From positions 1 to 47,530 of IMG/VR virus record IMGVR_UViG_3300001750_000009: a stretch of 47,530 nucleotides of DNA; one strand, 5' to 3'. Every line of letters begins with the position of its first letter. The stretch's first letter is position 1. The position numbers were made by a program, and so were the translations under genes. This document shows positions 1 to 47,530 of the stretch, piece by piece. The stretch comes from a virus. The notes under the pieces are model-generated. The model made no database searches. It saw nothing but the letters and a program-made list of their open reading frames with translations, and was not told the origin of the DNA.

Positions 1-309
1 AAAAAGAATTCCATGTATATTTGCTTTTTTTGAAAAGGTATCTGATAGCCAAACAAAACCGGCAAGTTTTTCTTTAAAAAAAATTATAAAAAGTTGAATA
101 TTTACATGTTTCATATAATACAAAAAAGAAGTTTTATTTTTTTCTACAATATCAAACAAAATAAAGTTATCAAGATTTTCTTGAACAGCCTTTTCCCATA
201 AATAAACAATCTCGGAATCACGAAAAGAAGGAATACCATCCTGCTTAACATATGGAATAATTTTTATGGAATCAGCGACTCCACTCTCTTGATTTCCGTG
301 TCCAGCCAT
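1..309 (-). CDS. GNAT-like acetyltransferase, cut by left edge
   Basis: Open minus-strand frame of 103 codons that runs off the window, so the C-terminus is missing. The visible protein begins MAGHGNQESG. Around residues 80-103 it has a GNAT-like strand-turn pattern (LAGFVWLSD followed by KANIHGILF), where the acetyl-CoA fold usually starts. Small GNAT-like proteins commonly sit among the internal virion protein genes of podovirus-like phages, and this position in the late operon fits. The start lies inside the end of the preceding 47-codon gene (46-nt overlap) and follows a GGCGGTGGA-like ribosome site. Substrate unknown. The family call rests on a partial fold pattern. Confidence 0.6.
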   Translation of the reverse strand, partial: MAGHGNQESGVADSIKIIPYVKQDGIPSFRDSEIVYLWEKAVQENLDNFILFDIVEKNKTSFLYYMKHVNIQLFIIFFKEKLAGFVWLSDTFSKKANIHGILF

Positions 310-407
310 TCCACCGCCCTCTTAATGCTTCTCAAAATATCATAAATCTTTCTAATGTCAACATTATCAGCCGACATGGTAGGTTCTTTAATTTTTGGTA
401 TTGTCAT
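264..407 (-). CDS. small helical protein, 47 aa
   Basis: Begins MTIPKIKEPTMSADNVDIRK and ends in a charged helix (AVEWLDTEIKRVESLIP). A GGTGAG ribosome site lies about 5 nt before the ATG. It overlaps the GNAT start, as tightly packed phage genes do. Function unknown. It is too short for default ORF calling but fills an otherwise empty stretch of the late operon. Confidence 0.55.
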   Translation of the reverse strand: MTIPKIKEPTMSADNVDIRKIYDILRSIKRAVEWLDTEIKRVESLIP

Positions 408-428
408 ATTCTCACCAAGGGTATATCT

Positions 429-743
429 CTATGATTCAAATAATTTATTAAAAAGTTTTTTTAAAAAACTTTCTTTTTTTTGTGTGGTCATTGGAATTTC
501 TTTAGAAGACCAGGAGCCTTTTCTTGAAATTCCTTGAGTCCTAATAGAAGATGGAATAAAGTGATTGTGGATAAAAGCAGTATTTTTTGGTATACTTCCT
601 GCAACTTGGCAATCTTGATGCAAGCAACCGCCATTTAATGTTTTAAATGGCTCAATCTCTTTTAAACGATACCCTTCAGGAAGCCGACTATTTTTTGTCA
701 ATAATAGAGTAGTACCCTCTTTAAGTATATTCTCGTGGCTCAT
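429..743 (-). CDS. phage late protein of unknown function, 104 aa
   Basis: Starts at MSHENILKEG, because a strong GGGGGGAG site lies 8 nt upstream; an in-frame start at 761 would lie before that site. The protein has a compact N-terminal half (LLLTKNSRLPEGYRLKEIEPF, then GGCLHQDCQVAGS with two Cys) and a basic Lys/Phe-rich tail (ESFLKKLFNKLFES), which could be an amphipathic helix. It lies between the nozzle-like tail gene and the GNAT gene, so a virion or assembly role is likely. No family recognised. Confidence 0.6.
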   Translation of the reverse strand: MSHENILKEGTTLLLTKNSRLPEGYRLKEIEPFKTLNGGCLHQDCQVAGSIPKNTAFIHNHFIPSSIRTQGISRKGSWSSKEIPMTTQKKESFLKKLFNKLFES

Positions 744-903
744 AGTTAATTCTCCCCCCAATTTCTTTCTTAAAAAGTTTTAAATACTTAATTTTTTTTG
801 CTCTGATTGTTGATATACTCTTGGATGAATACGTTCCCATTAAAACGTTGTCTTGAGTAGCAACAGGGAAATTCTGGATAAAAAAATCTTTCATAGATTC
901 CAT
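721..903 (-). CDS. small late protein, 60 aa
   Basis: Begins MESMKDFFIQNFPVATQDNV, with AGAAGG about 9 nt upstream. An internal Met at codon 4 is an alternative start. Its end overlaps the next gene by 23 nt. The protein is basic, with KKIKYLKLFKKEIGG in the second half. It is immediately downstream of the nozzle-like gene. No family recognised. Confidence 0.5.
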   Translation of the reverse strand: MESMKDFFIQNFPVATQDNVLMGTYSSKSISTIRAKKIKYLKLFKKEIGGRINYEPREYT

Positions 904-934
904 AATTCATTACCTTCTAATTTATTTTTTGTTA

Positions 935-970
935 TGATAACATCATAATTGAATGTTTATGATGTTATCA
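935..970. other. 14-bp perfect inverted repeat at gene end
   Basis: Positions 935-948 and 957-970 are exact reverse complements separated by 8 nt. The hairpin spans the stop codon of the 650-aa tail gene. No U-run follows on either strand, so it is not a standard intrinsic terminator. It may act in RNA processing or 3'-end protection, or be a protein site. Confidence 0.6.
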
Positions 971-2909
971 TCTCTTGCGCGGAACCTGCAAGCTCTATTG
1001 TATACATCGGTATGTATCCAGACGCTATCATTTCCAATTCACTCCCTTTTGCACTTTTTAAAATTTTAAAAATATTGTTATTCATTATTGGCTCAGAATG
1101 GACAAGTTCACCATCTATATATACCTCCAAGTCAGCATTAGCATTTGTTTGAATGGAAGACGGAGAATACAAATTATCCCCATTAATTTCAAAAACAGTG
1201 ATGCCATCACTATTGATTTCACCGGAAACATTTCCAGCGGCAAAAATAGGAGCGTTTAAATCCTTAATATAGTCTTCATCCTCAGCAGTATCCAAAATTG
1301 TTTGATGATATTTCCTGTCTATAAAAACACGTCCTACAGGAAATATCATTTCATTCGGTAATAAATATTTTCTGGATTTCCATAACCGCCGCAAGTAATT
1401 ATATGGATCGGCATTCCACTGTTTGATGTACATGCTTGCATTGGCAGCGTACCGATTATTTTCGGTTAACACCATGTATAACTCACCATCACCGTAACTA
1501 GGGTATCCAGCATAAGCGAATAAAGAAAGTTTCGTTAATTTATTCCCGCTTTCAATATCAAGCAGCGCACCATTTCTTTTTCCATCTATATCTGTATAAA
1601 AGAAAAAATACTTTCCGTTATAAAACGTCCCGTTCATGGTCGTTGGATTCATATCAATCCAATCCTGAACACCATAAACGCTACCTTGCGTTATATTAAT
1701 GCAACCGCTTGCATTGAGCAGCATTAATCCTTCATTCCCCGCGAAAAGGACACCTGCATTGCATGTTGCCATACTCGCTTTAGATGAACAAGGATACATT
1801 GTTTCTGAATTATCCTTGCTCATATTCCCAGGGTCATCGCCATAAAAAAAATAATACAAATCGTCTGTTACGGCATAAATGATGGCGCCATAGACTTTGA
1901 TTCCCTTGATAAGCGAGGCTATTGGATATTGGTTTTCAGTTGGCCAGGCATGCGGGAACCCAGGCGCACTCATATAAAGAACGTTATCTTTAAATGCAAC
2001 CATTATATTAGACGAAAAAAGCGTTAACCCTTCAAGGCCATCAGGTGGGGGACTCCATGTTTCGGAAGGGCATACTTCGCCAAGATCAACCGATGCGACA
2101 TCATCTGTTATGCTATCGGTTGCAAATGTAAAACCATTTATGTTTGTATCTTTAACTTGTTGGAATTCTGCTATCCCGGCAGTTGATGAGTTGGTTCTGT
2201 ATAAACGTATTACTCCATTTTCTAAAGCTCTTCCTGTTGGAGGTTCTGTGAAAGTATCAAGGGTAACATTCCCCGAAAGATAATCAGCAACTTCGACAAT
2301 ATCACTTGGAGGGCCTTCTTCACCATATTTGTTTACATAAGTATAATACCAAGCTCTATAATCAGAACCGCTACCTGTATACGTATCTACCACACACGCC
2401 GAGGTAGGCGCAGGCACCCCCAATTTATAATAGTCTCCCCATGGGTCGAAAGGAGATGATACAAGGTCATTGCAATATACCCATAATTCATTTTCGCCGG
2501 AGAGATAGACACGTTCATATATATCTGAAGGATTAAGAGATCTAACATAATCACGTGTTTTATCTGAAACAATCCAATGGGAATTAGAATTTTCTTCAAA
2601 TCGGAATAAACTTTGTATTGGAATTAGCGTCCATTTAGTATCATCCCATGCACCCGCAGGGTTAGGAGTGTCACTTGTGCAATAATAAAGCCGCCCACTG
2701 TAGATAACTTGTTTTGCATCAGTAGCTAAATATTGTGCTGTTGCATCATATGTACTTATGATAGAAGCTGTTAAAAAAGGCATTTTCCATGCCCGAAGAT
2801 CACCTTTATCATAATTAACATTTTCAGTGTCTTGCGCCCCATTAGCCGGTAAAAGATGCCCTGCTGTTCCTGGAGCCATGCCACCGAATTCTGTTATTTT
2901 TATTTTCAT
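957..2909 (-). CDS. tail nozzle-like beta-rich virion protein
   Basis: 650 aa. The N-terminus has the pattern ENVNYDKGDLRAWKMP (about residues 30-44), known from phage tail proteins that open with an inventory-like segment. A region with YGEEGPPSDIVEV resembles a fibronectin-III-like strand pair. About residue 318 the line SAPGFPHAWPTENQYP is the PHAWP signature of this structural family, followed by repeated beta strands typical of a propeller. In short-tailed phages proteins of this size and position form the distal tail tube or nozzle. It is 3 nt from the fibre gene upstream, so they are co-translated. The nozzle role is inferred from context; the structural role is fairly secure. Confidence 0.7.
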   Translation of the reverse strand: MKIKITEFGGMAPGTAGHLLPANGAQDTENVNYDKGDLRAWKMPFLTASIISTYDATAQYLATDAKQVIYSGRLYYCTSDTPNPAGAWDDTKWTLIPIQSLFRFEENSNSHWIVSDKTRDYVRSLNPSDIYERVYLSGENELWVYCNDLVSSPFDPWGDYYKLGVPAPTSACVVDTYTGSGSDYRAWYYTYVNKYGEEGPPSDIVEVADYLSGNVTLDTFTEPPTGRALENGVIRLYRTNSSTAGIAEFQQVKDTNINGFTFATDSITDDVASVDLGEVCPSETWSPPPDGLEGLTLFSSNIMVAFKDNVLYMSAPGFPHAWPTENQYPIASLIKGIKVYGAIIYAVTDDLYYFFYGDDPGNMSKDNSETMYPCSSKASMATCNAGVLFAGNEGLMLLNASGCINITQGSVYGVQDWIDMNPTTMNGTFYNGKYFFFYTDIDGKRNGALLDIESGNKLTKLSLFAYAGYPSYGDGELYMVLTENNRYAANASMYIKQWNADPYNYLRRLWKSRKYLLPNEMIFPVGRVFIDRKYHQTILDTAEDEDYIKDLNAPIFAAGNVSGEINSDGITVFEINGDNLYSPSSIQTNANADLEVYIDGELVHSEPIMNNNIFKILKSAKGSELEMIASGYIPMYTIELAGSAQEMITS

Positions 2910-2912
2910 ATG

Positions 2913-4847
2913 CTAAGACCAAACTTTTATACTTGAAAACTGTCCATTTGAACTCCAACATCCACAAAATAAATACCCATCATGATAAATTATATTAGAG
3001 ATAGCCTCAAGGGCCGCATTTGTTATATAATTTATTTCTACAGGGATAAAAGGATTAATTGTATCTACAACAATTGCTGCTTGACTCGTAGCACTATACC
3101 CCATAAAGACATACCTCCCGCCCCAAATATCGAGACCTTTAGCATATGTCCCGGAATGCATTACCGTATTACTTATCAATACAGGATCAAGTGGGTCTGA
3201 AATATCTATAAGCGTTAAATCATTATACAAGGATATCAAATAGGCTATCGAACCGCTAACTTTTAATGAACGTGAATTCATAACTACGCCATTTGTGATA
3301 TATCCTTTTGCAGCAAAAGAAAGCGGATCGGAGATATCAATAATAGCAAAACAATCGGTTCCTGTATATGGGGTTACCGCGACATATAAATAGTTCTCCT
3401 GAATGCTAAAACCTATCACTCCTTTTATGGCTGGAGCTGTCACGCTATAAAAAGAAGCTACTATACTTGGAGATAATGGATTTGAGATATCAATCGTATT
3501 AATATAAAAATCAGAATACATTCCAGTAAATAAATAATCACCATGAACTATTATTTGGTTAGAACCACTATCAAATTTTGAATCTATTAGCGTTGCTGCT
3601 ATAAAAGGCGTATCGGGAGTTGAAATATCAATTATGATTAATTGATAATTTACGCCATCAGAACCTATTGTATATGCATAGTTTTCAGCGACGGCCACCG
3701 TTTGCATATATTGATATGGAGATAACGATAATGTAGCAATCTTTACAGGAAAGTTTGGATCAGAAATATCCACTACCGAAAAGGAGTTTTCCCCATAACT
3801 TACAACGAATATGTATGGTTCAGATAAAGCCATCGCTCCATAGCCAATAAAATTAAAATTATCATCCTGGATTGATGTGAAGGAACCGTCTAATTCTGGC
3901 GGAGAAAGATATTTACAAGAAATAAGCTTACTATAAGCTGGCCTCCAAGTATTTCCCGAAGCCATACCATGTGTATGCGCAAGTCCGCTGCCAGCGGCCT
4001 TCGTTTCAATATCCATGGGCGTTCCGCCCCAGTCAGCATTTCGAACTGTGCCCCCGGTGGAAGCTACGTGCCACCTTACATCAATGCCATGCTTATGACT
4101 TGGAAATTCTGACAATGTTACAGCATGGCCATTAACGCTTATTCCTGAAAACGTCCAGCTTCCGCCTGTACTCCCGCCTTCACTTTGCGTTGATGTATTA
4201 AGTATTACCATATCATTGTAAGAGGAATCGAATACCCAATTTGTCGGGACAGTCTTTTGCTTGAAAAACATGGCTGTATTAATCGGAAGGTTTTCTTCAA
4301 GATAAGAATTAAAACCTTGCATTTCTCTTAAAGGCGACATGCGCGAGATGTTGTCGGTTCCGGTTTCAGCTTGTATTTGAGATGCTAAAGGCGCATAAGC
4401 CTCAAACATCTCTACACCCTTCAACGATGACAAGACGTGTTCATCGTTTACGCCAGCTTCGGCCTCGACAGTAGAGGCAATGATAAATGACGCATCTATA
4501 GCCGCTAAATTGGCTAAAAATTCATCAAGCGCACTCGAAGTCACAACCATGCGCAATGTATGGTCTTCATCTTTATCAATTACAAGTGCTGTTGTATTGT
4601 CATACCCGCGCCCGTTTATGTTTGGGGTGTTTAAGGTTATTCCGACCGTTACTATTCTGCCGATTATACCAACACATTTAATAACTTCAAAGTTACCGGC
4701 TTCATCGGTTAACAACAATAAAAAATGGTCATCACTATTTGAAAGCGTCAGGATAGGAGATGGGGCTCTATCAATTTGCAATTCTGTAGTTGACGCTGTA
4801 ATGCTTTTTGTCAGATTTGTTTTATAATTATTTCTTACTTTAAGCAT
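2913..4847 (-). CDS. tail fibre: collar-like module plus LVIVD beta-propeller
   Basis: 644 aa in three parts. Residues 1-~130 are an N-terminal attachment module shared with the fibre at 5167-6114 (TELQIDRAPSPILTLS matches STTLALTAAPSPAIVLT). Residues ~140-330 hold fibre repeats ending in MSPLRE and a tail-collar-like domain with conserved FFKQKTVP, GIDVRWH and HTHG, where the His pairs probably bind metal. Residues ~335-644 carry about six LVIVD-type blades, each with a VVDISDP, IIDISTP or LIDISDP core, closing with IKVWS. The paralogue stops before the propeller, so the propeller is an added head, probably for receptor binding. Encoded 3 nt from the nozzle-like gene. Confidence 0.8.
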   Translation of the reverse strand: MLKVRNNYKTNLTKSITASTTELQIDRAPSPILTLSNSDDHFLLLLTDEAGNFEVIKCVGIIGRIVTVGITLNTPNINGRGYDNTTALVIDKDEDHTLRMVVTSSALDEFLANLAAIDASFIIASTVEAEAGVNDEHVLSSLKGVEMFEAYAPLASQIQAETGTDNISRMSPLREMQGFNSYLEENLPINTAMFFKQKTVPTNWVFDSSYNDMVILNTSTQSEGGSTGGSWTFSGISVNGHAVTLSEFPSHKHGIDVRWHVASTGGTVRNADWGGTPMDIETKAAGSGLAHTHGMASGNTWRPAYSKLISCKYLSPPELDGSFTSIQDDNFNFIGYGAMALSEPYIFVVSYGENSFSVVDISDPNFPVKIATLSLSPYQYMQTVAVAENYAYTIGSDGVNYQLIIIDISTPDTPFIAATLIDSKFDSGSNQIIVHGDYLFTGMYSDFYINTIDISNPLSPSIVASFYSVTAPAIKGVIGFSIQENYLYVAVTPYTGTDCFAIIDISDPLSFAAKGYITNGVVMNSRSLKVSGSIAYLISLYNDLTLIDISDPLDPVLISNTVMHSGTYAKGLDIWGGRYVFMGYSATSQAAIVVDTINPFIPVEINYITNAALEAISNIIYHDGYLFCGCWSSNGQFSSIKVWS

Positions 4848-5165
4848 TTATTTAACCAGTTTTACATCATGTTGCGATATCTGTTGATTTTGGTGCTGTT
4901 GCAGCGCATTCCCTATTGCTACAATTCCATCGGTATAAAGATTGTTTGTTTTTGATACATTTTCAGTTAAAATTGCAAGGGCTTTTGTTACATTAACCCA
5001 GAAGTATTTTTCATATACCCTGTCACACATTTTAACGATACGTTTATTCCCCTTATCGTCTTCCTCGATCATTTCTAACCAGGCAGGACAACCCTTTGAC
5101 GTATTGCATTGAGGGCAATCTTTGCAGTTAAAAGCGTTTTCATAATTTATATTTTCATGTTCCAT
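4848..5165 (-). CDS. Cys-cluster protein between two fibres, 105 aa
   Basis: Residues 14-26 form a tight cluster, CKDCPQCNTSKGC, with another Cys at about 47 (KMCDRVYEK), so the N-terminal half likely binds zinc or iron. The C-terminal half is a helix with a Gln-rich end (ALQQHQNQQISQHDVKLVK). It sits between the two paralogous fibre genes, each junction 0-2 nt, so it may have been trapped by the duplication or be a fibre chaperone. No family recognised. Confidence 0.6.
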   Translation of the reverse strand: MEHENINYENAFNCKDCPQCNTSKGCPAWLEMIEEDDKGNKRIVKMCDRVYEKYFWVNVTKALAILTENVSKTNNLYTDGIVAIGNALQQHQNQQISQHDVKLVK

Positions 5166-5166
5166 A

Positions 5167-6114
5167 TCAAATCCTCCTTGCTGTTATAGCTTTCACATAC
5201 GCTGGTCTCCACGTGTTCCCCAGCGTTATCCCATGTGTATGTGCAGCTCCACTCCCAGCCGCTTTTGTTTCGGTATCCATAACCGTTCCGCCCCAATCGG
5301 CATTTCGAACTGTGCCAGAAGTCCCGACGTCATGCCACCTTACATCAATGCCATGCTTATGTACCGGCATTTCAGCTATGCTTAATGCATGGCCATTAAT
5401 GCTAATCCCGGACAACGTCCAACTACCACCTATGTCTCCGCCTTCTATAGAACTATCTGTTCCAATAAAAACACGATCATTGTCTTCAGCCAAAAATACC
5501 CATCCGGTGGGCACAGTATTTTGTTTAAAAATACAGGTTGTTCCAGATTCAAATATAGCCTCATAAGCAGTCGCTACCGCTTGTCGTGAACGAAGAGGAC
5601 TCATTCTTGCTATGTTATTTGTTCCGCCTTGTGCTTGTACCAACGTAGCTAAAGGAGCATATCCATCAACCATAACGCGGCCTTTTAAAGGAGAAAGGGG
5701 ATGAACGTCATCTGTCCCTTCTTCAGCCATGGTGATTGTTGCAATTGATGTATTGGCTTGTAATGTATTGATCGCAGTAATTATAGTTTCAAGTAATCCT
5801 GCTGTTGTCCGCATACTAATAATATGCTCATCCGTATGCGTAATGGGAATTGCAGTTGTGTTTTCTTGCGCGCGGCCATCAATAGAAGGTACACCCAGCG
5901 CAACGCCTATCGTAACATCAAGCCCCGATATCTCAACACATTTAATAATTTCACGGTTACCGTTTTCATCAACAATAGTGAGTTTAAAGAAATCATCGCT
6001 TTCAGTTAAAACTATTGCTGGCGAGGGGGCAGCAGTTAAGGCAAGCGTAGTGCTGGTTGTGGTGATTGTGGCTGTCAGGGTAGTTGCAAAATCATTTCTA
6101 AATATTTGTCCCAT
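5167..6114 (-). CDS. tail fibre with collar-like C-terminal domain
   Basis: 315 aa, paralogue of the first ~330 residues of the fibre at 2913-4847. N-terminal attachment module to about residue 120, then TMAEEGTDDVHPLSPLKG and NIARMSPLRSRQAV, typical phage fibre repeats. The C-terminal collar-like domain has IFKQNTVPTGWVF, GIDVRWH, RNADWGGT and AHTHGITLGNTWRPAY. The nucleotide sequences of the two collar domains still share exact runs of more than 20 bases near 4072-4100 and 5335-5362, so the duplication is fairly recent. Likely a virion fibre or short collar spike. Confidence 0.8.
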   Translation of the reverse strand: MGQIFRNDFATTLTATITTTSTTLALTAAPSPAIVLTESDDFFKLTIVDENGNREIIKCVEISGLDVTIGVALGVPSIDGRAQENTTAIPITHTDEHIISMRTTAGLLETIITAINTLQANTSIATITMAEEGTDDVHPLSPLKGRVMVDGYAPLATLVQAQGGTNNIARMSPLRSRQAVATAYEAIFESGTTCIFKQNTVPTGWVFLAEDNDRVFIGTDSSIEGGDIGGSWTLSGISINGHALSIAEMPVHKHGIDVRWHDVGTSGTVRNADWGGTVMDTETKAAGSGAAHTHGITLGNTWRPAYVKAITARRI

Positions 6115-6120
6115 AATGGG

Positions 6121-6795
6121 CTATCTCCTCGGAACATTCGGGCTGTCTCTGTTTTCAATGGCTTCTTTGTCAATGATATCACCAGTGAATAATCCCCAAT
6201 ACATTTGCGCTCGAGCAACTGCATCCGATATTTGGCCGGTGTCTTCGCTATAAATCCTAAATAATAAATAGTTCAGCATTTCAGGTGCATATTCATCACC
6301 GACAGTAAAAGCTACATCATAGTTTTCATCTGTAACAATTATCGTTGGAGGTAATGCTGAATAATCATAATCCAAATATCCTTGATTCACGGCTGGCTGA
6401 GGAGGTGATACATAGAAAACTTTTGGATTTCTTTCATCAAAAATAACTGCATTAATTTGCGCGTCAGCGTTTACTGAATGCCAATTCGGTGAAGTCCTGT
6501 TAATTCTTTCACGGGTTACAGTATAGACAACTCTTCCAGGCGTTGAACCATCTGTTCCCATATTACAATTTGGTTCAAGAAATATTATCCCATCCTCAGC
6601 AAGCGCTTGTTTGGTACCTTCCGTTAATACTTGATTTGCTGTTTTAACATAGGCATCCGGTTTACGCTTAACAAGTGCTGTTTCACCTTCATTAAACCAA
6701 TCAAGTAGTTGTGCCCTAGTAGGCTCCACGAAGGCTGGATCACCAGTGACCCGTGCAACTCTATTAAAAATTGTCGATACATATATTGTACTCAT
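6121..6795 (-). CDS. head-tail adaptor-like protein (DUF6682-type)
   Basis: 224 aa from MSTIYVSTIFNRVARVTGDP; GGGAG lies about 10 nt before this ATG, so the in-frame start at 6831 is not preferred. The line EPTRAQLLDWFNEGETALVKRKPDAYV is the hallmark helix pair of DUF6682-like phage adaptor proteins, followed by a beta part (VFYVSPPQP, YLDYDYSALPP) and a C-terminal helix. The family sits beside a second small adaptor in many podovirus-like genomes. Probably part of the connector below the portal. Confidence 0.7.
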   Translation of the reverse strand: MSTIYVSTIFNRVARVTGDPAFVEPTRAQLLDWFNEGETALVKRKPDAYVKTANQVLTEGTKQALAEDGIIFLEPNCNMGTDGSTPGRVVYTVTRERINRTSPNWHSVNADAQINAVIFDERNPKVFYVSPPQPAVNQGYLDYDYSALPPTIIVTDENYDVAFTVGDEYAPEMLNYLLFRIYSEDTGQISDAVARAQMYWGLFTGDIIDKEAIENRDSPNVPRR

Positions 6796-6799
6796 AAAA

Positions 6800-7435
6800 C
6801 TAATCTCCCAGGTAAAGAGACCTATTGTCAAAAGGAATTGTTACCTCAAGTAACCTAACAGCATCATTAAAAAGAATAGTATGCTTTTCTATGTTTGAGT
6901 TTTCAGAAATATTAAAAAGTTCTTTGCAAACATAATTAACCAATAAAGGCTCTTGCAAATGTTCAGGGATACCGTCTGGAGTATCATCACTTGTTGTCAT
7001 ATCAACAGGATGTCTAAAAAAATGCAATGTCAATGTCTCCGACACGGTTGGAATTTTTTGGTAATAAAGATTTCCACCCTGCTCAACAACACTAGAAATT
7101 GTACCAGACCCATTCATTAACGGATAAACTCCTGCAAATTCAATCATCGAATTATAAATTTCTATTTCTGAGCCACCAGAGTTGGCTACGAATTGAAGCT
7201 TTCTCTGAAAGGTAGCAGGCATAGAAACATAGGCCGCGTCTGTTGCTGTGTTTATAGTTGCGATGTTAAATAGCTGTGGTAATGGCGGAGTAAGGAAATC
7301 ACCAAAAGATGATTTTACCCCGCCAGCGATTAGAGATATAGCAAGATTTATTTTTGTTTCGATATATTCCTCAGAAAACATTCTTGTATTTATTATCTCA
7401 AGAATATTCGCTTTTAAACTCGCTAAAGTCGCCAT
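6800..7435 (-). CDS. second adaptor-like or connector protein
   Basis: 211 aa. The helical start (MATLASLKANILEIINTRMFSEEYIETKINLAISLIAGG) and central strands (YVSMPATFQRKLQFVANSGG, LYYQKIPTVSETLTLHFFRHP) resemble phage adaptor proteins, and it ends in a helix-rich tail. The gene overlaps the preceding zinc-ribbon gene by 1 nt and is followed within 4 nt by the DUF6682-type gene. Role as connector inferred from order and fold pattern. Confidence 0.6.
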   Translation of the reverse strand: MATLASLKANILEIINTRMFSEEYIETKINLAISLIAGGVKSSFGDFLTPPLPQLFNIATINTATDAAYVSMPATFQRKLQFVANSGGSEIEIYNSMIEFAGVYPLMNGSGTISSVVEQGGNLYYQKIPTVSETLTLHFFRHPVDMTTSDDTPDGIPEHLQEPLLVNYVCKELFNISENSNIEKHTILFNDAVRLLEVTIPFDNRSLYLGD

Positions 7436-7647
7436 TAAATAAAAATGTCCTCCCCTGGTGGCCTATGAATAGGTACAGATTGCTTTTCACCTAAAGGTTT
7501 TGGCTCTGTATAGTGAGGATGCTTTTCTTCAAAGCATGTATCTGAACAAACTAATTGTTGTTTCCAATTTAATTGACATTCTGATGCATATTTTTGAAAA
7601 CCGCAAATATCACATATAACTAAATAGTCACCTGCTTTATATGGCAT
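7435..7647 (-). CDS. small zinc-ribbon phage protein
   Basis: 70 aa. YLVICDICGFQKYASECQLNWKQQLVCSDTCFEEKHP gives a CxxC plus Cx3C zinc-ribbon pattern, then a Pro-rich end (PKPLGEKQSVPIHRPPGED). Similar proteins of this length occur next to adaptor genes in many short-tailed phages, typically with a 'W-x-L-V-C-xx-C-E-x-xHPxx' line; function unknown. Tightly packed between two structural genes. Confidence 0.75.
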   Translation of the reverse strand: MPYKAGDYLVICDICGFQKYASECQLNWKQQLVCSDTCFEEKHPHYTEPKPLGEKQSVPIHRPPGEDIFI

Positions 7648-7648
7648 T

Positions 7649-8611
7649 TTAATACGCTCTTAATACTGCATAATTAATCAAATGCCCAACTGTTGGGTCA
7701 GCATTAAACGTCCATGTTACCGTATTAGTTGTTGGAACGACTTTCAGTATATTGGTTGCGCCACTTGTTGCATCTTCAATAACCGACATAATAATATCAT
7801 CCGACAAAACTCCAGTTACAGTCGCCACCTCTGTTGCGTCACCTCCGACACAAGTGTGTTGTCCGGCATATGCAACATAATGACTTGGTTTAAAAGTCCC
7901 ACGCTCTCTCAAAATTACATAATGAATGCTATGGGTGGTTGACGGATCAGCAGACAATGTGACAGTCAAAGTATCTGTGGTACAAATAGAATCAGAAATA
8001 GTATCTGTGTCATCTGTTGAACCAAGACACACAAAAGCGAGATCACCAGCCTTTGCCCCTGTAATAGTTATAGCTTCGGCGGCAGCTCCGCCTACAGTGG
8101 TGTGTGTCCCTGCTGCAAAAACATCAAATTTAGGTACACATTTATTTTTTAATCCAGCATAAACATAATCATGCGCGGTCAAAGGGTCAGCGCTTGCAGT
8201 AATTAATAAACTGTTTTGTTCCCCCGGTGCTGTTGACTCCGCACATGCTACACCTATAATTTGATCATTATCGTCTGAAACTTGATGAGCTGCGAAACAA
8301 ATATCAGCAAGGCCAACATTGCCGTCAACAGCATATTGCGTGGCTGTTTCTCCGTTTACACAATCTACTGGGCCACCAGCCCATGCAAAACCATATCCGA
8401 AACCAGCGCCGGAAGGAACAAAAAGGCACGAAGTTGCGGAGCCCTGGTTAACCCATTCAATGTTTTTGCCTAAAGACGCACTAGAAAGAATAAATTTACA
8501 CCCTGGATTATAACCGGATGCTCCGGTTACCGGGATAGTTGACCCAGAAGCAATGGATATATATTTTGTCGTATCCATAGTGAGTCCGTTTGGAAAATTT
8601 GTTACAGGCAT
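7649..8611 (-). CDS. virion surface protein with internal repeats
   Basis: 320 aa from MPVTNFPNGL. A good AAAGGA site lies 8 nt upstream of this ATG; an upstream GTG in frame lacks one. Residues ~150-320 contain at least two copies of a block built on AAGTHTTVGGAAAEA / YAGQHTCVGGDATEV followed by a strand and DPSTTHSIHYVILR / DPTVGHLINYAVLR. Such repeat-built beta proteins next to the capsid gene are often decoration or fibre-like. Hairpins separate it from the capsid gene upstream. Function inferred. Confidence 0.6.
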   Translation of the reverse strand: MPVTNFPNGLTMDTTKYISIASGSTIPVTGASGYNPGCKFILSSASLGKNIEWVNQGSATSCLFVPSGAGFGYGFAWAGGPVDCVNGETATQYAVDGNVGLADICFAAHQVSDDNDQIIGVACAESTAPGEQNSLLITASADPLTAHDYVYAGLKNKCVPKFDVFAAGTHTTVGGAAAEAITITGAKAGDLAFVCLGSTDDTDTISDSICTTDTLTVTLSADPSTTHSIHYVILRERGTFKPSHYVAYAGQHTCVGGDATEVATVTGVLSDDIIMSVIEDATSGATNILKVVPTTNTVTWTFNADPTVGHLINYAVLRAY

Positions 8612-8690
8612 TTTTAAAATCCTTTTCACAGTAACACCCACTTTTTTATAATGGCTGCCATGAGGAATTTAACCTCATTTTACACAGGTT

Positions 8691-8721
8691 CTATAGGGGG
8701 TTCTTTATTTACCCCCTATAG
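8691..8721. other. hairpin downstream of capsid gene
   Basis: Exact 10-bp inverted repeat (ctataggggg / ccccctatag) with an 11-nt loop, 14 nt after the capsid stop. No U-run follows on the minus strand, so it may attenuate transcription or protect the 3' end of capsid mRNA rather than terminate. A weaker 5-bp hairpin (tgagg/cctca) lies just downstream, around 8661-8677. Confidence 0.6.
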
Positions 8722-8735
8722 ATTAGTTTAAAAAT

Positions 8736-9656
8736 CTATGCCCCAGGGCAACCAAATATACCCCTGGCATCAGACCAGCCAAAAGCACATCTGAACGTTG
8801 CTTTGAATTTGGCATTTTCAGTATCAAAATCATTTTCAGTACCGAAAGAATCTGCACGGCGTTCCATATATTTCATCCCATCGGGGCAATCGGTTTTAAG
8901 AAACCATGCGTCTGTATCGGTCAAATAATGGTTTACCTTGATACCTTGTGGAATTTTTCCAGTAACATAGAGTGCGTTGTTATCATTATTCGCGGTACTA
9001 ACGCGGCCAGACGATTCTAATATTCTACACGCTTCGAATTCTAAAGCTGGGGGCACGATAAGCTTCACTGGTTTAATCGCAATGGTCAAACCTTTATCTG
9101 TGGTAAAACTTGCGATGTCAATACAAGCTTGTTCAAGGGCAGCTTCGCTCAAATCTGCATAGGTTGACAATTCGTTTCGCCAAGTACCGCCTGATTTGTT
9201 GGGATGATCCGCTGCGCACAATTCCTTCCCATCACTATTTGCTCCCATCGTATATGCCGAATTGAACGCTCTGTTAAGCACGTTTGCAGCAATTATTTCT
9301 TTGGTTTGTCGAATAGAGAAGGCAAGTGCCCCGGCCTTTCTTAGGGCAACAGTTACCGCGATTCCATCCTCGTACATTTCTCTGGTTATGATATAACCAA
9401 GGCCATACGTTACATTTGTATATCTGTTAACATATCCCTGCTCCGTATCAGCATAGGCGATCCCATCTGTTTCAGATTTCATTTGAGCTAGACCGAAACC
9501 AGTAACGCCAACCTCTTCTTCAAAGGCTCTTGTAGAAATAGTTTTATCAAAAATATCAAGATACTCAATAGGGTATTCTCGATATTTTGTTGCGTACCAA
9601 GTCTTAACACCAGGGATAAGATCCTTAGCAAAGTTATTTGTTGTTATAACACCCAT
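8736..9656 (-). CDS. major capsid protein
   Basis: 306 aa. The N-terminal ITTNNFAKDLIPGVKTWYATKYREYP and the C-terminal DTENAKFKATFRCAFGWSDARGIFGCPGA are characteristic of HK97-fold capsid proteins of podovirus-like phages; YIITREMYED and the LTDTDAWFLK strand also fit. It follows a cement-like gene, with scaffold and portal further upstream, which is the normal head operon order. Short for the family, with no obvious cleaved delta domain, which is consistent with a separate scaffold gene. GGAGG precedes the ATG. Confidence 0.85.
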   Translation of the reverse strand: MGVITTNNFAKDLIPGVKTWYATKYREYPIEYLDIFDKTISTRAFEEEVGVTGFGLAQMKSETDGIAYADTEQGYVNRYTNVTYGLGYIITREMYEDGIAVTVALRKAGALAFSIRQTKEIIAANVLNRAFNSAYTMGANSDGKELCAADHPNKSGGTWRNELSTYADLSEAALEQACIDIASFTTDKGLTIAIKPVKLIVPPALEFEACRILESSGRVSTANNDNNALYVTGKIPQGIKVNHYLTDTDAWFLKTDCPDGMKYMERRADSFGTENDFDTENAKFKATFRCAFGWSDARGIFGCPGA

Positions 9657-9671
9657 TATAGTTTCCTCCTA

Positions 9672-10259
9672 CTATACGTCAGTAGACGATCTCATTTCAT
9701 GTTCAATTATAAGGACATCGAATTTGCAATGAGCCCCAAGTGCGTTATCTTCTTTCCGTGACACGTTCAATATTTTGCATTGCCCGGCTGCTGTTGCGGT
9801 GTCACTACTATCAAGTTCCATCCCAGATTTTCCTGAAGCCGTGTCCCCACTGCCTACAGTAATATCGGTACTGAGCCCAATCATATCTGCATCAATATCG
9901 TTTCCAACGTTATCTTCCTGTATTTCAAAAATTACATCAGGGTCATCAACAACCAAACAATACATTGCTGTACTGGCTAACCTATATGCCCCGTACAGAT
10001 TTGTAGTGTCAATACCAATATTAGGTTGATCAGAAAAAGCAATCGCAACCCCCCTTATGGTATCTGACGCTGCCGCTTGTGCAATTGTTGCGTATTTACC
10101 CGTGGTATCGGCACTGCCCGCAGATTTTACAGCATCGCCTTTAAATATAGCGGTGGAATCAGTTGCCGGGATATAATACATCCGTGCTTTACCATTCCAT
10201 GGGTTTCCGTTTAAATGTTTCACTGGTGTAAAACCAGAAATTCTATCTATGTTAGCCAA
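9672..10259 (-). CDS. capsid cement or decoration protein
   Basis: 195 aa. FTPVKHLNGNPWNGKARMYYIPATDSTAIFKGDAV (residues ~10-44) matches a common phage structural cement family with the pattern GFxPVxHLxGxPWNG...YxxPAxDxxAxFxGD. The rest is beta-rich with a long DTDITVGSGDTASGKSG loop. Placed directly before the capsid gene and separated by 15 nt, the usual position for head stabilisers. Likely binds the outside of the capsid. Confidence 0.75.
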   Translation of the reverse strand: MANIDRISGFTPVKHLNGNPWNGKARMYYIPATDSTAIFKGDAVKSAGSADTTGKYATIAQAAASDTIRGVAIAFSDQPNIGIDTTNLYGAYRLASTAMYCLVVDDPDVIFEIQEDNVGNDIDADMIGLSTDITVGSGDTASGKSGMELDSSDTATAAGQCKILNVSRKEDNALGAHCKFDVLIIEHEMRSSTDV

Positions 10260-10297
10260 AACAACCTCCTAAAGCCGTGTTATAGCTTTTTTATTTA

Positions 10298-10720
10298 TCA
10301 AGAAGATATTACAATTCTTCCGTACATACCATCTTGGTTTGGGTTTAACGTTCGTTTCATGTCGTTCTCACCGGCGGTAATCTTATCTTGTTTTGCTTTT
10401 TGATCCTCATCGTACCAATCTTTTTTTGTTTCCATAAGGACTGCTTTTACTCCACCACCGACCGGTACTGACACTGAACTGCCCGGTAGTTGGGTTCTCT
10501 TGATTGAATTATCACCAACAAGGATATCTTCTTCAACCAATCTATATCCGGCAGCTTTAAACATTTCAATTCTTCCATCTTTGTCATTCACAAATTTACG
10601 GATATACCCATCTTTTTTTGGGGCCGTTAAAACATTCCGAATGCCAATTGGAACTCTGATGGGTCTTTTTTTTGGTTTAATTTCTGTATTCGTATCTTTT
10701 TTTTCTGAATTATCTTTCAT
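10298..10720 (-). CDS. conserved head-operon protein, 140 aa
   Basis: Very basic, Lys-rich N-terminus (MKDNSEKKDTNTEIKPKKRP), then VPIGIRNVLTAPKKDGYIRKFVND and a C-terminal helix (METKKDWYDEDQKAKQDKI) ending GMYGRIVIS. Proteins of this type stand between scaffold and cement genes in podovirus-like phages; function unknown. Its ATG overlaps the stop of the scaffold-like gene (shared base at 10720), implying coupling. Confidence 0.6.
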   Translation of the reverse strand: MKDNSEKKDTNTEIKPKKRPIRVPIGIRNVLTAPKKDGYIRKFVNDKDGRIEMFKAAGYRLVEEDILVGDNSIKRTQLPGSSVSVPVGGGVKAVLMETKKDWYDEDQKAKQDKITAGENDMKRTLNPNQDGMYGRIVISS

Positions 10721-11583
10721 TATGCGTATCCTCCCGCAAGCTTTTTTATGTCATCAATATATTGTTTTTTGGTCATAATACCTTGTCTAACAAATTGGCT
10801 CATAATATTTTTTTGCCCTGCTGTTAAATCAGCTTCAGTAAAAGAAATATTATTATTGTTGCCACGGGTAGCGCCTTCCACTCGGTTAACTATTTCCGTT
10901 GTACTGTTTTTTTTCTGGAATTTTTCTGGGAAACCATCTTTAACTTTTCTTTCTACAAGAGCAAGCAACCTTGTATATGGAAGCCCTTCATTTTGATCAC
11001 CAATAGCGTCTGCGTAGCTTTGCATTTCTTTATTAGTTCTATACCAATCGTTTTTTGCAACCCATTCCGTAAACTCAGGGTCTTCTCCCTGTGGTTGTGC
11101 GGCTGTTTCCGTTGCCTTTTCAGGTTGGCTTATAGATTCTTGAACTAAATCAATCTTGGCATCTATTTTTTCTACAAGGTCAACGTCTCCGTCTTGAATG
11201 GCTTCGTTTTTTTCTAATTTCAGGCTGGCTAAATCTTTCTTCAGAGTTGTGATTTCAGCCTTATATACTCTTTCATTATGCTGTTTCAACTCTTCAATAC
11301 TATTTGTCATTGCTGTTAATTGACGTTTTTGATCTTTGATTGATTTTCGCATATTTGTTTGGATATCGCCGCCTCTGCGGATATATGTAGCAGCATCTAC
11401 AAACTCATTATTGCTTTCCTCGTCAAAGTTTTCTTTGGGTCTCCATCCCATTTCTTGAGCTAACTCTTCTACGCTGGCACTTTTTATTTCTTCGGGAGCC
11501 TTTTCCTTTAAATCTGTATCGACATGGTCTTCATCGTTTTCCTTTGTTTCTGTTAAAATCTCATCTATTGTTTCATCATGCAT
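10720..11583 (-). CDS. scaffold-like protein
   Basis: 287 aa, acidic N-terminus (EILTETKENDEDHVDTD). A long coiled coil spans about residues 75-145 (DQKRQLTAMTNSIEELKQHN through KDLASLKLEKNEAIQDG), and the C-terminal helical region (DLTAGQKNIMSQFVRQGIMTKKQY) resembles the capsid-binding ends of scaffolds. Position between portal and capsid is the scaffold position. Its sequence is typical of a charged helical scaffold, with no protease domain. Confidence 0.7.
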   Translation of the reverse strand: MHDETIDEILTETKENDEDHVDTDLKEKAPEEIKSASVEELAQEMGWRPKENFDEESNNEFVDAATYIRRGGDIQTNMRKSIKDQKRQLTAMTNSIEELKQHNERVYKAEITTLKKDLASLKLEKNEAIQDGDVDLVEKIDAKIDLVQESISQPEKATETAAQPQGEDPEFTEWVAKNDWYRTNKEMQSYADAIGDQNEGLPYTRLLALVERKVKDGFPEKFQKKNSTTEIVNRVEGATRGNNNNISFTEADLTAGQKNIMSQFVRQGIMTKKQYIDDIKKLAGGYA

Positions 11584-11607
11584 TGTATTTACCTCAATTT
11601 TGAAATC

Positions 11608-11922
11608 TTATTTGTCTAAAACTGCTAAAATATCTTGATCATTTAATAGCGTATATTTTTTTTGGTCGATACCATCTATTTCAATTCCGGCATATTTGGC
11701 GAAAGAAACATGGTCTCCTGCCGCCGCCCAAGCTTCTCCATTGGCAAATTCAACCCAAGACGAAAGCCCAACTGCAATTAATGTTCCAGTCGTTGCAGCT
11801 CGCTGTTCATCATCCCTGCTTTGTGGCGCAAGATAAATGCCTCCTGTGGTTTTTTCTTTAACTATATCCGGTAAAACTAAAACATGATGGCCTGTAGGAT
11901 CAATCCCTGACTTATTCTGCAT
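11608..11922 (-). CDS. GroES-like co-chaperonin
   Basis: 104 aa, full-length for GroES (about 95 aa). HHVLVLPDIVKEKTTGGIYLAP contains the GroES mobile loop (KEKTTGGIYL, about residues 22-31), which in GroES contacts GroEL. GTLIAVGLSS, GDHVSFAKYAGIEIDGID and LLNDQDILAVLD match the beta-barrel core. Like T4 gp31 and other phage co-chaperonins it probably works with host GroEL to fold the capsid protein, and it lies in the head operon between portal and scaffold. The 11-nt overlap with the next gene upstream suggests coupling. Confidence 0.85.
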   Translation of the reverse strand: MQNKSGIDPTGHHVLVLPDIVKEKTTGGIYLAPQSRDDEQRAATTGTLIAVGLSSWVEFANGEAWAAAGDHVSFAKYAGIEIDGIDQKKYTLLNDQDILAVLDK

Positions 11923-12148
11923 ATTCTTCCCTCTCTTCTAAAAAACTAATATTCAATATTTGATTTAATCCCTCAATATTCCCAACGATTCGTGCTGTAT
12001 TAATTGCTATTTGATCGGCTGTTAGGCCAATTGTGGCCCCGCTCGCTAAATCAACAGTCAAAACTTCCTTTAAGGCTTCAATCTGTTTAAAGATTAATAT
12101 CGTTGCTGATAAACTTTTCCATTCGTCAAACTGTTCTTTATTCATCAT
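11912..12148 (-). CDS. small helical protein between portal and GroES
   Basis: 78 aa from MMNKEQFDEWKS; an in-frame start at 12172 lies deeper in the portal gene. Mostly helical, with a central GLTADQIAINTARIVGNIEGLNQILN. It overlaps the portal end by 11 nt and the co-chaperonin start by 11 nt. Unknown function; perhaps an assembly factor. Confidence 0.6.
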   Translation of the reverse strand: MMNKEQFDEWKSLSATILIFKQIEALKEVLTVDLASGATIGLTADQIAINTARIVGNIEGLNQILNISFLEEREEYAE

Positions 12149-14213
12149 TGTTAGAAACCATCCCGGCTTCACGATACGGGCCTTGAGTTTTTTGTTCTGA
12201 AAATTTATTTATTTCGTTTGTTTCAATATTTGAAATTGCTTTTGCTTCTTCTATGTCAAGTTTTCTGTTATCAAAACCAGCCCCCATTGCTTTTGTATTT
12301 TGGATAACTCGTTCAGTGTTTATTTTTTCAATAATTAAACTGGTTTCAGCATTAATTTTTTCAATAGCAGCTTGCTTTTCTTGTATCTCCAGTTCTAATG
12401 CTGGGTTTGGTTCATCTTCTTCTGGAATTAATATTTGAGTATTTTCTATTTGTAAAGCTTCTAAATATCTCTTATTAATTTCCATATCGCTTAACCCTTG
12501 CCCTCGCATCTCTAACAAAGCTTTAGCTTTCATTATACGTTGCATATTCGTTGTGGCGGTTGGATCAGATACAGGTATAATATCCATGTCTTTATCTGCA
12601 TAATCATCCCGCCGAATCGCTCCAGGGTCATCCATAACGTTTGCATATTTTTGATCTGTTAAATATAAAATATTTAACTGGCGTATTTTTTGGAACTCCG
12701 CGTATAACGATTTATGTATTCGCTTATGAATCGCAGAATATACTTGTAACCCCTGCTCTATAAGCGCAAGTGTTGTTGTGGCCGGAACGTTCGGTCCAGG
12801 GCTTTGGCCTGATAAAACATCTGTGACGCCGGATAGTTCCTTTCCTGTTTCAACCAACAATCCCAGCAATCTAAAAAGAGTCGGAGATGGTTCTTTGGTA
12901 GGAAGTGGGACAATGTTTTTCCGTAAATCATCACCTGTTGATTGTATTGGCTTCCATTCACCAGCTTTAAACTTTAACGATGCACCACGCCCTAATTGAA
13001 TCCCTCGACCTAAAAATCCAGATTGCCGGTTAGAGAGTGTTCCAGCATCAAGTAACTGATTTAGTGTGGTGTTTGTTGCTGAGTTGATAGAATACAATAG
13101 GCTTCCAAATCCGTTACCGTAAAAGCTTCCGTCTACTGCTGGCATAAAAATAAATCGTGTAAAGTAATGTGTGGGCTTTATCCTTACAATTTCTTTTTTT
13201 TTATTCCCTGTTACATTCGCAAGTTCAAATCTTGCAGACATCCTAACTAGTTTTTGCGTACCTTCATGTACTGTGCATATATAAGGTTCCTGATATCCAT
13301 CCTCATCAAGGTCATACCACCTGTGTTGCTCAAGGAACTTATGTGGTGTATCTTCATCTATTATTGCATCTTCAGTATTTTGCGCTAATCCTAATTCTGA
13401 AACATCAAAATCAAGAAAAACACCATTTCTTATTCTTTCAACAATTTCATTCTGCGATAATTGGATAATGTGTGTGACCCTTAATGCTTTTTCGAGCGAT
13501 ACAGTGTTAATATTAACCACTAAATCATCCGCAAAAACCATTTCAGACACATTTTGCCCTAAAAGTGTAGAGTAATATGTTTTCTTAAACGCACATCCTA
13601 CAATAGGCAGTGTGAATAACAACTGGTCAACGCCATCCTCCCATTCAGACATTTCGTTGAGTAGTTGGTATGACATGTGTTCACATATTCGATTACCGCG
13701 CTCTAATTTTAGCCCATCCGGGTCATAACCAATAATTTTAGGTTTAACAACTTCCGTGCCTTTTATAATTTCAGGATAAGCTCTTGCCGCAAATTGTATC
13801 CCTGCATTCGTAATGATAGGATACTTTACATTCGCAACAACATCACCAGCATACATTTTTTTTTCAATAGATAGTTTTGCTAATTTTAAAACTTCAGTAT
13901 TTGTTTTTTCCCATTCAGCCCGGGATTCTTTGTCTAAATTATATCCATCAATCACTTTTGCTGCGATGGTATCAATGACACTTTGTTCAAGATTTTCCGC
14001 AATGTTGGTCATCGCGTGTCTAGCTTCAAGCAAATCAATCATTGATTGTTCAGCTCTACGTTGTGCTTCTATTTCTGCTTGAGCTAAAGCTTCTTGCTCG
14101 GCATCGGCTTGCATCATAGCCTGTTGCTCTGGTGAAGGAACTTGCTCTTCTATATATTCTTCACCAGGAGGCAAGATGTTATTCTGCGATTGAATATATT
14201 GTTCATTAATCAT
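12138..14213 (-). CDS. portal protein
   Basis: 691 aa, long like P22-type portals. The N-terminal 60 residues are Gln/Glu/Ala-rich. The core has YPIITNAGIQFAARAYPEI, PIVGCAFKKTYYSTLLGQ and VFADDLVVNINTVSLEKALRV, all portal-like; SGQSPGPNVPATTTLALIEQG followed by a long helix is the stem/clip region. The C-terminal ~80 residues are a charged helical barrel-like tail. It follows terL with an ATG/stop overlap at 14213. Forms the dodecameric DNA channel at the capsid vertex. Confidence 0.85.
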   Translation of the reverse strand: MINEQYIQSQNNILPPGEEYIEEQVPSPEQQAMMQADAEQEALAQAEIEAQRRAEQSMIDLLEARHAMTNIAENLEQSVIDTIAAKVIDGYNLDKESRAEWEKTNTEVLKLAKLSIEKKMYAGDVVANVKYPIITNAGIQFAARAYPEIIKGTEVVKPKIIGYDPDGLKLERGNRICEHMSYQLLNEMSEWEDGVDQLLFTLPIVGCAFKKTYYSTLLGQNVSEMVFADDLVVNINTVSLEKALRVTHIIQLSQNEIVERIRNGVFLDFDVSELGLAQNTEDAIIDEDTPHKFLEQHRWYDLDEDGYQEPYICTVHEGTQKLVRMSARFELANVTGNKKKEIVRIKPTHYFTRFIFMPAVDGSFYGNGFGSLLYSINSATNTTLNQLLDAGTLSNRQSGFLGRGIQLGRGASLKFKAGEWKPIQSTGDDLRKNIVPLPTKEPSPTLFRLLGLLVETGKELSGVTDVLSGQSPGPNVPATTTLALIEQGLQVYSAIHKRIHKSLYAEFQKIRQLNILYLTDQKYANVMDDPGAIRRDDYADKDMDIIPVSDPTATTNMQRIMKAKALLEMRGQGLSDMEINKRYLEALQIENTQILIPEEDEPNPALELEIQEKQAAIEKINAETSLIIEKINTERVIQNTKAMGAGFDNRKLDIEEAKAISNIETNEINKFSEQKTQGPYREAGMVSNNDE

Positions 14214-15667
14214 TAATAACCCGTGACACTATCTATGGAATCTTGTTGGTATTTATTAAAATTATTGTTTTCCCAAAATTCTGGGGGGGCTGTTGTCGCT
14301 ACATCTATCCCTGACATGCAAAGATAACGCAAACAATCCATTAAGTGATCATTTTCTTTCACAATATCGCCTTTTTCATTCCGTCTATAAATACGATATT
14401 CAGCAAAAAAGTTTTGTAACCCCCGAAAAAGCTTTAATCTGCCGGTCGATAACCGTTGCCATACGTTCAAGAGCCCGGCTTCAACTGCATTTTTCGCAAA
14501 AGAGAGATTCAGCCCTTGATTGACATATTGATCAATTAATCGTTTCCCATCTTCCTGACTTCTGCCTCTCGCTGCCGGATCAATTACGCCAGGTATCCAC
14601 GCACCCCTTGCCTTAACACCTTCAGCATGTACAACTGGTTCAGCTTGTCCCCTATAATGCTCTGAAAAAATATATATTACATCGCTCTGCTCATCCCAGG
14701 CCCCCCACAGAGCTGCCGTTCTATTCCACCCAACATCCAAGGCATAAACCTTTTTCCAGTTTGGGGGAATTACAAACGGATCGACTGTAATGTCTTCCTC
14801 CTGAATTGGGTAAATAGCCCCTGCACCAAGCTGCGGAATCCCTTTCGCTCGCGCTTCACGCTGATAAGGAGGGATTGATTTAAAAAGTTCTTCTTTTTGT
14901 TGAGCGGTTAAGTGCGGAGCATCATCCCAGGTGGCGTTGACAACAAACTTCCCTGTTTTTTCATAATTGTCTGGAATTTTTCCGCCTGGCATAAAGGACA
15001 AGACCGTCTGAGATAAGCCCATTAACGGCGTAAAAGTACACATGATAAGGCCATCTGTGGTCATAGTCCGCAAGAGACATTCTGAATATATATCTAGACT
15101 CGGCTCTTCGTCTAACCATATAACGTCTTGCTCTGTCCCCTGAAATGATTTTCTTTTCTGATCATATGATTTTAAACCTACGTATGACGTTCCACCTGAA
15201 ATATGTTTTACTGCGATTGATTCAACTGTATCAGGAACACTCCCGCCTTTATTTTTTGTACTAATTAATAGTTCGCCGGGGATAAGTCCTGTCCCATACT
15301 CTCCGACCGGCCCTAAAAGTTTTTTTTGAATAATATCACGAACGGTTTGGGAGGTATCCCCGGCAGCCCACGCTGAAATCGGTTTTTCAAATCTTTTTCC
15401 CTCCCACCATTCTGGATATTTACCTGTCAAATGTAACGATAATTCATAGCCCCCAACTCCGAAGGTTTTCCCAACCCGGTTGGCAGAAATCATCGCACGT
15501 TCTTTATATGTTGCTCCTGCTGAAAAAAAATCATTATGCGGTTTATACAATTCACGCCGCAAGGTTCCTGTATCTGGGTAAAGTGTATAAAGCAACCGCA
15601 ATCCTGCTCTACGCTCTTTTTCAGAAAATAAATGCAATAATTCTATTTTATCAGCTCTACTCATCAT
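14213..15667 (-). CDS. terL: terminase large subunit
   Basis: 484 aa. ATPase: Walker A SANRVGKT (61-68), Walker B DVIWLDEEP (181-189), motif C TFTP (211-214). Nuclease (RNase H fold): first Asp in YALDVGWN (Asp311), second in VIDPAARG (Asp363), third in DHLMDCLRYL (about 440-444). The family is Terminase_6-like. The two domains package DNA and cut it into genome lengths at the portal. It is preceded by terS and followed directly by portal. Two start Mets (MMSR) have only a weak ribosome site. Confidence 0.9.
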   Translation of the reverse strand: MMSRADKIELLHLFSEKERRAGLRLLYTLYPDTGTLRRELYKPHNDFFSAGATYKERAMISANRVGKTFGVGGYELSLHLTGKYPEWWEGKRFEKPISAWAAGDTSQTVRDIIQKKLLGPVGEYGTGLIPGELLISTKNKGGSVPDTVESIAVKHISGGTSYVGLKSYDQKRKSFQGTEQDVIWLDEEPSLDIYSECLLRTMTTDGLIMCTFTPLMGLSQTVLSFMPGGKIPDNYEKTGKFVVNATWDDAPHLTAQQKEELFKSIPPYQREARAKGIPQLGAGAIYPIQEEDITVDPFVIPPNWKKVYALDVGWNRTAALWGAWDEQSDVIYIFSEHYRGQAEPVVHAEGVKARGAWIPGVIDPAARGRSQEDGKRLIDQYVNQGLNLSFAKNAVEAGLLNVWQRLSTGRLKLFRGLQNFFAEYRIYRRNEKGDIVKENDHLMDCLRYLCMSGIDVATTAPPEFWENNNFNKYQQDSIDSVTGY

Positions 15668-15772
15668 TCTAAATAAAATTTATATGACCCTTACTATTCC
15701 TTTTTTAAAATCTCCAGTTCTACGGCCTCCCAGGAAGCCGATGCTTTTTATAAATAAAATTAAATACTTACA

Positions 15773-16300
15773 CTATTTTTTCTTTTGCTCAATAATTTTT
15801 TCAGCAATTTTCTGATCAATTTCTTCATCCGTCATATTTTGAAACAATGCTTGACCATCTTTTCCTGTCAATTCATGCTTAGTCGGAGCATTCATGCCTC
15901 TGACTTTTAACGCCATATCGAGTGTTTTTCGCTGCGTTTCAATAGCTTCAACATCAATTTCCTTAACAAAAATATCAACAACAATCCCATTTTCGTCTTT
16001 AATGGGAGCTGAGAAAAACTTTGTTTCTTTAACCTGCATGAGTGATAACATCTTAATTTTTAAAGCATTTTCACTTAAGCCATGTTCGTCAAGCCATTTA
16101 GAAATCTTGTCGGTAAGTTTTGAAAAGTTTTGAGAACCTATGACTCGGAAAGAATCATCGCCATTGCATTTATATTTTGCAGCCTTTGCAGATTCGGTCT
16201 TATTTAAAAAAGTTGTAGAGCAATTTTCATTCAAATAATGTTTCAACCACACGTTTAATTTAGATACTCGCTCTTTTTTTGTAGACTCTTTTCCTTTCAT
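15773..16300 (-). CDS. terS: terminase small subunit
   Basis: 175 aa from MKGKESTKKERVSKL, chosen because GGGGGAGGG stands immediately upstream; an extended frame to 16399 starts in the 17-bp repeats. WLKHYLNENCSTTFLNKTESAKAAKY is a helix-turn-helix-like DNA-binding part; the second part has IETQRKTLDMALKVRGMNAPTKHELTG, common in small terminases. It lies directly upstream of terL. Likely recognises the packaging start on the phage DNA. A 105-bp gap with a small CGGC hairpin near 15735 separates it from terL. Confidence 0.75.
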   Translation of the reverse strand: MKGKESTKKERVSKLNVWLKHYLNENCSTTFLNKTESAKAAKYKCNGDDSFRVIGSQNFSKLTDKISKWLDEHGLSENALKIKMLSLMQVKETKFFSAPIKDENGIVVDIFVKEIDVEAIETQRKTLDMALKVRGMNAPTKHELTGKDGQALFQNMTDEEIDQKIAEKIIEQKKK

Positions 16301-16374
16301 ACCCTCCCCCCTATCAACCATCTTATTTAAAGTCAACCAATATTTCAGACAAAAAGTCCATTTTAAATTAAAAT

Positions 16375-16408
16375 ATGGCCACCAGGCGAAAATGGCCAAT
16401 CGGCGAAA
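16375..16408. repeat. two tandem 17-bp repeats upstream of terS
   Basis: Two back-to-back copies of ATGGCCAnnnGGCGAAA (16375-16391 and 16392-16408), differing only in the three n. The start of a third copy (ATG) follows. They lie about 75 bp upstream of the terS ATG. Possible small-terminase recognition site (pac/cos-like) or late-promoter operator. Confidence 0.7.
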
Positions 16409-16595
16409 ATGTCTATAACTTATAAGTATATAAAATTATTAACTATTTTCTATTTTATCAGACGATAGCACCTTTTTCAACCCACCTGGTTGCAACTCTT
16501 GCCAAATCAATTTAAAACTTATTTTTACCAATAACTACCTAATATTGTTATAAATCTAATTTATTTTATTACTTTTTATTACTTTTTCGAAAGTC

Positions 16596-16611
16596 TGGCA
16601 CGCAAGTAGCA
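16596..16611 (+). promoter_or_regulatory. sigma-54-like promoter (-24/-12)
   Basis: TGGCACG-N4-TAGCA matches the consensus TGGCACG-N4-TTGCA in all but one base, with the exact 10-bp spacing between the GG and GC elements. A start near 16622 would give a ~46-nt leader to the 16668 gene, which has AAAGGAG. If functional it needs a host enhancer-binding activator. Confidence 0.5.
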
Positions 16612-16667
16612 GTATACATAGATAAAGCGCAACGATAACCGGGGCGCAAAAAAAAGGAGAAAATAAA

Positions 16668-16976
16668 ATGATGGATAAAAAAGATGAAGGAATACTATCT
16701 TTTGATAAAATAGATGAAATGGCTATTTTCTTAATTAACGATGATAGAGTTAACGATTCTGACATTTTATCTATTATAAGAGTAGCAGGAAATAAATACG
16801 CGCAAAAAAATGGTCTCGAAAAAGCAAAAAAAGATTTAATAAAGTTTTCCCGGCCTGAGAAAATTACAGTTGAATGGTTAAAAAATATTTTAACTATTCT
16901 AAACCCTGGGTATTTAGATTTTAATGATCCTATTTCTGGCGAATTTACGACAGAAGCATTTATGCCAATTTTTTAA
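16668..16976 (+). CDS. unknown protein, 102 aa, first gene of plus operon
   Basis: Starts MMDKKDEGIL with AAAAGGAG upstream. Helical, with FDKIDEMAIFLINDDRVND and KLRPEKITVEWLKNILTIL-like pieces. No family recognised. It heads a five-gene plus-strand cluster that ends at the hairpin at 17899. Confidence 0.65.
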   Translation: MMDKKDEGILSFDKIDEMAIFLINDDRVNDSDILSIIRVAGNKYAQKNGLEKAKKDLIKFSRPEKITVEWLKNILTILNPGYLDFNDPISGEFTTEAFMPIF

Positions 16977-17013
16977 TTGCCATTTCACAATAACAAACAA
17001 AGGAGCAAATAAA

Positions 17014-17226
17014 ATGAAAACAGAAATCACAGAAATTGAAGAATTAGAGCAAGTTTATGAATTACTTTATGATGCAGAATCCGGAATTGAGCCTGGAACT
17101 GTAAACATCTGGTTTGAAGGGGATCCGCCTTACCTAAAACTTGAGTTCCTATCAGATACATCTGAAACTACCATAGAATGGGCCTACAAGGCTATTGAGG
17201 AAAAATTCTGGTTTAATTTTAATTAA
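17014..17226 (+). CDS. small acidic protein, 70 aa
   Basis: Starts MKTEITEIEELEQ, 8 nt after AGGAG. Very acidic with YLKLEFLSDTSETTIEWAYKAIEEKFWF. Acidic small early proteins in phages often mimic DNA or bind host proteins, but nothing specific is recognised here. Confidence 0.65.
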   Translation: MKTEITEIEELEQVYELLYDAESGIEPGTVNIWFEGDPPYLKLEFLSDTSETTIEWAYKAIEEKFWFNFN

Positions 17227-17244
17227 TAAGAAAAAGGAGGGAAA

Positions 17245-17466
17245 ATGGATTTTAAATTTAAAACACCTGCCGAGGCTGAACGCTTCGGCAAGCAAGCGAC
17301 AAAAAAAGATATTGCTTATCTAAGGTACGTAATAATGATTTTAAACGATCACTATGATTGGTTGAAGACGTTGCCGGATACTATAGAAAATTTCGAGCGC
17401 AGGCTCGATCTAATAAACTATCAACAAAGGTGCAGAGAAGCGTTGTGCTACGCTGCTCTACGATAG
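17245..17466 (+). CDS. unknown small protein, paralogue of 17667 gene
   Basis: 73 aa. Starts MDFKFKTPAEAERFGKQATK after AAAGGAGG and ends QRCREALCYAAL. It aligns over its full length with the 17667-17888 protein (shared FKT-AEA-G-ATxxD and YxxCREAL). Helical. Function unknown. Duplicated with one gene in between. Confidence 0.7.
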   Translation: MDFKFKTPAEAERFGKQATKKDIAYLRYVIMILNDHYDWLKTLPDTIENFERRLDLINYQQRCREALCYAALR

Positions 17467-17475
17467 GATATAAAG

Positions 17476-17664
17476 ATGGAAAAGATCAAAAAAGAAATAG
17501 AGAACATCGACCACGGTTGTACCCGAATAATAGATGGGAAAAAATATCTTGTTACTTTTTGGGTTGAAACTTTTGATATATTTGTTGCAAAAACAGGGCA
17601 AAAATTTACAGGATTATCAAAAGAAGAGTTGCTTAATACAATTTTAAAAGTAAGGGAGGGTTAA
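17476..17664 (+). CDS. unknown small protein, 62 aa
   Basis: Starts MEKIKKEIENIDHGC; contains a short beta stretch (KYLVTFWVETFDIFVAKTG). Lies between the paralogous genes. A weak AAAGATGG-like ribosome site precedes it. No family recognised. Confidence 0.55.
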   Translation: MEKIKKEIENIDHGCTRIIDGKKYLVTFWVETFDIFVAKTGQKFTGLSKEELLNTILKVREG

Positions 17665-17666
17665 AA

Positions 17667-17888
17667 ATGAAAAAGTATAATTTCAAAACATTAGCGGAGG
17701 CAAAAACTTATGGCTCAAAAGCAACCGATTCCGACCGCCGGGAACTTAAAAAGGCTATGGCCATCTACAATGATCAATTCATGCATCTAAACGGACTGCC
17801 CCATACAGGTGACAGCCTCTCAAGGCGGATGGATGTCATCGGACAATACCACATGTGCCGGGAGGCATTAGAAGCCTCCCAGCTATAA
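17667..17888 (+). CDS. unknown small protein, paralogue of 17245 gene
   Basis: 73 aa. Starts MKKYNFKTLAEAKTYGSKAT after GGAGGG (the end of the previous gene overlaps the site). Full-length paralogue of the 17245 gene, with the same C-terminal CREAL. Last gene before the hairpin at 17899. Confidence 0.7.
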   Translation: MKKYNFKTLAEAKTYGSKATDSDRRELKKAMAIYNDQFMHLNGLPHTGDSLSRRMDVIGQYHMCREALEASQL

Positions 17889-17891
17889 TTC

Positions 17892-18059
17892 TTAAAAAGA
17901 AGCAAGCTCTTTATTTAAGGCTTGCTTCGCCCTTTTCCGTTTCTCTTCCTTTTCACGCCGTTTCTGTTTAACGCTTTTTTCAAAATCTGTTTTTTCATTA
18001 TTAAAAGCTGCTTTTTTTTCTCGCAGTGTCTTTTTCTTTTTTCGTATATTCCGGCTCAT
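17892..18059 (-). CDS. small very basic coiled-coil protein, 55 aa
   Basis: Begins MSRNIRKKKKTLREKKAAF and is a Lys/Arg/Glu-rich helix to the end (ALNKELASF). Its ATG is inside the stop of the preceding gene (ATGA), supporting translational coupling. About one third of residues are Lys or Arg, which could allow nucleic acid binding. Its 3' end contains the terminator hairpin. Confidence 0.55.
   Translation of the reverse strand: MSRNIRKKKKTLREKKAAFNNEKTDFEKSVKQKRREKEEKRKRAKQALNKELASF
17899..17928. terminator. bidirectional hairpin terminator
   Basis: Inverted repeat GAAGCAAGC / GCTTGCTTC with a 12-nt loop. On the minus strand it is followed by TTTTT, so it ends the long minus operon from 31,306. 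On the plus strand only a weak CCCTTTT follows. It sits between converging units. Confidence 0.75.
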
Positions 18060-18253
18060 AATTCTTGGCCCTCATCACGGCCTAAATTTCGGCCAGCCGC
18101 ATTTAATTTAATTCTGAGCATATCAATTTCATCCGCAGCCGCATTTAATTTTTCTGATATATCTTGAGCCGTCTTCTTATCAGTTGCGATAAATATACAA
18201 TTTGCTGCTTTTCTTAATTCGTTAGTATCCATATCTCCCTTATCCCTCATCAC
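18056..18253 (-). CDS. small helical protein, 65 aa
   Basis: Starts MMRDKGDMDTNELRKAA; a later Met (codon 8, position 18232) directly after AAGGGAGAT is an equally likely start. A helix spans KKTAQDISEKLNAAADEIDMLRIKLNAA, like the coiled helices of small phage regulators. Overlaps the DUF1937-like gene by up to 14 nt. Unknown function. Confidence 0.55.
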   Translation of the reverse strand: MMRDKGDMDTNELRKAANCIFIATDKKTAQDISEKLNAAADEIDMLRIKLNAAGRNLGRDEGQEL

Positions 18254-18626
18254 TTATACCTTTTGAAAAAAAACCATCAAAAAAATAATTCCCGGGCCGC
18301 AAGTAAACAAGATTTTTCCCCATTTTCTCAGCCAAAAAAATCTCTTCTTGCACACCTCCCGACTCCTGCCATCCTGGGATGCACACCACAAAAATATCCG
18401 TACACCAACATATAAATGACTCTGTATTTTTTGACCAATAAACACAGTCGCCCGGCAACCCACACTCAACGGCTACTCCATGCCCGTGCGTAATGGGCGA
18501 ATAGACAATTAAACCGGCTTTCATTAACCGGCCTGTAACCTGAGTTGCGAACTTCGCACGGTCTTTTCGCACATCTTTAAAGCTATGCGAATATGGACAT
18601 GCAAGGTATATTCTTTTATTTTCCAT
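18240..18626 (-). CDS. DUF1937 / deoxyribosyltransferase-like protein
   Basis: 128 aa. KRIYLACPYSH at the start, then RMKAGLIVYSPITHGHGV, and PGWQESGGVQEEIFLAEKMGKNLVYL, which is the DUF1937/DUF4406 pattern, related in fold to nucleoside 2-deoxyribosyltransferases. The family often accompanies nucleotide metabolism genes in phages. The EGIxxE-type catalytic Glu may be the Glu pair of QEEIF, but activity is unknown. Confidence 0.7.
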   Translation of the reverse strand: MENKRIYLACPYSHSFKDVRKDRAKFATQVTGRLMKAGLIVYSPITHGHGVAVECGLPGDCVYWSKNTESFICWCTDIFVVCIPGWQESGGVQEEIFLAEKMGKNLVYLRPGNYFFDGFFSKGISDEG

Positions 18627-18675
18627 TAAAATAACTCCATAATTAAATAATAATTTTTGTTAAGGCGGATGTCAC

Positions 18676-18861
18676 TTAGTGTTCATTTACATTAATAATA
18701 ACTATTTTTTCTTTTATGTGGTGATGGATGCTGGTCACTCGAAACTCTTTTTCTTTGACCCACACAATATCACCTTCACGCGGAATATAAGGAGTTGTCA
18801 TTTCAAATTTATGAAGAAGTTCCCGAGGATAGTTTCTCATTATTTTATGTTCAATATTCAT
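18676..18861 (-). CDS. unknown small protein, 61 aa
   Basis: From MNIEHKIMRNYPRELL; GGAGAGAA is 7 nt before this ATG, so the in-frame start at 18888 is less likely. The C-terminal half is beta-like (GDIVWVKEKEFRVTSIHHHI), reminiscent of a small SH3-like barrel. Function unknown. Confidence 0.6.
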   Translation of the reverse strand: MNIEHKIMRNYPRELLHKFEMTTPYIPREGDIVWVKEKEFRVTSIHHHIKEKIVIINVNEH

Positions 18862-18931
18862 TTTGTTTTCTCTCCGGGAATATAACAATAGTAAAATTTA
18901 AAAATGGCATTCCCAATCATTATTAAATTTA

Positions 18932-19147
18932 TTAAGTCCTACCCCAAAATCGCCACCACTTTTTACGTTTCCTGATTTTTTGTAAATCTGATTGGTAGTT
19001 ACATACTGCAATTGCGACTTCGAAATCGATTGGTATACCTTTCCGGGCCTTATCGCTTTCAATCTCAAGTATATTAATATTATCCGGATTATAATTATAC
19101 GGCGCCTTGACCAATATTTTTCGCTCTGCTTTTTTCACTCCATACAT
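18932..19147 (-). CDS. unknown basic protein, 71 aa
   Basis: Begins MYGVKKAERKILVKAPYNYN and ends with a strongly basic, Trp-rich tail (KIRKRKKWWRFWGRT). The tail could bind DNA or membrane. Starts 1 nt after the zinc-ribbon gene's stop. No family recognised. Confidence 0.55.
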   Translation of the reverse strand: MYGVKKAERKILVKAPYNYNPDNINILEIESDKARKGIPIDFEVAIAVCNYQSDLQKIRKRKKWWRFWGRT

Positions 19148-19148
19148 A

Positions 19149-19730
19149 TTAGCAAGCCTCGCTCATTCTTACCGTGTCAAGAATATCTTCTTTCTGTTTT
19201 CCCTTAAACCCCTTACCATCAGCCTCCCACCCTAACCATTTTTCCCGCGCGACCTCGCCCAAACATTCCGAACTATTCGCACACTTATAAAACCATTCGC
19301 ATTTTTGGAAAAATGGGAGGCCATCGATTTTTTGCTCAGCAGTGGATGTTAACTCACACCCGCAATTTTTCATTTTCTTGTTGGGAGGTGCAGAAATTTC
19401 TTCCTCAAGATAACTCTCTATAGCCAATCTTTTTCTTCGTTTCGCTGCGCGTATTCCGCAACTGGCACAGCGTCCTGAACTCGTACCATTGTCAAACCTT
19501 TGTTTTGACTGTTTCGAAACAGGCCGCGGTTTTTTGCAAACAGGACAAATTATTTCATATTCCCTGCCATTTTTATAGTTTTTGTTCCTCATGCTTTCAT
19601 AGCCGCACCTCCTGCATCGTCCAGAACTTACACCACTATCAATCATTTGTTTTGATTGTTTTGATACAAGCCGCGGGTTTTTGCAAACGGGACAAATAAC
19701 TTTATATTTTTTCCCCTTTTTTATTTCCAC
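19149..19730 (-). CDS. double zinc-ribbon protein
   Basis: 193 aa. Two nearly identical ~45-residue zinc-ribbon units lie at the N-terminus: KVICPVCKNPRLVSKQSKQ...RCRRCG and EIICPVCKKPRPVSKQSKQ...RCASCG. Each has CxxC plus CxxC. The DNA repeat is still visible on the plus strand (19511-19547 versus 19670-19701). A C-terminal part has more Cys (NCGCELTS, CEWFYKCANSSECLG). Probably nucleic acid or protein binding; function unknown. Confidence 0.7.
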   Translation of the reverse strand: MEIKKGKKYKVICPVCKNPRLVSKQSKQMIDSGVSSGRCRRCGYESMRNKNYKNGREYEIICPVCKKPRPVSKQSKQRFDNGTSSGRCASCGIRAAKRRKRLAIESYLEEEISAPPNKKMKNCGCELTSTAEQKIDGLPFFQKCEWFYKCANSSECLGEVAREKWLGWEADGKGFKGKQKEDILDTVRMSEAC

Positions 19731-20173
19731 CGGGTCAACCTCTCAACCATCCGGTCCGCTTTAATTTTTTGCCATGCCTCGACTCTCTTATCTCCTATTT
19801 TTTGACTAAGCGAAATCAACCTTGCCCGGAATTCCGGGAATAAATCTCGCAATATTCTTTTATCACCACGCTCACCCTTATAGCCGCCAAGCCAAGTTTG
19901 AACAAAACCCATTGCCGATATAAGGCTTCCTATATTGTTATCATCCGACACTTTGAAACTCTGATTTTTATCGACATCAAACAAAATGTCCATCTGATCT
20001 AAAACTGCTAAACAATCAGCAGTTTCTTCAGCGACTTTATCTTCAACAAATCGACCCCGCTCTAAATGACAAAGTTCAACAGTTAACTCTCCAATTCCTT
20101 CAATCATATGTAGCATTTGTGCCTCGGCTCCGTATTTGTTAATACATGCTTGTGCTAACTCTATTTTAGTCAT
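19721..20173 (-). CDS. MazG-like nucleotide pyrophosphohydrolase
   Basis: 150 aa from MTKIELAQAC, after GGAGG. Residues ~20-55 (QMLHMIEGIGELTVELCHL...VAEETADCLAVLDQM) carry the ExxxE and ETAD metal-binding residues of the MazG/all-alpha NTP pyrophosphatase fold. The remainder is helical. Probably hydrolyses NTP or dNTP to the monophosphate, either cleaning the pool or lowering ppGpp, as shown for some phage MazG proteins. Start overlaps the nuclease gene by 4 nt. Confidence 0.7.
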   Translation of the reverse strand: MTKIELAQACINKYGAEAQMLHMIEGIGELTVELCHLERGRFVEDKVAEETADCLAVLDQMDILFDVDKNQSFKVSDDNNIGSLISAMGFVQTWLGGYKGERGDKRILRDLFPEFRARLISLSQKIGDKRVEAWQKIKADRMVERLTRWK

Positions 20174-20550
20174 CCTCGCTCCTCCCAATACAATTCATTA
20201 TTTACCAATAATACGTCAAAAATACGTGCTACCCAAATCGTTTGCTTACCCTTTTTCCCATTTTTTTTCAATTTTTTCAATTTCCGCCACGCCCACACCT
20301 CAACCCTGCCACCATTTTTCAGCCATATAGTTGTATTTTCAACATGATCCACCAGGATCTTTTCTTTATGCGGCCCTATGTCTACCCCACAGACCTGGAC
20401 CCCCACAAAACCGTTATCTAAAGCCAGAACGTCAAAAATATTAAACAGATCTGTTCGTTTTTTCGTAAAGTGATTATAATTTTCTACAACCCAATACGGT
20501 ATATTATATTTTCTCAAATCTGACAAAGTGCGCTGCATTGGTGTTGCCAT
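20170..20550 (-). CDS. PD-(D/E)XK nuclease-like protein
   Basis: 126 aa from MATPMQRTLSDLRKYNIPYW, after GGGAGGG. The motif string RTDLFNIFDVLAL, then GFVGVQVCGVDIG and a C-terminal GRVEVWAWRKLKK, follows the layout of small phage and archaeal Holliday-junction-resolvase-like nucleases (D, then xQ/xK strand). One odd point: the expected Lys or Gln of the core strand is Gln (VQVC). Likely a recombination or junction nuclease, acting with the RecD2-like helicase. Confidence 0.65.
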   Translation of the reverse strand: MATPMQRTLSDLRKYNIPYWVVENYNHFTKKRTDLFNIFDVLALDNGFVGVQVCGVDIGPHKEKILVDHVENTTIWLKNGGRVEVWAWRKLKKLKKNGKKGKQTIWVARIFDVLLVNNELYWEERG

Positions 20551-20664
20551 ATCATTTACCCTCCCCCATTCAATACCTTGTAACACCAAAAATATCCAGT
20601 TCCGATTCCTAACAAATAAAAACAAAATAACACTATTACCCGAAGAAAAATCCAATCAAGACAT

Positions 20665-20925
20665 TTATCTATTTTTTTTAATATTTTTAATATCCTCCAG
20701 CTCGTTCTCTGCATTGTTAAGCTTTCTTTTTAATTCTTTTATTTTTTCAAGTTGCCATTCTATCTTCATCTTTTTTGCTTCATCCCAGGTGTCAAAAAAA
20801 CTTGCCCACCCTGACAGCTTTAGATGCCTCCTACCTGCAATCCAAACAATCTTATCTGTTTCCCGTTCTACATCCACCGCAACAATCTCTACCCCAAAAT
20901 CATAAACTTTATATTTTTTCAACAT
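20665..20925 (-). CDS. unknown protein with C-terminal coiled coil, 86 aa
   Basis: Begins MLKKYKVYDFGVEIVAVDVE, a beta-rich first half with RRHLKLSGWASFFDTWDEAKKM (a pattern seen in small 'bacteriophage DUF' proteins). The second half is a coiled coil, EWQLEKIKELKRKLNNAENELEDIKN. Function unknown. Its start overlaps the previous gene by 17 nt. Confidence 0.6.
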   Translation of the reverse strand: MLKKYKVYDFGVEIVAVDVERETDKIVWIAGRRHLKLSGWASFFDTWDEAKKMKIEWQLEKIKELKRKLNNAENELEDIKNIKKNR

Positions 20926-21406
20926 TTTTAACCTCCTTCAAAATTCTCTTACATAAAATTTCCAGGTTTTTATAATATTTAATATCTCCTTCCTTGTCAT
21001 ATTCGTTCCGGTATATCCTTTCCTCCCCTATCTCCCATCCCCTCCCGGCAATAACTCTTTCCATCGAGTAGCAATCACTTGCGCTGCAAGGGTCAAAACC
21101 ATGTTCAAGAAAATGATTAACTTCATCCTCACATCCGTCATAAGTTAATGTATTTTTTAATAATTTATCGCAAGTTTCGCAATAAGGGATACTATCGCCA
21201 TCAATGATCCATCCACCATCAACACAGCAGTACTCATTGTTTTCAGGATCGTCTTTTTTCAACAGAGATACTTCTTTCCCGCAACAGTCGTAACAAAAAG
21301 ACAATCCTTCACCTCCATTCACCCAATATTCGGGCTCTGCCTCAATCCCCTCTGCACCATCTCGAAAAAAATCATTCAGCTTTTCTTGTTCTTTTTCTGT
21401 TAGCAT
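20909..21406 (-). CDS. Cys-rich protein, 165 aa
   Basis: From MLTEKEQEKLNDFFRDGAEG after GGAGGA. Contains several Cys pairs: SFCYDCCGKEV, NEYCCVDGG, IPYCETCDKLL, then EDEVNHFLEHGFDPCSASDC, suggesting at least one zinc site. Acidic overall. No family recognised. Confidence 0.6.
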   Translation of the reverse strand: MLTEKEQEKLNDFFRDGAEGIEAEPEYWVNGGEGLSFCYDCCGKEVSLLKKDDPENNEYCCVDGGWIIDGDSIPYCETCDKLLKNTLTYDGCEDEVNHFLEHGFDPCSASDCYSMERVIAGRGWEIGEERIYRNEYDKEGDIKYYKNLEILCKRILKEVKNVEKI

Positions 21407-21407
21407 A

Positions 21408-21938
21408 TTATTCCTCCTCCAAAACAGCACGATATAACCCCGGCTCCCAGCAATTAGTCTGGATTTCCTTTAAATTTTCGTTGAAGTCATGGATGAGATC
21501 AATCAATTCATCATTTCCAACATCTTCACATAAAGAATCTTCAAAAAAATCATCGCTCAACTCACGCCATTCCGTTCTCTCGCAAATAATAAAATTCATA
21601 GATTCAAAAGACACTTTTCTATCTTCGTTATTAACACCTTCCCACTCTCCATAGTACCGATCTTCTGAATCAGAATATAACGCATCTTTGCCATTCCACA
21701 CCATTACAGGTTTTGCTTTAAATTTTTCAAGCCTCCTCTTTTCAGCGCACGTTTTGCAGTAAGAATTTTTTGGGAAAATAATACCACATCTGCATTTCGT
21801 GTGAGTTGCGCCATCCCATTTAGCCATATGCCCATCTTTTCCCCAAAACCGGCCAGTTCGAGAGACCCATCCGGAAAGATTTTCTTTATATGTTGCCGCA
21901 TCGGGGCTATTACTCAAAATTATTTTTTCGTTGTCCAT
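21408..21938 (-). CDS. Cys-rich early protein, paralogue of 21920 gene
   Basis: 176 aa. NLSGWVSRTGRFWGKDGHMAKWDGATHTKCRCG and SYCKTCAEKRRLEKFKAKPVMVWNG are shared with the gene upstream (conserved SGW-SR-G-FWG, ATH--C-CG, YCK-C). Zinc-ribbon-like. Many phages and a few bacteria carry proteins with this line (YxENxSGWxSRxGxFWG); function unknown. Tandem duplicate, overlapping the other gene's end by 19 nt. Confidence 0.65.
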   Translation of the reverse strand: MDNEKIILSNSPDAATYKENLSGWVSRTGRFWGKDGHMAKWDGATHTKCRCGIIFPKNSYCKTCAEKRRLEKFKAKPVMVWNGKDALYSDSEDRYYGEWEGVNNEDRKVSFESMNFIICERTEWRELSDDFFEDSLCEDVGNDELIDLIHDFNENLKEIQTNCWEPGLYRAVLEEE

Positions 21939-22471
21939 ATTCTCCTCCTCAAAACAGCCCTAATATCGACCGTCAAAAAACTATTAGTGCGTATATGTTT
22001 CAGATCATTATTAAAATTACTAACCAGCCTCGACAACCCAGTGGATTTTGTGCCATCTGACATAGCTCCATAAAAAGAATCCTCACAAATCTCCGGCCAC
22101 TCGGCTTCCTCGCAAAAAACAAACTTCATTGATCTAAAGGATACTCTCTCTCCATCCTTGTTGGTTCCATCCCATTCACGATAAAACCACTCTTCAGCCC
22201 TGGAATATAAAACGCCCTTTCCGTTCCAAATCTTTTCAGGCATCTTCTTAAAAAGCTCTTCCTTTTCTTTTTCGTCACATATCTTACAATAAGAGTATTT
22301 CTCAACAATGTTGCCGCAATGTCCGCACCGTCTATGGGTCGAACCGTGCGCTCTTGCGCCCTCTTCATCTTCACCCCAGAATGTTCCATCCCGTGAAATC
22401 CAGCCTGATACGTTTTCCTTGTAAGTTGCTGACTCCGAACCGTTTGCAAAAATTACCTTATCGTTTTTCAT
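21920..22471 (-). CDS. Cys-rich early protein, paralogue of 21408 gene
   Basis: 183 aa. ESATYKENVSGWISRDGTFWGEDEEG, then STHRRCGHCGNIVEKYSYCKICDEKEK, aligns with the gene downstream along its full length. The C-terminal RRRIWTTKK tail is longer. Zinc-binding CxxC pairs in the middle. Function unknown. Confidence 0.65.
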   Translation of the reverse strand: MKNDKVIFANGSESATYKENVSGWISRDGTFWGEDEEGARAHGSTHRRCGHCGNIVEKYSYCKICDEKEKEELFKKMPEKIWNGKGVLYSRAEEWFYREWDGTNKDGERVSFRSMKFVFCEEAEWPEICEDSFYGAMSDGTKSTGLSRLVSNFNNDLKHIRTNSFLTVDIRAVLRRRIWTTKK

Positions 22472-22493
22472 ATACCCTCCCTGTTCTCCTACG

Positions 22494-22634
22494 TTATGAA
22501 TTCCAGATCACAATAACCCCTAAGATGGGAAATATTAATCCTAAAATTTTTAAATCATCCAGAAAATACATACTTCCGACTCCTAAACAACACACGCCTA
22601 TTGAGGCCAAACCTTTTCCTATACTTTTATTCAT
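22494..22634 (-). CDS. small membrane protein, 46 aa
   Basis: MNKSIGKGLASIGVCCLGVGSMYF then DDLKILGLIFPILGVIVIW: two short hydrophobic segments. GGGGGC precedes the ATG. Shorter than 60 codons. Possible inner-membrane protein; the Cys pair at residues 15-16 could form a disulphide. Function unknown. Confidence 0.6.
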   Translation of the reverse strand: MNKSIGKGLASIGVCCLGVGSMYFLDDLKILGLIFPILGVIVIWNS

Positions 22635-22720
22635 TACTTTGCCCCCTAAAATCGACTAAAATAATTTACGCTTATACTGGCCTTCAAAAAAAAAGATCGT
22701 CCAACCTATACCCCAGCACA

Positions 22721-22873
22721 TTACTTGCTGTGGCTATTCATCCAGCCCTCAATAAGACTGATAGCCACCTCCCTGATCGTCTTGCCTTTTTCTGCAACCA
22801 TCGCCTTGAATTTCCTCCTAAACGATTCGTCCGCAAAAAAACCTATTAAAACTTCTTTTTCTTTTTGAGTCAT
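22721..22873 (-). CDS. ribbon-helix-helix-like DNA-binding protein, 50 aa
   Basis: MTQKEKEVLIGFFADESFRRKFKAMVAEKGKTIREVAISLIEGWM has the layout of a short RHH (CopG/ParD/Arc-type) protein: a beta strand followed by two helices with the conserved basic line KFKAMVAEKGKTxxEV. GGGAGGTGATTGG precedes the ATG. It is the nearest DNA-binding gene downstream of the iteron region at 23.3 kb, so it may bind those repeats. Confidence 0.7.
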   Translation of the reverse strand: MTQKEKEVLIGFFADESFRRKFKAMVAEKGKTIREVAISLIEGWMNSHSK

Positions 22874-22936
22874 CCAATCACCTCCCTTTTTAAAAACTTA
22901 TAGAAATATACCTTATAGTTTGCGGATTGTAAAGAA

Positions 22937-23251
22937 CTATATTAAAACCTCCACCCGCCTCCGTCCCTTACAATCCCTAACAAGATATTCAGGAAAGATT
23001 CTTTTAAAGCTACAAGTTCCATCTGGATGCCACCTTCTACACCAATGCATTGCTATGCTTGTTTCGGGGTAGTCCACAGAAAAATCCAAACAGCCATAGC
23101 AATATCTTGACTCAATCAATTTTGCCGTGCTGTGTTCTTGAGGCTTTTGTTTAATTTGCACAGACTTATCTTTAAGGTTCCCGGTTAAATCACTCTGCAT
23201 CTTTTTTGTAGGTTTCTTTTTCAAATGAGCGAATGACATTAGATTGGGCAC
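22937..23251 (-). CDS. Cys-rich protein, 104 aa
   Basis: Starts with GTG (MPNLMSFAHLKKKPTKK) with AAAGGAG 8 nt upstream; an internal ATG five codons in is the alternative. Basic N-terminal half. C-terminal half has RYCYGCLDFSVDYPETSIAMHWCRRWHPDGTCSF, a Cys/His cluster likely to bind zinc or iron. Begins just after the GTGAC repeats. Confidence 0.55.
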   Translation of the reverse strand: MPNLMSFAHLKKKPTKKMQSDLTGNLKDKSVQIKQKPQEHSTAKLIESRYCYGCLDFSVDYPETSIAMHWCRRWHPDGTCSFKRIFPEYLVRDCKGRRRVEVLI

Positions 23252-23302
23252 TACCTATCTCCTTTGTTAAAAAGTCTAATAAATTCAACAGCTTATATAT
23301 TG

Positions 23303-23625
23303 TGTGACAACCCGTGACGGTTGGGGTGACAATATAAATTTCTCTAACCTATTTATATTATTATAAATTTGAAATCCCTGTCACAATGTCACGGTTGTCA
23401 CTATTAAAAAATTATATTATATATATAGGGAAAATAGGTTTTTATTGTTTAATAGAATCACCTAAAAAACATTTTTTTTTACTATAGAATTTTTTCTATT
23501 TTTTAACCGTTACATCGTGTTTCCGTGACAAAAATGATTTTAATTCAATTAAAACAAACACTTACCACTGTCACTATGTTTTTTTTAAAAACTCTATATC
23601 GTGTAAAAATACCGTAATATGTGAC
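23303..23625. repeat. GTGAC iteron region, candidate replication origin
   Basis: Nine copies of GTGAC/GTCAC occur in 323 bp without any gene: forward at 23304, 23314, 23326, 23525 and 23621; reverse at 23380, 23388, 23397 and 23570. The first six form two opposed groups of three, about 50 bp apart. AT-rich runs lie at 23403-23440 and 23462-23510. The 23252-23629 gap sits between the primase-helicase gene and the RHH-containing cluster. Clustered short repeats next to replication genes usually mark an origin or an operator array. Confidence 0.55.
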
Positions 23626-23629
23626 AAAA

Positions 23630-25966
23630 TCACTCAATATTGGCTCCAAAATCGAAAGAAGTGTTTTCACTATAAGTTTTTCCTTCATCAAAAAAAACTT
23701 TAACGTGTTTCGAAAACGAACTTTTCATTTCGTATATTTTGGGCAAATCAAGAAAATCTTTCACATCTCCATCTTGTCTTTTTTGTTTTCTTACAGGGCT
23801 ACCACCTGGCCAAACTTGCCATGTTTGTCTCCAGAAACTTCTATTTGAAACAATATACCTTTCCTTATTCTTATTAGAAAATTCCAGAAATTCATTATAA
23901 ATTTCATATTTCCAGATTTCTTCCGGCCATGCAACATTCTGATCAACTCCGCATCGAGTTTCAATCGGGGCACCTGTAAACTTGTCCGATAATAAAAATT
24001 CTCGTTCAAGGACAAATTGCCAGAAAGCAAAAACTACAGGCAAAGATGTCTCTATTTGTTCAGAGAGCGCTTGCGTGAAAGGAGCTTTTCTTAAATTTAC
24101 AGCAGAATAATCATACCGCAATAAATCATACATCATTGCTGCTGGGCCACCATTCTCCATTTCGTCATCTATGCCATTAAAGTAATCTGTATTAAGTTTT
24201 TTATCTTCGTTAACGGCTAAGACTAAATATCTTCGCTCATCACTGGATGCCGGAACAATCCATTCTTCGTTGCTTGCAATAATAACATTCATATAATTAC
24301 GCATAGTTATCGAGTCGATTCCTTTCGGTTCAAATAGCGTTACAGGATCGGTAATCATATTTTGCAATTTACCTTTATTTTTTTTGTCACCCCCGAACGT
24401 GGCTTCGTCAAGAAAAACTAAAATAGCTTTAGACATATGCATATTAAATTTTCCTGTAAACCCGGCAGCATCAGCTAAGGGAAGGTATCCCTCACCAAAC
24501 ATTTTCCCCATGTAATCAGCCCAAAAACCCTTTCCTATACCTTTGCCTCCCTGTAAGACTAAGGCTACCCCTGGCCGCTTCCCACCAGGGTCTTGCACTG
24601 CGCGAGCTATCCAGGCGATCACATATTTATATATCTCATCATCTCCGTTACAAATAATGTTTTTTGTATGCCATCGTATTTTTGACCAATCACCTTTTTT
24701 TGGCTCCAATAACCCCCTAAACATATTATATACCCCAGGGGTATCCTTCTTTAATGATGGGTCAAAAGTCACTTCGTTATAGGTGCGCCTACCCTCCCAA
24801 TCTAACCATAACTTCCCGAGCGGAGCTGGCTTCAGGTCCTCATCTTTAAAAACAAAAACACGCTTGTTTCTAAAAAATAATTCAAAATCATAAGCCTTTA
24901 GGAACGATAGAAAATGTTTATGCCCGTCAAACCATTCTTTCAAGACGCGGAATGTCCCAGATAGCAGAGCCGCGCCAAAAACTTTATTCAGCCCCTCCAA
25001 TTCTTTTAATGTTTCAGGCGGATAAATATCATTATTCTCCGGTTGTTCTGTCTGTGGTGGCACCGACCAAATAAGCTCTTTTACAGGTATAGCCTGATCA
25101 AATCGTTCTTTAATTGAGCCGCCATTCATCAAAAGATCATTAAAATCCAGTTTAATGGGTTCATCAGAGAAACATTCATTGCAAGGTGTGACAAAAAAAG
25201 TTTCAATATCCACTTTGGAGGCCAGGGCAATCGCAGCTTTTTGGCCTCCAAAACTTGTATCAGAGTCCACTATTATATAAAGTTTTTTTATCCCACTCGG
25301 AAGCGAAACCCCCTGCATTCCAGCCGTGGATAGACAGGCACAGCCATTCATATCCATAGATTGCATCGCGGACAAGGTCGTTTCTATTCCCTCTCCTACA
25401 ATAAAGGTTTCAACAGACTGCTTCCTATAAAAAAAAACGCCTCGGCCTCGGCAAAAATTCTCACCATTATTGTTTTTGCCGAACATCTTGCCCTTACCTG
25501 ACTTGATGAATGTTTCGCCATCAAAAGTCATTCGTTGAACCGCCAAAACCTTGTCGTCACCAGGCTTAGTCATGGCAAACACAAGATTATCCTCTTTTTT
25601 ATATCGGTTTACACGAATAGCAGGGGAATCATATCCTATGTAAATACCCCTTGTTTTTAATACTTTCCTTACTGTTTCAGGGTCATTTTTAGCTTTCGTC
25701 CATATAAAATTCACAGGCGCAGGGGATATCTTTTTTGTTTGTTCAAAATTAGGTAGCAAACCCATCGTCCGTAACTGATCTTTTACAGTTTTCCATGAGC
25801 AACCGCTATGGCAATGAACTATGACATCCGGTTTTCCATTTTTGTCTATAGTATCTTTAACTGATAAGCTGGCGGTTTTATCTGGATGAGCAGGGCATTT
25901 AACGAGATAACCATCTCCAGAACGGGATCCGTCTAACGCAGCAGAAATTGACGCGGCTACACTCAT
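23630..25966 (-). CDS. primase-helicase (CHC2 zinc, TOPRIM, D5-like)
   Basis: 778 aa. Zinc part: CPAHPDKTASL (C24, H27) with HCHSGC (H51-C56). TOPRIM: FIVGEGIETTLSA (Glu192/Glu195) and IIVDSDT (Asp234/Asp236). SF3-like ATPase: Walker A QGGKGIGKG (472-480), Walker B LVFLDEATF (516-524), sensor IIASNEEW (562-569) and Arg finger region DERRY (576-580). This is the DUF5906/D5 layout of P4-like primase-helicases and would prime and unwind DNA at replication forks. The N-terminal half looks like a bacterial primase, so the protein is a fusion. It overlaps the helicase gene by 4 nt. Confidence 0.85.
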   Translation of the reverse strand: MSVAASISAALDGSRSGDGYLVKCPAHPDKTASLSVKDTIDKNGKPDVIVHCHSGCSWKTVKDQLRTMGLLPNFEQTKKISPAPVNFIWTKAKNDPETVRKVLKTRGIYIGYDSPAIRVNRYKKEDNLVFAMTKPGDDKVLAVQRMTFDGETFIKSGKGKMFGKNNNGENFCRGRGVFFYRKQSVETFIVGEGIETTLSAMQSMDMNGCACLSTAGMQGVSLPSGIKKLYIIVDSDTSFGGQKAAIALASKVDIETFFVTPCNECFSDEPIKLDFNDLLMNGGSIKERFDQAIPVKELIWSVPPQTEQPENNDIYPPETLKELEGLNKVFGAALLSGTFRVLKEWFDGHKHFLSFLKAYDFELFFRNKRVFVFKDEDLKPAPLGKLWLDWEGRRTYNEVTFDPSLKKDTPGVYNMFRGLLEPKKGDWSKIRWHTKNIICNGDDEIYKYVIAWIARAVQDPGGKRPGVALVLQGGKGIGKGFWADYMGKMFGEGYLPLADAAGFTGKFNMHMSKAILVFLDEATFGGDKKNKGKLQNMITDPVTLFEPKGIDSITMRNYMNVIIASNEEWIVPASSDERRYLVLAVNEDKKLNTDYFNGIDDEMENGGPAAMMYDLLRYDYSAVNLRKAPFTQALSEQIETSLPVVFAFWQFVLEREFLLSDKFTGAPIETRCGVDQNVAWPEEIWKYEIYNEFLEFSNKNKERYIVSNRSFWRQTWQVWPGGSPVRKQKRQDGDVKDFLDLPKIYEMKSSFSKHVKVFFDEGKTYSENTSFDFGANIE

Positions 25967-27180
25967 ATCAAGACATCCCCTAAATATGTTTGCCTATTAT
26001 TCGATTTTACGTTTTTAATTGCCCGATTCAATCCTTTTTTGTTCCCAATCACGGTAAGCCGCTCTTTAAATCGGCTTAGGGCAACATATAGTAAACTATT
26101 ACTCAACATAAAATAGTGGCTGCTGTGCATAAGGATAACCCCATTTGCGTATTCGCTGCCTTGGCTTGAATGGATAGTAAGGCAATAAGCCAGGCGTAGG
26201 TTTTTGATGTCAGCACGGTCAGAAAGCATAACCTCCTGCCCATCAAAATTGATAACTATCCCATCATCCGATATTTTGATTATCCTCCCAACATAACCAT
26301 TAAAGATGTCCAGTTTATAATTATTTTTCTTATTAATCACTTTATCGCCAACCCGCAGGGTAAGAAAAGCAGACGCTACATACTCTCTTCTCCCCATGCC
26401 AGCGGGATTTAATTTTAATTGCATGAACTTATTTATATTCTCTACACCGCATACGCCTGAATGTTGTGGTGATAAAACTTGATAATCCATCCCGATATCA
26501 GCCCATTGGCGGCAAGTATCTAAAACAATATCAGGTATAAGTTCTTTATCTTCTATGCCTTTGAAAAATAAATCATCATACCTGGTTCCACCTAATGTTT
26601 TTTGACCATATCTTCCGAATAAAATTTGTTTTCTTTTTTTTACCCGGTCGCAAGCATCCGCGATTAAACTGCCTTCTGCTTGTCTAAAATTGACAATGAG
26701 CTTGTTAATAATAGATTTGTTGTCTGTATCGCAAAGATCACGAAATGGGCACCCAGGCGGCACCGGGGGGAGTTGATCTGCATCCCCAACAAGAACTAAT
26801 TTTGCATTTTCTGAAACACCATTGATAATGCGTGCAAGAAGTTCGCTGCCCACCATAGAAGCTTCATCGCAAATCACTATATCCGCATCAAGCCTATTGT
26901 TTTCGTCATGGTGCCATACTCCTGGCCCCTGACATCCTAATAGCCGATGAATAGTCATCGGCTGGTTTATTAGACAAATTCCGTTCAAAGCCTCTTCCAT
27001 GACCTTGGCCGCCTTGCCCGTGGGAGCCGTAAGATATATTTTTTTATTTCCAAATAAATGTATTAATTCTTTCAGGATGGTTGTTTTTCCTCTTCCTGGC
27101 CCCCCCGTAAGCACAATAATTTTTTTATCACTACTATATATATTGTTGATAGCTGTCGTTTGATGCTTGTCAAATTTCAT
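25963..27180 (-). CDS. RecD2-like helicase, motor half
   Basis: 405 aa. SF1B motifs: Walker A LTGGPGRGKTT (25-35), where the Arg replaces the usual Thr/Ser; motif II VICDEASMV, motif III GDADQLPPVPPG, motif V AYCLTIHSSQGSEY and motif VI YVALSRFKERLTV. It lacks the N-terminal OB/HhH region, which is encoded by the gene upstream with a 4-nt ATGA overlap and a ribosome site (AAAGGAG) inside that gene's end. The split looks natural, not a frameshift. Probably unwinds DNA with the other half as a complex. Confidence 0.8.
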   Translation of the reverse strand: MKFDKHQTTAINNIYSSDKKIIVLTGGPGRGKTTILKELIHLFGNKKIYLTAPTGKAAKVMEEALNGICLINQPMTIHRLLGCQGPGVWHHDENNRLDADIVICDEASMVGSELLARIINGVSENAKLVLVGDADQLPPVPPGCPFRDLCDTDNKSIINKLIVNFRQAEGSLIADACDRVKKRKQILFGRYGQKTLGGTRYDDLFFKGIEDKELIPDIVLDTCRQWADIGMDYQVLSPQHSGVCGVENINKFMQLKLNPAGMGRREYVASAFLTLRVGDKVINKKNNYKLDIFNGYVGRIIKISDDGIVINFDGQEVMLSDRADIKNLRLAYCLTIHSSQGSEYANGVILMHSSHYFMLSNSLLYVALSRFKERLTVIGNKKGLNRAIKNVKSNNRQTYLGDVLI

Positions 27181-28085
27181 ATTTCTCCTTTAATCGCATT
27201 ATAAATAATTCTTTCACAATTAAATAGATTAGCAGAATATATTTTATTTTTATCTATAATGACCTTTTTTGCCGCCGCAAGCCGTTGGATTAATTTTTTT
27301 ACGGTACAATATTCAGGCGGTTTTATGGGCTGGTTTTGAACCATTGCGGAGTCAACCAGTTCATTAATAACCATTTTTACCAATGCGCCGCCATAAATCC
27401 ATATATTACCATTATTTTTTTCGCTGTCATCCAGACAAAACGAAATACATGCAAGAATTCTTTGTTCACTATCGCTTTTCAATCCGGCCTTTAAGCTAAT
27501 TCCATCAACAATTCTAAACCCAAAACCGTCAATATCATTGATGAGTTGATATGGGTCAGTCTGTATCTGCGTTATGGCCTCATTAATACCATATCTTTTT
27601 ATAATTTTATTGGTTTGATTTTCCGTTAAACCTATACCTAATAAATAAGTAGTTGCCTTGTAATTAGATACTAAGCCTTTAGCTTTCTCTTGTATCTCTA
27701 ACGATTTATCAACTGTGGTTACGCCCAAATAAGATGGACATTCTTGCGCCATCTTCCAGGCCATTTCTGGGCCTAATTCCTCAACCGCAGCGGTGGCTTT
27801 CACTTTTCCGATGTTTGGTAATAAACATAAGAGACTGATAACGCCACTTTTTGAATTCGTATCTGGAGCCACAGGCGCAACGGTTTTACATTTTAATTGT
27901 TTGCCGTATTTACCTTGCGTCCAAACACCTTCGCATTCAACACTAAAGCCAGAATCGCACATTGATGGTAATATACCCGTGCAAGAAATATCATCAGGGA
28001 TGGCCTGTACTGAGAATACGGCCCAATTATCTGCATTCCTATATGTAATCTTATTAATTTTTCCTTTTATTTTAATTATTTCCAT
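27177..28085 (-). CDS. RecD2-like helicase, N-terminal half
   Basis: 302 aa from MEIIKIKGKINKITYRNADNW, with GGAGATACTT before the ATG. The start is an OB-fold (WAVFSVQAIPDDISCTG, CEGVWTQGKYGKQLKCK); LPNIGKVKATAAVEELG and DPYQLINDIDGFGFRIVDGISLKAG are the helix-hairpin-helix repeats of RecD2 N-terminal parts. No ATPase motif is present. Partner of the motor half downstream. A longer in-frame start at 28187 overlaps the MBL gene and lacks a ribosome site. Confidence 0.75.
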   Translation of the reverse strand: MEIIKIKGKINKITYRNADNWAVFSVQAIPDDISCTGILPSMCDSGFSVECEGVWTQGKYGKQLKCKTVAPVAPDTNSKSGVISLLCLLPNIGKVKATAAVEELGPEMAWKMAQECPSYLGVTTVDKSLEIQEKAKGLVSNYKATTYLLGIGLTENQTNKIIKRYGINEAITQIQTDPYQLINDIDGFGFRIVDGISLKAGLKSDSEQRILACISFCLDDSEKNNGNIWIYGGALVKMVINELVDSAMVQNQPIKPPEYCTVKKLIQRLAAAKKVIIDKNKIYSANLFNCERIIYNAIKGEI

Positions 28086-28101
28086 AAGTATCTCCAATGA
28101 T

Positions 28102-28830
28102 CTATATAAAATAAAAAACTTTTGTTGGTGTTTCCTGCTTCGTACAAACCACATCAACACCCTGTCCGATAGCTTTCTTAATTTCATACTCGACTAAATC
28201 ATAGTTATTGTTTTCCGTAGATAAATGAAACGGCAATACAAGCCGCAGTTTATCATGCCAGACTTCTTTTAATATCCAGGCAGAATCAATATTGTCCATG
28301 TGACCTTCATTAGAAAAGATGCGTTCCATTAATTCTGATTCGTATCGTCCCTCAGTGAGCGTCTTTAAGTCATAATTACATTCAATAATTATGACATGGT
28401 TTGCTATGCCCTTAAGATTAAACAGAGCTTTTGCGGCAGCCTCAGTGATGCAGCCGGTATCAGGTATGTAAGTCAATTTGAAGTCTTTATATGTCAAATC
28501 AAAACCGTAGCAAGGGGAATCGTGGGACAATAAAAATGCTTTTACCTGAATGGGAGCTCTGCTTATTATTATTGATGCCGGGAATACGTCTTTATGAATA
28601 AATATATCCGGATGTTTTTTGCGTATCTGCGGAACAGATTGGATATGATCTTTATGATCATGTGAAATAAAAATAGTTTTTACATGATCAATTCGCTTAC
28701 CTATCCAATCGAGGCGTCTCTTTAATTCTTTGAACGAAAATCCGGCATCAAGTAAAAGGCCATATCCATCAAACTCAATATATGTGGCATTTCCACTCGA
28801 TCCTGATCCTAAATTGCAAAGTTTTATCAT
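28102..28830 (-). CDS. metallo-beta-lactamase-fold hydrolase, YycJ/VicX-like
   Basis: 242 aa. CNLGSGSSGNATYIEFDGYGLLLDAGFS is the typical start of YycJ-like proteins; SHDHKDHIQS (HxHxDH motif, ~58-66) binds metal, and IPDTGCI, VIIIECNYD and LPFHLS supply the rest of the site. Close homologues act as exonucleases or phosphodiesterases. Located between a possible SSB and the RecD2 genes, so a DNA-processing role is likely. Ribosome site GGGGGAAAG. Confidence 0.8.
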   Translation of the reverse strand: MIKLCNLGSGSSGNATYIEFDGYGLLLDAGFSFKELKRRLDWIGKRIDHVKTIFISHDHKDHIQSVPQIRKKHPDIFIHKDVFPASIIISRAPIQVKAFLLSHDSPCYGFDLTYKDFKLTYIPDTGCITEAAAKALFNLKGIANHVIIIECNYDLKTLTEGRYESELMERIFSNEGHMDNIDSAWILKEVWHDKLRLVLPFHLSTENNNYDLVEYEIKKAIGQGVDVVCTKQETPTKVFYFI

Positions 28831-28841
28831 AATCTTTCCCC

Positions 28842-28879
28842 CACTAAAAAGGCCGGATATATATCCGGCCTTTTTAGTG
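28842..28879. terminator. 38-bp perfect palindrome, bidirectional terminator
   Basis: Two 19-bp halves (28842-28860 and 28861-28879) are exact reverse complements; the core is AAAAAGGCCGG...CCGGCCTTTTT. GC-rich arm plus U-run on either strand. It lies 10 nt after the possible SSB gene and 12 nt before the MBL gene, so it should separate the first genes of the operon from the replication genes. Confidence 0.8.
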
Positions 28880-28889
28880 TTAAAGCATG

Positions 28890-29708
28890 TTAAAAATTAT
28901 CATCCACTTCTTCAGCTTTTTGCCCAACAGGTTTTTCGTCTTCAAAGTTTGCCTGCTCCCCTGATAGTTGGTTATGGATAAGTGTCATTTGCTCAAAATC
29001 ATCCGCTTCAAGCTCATCCAGGCTTGAAAATACTGGCACGTATGAATTGCCCGCCGGACTTGTTATCATGGAAACCGAAGCTGTGAATTTAAAACCCCAC
29101 GCAGGAATCTTTTTTACTGTTCCACGCAGTTTCAGCATGGATACAATTTTCCTGGCAGGTTTTAATGCTGTTGATTTCAAGGAAAACCAGCATGGCATAA
29201 AAGTGTTATAGTCGAGCACTAAAAAATCCCACGACTCATTGCACCGTGGTGGCTTACTTTTCCCGGCATCATTCTTTGTCCATTTAGCATATTCACAATC
29301 CGCACAAGTATCGGACATCGGCGTAAATACATCCTCAGCGTTATTCGGCACTTTGCTATCATCGCTCTTGCAAAGTGGGTCATTCTCGAGATTAAAATCC
29401 TCTGGAAAGAGAATGCGGCTTTTATGCATTTTCAATATAACCAACGTCATCTCTTCGACTGCATCGCCGGTAACATCAATAAAGAGTTTCCCCTCGACAT
29501 CGCCTTCGGATTGCTTTTGCCCCACCCTTAACCGTGGAATGATAAGATCTTCTTGTGTTACATCACCAAGTCCATCGTCAAATGGTTCATCCGCTACTGC
29601 CGGGAGTTCTGCTGGCTCCTTAATGGTTGGTAAGCTTTTCTGTGTTTCAACATAGTCATCATCTTGAATGCTCGGTAATTCCTCTGTTTTAAGTTTAGTT
29701 TTACTCAT
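28890..29708 (-). CDS. phage zinc-binding protein, possible SSB
   Basis: 272 aa. Acidic, low-complexity N-terminus to ~50; VTQEDLIIPRLRVGQKQSEGDVEGKLF then a beta-rich core with CADCEYAKW and PPRCNESWDF (a 4-Cys site, residues ~134-158). The C-terminal tail is acidic (EEVDDNF), as in many single-strand DNA-binding proteins. The layout and its place next to a recombination cluster point to a ssDNA-binding or annealing-partner role. Inference; not a recognised OB-fold match. Confidence 0.55.
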   Translation of the reverse strand: MSKTKLKTEELPSIQDDDYVETQKSLPTIKEPAELPAVADEPFDDGLGDVTQEDLIIPRLRVGQKQSEGDVEGKLFIDVTGDAVEEMTLVILKMHKSRILFPEDFNLENDPLCKSDDSKVPNNAEDVFTPMSDTCADCEYAKWTKNDAGKSKPPRCNESWDFLVLDYNTFMPCWFSLKSTALKPARKIVSMLKLRGTVKKIPAWGFKFTASVSMITSPAGNSYVPVFSSLDELEADDFEQMTLIHNQLSGEQANFEDEKPVGQKAEEVDDNF

Positions 29709-29730
29709 AATATTATTCCTTTCTTATATT

Positions 29731-30885
29731 TTAGTTTACCCATTTAATGTGATTGAACTTATCCTCTTGGATAGCCTTTATTAGAAAAAAAACAAAGGCT
29801 TCCTCCTCTTCTCCCGGGCTTCCAGCATTCCCAAGACAACCTGTCATTTGCGTAATAATTTGTTTTGTAGTTAAATCAACAGCTTCTTTTTTTGCAATTT
29901 CATCAGCCTCAGCCTTCTCAGCTTTAAGTTTGGCATCGACCTCCGCCTTCTCTCTCTCTTCTTTTTCTTTTTTGATCCTTAATTTCTCAGTCTCAATTGC
30001 ATCAGCAGCTTTTTTTTCTTCCCTTTTCTTTTCTTGGACAATTCTTAACCGTTCTTTTTCAGCAGCGTCCCGGGCTTCTTTTTCCGCGATTTTTCTTTTT
30101 TGCTCAGCGAGTTCCGCCGCTTCTTTTTGATCAGCAATAATTTTATTGGCAGCCCTTAGTTTGGCAGCATCCTTTTCCTGCTCAGCCTTAAGTTTGGCAT
30201 TTTCAATGCGTATGGCTTTTTGTTCTGCATCTCTTTTTTTTTGTTCCTCCTTTTCTTTTTCGAGCCTTTCTTCTTCGGCTTTTTCCGTAGCCTCTTTGGC
30301 CGTTTCAACCTGTATTTTCATGTTATACAGTTCCACAAGCTGCACCATTACAGAACTTTTTAATTCAATAGCCTTGATTTTATATTCATCAGCCCAGGCC
30401 GTTACATCATTATTTGTTAAAGTATCAATTTGCTTTTTAACTTCATTTGCATCAGACTGGATGAGTGTGGACACCAAGCCAGTTATGTTATTAATCCTGG
30501 TTTCAATCGCTTCCTGTCTTTCTTTTTCAATTCGTTCAGCTTCCCTTTTCTGTATTTCTATTTTTATTTCATAGTCCTTAACAACTTTTACCATCGGGTC
30601 GTTTACGGCTGAAAATCTACTGGAAAGAATATTTGCGGCCTTATTCGTGTTTTGGCAGTGGAGCAATTCTTTTGCCTGAGACGACTTCCTGTACTTCTCG
30701 GTAGCTGTGAGGTACCTCTTCACCTTTTTTACGCCTGACTTAACAAGTGCATAATTTTCCGGAACTGTCATGTCAGTAGGGAAGTCTCGAAATTCATCCT
30801 CTACTGCTTGTACGTATTCTTCTGTCGGGAATAAAATCTTTGCAACTTCAAAACTTTGTTTCATTTCAATTATTTCATTTTCCAT
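29731..30885 (-). CDS. long charged coiled-coil protein, DUF1351-like N-terminus
   Basis: 384 aa. Residues 1-~110 (MKQSFEVAKILFPTEEYVQAVEDEFRDFP, KKVKRYLTATEKYRKSSQ) resemble the DUF1351 head of phage recombination-associated proteins. Residues ~195-340 are an almost unbroken Glu/Lys/Ala TolA-like helix (EEERLEKEKEEQKKRDAEQK). The C-terminal ~40 residues form a small domain (TTKQIITQMTGCLGNAG). It probably works near the SSB-like gene just downstream. The antisense strand of the coiled coil has long but spurious ORFs. Confidence 0.65.
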   Translation of the reverse strand: MENEIIEMKQSFEVAKILFPTEEYVQAVEDEFRDFPTDMTVPENYALVKSGVKKVKRYLTATEKYRKSSQAKELLHCQNTNKAANILSSRFSAVNDPMVKVVKDYEIKIEIQKREAERIEKERQEAIETRINNITGLVSTLIQSDANEVKKQIDTLTNNDVTAWADEYKIKAIELKSSVMVQLVELYNMKIQVETAKEATEKAEEERLEKEKEEQKKRDAEQKAIRIENAKLKAEQEKDAAKLRAANKIIADQKEAAELAEQKRKIAEKEARDAAEKERLRIVQEKKREEKKAADAIETEKLRIKKEKEEREKAEVDAKLKAEKAEADEIAKKEAVDLTTKQIITQMTGCLGNAGSPGEEEEAFVFFLIKAIQEDKFNHIKWVN

Positions 30886-30904
30886 ATTTGATTCCTCCGT
30901 TTAA

Positions 30905-31084
30905 TTATTCACTTATAACCTTTCTAATCGCGTCATAAATAAGCAATTCCAAGTTTTTATCTGAGATAAAACAACCATTTGCAAATGTTATTTTTCTCTT
31001 ATTAATCGCCGATGATCCCACAAAAATTTCCGTTTTTGTTCGCTTGCCGCCACGAACCTTTACATTTATATTTATTTCAGCCAT
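30905..31084 (-). CDS. small conserved basic protein, 59 aa
   Basis: Begins MAEININVKVRGGKRTKTEIF with AAAGGAG before the ATG. A single beta-rich unit (KITFANGCFISDKNLELL) followed by a helix. Second gene after the repressor, in the same transcript. Function unknown. Missed by ORF callers at 60 codons. Confidence 0.65.
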   Translation of the reverse strand: MAEININVKVRGGKRTKTEIFVGSSAINKRKITFANGCFISDKNLELLIYDAIRKVISE

Positions 31085-31096
31085 ATCTTTTCTCCT

Positions 31097-31306
31097 TTAT
31101 ATATCATTAAAAATTTCTTTAAGCTGGCAGTTTAAAACTCCTGCCAAAATAGTTTTTTGGACTATAGTCGGTTCCCTTTCTCCCGTTATCCACTTTGTTA
31201 ATATCCCTGCATCAACTCCGACTTGCGTTGCAATCCAGTTATTTTTTAATCCTCTTTTATGAATCATTCCTTTTAACTTTTCGTTGTAAACGTAATCTAT
31301 TCTCAT
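31097..31306 (-). CDS. XRE-family repressor (HTH_3)
   Basis: 69 aa: MRIDYVYNEKLKGMIHKRGL then NNWIATQVGVDAGILTKWITGEREPTIVQKTILAGVL, a full HTH_3 domain with the recognition helix around residues 31-45; it ends CQLKEIFNDI. The size of a Cro or minimal repressor, with no C-terminal dimer/cleavage domain. AGGAGG stands 9 nt before the ATG. The gene is read from a promoter overlapping a large palindrome, so it very likely represses itself. Confidence 0.8.
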   Translation of the reverse strand: MRIDYVYNEKLKGMIHKRGLKNNWIATQVGVDAGILTKWITGEREPTIVQKTILAGVLNCQLKEIFNDI

Positions 31307-31323
31307 TTTTGTAACCTCCTGTA

Positions 31324-31351
31324 TTTATATTTAAGATGGCTTAAATATAAA
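31324..31351. promoter_or_regulatory. 28-bp perfect palindrome, repressor operator
   Basis: 31324-31335 and 31340-31351 are exact reverse complements (12-bp arms) around ATGG. It covers the -10 box and start region of the repressor promoter on the minus strand, ~18 bp before the repressor ATG. Classic place for an autoregulatory operator of an HTH dimer. Confidence 0.75.
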
Positions 31352-31372
31352 ATATAAAAAATTTTATGTCAA
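31344..31372 (-). promoter_or_regulatory. sigma-70 promoter of repressor operon
   Basis: On the minus strand: -35 TTGACA (31372-31367), 17-nt spacer, -10 TATATT (31349-31344), a one-base miss. Its -10 lies inside the palindrome. It drives repressor and the leftward replication operon. Confidence 0.75.
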
Positions 31373-31386
31373 TGTTTTTTTTATTC

Positions 31387-31415
31387 TTGACATTGCTTTT
31401 TTCTTAAGTTATAAT
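31387..31415 (+). promoter_or_regulatory. sigma-70 promoter of rightward early operon
   Basis: TTGACA (31387-31392), exact 17-nt spacer, TATAAT (31410-31415): a perfect consensus. Start expected near 31422. It faces away from the repressor promoter; the two -35 boxes are 14 bp apart, so one bound protein could affect both. Confidence 0.85.
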
Positions 31416-31426
31416 CCGTTCAAAAC

Positions 31427-31475
31427 TTGAGCAGTAAAAATGATTTTTTGCGTAAGTCGGTAGAGTTTGAGCAGT
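31427..31475. repeat. paired 9-bp repeat TTGAGCAGT in early leader
   Basis: TTGAGCAGT at 31427-31435 and at 31467-31475, 40 bp start to start, right after the start point of the rightward promoter and before the first gene. Candidate operator or antitermination (nut-like) sites. Confidence 0.55.
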
Positions 31476-31507
31476 TATTTTTAAAAAACAGAGACAGGAT
31501 ATAAAAT

Positions 31508-31711
31508 ATGGAAGATCTATTTAAAACATGGATAATAAAATTTTCAAGCAGAGATGATTTTGATCAAGCCTGTGATATGAATACATTTTGTTGCGACATA
31601 GGTTATTCTGATATGATTCTGGTGTATGATAATGAGTTTTTCAGGGATAGATTCGCTGGATACTTAAAAATGTCTGGAATTAATAAAATTAAAAAAGGAC
31701 ATAAAACATGA
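31508..31711 (+). CDS. first rightward early gene, unknown, 67 aa
   Basis: MEDLFKTWIIKFSSRDDFDQAC, with a Cys-rich middle (DMNTFCCDIG) and basic end. AGACAGG precedes it weakly. Being first after the consensus promoter it could be an anti-host or regulatory protein. No family recognised. Confidence 0.6.
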   Translation: MEDLFKTWIIKFSSRDDFDQACDMNTFCCDIGYSDMILVYDNEFFRDRFAGYLKMSGINKIKKGHKT

Positions 31712-32112
31712 TTTGCACGGATTGTATTTTTTACTTTGACAGTGGTGGATGTTTGGGTTTTCAGGATGAGTGCGGTCATGATCCGCATCCGGCAAATATA
31801 TCTGATCTATTTGATACTGAGGACACCACATGTGAGTATTTTGAAAAGCGTCCTACAGATTGGGGTTTAATCATGTCAAAGGCTGAGTGGACAAGAAAAT
31901 ATAAAAAGGAGACAAAAAAAATTATGGACGGAAAAATAACAATTACGAAAAAAGAATATTTGAGACTACAAATTGAATCCGAAAGATTAAATAGACTTGA
32001 ATTCGGTGGGGTTGACAATTGGGATTGGTATGATGCAAGCATGAATCCAGATGATCGGCCGGATATGGAAGATTTTGAAGAAATGGAAAAAGTCCGCATA
32101 AAGGCGTTATAA
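31708..32112 (+). CDS. Cys/His-rich early protein, 134 aa
   Basis: MICTDCIFYFDSGGCLGFQDECGHDPHPANIS opens with a CxxC, C and C-G-H-x-P-H cluster, likely to bind zinc. The second half is charged (YKKETKKIMDGKITITKKEYLRLQ). ATGA overlap with the previous gene. Function unknown. Confidence 0.6.
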   Translation: MICTDCIFYFDSGGCLGFQDECGHDPHPANISDLFDTEDTTCEYFEKRPTDWGLIMSKAEWTRKYKKETKKIMDGKITITKKEYLRLQIESERLNRLEFGGVDNWDWYDASMNPDDRPDMEDFEEMEKVRIKAL

Positions 32113-32143
32113 AGATCAAACTATTTTTAACAAGGAGGAAAAT

Positions 32144-32308
32144 ATGAAAACATTTAAAGCATACATCAAAGAGTACTACGAATGGGAATGTCCATGGTGT
32201 GGCGAAACCAATTGGAATATTGACGATGACCCTGCCAGAGAAATCAATATATGCGAGTCTTGCGGGAAAAACGCGTATTGTGAAAAAACGGAGAGATTGA
32301 AACCATGA
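32144..32308 (+). CDS. zinc-ribbon protein, paralogue of next gene, 54 aa
   Basis: MKTFKAYIKEYYEWECPWCGETNW...NICESCGKNAYCEKTERL: two CxxC pairs of a zinc ribbon. AAGGAGG is 8 nt upstream. Its stop overlaps the next start (ATGA). Aligns with the next gene end to end. Shorter than 60 codons. Confidence 0.7.
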   Translation: MKTFKAYIKEYYEWECPWCGETNWNIDDDPAREINICESCGKNAYCEKTERLKP

Positions 32309-32463
32309 AAACATTTATAGCCAATGTAGAAGAAAGATATGTCTGGGCATGCCCTTATTGCGATGAGCTTTGCGAAGATATGTATGATAATCCTGAAGAT
32401 TCGGAAGATGTTGTTTGTGAGCATTGCGGCGAAAAAGCTAAGTGTGAACGTACTGAAAGGTAA
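32305..32463 (+). CDS. zinc-ribbon protein, paralogue of previous gene, 52 aa
   Basis: MKTFIANVEERYVWACPYCDELC...VVCEHCGEKAKCERTER: same ribbon as the 32144 gene (CxxC, CxxC, KCERTER). Tandem duplicate with coupled translation. Possibly a nucleic acid or protein binder; function unknown. Confidence 0.7.
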   Translation: MKTFIANVEERYVWACPYCDELCEDMYDNPEDSEDVVCEHCGEKAKCERTER

Positions 32464-32473
32464 AAATAAAATT

Positions 32474-32668
32474 ATGGCAAAATATAAAAAAAAATTAGAA
32501 AACATATACTTTACCGGAACAATCATAACCATAATTATAGCTGTACTGTTTATTATTTATGGTAGCTATTGGTTCGTAAAAACAGTAAGTTATAACATTT
32601 TTTACAAAAATATGGTTCGTTCCACTATTATTGAAATGGTTGACACTGAATCTTTAAAACTTAAATAA
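32474..32668 (+). CDS. small single-span membrane protein, 64 aa
   Basis: MAKYKKKLENIYFTG then IITIIIAVLFIIYGSYWFVK, one strong transmembrane segment (residues ~16-36), and an outside or inside tail ending KLK. Ribosome site weak. Unknown function. Confidence 0.6.
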   Translation: MAKYKKKLENIYFTGTIITIIIAVLFIIYGSYWFVKTVSYNIFYKNMVRSTIIEMVDTESLKLK

Positions 32669-32693
32669 ACCAAATTAAGAAAAGGAGAAAGGC

Positions 32694-32765
32694 ATGAAAG
32701 GTTTAACGCAATTAGAAAAAAAGATTTTAGATAGGGAAAACATATTATGTGGCAAAAACTTATAG
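32694..32765 (+). CDS. 23-codon leader ORF
   Basis: Translates MKGLTQLEKKILDRENILCGK and ends NL. AAAGGAG is ideally placed upstream, and it overlaps the next gene's start by 19 nt. Could be a leader peptide that couples translation or a chance ORF. Confidence 0.35.
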   Translation: MKGLTQLEKKILDRENILCGKNL

Positions 32766-33046
32766 CTTTACTAATACTGATTCCGTCAGTGTGTTTTGCT
32801 GATCTCCTTTTTTATCATACACCAATGATAAAAAGTGTAACTATCCAGGACAATGGGACACTTGAAGTCGTCACTATAACTCCTTCTATGTGGTCGTATC
32901 CAGAAGGTGGGAGCCCCCCTGGGATTGCAATTAAATATATCTACGCCGCAAAAGACGGGAAGATTTATTTAAAAGAAAAAATTGACGGGAAGTATTACCC
33001 AGAAACACTTGAACGAAAACCAGAAACAATAGAATTTGATCATTAA
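32747..33046 (+). CDS. exported small protein with signal peptide, 99 aa
   Basis: MWQKLIALLILIPSVCFA is a signal peptide (cleavage after CFA, residue ~18). The mature part (DLLFYHTPMIKSVTIQDNG, then GSPPGIAIKYIYAAKDGK) is beta-rich. Probably periplasmic. Early phage proteins that act in the periplasm can block superinfection or host factors; no family recognised. Confidence 0.65.
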   Translation: MWQKLIALLILIPSVCFADLLFYHTPMIKSVTIQDNGTLEVVTITPSMWSYPEGGSPPGIAIKYIYAAKDGKIYLKEKIDGKYYPETLERKPETIEFDH

Positions 33047-33054
33047 CCAGTTTG

Positions 33055-33172
33055 GGCGCATCACTCCTTTCCGGGCAGCCATGGGCCCGGGCAAACAAAG
33101 CTTCCCCCAGATTTTCCCCGGTTGATGCGCCTATGTCATATTTAGCCGGGGCGGTTGGCGACTGTGGGGGGA
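33055..33172 (+). ncRNA. GC-rich structured intergenic element
   Basis: The 163-bp gap 33047-33209 is strikingly GC-rich for this genome. GGCGCATCA (33055-33063) pairs with TGATGCGCC (33123-33131), closing a 77-nt domain; inside, CCGGGC (33071-33076) pairs with GCCCGG (33085-33090) as an 8-nt-loop hairpin. CCCCGG (33116-33121) can pair instead with CCGGGG (33146-33151), and TCCCCC (33103-33108) with GGGGGA (33167-33172). This gives two competing folds, as in a leader or riboswitch. It lies upstream of a radical SAM operon. Type and function are not known; no family matched by eye. Confidence 0.4.
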
Positions 33173-33209
33173 GTGCATGGTTTTAACTTAAACAAGGAGG
33201 GCGGTAGCG

Positions 33210-33416
33210 ATGGAATGGGAAGATTTCAAAAAACAGCCATATAATAAAAATTGGATAAAAATGGATGATTTGAGTTCCGGGCAATTAAAAGAAATAAGCA
33301 AAGGGTGTAGGGTAACGATGAAAGAAACGATGATAATAGTACAAGACATCTCAGTAAAATTTAATTTGTCGCCAAGGGATGCGTTTAAGGTGTTCCAAGG
33401 CCAGCGCCGCCCGTGA
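33210..33416 (+). CDS. unknown 68-aa protein upstream of radical SAM enzyme
   Basis: MEWEDFKKQPYNKNWIKMDDLSSGQLKEISKGCRVTMKETM; helix-rich, one Cys. GGAGGGCGG upstream. It immediately precedes the radical SAM gene and follows the structured element, so it could be its partner or substrate-binding protein, but nothing in the sequence shows this. No RiPP leader motif seen. Confidence 0.6.
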   Translation: MEWEDFKKQPYNKNWIKMDDLSSGQLKEISKGCRVTMKETMIIVQDISVKFNLSPRDAFKVFQGQRRP

Positions 33417-33452
33417 TTTAGATATTATACCTACTAACAAAAAGGAACGAAT

Positions 33453-34433
33453 ATGAATAAGTTACAAGACATTGGGTTTTATACGTTATCAGATTATAGG
33501 GCAAAGTATGCGTCAAGTAACTCGTGTTTATGGCGGTGTGAGTTATTAATTACGTCTGCTTGTAACTTTAACTGCCCATATTGCCGTGGTACTGATAGAA
33601 CGGCTGATATAACTTTTGAAGATGCAAAAAAAGTAGTTGATTTGTGGTGTCAACATGGTTTGCAAAATATAAGATTTTCAGGTGGGGAACCGACTTGCGT
33701 GGAATGGTTGCCTGATTTGGTAAAATATACATGGCAAAAAGGTGTTCATCGGATAGCTGTATCAACAAATGGATCCGCTTCAACAGATTATTATATAAAA
33801 TTACTAAAAAATGGGGTTAATGATTTTTCAATTTCTCTTGACGCTTGTTGCGCTGCGTTTAGTGATAAAATGACGGGTGCCCCTGGGTCGTGGCCTATTA
33901 TTGTAAAAAATATAAAAGCATTATCAAAATTAACGTATGTAACAACAGGGTGTGTTTTTGACGGAAAAAATATTGAGCAATCTGTCCAAACAGTAATTTT
34001 TGCTCATAATTTGGGCGTTTCTGATATTAGGATTTTAACTGCGGCTCAATATAATAAATCGTTAGAGTTTGTTGAACAAATTCCTAAAAATATTCTTTTA
34101 TATCATCCTATTCTAAAATACAGAGTAGAAAATTTTAAAAAAGGTCGCAACGTAAGGGGGCTAAACATAGGAGATAATTTTCAATGCCCTTTAGTGTTGG
34201 ACGATATAGCGATAAAGGGAGATTCTCATTACCCTTGCATAATTTATATGAGAGAGCTTGGGCCTCCAATTGGAAAAGTGTCTGCAAATATTAGAGGGGA
34301 GAGAGCCGAATGGTATAAAACCCATAACTGTTTTCGTGACGATATTTGTAGGGAAAACTGTTTAGATGTTTGTGTTGATTATAACAATAAATTTAGACAA
34401 ATAAATAACAGGCATAACTATCGCAACAGGTAG
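33453..34433 (+). CDS. radical SAM enzyme with SPASM-like Cys-rich tail
   Basis: 326 aa. ACNFNCPYC is the CxxxCxxC [4Fe-4S] site (C37, C41, C44); SGGEPT (76-81) is the SAM-binding GGE; VSTNGSA and FSISLDACC follow as in MoaA-like enzymes. C-terminal Cys at 245, 262, 293, 299, 303 and 307 could hold one or two extra clusters, like SPASM or twitch domains. Tail spacing C-x5-C-x3-C-x3-C differs from the standard SPASM. No QueE or other known phage radical SAM signature is visible, so the substrate is unknown; it may modify a peptide or a nucleic acid. Confidence 0.8.
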   Translation: MNKLQDIGFYTLSDYRAKYASSNSCLWRCELLITSACNFNCPYCRGTDRTADITFEDAKKVVDLWCQHGLQNIRFSGGEPTCVEWLPDLVKYTWQKGVHRIAVSTNGSASTDYYIKLLKNGVNDFSISLDACCAAFSDKMTGAPGSWPIIVKNIKALSKLTYVTTGCVFDGKNIEQSVQTVIFAHNLGVSDIRILTAAQYNKSLEFVEQIPKNILLYHPILKYRVENFKKGRNVRGLNIGDNFQCPLVLDDIAIKGDSHYPCIIYMRELGPPIGKVSANIRGERAEWYKTHNCFRDDICRENCLDVCVDYNNKFRQINNRHNYRNR

Positions 34434-34454
34434 CGTATATACAAGGAGCATCAA

Positions 34455-34697
34455 ATGAGCAAATGGAAAGAAGAAACAAGAAATGGTGAGGTTGTTGGTT
34501 CAGAAATCAGATTTGGCATTTTTAAATTATCAATCCACCATTATTTTGGCTGTGGGGAACAATGGTTTGCCTCTTGTTCTTATGTTTTTGACCGCATGCC
34601 TTTAGCTTCGGACAAATTATTAGAAGCTAAAGGCCAGGCAATAGCTATGCTTCAGACAAAATTACAGAAAGCAATTGACGAAATAGCAAAGGCATAA
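34455..34697 (+). CDS. conserved small phage protein, 80 aa
   Basis: MSKWKEETRNGEVVGSEIRFGIFKLSIHHYFGCGEQWFASCSYVF; the line GIFKLSIHHYxGCGxxWFASC recurs in phage hypothetical proteins. It follows the radical SAM gene with AAGGAGC. C-terminal helix (LLEAKGQAIAMLQTKLQKAI). Function unknown. Confidence 0.65.
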   Translation: MSKWKEETRNGEVVGSEIRFGIFKLSIHHYFGCGEQWFASCSYVFDRMPLASDKLLEAKGQAIAMLQTKLQKAIDEIAKA

Positions 34698-34763
34698 CCA
34701 GAGAAACACAGCCGATGTAAAACCGTGCGACTGATTAAAATGTTATTTAAAAGGAGATGTAGT

Positions 34764-35045
34764 ATGCAAGTTCTAATAAACAACATAGAGTATCGCCCCA
34801 AAACAAGTGCTGATGCGCTGCCAGATAATTGGCAAGCACTATTAGTAAAAAGAATCGTTGAAAGTAGAAATGGGCTTAGTGTATTAAGCGATTGTGAAAC
34901 TCCGAACTTCTGGATAAGAGCAACTGGAAAAGAATACGACACCAGTGAAGATCCATGTATAAATGATTTGCGCCGATTTTTTTTAGCGGCATTATGCGGT
35001 GATAATATAAATTTAGATAAAAAGCATAAAGGAGAGAAAATATGA
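34764..35045 (+). CDS. unknown 93-aa protein
   Basis: From MQVLINNIEYRPKTSADALP; AAGGAGATG before the ATG. A short N-terminal beta strand (LINNIEYRP) then helices (RRFFLAALCGDNINL). ATGA overlap with the next gene. No family recognised. Confidence 0.6.
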   Translation: MQVLINNIEYRPKTSADALPDNWQALLVKRIVESRNGLSVLSDCETPNFWIRATGKEYDTSEDPCINDLRRFFLAALCGDNINLDKKHKGEKI

Positions 35046-35398
35046 AAGAAAAACCCAAAGTAGGCCAAAAACTATATTCCTTAAATATAAACAACGCTGC
35101 AAGAAGTTGTAAGCAAAAGTTAACACCAGTTACTGTTACGAAAGTAGGAAGAAAATATTTTTCCTGCGATAACCGAAGGCAATATTATATAAAATCTTTG
35201 GGCGAGAACACAAAGTACTGCCAAGATTCACAACTATACGAAACCGAAAAAGAATGGGAAGATGAAAAGGAGGCAACGAAAATAGCTATTTTTATTTGGG
35301 ATTTTTTCCGATATAGTAACAGCAAGTTGAACCTTTCCCTGGAAGAGTTAAGGGCTGTTGAGCAAATAATTAAAAAAACAAAAGGAGATAAAACGTAA
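35042..35398 (+). CDS. conserved phage hypothetical protein, 118 aa
   Basis: VGQKLYSLNINNAARSCKQKLTPVTVTKVGRKYFSC is a pattern (LYSxNxxNAAR...LTPVxVxKVGRKYFxC) seen repeatedly in phage proteins. The second half is a helix with SLEELRAVEQIIKKTK. Function unknown. Confidence 0.65.
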   Translation: MKEKPKVGQKLYSLNINNAARSCKQKLTPVTVTKVGRKYFSCDNRRQYYIKSLGENTKYCQDSQLYETEKEWEDEKEATKIAIFIWDFFRYSNSKLNLSLEELRAVEQIIKKTKGDKT

Positions 35399-35565
35399 TG
35401 GAAATAAAAAATTATGTTAATATTTGTAAAAAGTGTAAGTCGAACAAGATTCTGTTTAGAATCAGAAATGGGAAAATATATGAAACAGCTTGCAAGGATT
35501 GCGGGTGGACAACCCCCTTTGTTGCACTGGCTTCAAAAAAAAAGGAGCGAATAGATGAACGATAA
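35398..35565 (+). CDS. small zinc-ribbon protein, 55 aa
   Basis: Starts at the TAATG junction with the previous gene; MEIKNYVNICKKCKSNKILFRIRNG...ACKDCGWTTPF, two CxxC knuckles. Overlaps the next gene by 11 nt. Shorter than 60 codons. Function unknown. Confidence 0.65.
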   Translation: MEIKNYVNICKKCKSNKILFRIRNGKIYETACKDCGWTTPFVALASKKKERIDER

Positions 35566-35776
35566 AGAATTTGAAAAATTAATATTTAAGCTTGAACAAA
35601 GAGTCAAAGAACTGAATGAATTAAAAAAAATCTTTCTTGATGAAACAGGAAGAAACTTTGTCCCACAACTGTATTTGAGCCCGTTGGGTCCGACAATCCC
35701 AAAATGTTCAAACTGTGGCGCAGAAATGCGGCATGTTGAGCCCGGAACATGGCGGTGCGATTGTGAGGAAAGATAA
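35555..35776 (+). CDS. small zinc-ribbon protein, 73 aa
   Basis: MNDKEFEKLIFKLEQRVKELNE helix, then PTIPKCSNCGAEMRHVEPGTWRCDCEER: CxxC and CxC pairs at the C-terminus. AAAGGAGCG upstream. Function unknown. Confidence 0.65.
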   Translation: MNDKEFEKLIFKLEQRVKELNELKKIFLDETGRNFVPQLYLSPLGPTIPKCSNCGAEMRHVEPGTWRCDCEER

Positions 35777-35806
35777 TAACAAACCGACAACAGGGAGAAG
35801 GAAACA

Positions 35807-36175
35807 ATGATAAGTTTTGTATTCGGGGTCTTTGGAAGCGTACTCTTTTGGGCGTCTTTTCTGGGAGGTTGGTTTCTCGTTGGGAGCATATTGCTAAAAC
35901 ATATAGCCCCTTTATCCTGGGAAGCAATTAAAACAGGTAAGCGTCCCACAACGAAACAATTCTCTTATACACTTAAAGCTGATAAGTGCGGCATTTTTTT
36001 CGCTATCATTAGTGTTTATTTTTTTTGGCCGTTTATCCTGGCGGGGTATATTTTTTGTATTTTTGCCAAAAACATTGTGTGGCCAGCTTTCAGAAAAGCT
36101 GTAATATCATCGAGTAATATCATTCCGGAGATAAATATTAAAAATAAAACAGAAAATGGGGAAAATGAGCAATAA
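35807..36175 (+). CDS. membrane protein, 122 aa
   Basis: Two to three hydrophobic stretches: FGVFGSVLFWASFLGGWFLVGSILL (1-30) and GIFFAIISVYFFWPFILAGYIFCIF (62-87). Soluble charged end. GAGAAGG upstream. Inner-membrane protein of unknown role. Confidence 0.65.
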   Translation: MISFVFGVFGSVLFWASFLGGWFLVGSILLKHIAPLSWEAIKTGKRPTTKQFSYTLKADKCGIFFAIISVYFFWPFILAGYIFCIFAKNIVWPAFRKAVISSSNIIPEINIKNKTENGENEQ

Positions 36176-36528
36176 TGAAATATTTTATAGGCTGGTGCAG
36201 CAAATGCGGTGGGGATATGTTTTGGAGTTCAGACGAGGGGAAATGCATTTTCCACTCAGTAGGAGGCTGCCTCTGTGAATGCTTATACCCAAAACAATTC
36301 ATGGAATGGTGGGACGAACACTCTTGCCCATATAATATTAACACATTTTTTTCTGCATGGGAAAATAGCCAGCAACAGATTAAGGTCGCTTGCGAAAAAC
36401 TCGAGGAACTCATAAAGACAGGGAGTGAGCTTGTTTTTAGTAGAAATAAAAAATGGATGGTTTGTGACAAAAATTGGGAGGCCACCACCAGTAAAACTAT
36501 ATTTGGATTGTTGGAGAAGCTGGCATGA
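36175..36528 (+). CDS. Cys/Trp-rich small protein, 117 aa
   Basis: MKYFIGWCSKCGGDMFWSSDEGKCIFHSVGGCLCECLYP: CxxC, and CLCEC, likely a metal site. Starts at the previous stop (1-nt overlap). The C-terminal part is helical. Function unknown. Confidence 0.6.
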   Translation: MKYFIGWCSKCGGDMFWSSDEGKCIFHSVGGCLCECLYPKQFMEWWDEHSCPYNINTFFSAWENSQQQIKVACEKLEELIKTGSELVFSRNKKWMVCDKNWEATTSKTIFGLLEKLA

Positions 36529-36941
36529 GCAAAGGGGAAAGGAACATCTTGTTGTATCTTGCGATAATGGCGTTAGTCACAAAGCTGTTACGCAAAAACA
36601 ACCCGTCAAAAACTGTCAGAAGAATGCTTATTGTTGTTGATAAACGTTTTTTTGCAGCCAGGGAACTGTATCCTGAGTTGTTTTTGAATTCAAAAGACTG
36701 CAACCGGATTGAAAAAAAGATTATCGACTTAGAAAGAGAAACAAAGATTCATATTGTTTGTCTTATTTGTATCTGTCAGGCTGGTTTCTCTGATGCTCTT
36801 AACCTCTTACGCGGGAAGAGAAGTGACGCTATAGAAAAATGCATTATATCTCTCAACCGGCTTAGTGTTTATTTTGATCGAAAGATTAATTTGAATGCTG
36901 AATATGACAAGGCAATTAAATATATTGAGGGATGGGGATAG
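36525..36941 (+). CDS. unknown helical protein, 138 aa
   Basis: MSKGERNILLYLAIMALVTKLLRKN begins with a possible membrane-proximal helix, then IVVDKRFFAARELYP, IHIVCLICICQAGFSDALNLL (Cys-rich hydrophobic) and RLSVYFDRKINLN. Overlaps the previous gene by 4 nt. No family recognised. Confidence 0.55.
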   Translation: MSKGERNILLYLAIMALVTKLLRKNNPSKTVRRMLIVVDKRFFAARELYPELFLNSKDCNRIEKKIIDLERETKIHIVCLICICQAGFSDALNLLRGKRSDAIEKCIISLNRLSVYFDRKINLNAEYDKAIKYIEGWG

Positions 36942-36995
36942 TGAATATGAAAATATTTTATAAATCATTTATATTTTTGGGAGGGGAAATTAAAT

Positions 36996-37484
36996 ATGTT
37001 AGAATATGAAACCCAGCCGAATGCAGCATTGTTGCTGGCAGCAGAACAATTAGAATATGCAGTTTTTTTGATAGCGGATTGGGGTTCTTACGCTCCTTTA
37101 TATTACCAAGAAAAACATGATTTACAAGGAGATATTGAAAAAATCAAATCACACGCGAAGTTAATAAGAAACATGATACGGGAACCAGCAAAAAATAAAA
37201 AATTGATAAGGGGAGGGGATACAAGGGGACATCATAAAAAAATTATAGGAATAACAAAAATGAAAGCAATAATATTAACAGAATCGCAGCTAAAACAGCT
37301 TGAGGATTTCAACAAATTGACAATAGATGCCCATAACAAAGAAAGGACCGGAGTTATTTTAGCACAAATAATTCATTCTCACGGCTACATGGCATGTAAC
37401 TTCTATACCGAGAAAGAAACTGACCAACTCAATATTGTTTTAGGTAAGATCGAAACTGACCGGGAAAAAAAGAAGACTGTATAG
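36996..37484 (+). CDS. unknown protein, 162 aa, zero-frame part of fusion
   Basis: Starts MLEYETQPNAALLLAAEQLE after GGGAGGGG. Two likely units: a helical first ~85 residues, then MKAIILTESQLKQLEDFNKL (a start-like internal Met at residue 89). It ends KKKTV at TAG (37482-37484), directly after the A AAA AAG slippery heptamer (37466-37472). A -1 shift there leads into an open frame for 83 more codons. Function of the zero-frame part unknown. Confidence 0.6.
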   Translation: MLEYETQPNAALLLAAEQLEYAVFLIADWGSYAPLYYQEKHDLQGDIEKIKSHAKLIRNMIREPAKNKKLIRGGDTRGHHKKIIGITKMKAIILTESQLKQLEDFNKLTIDAHNKERTGVILAQIIHSHGYMACNFYTEKETDQLNIVLGKIETDREKKKTV

Positions 37485-37723
37485 ATGGAAGCTCACGGCT
37501 GTCTGCGGCAGCTACGCCAGAGCCTCCACCAACGCCTGGTGAGAAAGCCGTACTACCGCAAGTTATCAACGATCTGTTTGATCGAGATCAAATGGGTAGA
37601 GAAAAATACGGAACGACATTGATGACGCATAACGGGCGCAATAGCATGATGGATGCGTACCAGGAGGGGTTGGATTTTATTATGTATTTTCGTAAAAAAA
37701 TAATGGAAATGGATGAAAAATGA
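37460..37723 (+). CDS. C-terminal phage domain reached by -1 frameshift
   Basis: Open in the -1 frame from 37460 to the TGA at 37721-37723. No ATG, GTG or TTG precedes the domain core; the first ATG comes mid-domain at LFDRDQMGREKYGTTL. The core (KAVLPQVINDLFDRD, GREKYGTTLMTHNGR, MMDAYQEGLDFIMYFRKK) matches a small domain that recurs at the C-termini of phage proteins and which I associate, without certainty, with dNTP or MazG-like proteins. More GC-rich than its neighbours. Alternatives: an A8-to-A7 sequencing error in one continuous gene, or a non-ATG start such as the CTG at 37499. Confidence 0.6.
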   Translation, partial: PGKKEDCIDGSSRLSAAATPEPPPTPGEKAVLPQVINDLFDRDQMGREKYGTTLMTHNGRNSMMDAYQEGLDFIMYFRKKIMEMDEK

Positions 37724-38031
37724 AAATAATAATTGAAAGAAAATGCGATAATATCTTTGGCAAATATGGAATATGGGTATTTATTATTGTCATATTCATA
37801 ACTTATCTTGGTATGGCTTATTATAGTAAAACTATGGAAGATAAATTGGCGTGTGTTTGGACAATGATGAATTCTTTATGTTTTATCTATTTTTTTTCTA
37901 TAGATATATACCATTCAAAAACAATTTATTATCCAGAACCAAGAATTGACGAGCCACTTGGCCCGTCTTACGTCCAAAGAAAAACAATTTATTTACCGCA
38001 AAGAATTTTCAAAATTATAATGCATTTTTAA
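37720..38031 (+). CDS. membrane protein, 103 aa
   Basis: Starts inside the frameshift domain's stop (ATGA). Two transmembrane stretches: YGIWVFIIVIFITYLGMAYY (16-35) and LACVWTMMNSLCFIYFFSI (43-61). Basic end (VQRKTIYLPQRIF). Function unknown. Confidence 0.6.
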   Translation: MKIIIERKCDNIFGKYGIWVFIIVIFITYLGMAYYSKTMEDKLACVWTMMNSLCFIYFFSIDIYHSKTIYYPEPRIDEPLGPSYVQRKTIYLPQRIFKIIMHF

Positions 38032-38045
38032 CAGGGGAGAACGAT

Positions 38046-38387
38046 ATGTTAAAATCAGTATTAAAACAAACTATTTGCCAATGGGAGCTGATGGTTATGA
38101 ATCCTGATATAACCAAACCAGAGGCGTATATTATTTTAGGTGGGAAAAGCAGTTCTTATAATTTTTGTTTTCTTTGCGATTACATGGAATGTAAAGATTG
38201 CATTTCATGGAAAATATTAGGTGACCTCAGTCAAAAGGATGGATTCCAATGCGAAAAAGAAGGGAGCCCTTACCGGAAGTGGCAAGATGCGAAAGGCGGT
38301 TTGACGGGAGGGCATGGTACTAAAAAAGCTGAAACCAAAGCTGTCCTTGATTATCTTATCTATGAAATGGGAAGGCTTAGCCGATAG
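38046..38387 (+). CDS. unknown Cys-containing protein, 113 aa
   Basis: Cys pairs NFCFLCDYMECKDC (a CxxC and CxxC unit, about residues 41-52), then FQCEKEGSPYRKWQDAKGG. A probable metal site. C-terminal helix (AETKAVLDYLIYEMGRL). GGGGAG upstream. No family recognised. Confidence 0.6.
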   Translation: MLKSVLKQTICQWELMVMNPDITKPEAYIILGGKSSSYNFCFLCDYMECKDCISWKILGDLSQKDGFQCEKEGSPYRKWQDAKGGLTGGHGTKKAETKAVLDYLIYEMGRLSR

Positions 38388-38401
38388 GGGGAAAATCTAT
38401 T

Positions 38402-38581
38402 ATGACAATGGAAGGATGTAGAATATTGCGAATATGTCTATTGTGTCTATTATTAATAGCTACAAGACTTGCTATTGTAGCTCAAAATTTGGAAGCGATA
38501 TTAGGATTTATGGCCGCTTTTCTCGGGTGGTTCCAAGTTTATTTTTTACTTAAAGAGGTAAAAAGCACAGATAAAGAATGA
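38402..38581 (+). CDS. small membrane protein, 59 aa
   Basis: MTMEGCRILRICLLCLLLIATRLAIVA is one hydrophobic helix with Arg at the front; EAILGFMAAFLGWFQVYFLLKE is a second. GGGGGAAAA upstream. Last gene of the rightward operon. Unknown function. Confidence 0.6.
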   Translation: MTMEGCRILRICLLCLLLIATRLAIVAQNLEAILGFMAAFLGWFQVYFLLKEVKSTDKE

Positions 38582-38584
38582 TAT

Positions 38585-38746
38585 TTACGCCCGACAACCA
38601 TTCCAAAGGATCGGAGCAGGGGCGACTTTGGCCTCCTGCTCCGTATCCCACAACCCTCTATATTGAGTTTTTAATATTCCGTCATCGTCAACGAGTTTAG
38701 TTGCAAGCCACTTCTCTTTGTTTGGGATATATTTTGTATCATTCAT
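38585..38746 (-). CDS. small late protein, 53 aa
   Basis: Begins MNDTKYIPNKEKWLATKLVD and ends ILWNGCRA. It overlaps the preceding gene's stop (ATGAATGA). The hairpin at 38612-38643 lies within its 3' end. No good ribosome site, but translational coupling is possible. Function unknown. Confidence 0.45.
   Translation of the reverse strand: MNDTKYIPNKEKWLATKLVDDDGILKTQYRGLWDTEQEAKVAPAPILWNGCRA
38612..38643. terminator. convergent hairpin
   Basis: Nine-bp stem CGGAGCAGG/CCTGCTCCG with an inner GGC/GCC pair. It stands between the converging rightward early and leftward late operons. No U-run on either strand, so it may act by blocking or pausing. It overlaps the end of the small gene at 38585. 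Confidence 0.5.
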
Positions 38747-39011
38747 TTTTTAGCATCAACTCGATTTTTTGGATTAAATTTTTTTCCATTATTTCAAATA
38801 ATTTCTCAATCTGTTTGCATTGTCTATCAAGATCACTCTGCCTGATGATTTCACGCTCAGGGTCATCCGGGAAAACATTATGATTAAGGTTGTCAATATG
38901 TTTTCTATCGTCAACCCTTGCCTGCTTATTCTTACCGCAGGCAAAAACCACACCTAAACCAGTTATGAAAACAGCTCCGTATTCGATAATCTTTTCCCAA
39001 CTACTTATCAT
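38739..39011 (-). CDS. small membrane protein, possible holin or i-spanin, 90 aa
   Basis: One transmembrane helix near the N-terminus (EYGAVFITGLGVVFACGKNK, ~10-29), then a charged helix (ERQSDLDRQCKQIEKLFEIMEKN). The layout is that of a membrane-anchored coiled-coil lysis protein such as an i-spanin. It overlaps the next gene by 4 nt. Confidence 0.5.
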   Translation of the reverse strand: MISSWEKIIEYGAVFITGLGVVFACGKNKQARVDDRKHIDNLNHNVFPDDPEREIIRQSDLDRQCKQIEKLFEIMEKNLIQKIELMLKNE

Positions 39012-39190
39012 TCTTTCCCCTCATCCATTATACCTTTAGTCAAAAACCCTAAAAGGCCGCATATTACATTTTGAGAATTTGAGGCAAGAACAACACTTGC
39101 ACTCCCATTAACGCAAAATGATCCGATAAGAGACCCAGCTCCCAAAAGAAAAAGTGCAACTATGCAAATCTGCTCGTCTGAAAATTTCAT
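39008..39190 (-). CDS. two-span holin-like protein, 60 aa
   Basis: From MKFSDEQICIVALFLLGAGS; GGAGG lies before the ATG, so the longer in-frame start at 39262 is rejected. Hydrophobic at 8-28 (CIVALFLLGAGSLIGSF) and 31-50 (SASVVLASNSQNVICGLLG). Size and lysis-cassette position fit a holin. No Cys-rich motif or known class. Confidence 0.5.
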   Translation of the reverse strand: MKFSDEQICIVALFLLGAGSLIGSFCVNGSASVVLASNSQNVICGLLGFLTKGIMDEGKE

Positions 39191-39191
39191 T

Positions 39192-39362
39192 TTATCCTCC
39201 TGTAACGGATGATGGAACCTTAATATCGGTTGAAACAGGGATGTTTTTATCGACAGGAGCATTAACGCCTGTTTCGTTTTTGGTTCCGTTTACCAGGCTT
39301 ACGTTATAAGTACAACCAGATAGCAACATTATTCCGAATAGTATTATACTAATTTTTTTCAT
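39192..39362 (-). CDS. small lipoprotein, spanin-like, 56 aa
   Basis: MKKISIILFGIMLLSGC is a lipoprotein signal with a lipobox (LLSGC, Cys17), followed by YNVSLVNGTKNETGVNAPV and Pro-rich stretches. Size fits an outer-membrane spanin (Rz1-like), which acts with the i-spanin in the last lysis step. Missed by ORF callers. Confidence 0.6.
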   Translation of the reverse strand: MKKISIILFGIMLLSGCTYNVSLVNGTKNETGVNAPVDKNIPVSTDIKVPSSVTGG

Positions 39363-39364
39363 AT

Positions 39365-39871
39365 TTATTTCCCAAAATTTTGAGCAAAGATAGCAAGGTC
39401 GGCGCCATCAATAACACCGTCACAATTAAAATCACCTTGATTGCAATAACTATACCCTACAACAACACCGGGGATTGTTGCGTCAACATCTGTCATTATA
39501 ATATTTTCAGGCCCGCCATAACCACCAATGTTACAATTGCTATCAAATGCCCGAATAGCCCAATACCAGACACCTCCTTCAAGAATATAAATAAAAGCAC
39601 TGTTCTGGTCTGGTGGTATAATTGCAACAGCCTGTTCTTTAGTCAATAAAGTTTCCCAGTTTTCAGGAGTATTTATTCTACTTTTATAAATCACATATCC
39701 TGCCAAATCATTGCATGGGGTTCCGTCTGCATTTGTTGTTACAGCATCCCAGGAAAATATCATTCTAACAGAATCTTGCGCTCTGACCATCGAAGCGATT
39801 AAGACAGAACACAAAATAAAATAAATTGCATAACAAATTATTAGTTTTGCATCTATTGGTAAGTTTTTCAT
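39365..39871 (-). CDS. exported FN3-like protein with dockerin repeat
   Basis: 168 aa. Hydrophobic signal or anchor at 8-28 (AKLIICYAIYFILCSVLIA, likely cut after VRAQ). Residues 35-130 are beta-rich (MIFSWDAVTTNADGTPCNDLAGYVIYKSR, VWYWAIRAFD), an FN3-like shape. The end (146-168) has GDFNCDGVIDGADLAIFAQN, a dockerin-type calcium loop, a single repeat where type I dockerins have two. Such repeats are common in secreted proteins of anaerobes; rare in phages. It sits among the lysis and fibre-like genes. Adhesin-like role is inference. Confidence 0.6.
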   Translation of the reverse strand: MKNLPIDAKLIICYAIYFILCSVLIASMVRAQDSVRMIFSWDAVTTNADGTPCNDLAGYVIYKSRINTPENWETLLTKEQAVAIIPPDQNSAFIYILEGGVWYWAIRAFDSNCNIGGYGGPENIIMTDVDATIPGVVVGYSYCNQGDFNCDGVIDGADLAIFAQNFGK

Positions 39872-39884
39872 AATTTTGACACCT

Positions 39885-40283
39885 CTACATTAACAACAAA
39901 GGGTTAATCCAAACAATCTCTATGTGCACATGTGGCAAACACTTAGGATATCTTTTATTTATATTTTGAGCAAGTCCTAAAGTGTCTCCCTGCATGACTT
40001 TTTTGCCGATAAGATCTTCGGGAATATTAACATACAGAACCTTTAAACATAGATCATTATTAGCAATTTCATATCCGGTATAAAGCGCTGTGTCAGAGTA
40101 TACCCGAACCTTACGTTTGATTATGCCTGTTATCGGTGACCAGCATTCCTGTCCCACTTGGCAGGTAATGTCAATTCCCTTATGTTGATAGGGCCCTTTG
40201 TCGTTTGACCTTGATGCATGAAAGTAACCATGCCCTGCAAGATCGTTTCTTATTTGTCCGCCTGTAATATTATATATCAGCAT
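39885..40283 (-). CDS. M23-type endolysin
   Basis: 132 aa. YQHKGIDIT (HxxxD) and LPHVHIEIVWIN (HxH) are the zinc ligands of the M23 peptidase fold; GYFHASRSND and GKKVMQGDTLGLAQ fill the rest. These enzymes cut glycine or peptide bonds in the cell wall. No signal peptide, so release needs a holin. Overlaps the beta-helix gene by 1 nt. The usual length of such small phage M23 lysins. Confidence 0.8.
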   Translation of the reverse strand: MLIYNITGGQIRNDLAGHGYFHASRSNDKGPYQHKGIDITCQVGQECWSPITGIIKRKVRVYSDTALYTGYEIANNDLCLKVLYVNIPEDLIGKKVMQGDTLGLAQNINKRYPKCLPHVHIEIVWINPLLLM

Positions 40284-41833
40284 TAGAAAAATAATCCTTT
40301 GTATATTTTTTCTACCCCAGGGGCAGGCCCTCCGCCAACATCATAGATGTCAGCGCCCATTTCCCATCCAGTTCCATAATTATCCTGATCTTTCGAGGGG
40401 AAATAATCATTAGACCAGTTAATATTCTCGGCCTCAAGTAGATCCTCCCAGGAACCCCCAAGGTTCGCGCCAGTCTCTATTCCTGGTGATGTCGCCGTTA
40501 TAGAGAAATCATCATAAGTTAAATCATCCCAATTAACAATCGAACGCCAGCCACTTATCTTTTTAAGATTTGCCGCCCCTATAACATCGCTTGCGCCAGA
40601 GTAAGGATAAGCTGCTGTTGTTGTCCAGTTGTTATTGCTCCAAGTAATTGCGTTCGCAGCATCTGGATAATAACATACACAATCTTGTGCCGGCCATTCA
40701 CCTGTAGAAGTAATAGACCATACAACATTGTTTTTGATATTACAATCAGTGAAAGGTCCATTATGTGTCCTGATACTTGTGCGATTATCCACTAAAGTAT
40801 TGTTATACACATTCCCTTCTCGGAAATTATCCTCCTCGGGTACAAAACTATTTGTTGCTAAACTTATGCCCCAATTGCATCCTGCTACGAAGTTGTTGTA
40901 CACATCAGCATAACTAATAAATGGTATATGGCTTTCGTAAGGTTCGTCATTAAGCGTTATCCCACTGCTTGGGAACTTAACTCCACCTTGCCACCTCCAA
41001 TATGTACTATTGGTGGTAGAGTATACTATATTATTTCTTATTATTACATATTTTGAATTAGCAACATATATTTTCCCGCTTCTCGTGTCATATATAATAT
41101 TATTTTCAATAATGGTATTGGTAGCATAAAAATAAACTCCAATACCCTCCCCCCAAGACTCATAAACCTTACAGTGCCTTACAGTTATGTTGTTACTATA
41201 CCTACAGACATTAATAGCATCAGGCCAAAGATGATCAGGATATTCATAATAGATTTGTGAGGATTCTCTAACATCACAATCTTCAATTAACCCACCTTCA
41301 ATATCATAGAACTGGATACCACAACTTGTTGTGGAGTCAGTCTCAAGACCTATAGCTTCTATGCTTGTTCCCCAGGCAAAATTAAATCCGTGCCCACGAG
41401 AGTTTACAACCCGAAGATTTTTAAATGTCACGTACTCTCTATTGTAGACCTGAACGACTTGGCCATATCTACAATCTGGCCAATCTCCTGTTGGGTATAC
41501 TTTGTTACAATCAAATACTGGCTTGTCCCCTGCCACTCCAAGTATTTCAACTCCCCCATCCATATAATACGAACCAATAATTGCTCTATCAACGACTGTC
41601 CCATTCCAGTCCATATCAAATCTATATGTAAGATCCCAAGTATCCCCACATTTAAAATATACATCATCTCCAACAGCCATAGATGTATTGTTTACCTTAG
41701 AGACAGTCTCCCAAGCAGTAGCATCAGAAGTGCCAGCAAGGCTATCGTTTCCACCATTCTTTACATAATACGTTTCAGCAAAGCAAAAGGAGGAGAGTAG
41801 TAATAATGTAATTGTTAAGATAATCTTTTTCAT
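40283..41833 (-). CDS. exported right-handed beta-helix protein
   Basis: 516 aa. Signal peptide MKKIILTITLLLLSSFCFA (cut after CFA). Starts YYVKNGGNDSLAGTSDATAWETVSKVN, the usual opening of secreted parallel beta-helix proteins, followed by repeated short coils (NITVRHCKVYESWG, TIIENNIIYDTRSG, VIIRNNIVYSTTN) typical of a pectate-lyase-like helix. No clear catalytic set could be assigned. Either polysaccharide-active or a spike-like structural protein. The C-terminal part (NWDDLTYDDFSITATSPG) resembles bacterial surface proteins. Confidence 0.7.
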   Translation of the reverse strand: MKKIILTITLLLLSSFCFAETYYVKNGGNDSLAGTSDATAWETVSKVNNTSMAVGDDVYFKCGDTWDLTYRFDMDWNGTVVDRAIIGSYYMDGGVEILGVAGDKPVFDCNKVYPTGDWPDCRYGQVVQVYNREYVTFKNLRVVNSRGHGFNFAWGTSIEAIGLETDSTTSCGIQFYDIEGGLIEDCDVRESSQIYYEYPDHLWPDAINVCRYSNNITVRHCKVYESWGEGIGVYFYATNTIIENNIIYDTRSGKIYVANSKYVIIRNNIVYSTTNSTYWRWQGGVKFPSSGITLNDEPYESHIPFISYADVYNNFVAGCNWGISLATNSFVPEEDNFREGNVYNNTLVDNRTSIRTHNGPFTDCNIKNNVVWSITSTGEWPAQDCVCYYPDAANAITWSNNNWTTTAAYPYSGASDVIGAANLKKISGWRSIVNWDDLTYDDFSITATSPGIETGANLGGSWEDLLEAENINWSNDYFPSKDQDNYGTGWEMGADIYDVGGGPAPGVEKIYKGLFF

Positions 41834-41842
41834 ACTCCCATC

Positions 41843-42862
41843 CTATTCAAAATAAAATATAATACAAATTCTGGTTAGGGATACACATGCATCAACATTA
41901 ATTCCTATCACTGTTGATTGAGTGACGTCTTCTTCATCTGTATCAAAAGAACTTACACCTACAGTGTTGTCAGAACTTGCATCTGCTATTGATGGTGGCG
42001 TAGCGACATTAAATAGACTGTTAGAATCCGTGATGTTCAGGAAGCCCGTTGTCCCACCAAGAGCCCCAGCCCAAATGTCTACCGTACAGGACCCGACCTG
42101 TTCATCTGTAGTCAAAGCTATGCCGGTTAGCGTTAAATCTCGCGGGATAAAAAAGAAGGCATCATATTTGACGCCAGCGGTAATTGCTGAGCCATCGCCA
42201 CTAATCGTCAATGAATATTTATTCTTTGCGTTGTTCTCAAGGGTAGCCATTGATACGGCTGTCATATGCCCTGGTGCAATGTTTGTAGCGGCCGGAATGC
42301 TGAATGTAACATCCCCATCCGTACCAGGCAAAACATTATCTTTATTGGCTCCTCCATCAATAAAAAGAGGCGCAGTGGTTACAATATCTACCTCTTGATC
42401 TCCACCAGTGCCTGTTGCATCACTTCCATCAGCAAATCCGGCAGGCACATCCACTAATTGAGACCAGTTTACTTTTGCTGTAACGCTGTTTGGTACACCT
42501 CCGTTAATAAAATTATTTAATTCAGACATCGCTGCATCAATATTGTCAGAACTAAATTTGCTGTCTGAATCAGAAAAACCGACTTTAGCACCAGTTAAAG
42601 AACCATCTTCTGCTAAGTCTGTTAAATCATCATCTGATGGCTGGAATTCACCAAGCGGAAAAGTAAAAACTTTATCCGTGGTAAGATCAGGAAAAGAAAG
42701 TGTATAATTATTACTATCCCCATCATAAATTACAATATTTGTGCTACCAGTCACAGGGTCTCGTATAAATTTTAAATCGCCTGTCGCTATCATTGTGGCG
42801 CTGCACGTACTCGCTGTTAAAAAAAACAACAACGAAATTAAAGTTTTAATTTTTAAGGACAT
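41843..42862 (-). CDS. exported fibre-like protein
   Basis: 339 aa. Signal peptide MSLKIKTLISLLFFLTASTCSA. Middle: DLTDLAEDGSLTGAKVGFSDSDSKFSSDNIDAAMSELNN is like phage fibre shafts and their 'DAAMSELN' anchor, followed by a TGGDQEVDIVTTAPL segment. The C-terminal part (DLTLTGIALTTDEQVGSCTVDIW) is the fold of many phage fibre tips. A fibre with a Sec signal is unusual. Confidence 0.6.
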   Translation of the reverse strand: MSLKIKTLISLLFFLTASTCSATMIATGDLKFIRDPVTGSTNIVIYDGDSNNYTLSFPDLTTDKVFTFPLGEFQPSDDDLTDLAEDGSLTGAKVGFSDSDSKFSSDNIDAAMSELNNFINGGVPNSVTAKVNWSQLVDVPAGFADGSDATGTGGDQEVDIVTTAPLFIDGGANKDNVLPGTDGDVTFSIPAATNIAPGHMTAVSMATLENNAKNKYSLTISGDGSAITAGVKYDAFFFIPRDLTLTGIALTTDEQVGSCTVDIWAGALGGTTGFLNITDSNSLFNVATPPSIADASSDNTVGVSSFDTDEEDVTQSTVIGINVDACVSLTRICIIFYFE

Positions 42863-42874
42863 AATTTTTCACCT

Positions 42875-44014
42875 CTAATCGAAGTTTATTGTTTTGCCTA
42901 AATTAGTTTTAAGCATACCGCTACTTGTTCTCCACGCTTTAACATCTTTTAAGAAAGAAGTTATTTGAAACTCATATAGATCCAAATTATATATGGTCCC
43001 ATCTTCTTTTTCATAAATAGTCATAGAAGTATATGAACCATCTGTATGCTTAGAAAAAACACATAAATAATATATTGTATTAAGTTCTATATTTGGATAT
43101 TTATCTTTTAAATCTATATAAATTTCTCCATCTGTTGTTTCAAATTTTCCCTCGAAAATAATAACTCCATCAGAAGGTACAGCATTCTCACTTGGTTTAG
43201 TATCAAAAATAACTAGTGTTGTATTATCTAATAAAGTACTCATCCAATCAACACCAACTACTTTTAATCCTTGCTCTGTATATTCTATTGAATTAACAAA
43301 AGGTGAAAATACAGGTAAATCAGATAAGGTATATGTTAATGCTGTTGATAGCGAAGGCATACCATACCCATCTACTTTTGTGCCTGTATATGTTGATCTG
43401 TTATAGCCAAAATTAGGATAATTAGTCGCTGATTTTCTAAGCGCAGCACGAACATCGAATATTGTCCAACCATCCGCCCATTTATCATCTGCTATCCTAT
43501 AGAAAGCGTAAGCAATTGTCGGTATCCATGCACTTGATGTAGTACAATACTCCCCCTCCGAGTTGTCGTAAACAAATTCAATGGCACTGTTAATGTAATG
43601 GGTTCCAGCGGTTTCAAACTGCCCGCCTGCGCAACTAACCCTGTTTGACTGAAACACTTTTTTAGTCCCAGGGCTATCATGATCAACTGATAATTCAATT
43701 AATGGACTGGACGCATAGACAAAAGTACCGAAATTCCATTCAGAACTACCATTATCGAATGACTCACTATCAAGCCACATTTCAGATAATGATGGCCCAG
43801 GTGCCAAGTCAATCCCATCTACCCACACATTATCGTCACAATATTGGTCTGTATATGGAGAGGCTCCATTCCATACATTTTCAGTATCGGCATTGCCTCG
43901 TAAGTAATAATCAAATCTTGCATGCTCTTTTGTCATAGTTATTTGATTATAAGGTAATGCAAAAACATTTGTTGAGAAAAATAAAGATAAAAATAAAATT
44001 AAATATTTTACCAT
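42875..44014 (-). CDS. exported unknown protein, possible fibre or appendage
   Basis: 379 aa. Signal peptide MVKYLILFLSLFFSTNVFALP. Rich in Tyr, Trp and Asn (LPYNQITMTKEHARFDYYLRG), with Cys at ~60 and ~106. Beta-rich, with one strand set (LSDLPVFSPFVNSIEYTEQG) and a second later. No known family; it lies between two other exported genes, so a common role is likely. Confidence 0.5.
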   Translation of the reverse strand: MVKYLILFLSLFFSTNVFALPYNQITMTKEHARFDYYLRGNADTENVWNGASPYTDQYCDDNVWVDGIDLAPGPSLSEMWLDSESFDNGSSEWNFGTFVYASSPLIELSVDHDSPGTKKVFQSNRVSCAGGQFETAGTHYINSAIEFVYDNSEGEYCTTSSAWIPTIAYAFYRIADDKWADGWTIFDVRAALRKSATNYPNFGYNRSTYTGTKVDGYGMPSLSTALTYTLSDLPVFSPFVNSIEYTEQGLKVVGVDWMSTLLDNTTLVIFDTKPSENAVPSDGVIIFEGKFETTDGEIYIDLKDKYPNIELNTIYYLCVFSKHTDGSYTSMTIYEKEDGTIYNLDLYEFQITSFLKDVKAWRTSSGMLKTNLGKTINFD

Positions 44015-45612
44015 GCGATCACCTGCCTTTGAATTTTAGTATCAGAAGCAGAATCGGGGAATACCGGAAATGCCGCAGAACAAGGGACTGTTTTTACATC
44101 TATTATCGTTTCCCCAGGCAGATCAGTATAAACCCAACCGCTGCTATAGCTTGTGGCTACCGCTAAATCTTCTCCGCCAGCCTTTAAATAAAATCTCATA
44201 TCAAAAGGCATCATAGCATTTGACAATATAAGGTTCGTAGCTGATGTTACATTCATATTAAAACTAAATATAGGCTGACTGGTTACTTGATAATTTTCTG
44301 TTACTGAAGCAGTTCCGCTTAAATTCCAATATTTAAAAGGGATAAACTGATTAGCTGTATTCGTAAGCCCCATTTTTGTTAGCATATTTAATTCCCAAAA
44401 TAGACCCCCGCCCGTAGTGGGCAAAACATAATTAGTATTGCCTCTTATGAGGATATTATAATCAGGATGCTCCCCAGAAGTAACTGGTAATGTCTTAAAA
44501 ATAACATCTGAAAGAAAAAAATCTATTGTATTTGTATCTAAATTAAGAAATTGAATTTCTTTAGTAAAAACACAATTATCTGCTTTTAGTAAATTATTTG
44601 TAGCATTATCAAATGTATATCTACCGCCAATTGAACTATTAGCAGCATATAATTTTAATTGAGGCGTTGTTGAAGCAAGAAATAACTCTGCTGTATATTC
44701 ACTAAGAAAGGTACTATCTTTTATATATAAATTAAATTCTTTTGTATTATCTGTCTGACCAAAAAAATAATACGGTTCATTAGTCGATTGCTCAACGTCG
44801 CAATCAATGAAATATATGTGAGCATCTGCGGTATCATTTAAAAAATGATAATTATTACTAATATCCTCTGAAGACATATCTATACTTAAATCTCTAAAAT
44901 AAAGAACACCATTTATTTTAATATAATTTAATACCGTATTTTCTCTGGTGATAATATTTAAGAATGTTTGACCTTTCCCATATCCTAAAAAATTCGCGCC
45001 GGTCAGGTCAAGAGCGCCCGTATTGTCCGTTACATCTAAAGAGTGAGTCCCTTGAGTCAATATAAATGTGCAAGGAAGAGTATTCCCGTTGATAGTATCA
45101 AGTAAATCATCCTCTGGCCTAACGATAACAGCATCAGAACCAAAAAGATCTTTGTTTATCAATTGCCTAAACATTACTGCATCAATTTTACTTGTTGTCC
45201 CGCCGCTCTTTTGGATTATTAAATCATCCCCCACCGCAATTTCTGTAGCGTCCGGCAGGTCATCAATGCTGAGTGCGCTATCATTAATTGCCTGATAAAT
45301 GCTATCGCACTCAGCATATTCGGTACGTAATCCCCAAGTATCAACTGGATAAGCTGTATAATCAATCGTGTTAGAAAGATTAATTTTCAAATCTAAAGCA
45401 GCTTGCGTAGCAGTTCCAATAGGCAAATTATTGGCGAGAACTGTATGTAGAGTATCGCTATCACCTGTATCCGAAAATAAAAGTTTATCAGCATCGGCAG
45501 GTGTCTCAAGACTATAAGAAGCAAAAGGCGCTCTAGCTTGCTCTGACTGTTGAAGTCCTGCACACCCCGAAAAAACACCGGCCAGCATAATTAAAATTAA
45601 AAACTTTTTCAT
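44008..45612 (-). CDS. lipoprotein with pectin-lyase-like beta-helix
   Basis: 534 aa. Lipobox in MKKFLILIMLAGVFSGC (Cys17), so it is anchored on the outer membrane or periplasmic side. Residues ~180-280 (LPCTFILTQGTHSLDVTDNTG, YFRDLSIDMSSEDIS, HIYFIDCDVEQS) form parallel beta-helix coils like phage tail-spike middles. The C-terminal part (VSFNMNVTSATNLILSN) is beta-rich. A lipidated protein with a spike-like core, encoded by a phage; perhaps it coats the infected cell. The next gene starts 7 nt inside its end. Confidence 0.6.
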   Translation of the reverse strand: MKKFLILIMLAGVFSGCAGLQQSEQARAPFASYSLETPADADKLLFSDTGDSDTLHTVLANNLPIGTATQAALDLKINLSNTIDYTAYPVDTWGLRTEYAECDSIYQAINDSALSIDDLPDATEIAVGDDLIIQKSGGTTSKIDAVMFRQLINKDLFGSDAVIVRPEDDLLDTINGNTLPCTFILTQGTHSLDVTDNTGALDLTGANFLGYGKGQTFLNIITRENTVLNYIKINGVLYFRDLSIDMSSEDISNNYHFLNDTADAHIYFIDCDVEQSTNEPYYFFGQTDNTKEFNLYIKDSTFLSEYTAELFLASTTPQLKLYAANSSIGGRYTFDNATNNLLKADNCVFTKEIQFLNLDTNTIDFFLSDVIFKTLPVTSGEHPDYNILIRGNTNYVLPTTGGGLFWELNMLTKMGLTNTANQFIPFKYWNLSGTASVTENYQVTSQPIFSFNMNVTSATNLILSNAMMPFDMRFYLKAGGEDLAVATSYSSGWVYTDLPGETIIDVKTVPCSAAFPVFPDSASDTKIQRQVIAW

Positions 45613-45621
45613 AACATCCTC

Positions 45622-46020
45622 TTAAATGTAAACAGAATAGAAGTGATCGTCCTTTTTATTAGCCTTCCACATTTTCTGCATCCCTTTAATTCCAATATCC
45701 CATACAGCTTGGGGCTCAACAAGAAAGACTCCATCATTACAAATGGCAACTATCATTGAATGGTTAATCTTATTGCCTGCAACTTTATCCAGTAAAACCC
45801 TGCCTACCGGCCATTGGAGATGTCCCCGTATATCCCGAATGTGGTATTCGAGTTTTCGCGATGCATCATCACAATCACCTTCCGTGACGACATCAATAAT
45901 TTCACCACGTAAATCATCAGAATAGATATTATCGTATTCTTGATCAGTTAAGATGATGTTCGCCCTCCCCAAAAATGGGAAGAACGCCTTTAATTGTTTT
46001 CTTATCTCCATTGCTTTCAT
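45622..46020 (-). CDS. papain-like/transglutaminase-like Cys-His protein
   Basis: 132 aa. GDCDDASRKLEYHIR (Cys in a CDD motif, ~50), INHSMIVAICNDGVFLVEPQAVWD (His ~86, Glu in VEPQ) give a Cys-His-Glu/Asn order as in papain-like folds seen in some phage virion or lysis proteins. ATGA overlap with the small NPW-repeat gene. Active or not cannot be told. Confidence 0.5.
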   Translation of the reverse strand: MKAMEIRKQLKAFFPFLGRANIILTDQEYDNIYSDDLRGEIIDVVTEGDCDDASRKLEYHIRDIRGHLQWPVGRVLLDKVAGNKINHSMIVAICNDGVFLVEPQAVWDIGIKGMQKMWKANKKDDHFYSVYI

Positions 46021-46187
46021 CCAGTTACCGCCTCTCCTGTTCCGTCTGTTTTATCAGTAATCGCGTCTCCCGTCCCATCGGTTATTTCCTCATAAATTAC
46101 AGGATCATCCGCTCCCCAAGGATTTGTTGTAAATGGCGTTGTCGTCCAAGGGTTTGTTGTCCAAGGATTGTCTGTCCAATTGCTCAT
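46017..46187 (-). CDS. small NPW-repeat protein, 56 aa
   Basis: MSNWTDNPWTTNPWTTTPFTT then NPWGADDP: four short NPW/TPF blocks, then two TDGTGxAxT blocks. ATGA overlap with the next gene. Very low complexity; likely fibrous or a linker. Also too short for default callers. Confidence 0.5.
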   Translation of the reverse strand: MSNWTDNPWTTNPWTTTPFTTNPWGADDPVIYEEITDGTGDAITDKTDGTGEAVTG

Positions 46188-46205
46188 GGATGCCTACCTC
46201 TCTCC

Positions 46206-46553
46206 CTAAGTAGCCTTAAAGTCGATATAAACCCTGCCTTGCCTTCCTGCACCGGCGGAGGCTATTGTCAATGTCATTGTACCTGGCACAGAAACAGGAG
46301 GGTCCGCTATTAGAGCATCGTCTGCAACCGTCCCGCTTCTGCCAGCACCTTCTCCTACTAAAACGTCAGCTCCGGTCAGATCGTTAATGAGTTCAATGCC
46401 ATAAAGATTTGTCGGAAGATTTGTTAACAAATCTCCATTTTCACCAGGCGCAGACCTTACGGCTGTTATCATGTAGCTCTTAAAATTAGGGATTGCTACG
46501 GTAGCATCTCCGCTTGAATCACTTGTCCAATCATAGTACTCTCTGGCTATCAT
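46206..46553 (-). CDS. virion structural protein, 115 aa
   Basis: REYYDWTSDSSGDATVAIPNFKSYMITAVRSAPGENGD and NDLTGADVLVGEGAGRSGTVAD match a recurring small beta-sandwich found in phage structural regions. It lies near the large virion gene. No catalytic residues. Confidence 0.6.
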   Translation of the reverse strand: MIAREYYDWTSDSSGDATVAIPNFKSYMITAVRSAPGENGDLLTNLPTNLYGIELINDLTGADVLVGEGAGRSGTVADDALIADPPVSVPGTMTLTIASAGAGRQGRVYIDFKAT

Positions 46554-46592
46554 TTTGTTTTACCTCTTGTTAGCATAGCTGCTTTTTTTTGA

Positions 46593-46802
46593 TTAGATTA
46601 CTTCCCATTCTTTAGAAAATAATTCAATCATTATTTCTTCCCAGGGAACCATTCCATATCTGCTTTCAACATAAAGATAGGGGGCAGTCATTTTGCTGTT
46701 TTTATCCGGAAATTGTACTTTAATCTTTACATCTTCCGACCAACCAGGAAGACGCATACTTTTACCTTTTTGTATTTCTTCAAAAGCTTTTCCAAAATTC
46801 AT
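46593..46802 (-). CDS. tad2: Tad2-like anti-Thoeris protein (DUF2829)
   Basis: 69 aa from MNFGKAFEEIQKGKSMRLPGW; a TTG-started longer form to 46847 lacks a ribosome site. MxFxxAxxxxxxGKxxxRxGW at the start, APYLYVESRYG in the middle and VPWEEIMIELFSKEWEV at the end are the DUF2829/Tad2 pattern. Tad2 proteins of other phages bind the cyclic ADP-ribose-type signals made by Thoeris ThsB and so block that defence. The ribosome site is weak (AAAAGT). Located in the late operon, between the large virion gene and a structural gene. Confidence 0.75.
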   Translation of the reverse strand: MNFGKAFEEIQKGKSMRLPGWSEDVKIKVQFPDKNSKMTAPYLYVESRYGMVPWEEIMIELFSKEWEVI

Positions 46803-46855
46803 ATTGTATTTACTTTTTTTATGATAAGTCTTTATAGGAAAAATCAAGTCTATTC

Positions 46856-47530
46856 TTATCTTTCCCTTTCACGTTTACTCGGTTTTAATGACCGCATACT
46901 CTGTTTAATAGACCGTTTTGTAATTGGCCTGACAATGCGTGATATTTTTTTGCGCTTCACTTCTATATTGAAGTCCCTTATATCGGCCAAAATGTCAACT
47001 TTATCTTTTGTATTTCGCTTGCCTGGGGGTTTAGAATAAAATCTTTTATATCGTTTATATAATTCACTCCGTTTTTCTTTATACCGCTCCATCGTTTTGT
47101 ATTCATTCCATTGGATTTCGCGCTTCTCTGAAATGCCTGTAGGATTGAAGGACAGCCAGCGCAACATCATATCGTACGTGTCGCCCTTAAGCCGATCCTT
47201 GCCAAAGAAAACAGGCGAACCGCTTCTTGTGGTAACACCTTCCCTTGATTCACGCAAACCCCGGGAAATGTTTCTTGCCGCAACCGGAGCGATCTGCTCA
47301 AATCCCTCGCGGTAAAAACCTTTTGTAAGATTTTTTGTGCCGTCCCATATGTCTGCTACAACATTACCGGGAGCTCCGAACCAGTCAAGGGTTGTTTCTG
47401 GAACATCAAACCTTGTAGCGAGACTGCCTTTTAAGGATATCCCAAGCAGTCCGGGTAATCCGTACCTTGCCAGCTTACCGCCGCCAAATGCATCCTCCGC
47501 CCACTTGATCATTTCTTCTTCTGGATCGTC
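46856..47530 (-). CDS. large polyvalent virion protein, C-terminal part
   Basis: The frame is open to the right edge, so the start is outside; an internal Met at 47512 is not a start. The visible ~225 residues include LGISLKGSLATRFDVPETTLDWFGAPG, EGFEQIAPVAARNISRGLRESREGVTTRSGSPVFFG and LRWLSFNPTGISEKREIQW, which match the LPD38-like domain in giant phage polyvalent proteins that are carried in the head or ejected with DNA. The last 60 residues are very basic. Part of the late operon that presumably continues on the other side of the window edge. Confidence 0.7.
   Translation of the reverse strand, partial: DDPEEEMIKWAEDAFGGGKLARYGLPGLLGISLKGSLATRFDVPETTLDWFGAPGNVVADIWDGTKNLTKGFYREGFEQIAPVAARNISRGLRESREGVTTRSGSPVFFGKDRLKGDTYDMMLRWLSFNPTGISEKREIQWNEYKTMERYKEKRSELYKRYKRFYSKPPGKRNTKDKVDILADIRDFNIEVKRKKISRIVRPITKRSIKQSMRSLKPSKRERER

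Follow-up and report, generated by a model that had tools for sequence, protein, structure and literature searches.

A phage cassette in which two coding frames meet at an A-run, possibly a fused gene split by a one-base change

Introduction

In dnaX and the IS3-family transposases, which use bacterial -1 ribosomal frameshifting, an A_AAA_AAG heptamer lies in the zero phase where two open frames briefly overlap, together with an upstream Shine-Dalgarno (SD) sequence, a hairpin at 5-9 nt and conservation of the site. When stimulated, A AAA AAG ranks in the top three heptamers for shifting in E. coli, while the best heptamers without stimulators give around 0.3% shifting (PMC4066793). The spacer between heptamer and structure is usually 5-9 nt, with outliers up to 14 (PMC5009743). 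T7 gene 10A/10B and the tail assembly chaperones G/GT gain a C-terminal extension when ribosomes shift shortly before the first ORF ends. The classic phage frameshifts sit in tail chaperone genes. Annotated phage frameshifts number one per genome in a large training set (PMC10885494). A survey covering 1,106 genomes put most singleton frame transitions that lacked a conserved site down to indels or sequencing errors (PMC3711429).

Here we describe a locus in the viral record IMGVR_UViG_3300001750_000009, of which the window, the whole stretch analysed, comprises 47,530 nucleotides. The locus shares with dnaX and the IS3-family transposases the heptamer, its phase and the short overlap of open frames, but not the upstream SD, the hairpin at 5-9 nt or the conserved site. 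As in T7 10A/10B and G/GT, the shift would come late in the first ORF and extend the C-terminus, although here the locus is an accessory cassette gene with an orphan N-terminal part, encoding no structural protein and belonging to no conserved pair. The singleton frameshifted genes and pseudogenes of the GeneTack class show the same frame change at a homopolymer and likewise have no conserved site, the difference being that for the window locus no sequence with an unbroken frame is known.

Results

The features of the locus are collected in Table 1. At its 3′ end the upstream ORF (the N-part) reads GAA (37464), AAA (37467) and AAG (37470) in the zero frame, followed by AAG ACT GTA and a TAG stop at 37482-37484. 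In the -1 frame no stop interrupts the stretch from 37460, just past a TGA at 37457, to the TGA at 37721-37723, and past the heptamer this frame provides an extension of 83 codons (37472-37720). As the two open frames overlap nowhere else, any shift that fuses them must fall in this overlap. The layout in the original prediction, with the ORF ending just past an in-phase heptamer, the codons GAA AAA AAG at 37464-37472, an 83-codon extension in the -1 frame and a next gene beginning in the stop of the extension, agrees to the base with the letters, the ORF map and the position of ATG37720.

Table 1. Features of the junction and its surroundings (window coordinates).
Feature	Position	Strand	Remarks
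Variable cassette, slot between two conserved genes	36942..37710	+	flanks match L114 at ~73-84% nt
Upstream ORF (N-part)	36996..37484	+	162 aa, orphan; strong SD GGGAGGGG before ATG36996
Overlap of both open frames	37460..37484	+	sole place for a frame change joining them
A_AAA_AAG heptamer	37466..37472	+	zero phase, inside A7 run
Interrupted hairpin TGGA-GCTC-CGGCTGTC...GAGC-TCCA	37486..37528	+	-18.0 kcal/mol, 13 nt past heptamer; possible stimulator
CTG, possible unusual start	37499..37501	+	would give (M)SAAATPEPPP..., as in stand-alone relatives
Conserved module, phrog_22538/7609/11184-like	37502..37720	+	~70 residues; two-helix hairpin, no standard start before core
Next gene	37720..38031	+	ATG37720 overlaps extension stop (ATGA); conserved in L114

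The heptamer fits the X_XXY_YYZ pattern of -1 programmed frameshifting. In any phase it is common in this phage, with 62 copies where 35 were expected; in the zero phase it occurs ten times in the 13,636 codons of the phage's ORFs, so that the chance of finding one in a given overlap of seven codons (~24 nt) is ~0.5%. With a dicodon score trained on the phage's other ORFs, the extension scored 0.50, against a mean of -1.12 (sd 0.37) for wrong frames, showing it to be coding. Up to about 37440 the signal follows the zero frame, and past about 37456 it follows the -1 frame, which places the change within about 37440-37500.

A second record, IMGVR_UViG_3300027822_000003 (62626 bases), holds the whole window, all 47,530 bases being 100% identical, A7 included. 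No further IMG/VR record contains the junction with a run of any length. The same A7 in a second contig makes an assembly slip private to one record less likely, although the two records may share reads. Nowhere else inside this sister contig is a coding frame without a start as clear as in the extension; one other candidate has no better competing frame, and it is only 45 codons long. With no other start-less coding frame of similar length in the contig, the assembly is not generally error-prone. The sister contig carries one 55-base stretch twice, near its start and at its other end, which hints that the genome is circular or terminally redundant.

The extension contains a module matching phrog_22538 (E = 1e-13), phrog_7609 and phrog_11184, with E values from 1e-13 to 7e-10, and, in addition, the C-terminal end of phrog_139, a dNMP kinase family of phages. 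It has the same KYGT..NGR..DAYQE.LD..Y motif as the first three families and the same predicted two-helix fold, in its case a confident hairpin (pLDDT 93.5). All family-invariant residues are kept and there is no internal stop. Fold matches were to viral proteins only, mostly from phages; neither a search of Rfam nor one of the PDB, by sequence and by fold, gave a match. Searches of Pfam and NCBIfam with the module found nothing convincing. The module (KYGT..NGR..DAYQE.LD; loci L019-L098) is nevertheless very common in phages, with relatives at no fewer than 386 IMG/VR loci. In these relatives it stands alone or is joined to variable partners, including dATP/dGTP pyrophosphohydrolase and DUF6378; some of the partners belong to nucleotide metabolism.

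Where the window module departs from the phrog_22538, phrog_7609 and phrog_11184 family is in having no in-frame standard start before its core. An upstream in-frame ATG, GTG or TTG is present in 72 of the 73 distinct module sequences, the window being the sole exception. More than 60 open codons precede the module in 34 of the 73, though in some of these the openness may be spurious, the frames being GC-rich. Not until ATG37592, midway along the first predicted helix, does the extension offer an ATG, GTG or TTG. This, with the phrog matches, confirms the earlier claim of a recognisable phage domain whose core lies ahead of any ATG. Two features under one match in Yvonnetastic and in a Plesiomonas phage were rejected as parallels, since they are neighbouring genes of the ordinary kind that have starts.

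No homologue of the N-part was found in IMG/VR, in phages or in the related contigs, and scans of genome contigs gave no match. The best phage matches (E = 8, Pseudomonas phage Delta) were discarded, as they run antisense to annotated genes. In terminase-related phages both the N-part and the module are absent. Within the N-part ORF the coding signal drops around GGGGAGGGG (window 37200-37260), and there is an internal in-frame ATG37260 with AGGA upstream; the N-part may itself be two genes.

The gene at 36525-36941, just ahead of the cassette, has relatives at 80% in one related phage (L114) and 55% in another (L115). In L114 a single DNA methyltransferase-like gene (slot 3418-4011) replaces 36942-37710, and in L115 the slot (3416-3931) holds a single HD phosphohydrolase gene; neither is homologous to the N-part or to the module. 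With syntenic flanks and replaced contents, the N-part and module thus lie in a swapped cassette. The pattern is one gene per cassette, as seen in two related phages, and with one unrelated gene in the slot of each, a natural way to read the N-part and module is as one cassette gene that has been cut in two.

No SD-like stimulator about 10 nt 5′ of the heptamer was seen by eye in GGTAAGATCGAAACTGACCGGG. No structure beginning 4-10 nt past the heptamer, a range that takes in the usual spacing, stood out from dinucleotide shuffles. The candidate pseudoknot after 37472, a structure for which the original prediction had proposed a search, was rejected, since 19 of 60 shuffles reached its score. 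That prediction also saw no obvious stimulation, which holds, but the two hairpins it named are minor and it overlooked the longer one at 37486-37528. With a z of -1.7, the best value against the shuffles but not a significant one, this hairpin is only weakly better than chance. It is stabler than 99% of synonymous versions drawn with phage codon usage (P 0.01), but than just 75% of permutations of its own codons (P 0.25), so that the effect may stem from GC-rich codons.

Elsewhere in the window, another heptamer in phase close to the end of a gene, on the minus strand (10741-10747), was set aside as ordinary: its 147-codon -1 extension is simply the following gene, which has an SD and an ATG of its own. 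An exonuclease V/RecD-like helicase family is represented on the minus strand (25963-28187) by two overlapping genes of 336 and 405 aa with an ATGA overlap and an SD; a frameshift at the split (27180) was rejected, as the strong SD and ATG make these two real genes. The phage also encodes a GroES-like co-chaperonin (11608-11922, minus strand; phrog_3188, 1e-14) adjoining portal and head genes, a radical SAM protein (33453-34433, plus strand; phrog_1802) and a protein with a ProQ C-terminal-like domain (35042-35398, plus strand; PF24203, 6e-14).

Discussion

The explanation we favour, with a probability somewhat short of even (about 0.45), is that a one-base length change at the A-run split a single fused cassette gene; the confidence in this and in all the other readings is a matter of judgement and was not computed. 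We infer that the two halves once lay in one frame and that the change was an indel. The N-part and module would have arrived together as one cassette gene, and a one-base change in the length of the A-run would then have moved the module into the -1 frame relative to the N-part. The main product would be the 162-aa N-part, with the 242-aa fusion made in traces at most, via spontaneous slippage at A AAA AAG. Consistent with this, the window is alone among the 73 distinct family members in having no start, many family members have the module fused in frame to other N-terminal parts, exactly one gene fills the slot in each of the two related phages, and no stimulator at the heptamer is supported. 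The frame change also falls on a homopolymer, where indels arise. The earlier view of a change in A-run length as the main rival to frameshifting is right. Of the A8 undercall then proposed, the length change is favoured, while a one-off assembly slip has become less likely; the change is probably a real mutation or polymorphism. Since every invariant residue of the module is kept, the break would be recent or suppressed.

Against a split by an indel stand the second contig, in which all 47,530 bases, the A7 among them, are identical, and the lack of a comparable start-less frame elsewhere in the contig. On this reading a perfect A AAA AAG stands in phase at the break by coincidence, and the hairpin is stabler than most synonymous versions. 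The searches turned up neither a version with the frame unbroken nor a homologue of the N-part by which a fused ancestor could be shown.

Programmed -1 ribosomal frameshifting at A AAA AAG, perhaps with the hairpin at 37486-37528, would yield a minority fusion of N-part and module; we consider it unlikely, though it ranks second among the readings and is a live one. An in-phase heptamer exactly in the short overlap, an intact and coding module, the stability of the hairpin against synonymous recoding and the identical A7 in the second contig all speak for it. However, there is no upstream SD-like stimulator, the structure is not significant against shuffles, the 13-nt spacer exceeds the usual 5-9 nt and the motif by itself would give about 0.3% shifting. 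Nor is the arrangement conserved in any relative: none of the other 72 module sequences is without a start, the slot genes of L114 and L115 are not homologous, and no orthologues of the N-part were found. The locus is also an accessory cassette, unlike the classic phage cases. With no stimulator, no N-part homologue and no conserved site found, the case for programmed frameshifting is carried by the heptamer. In the comparison with homologues that had been proposed, the module is fused to other partners in relatives, and all 72 others use an ordinary start. The original prediction is right that two coding frames meet at the A-run, but in calling a -1 frameshift fusion likely it exceeds the evidence. 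That this is a phage accessory cassette gene in which a -1 shift, with a hairpin 13 nt downstream, makes a minority of an orphan protein carry the module is decidedly unlikely.

It seems quite improbable that the module is a gene of its own, whether ribosomes end at TAG 37482 and restart at CTG37499 or ATA37481, the A-run being coincidental, or start at ATG37485 if a base differs further on. Stand-alone relatives do begin 3-15 residues before the same AAxxPxP linker, which a start at CTG37499 would reproduce; the ATGA coupling to the following gene also fits, as do purines upstream that weakly resemble an SD (-3.3 to -4.0 kcal/mol). Most genes of this phage, however, have much stronger SDs, CTG37499 lies within the stable hairpin, an in-phase A-run would be expected by chance in only ~0.5% of cases, and CTG starts are very rare and weak, making up 0.024% of bacterial start codons with 0.86% of AUG output (PMC11497404). 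The module as an untranslated remnant of recombination at the slot, as mosaic replacement at a cassette site and the missing start codon might suggest, is very improbable given the retained invariant residues, the absence of internal stops, the coding bias and the ATGA overlap with the next gene.

Were frameshifting nevertheless true, the locus would be a case outside the phage tail and capsid genes, and would connect a phage module that is very common but has no name with regulated attachment. On the present evidence it illustrates how an A-run, a swapped cassette and an absent start codon can mimic programmed frameshifting.
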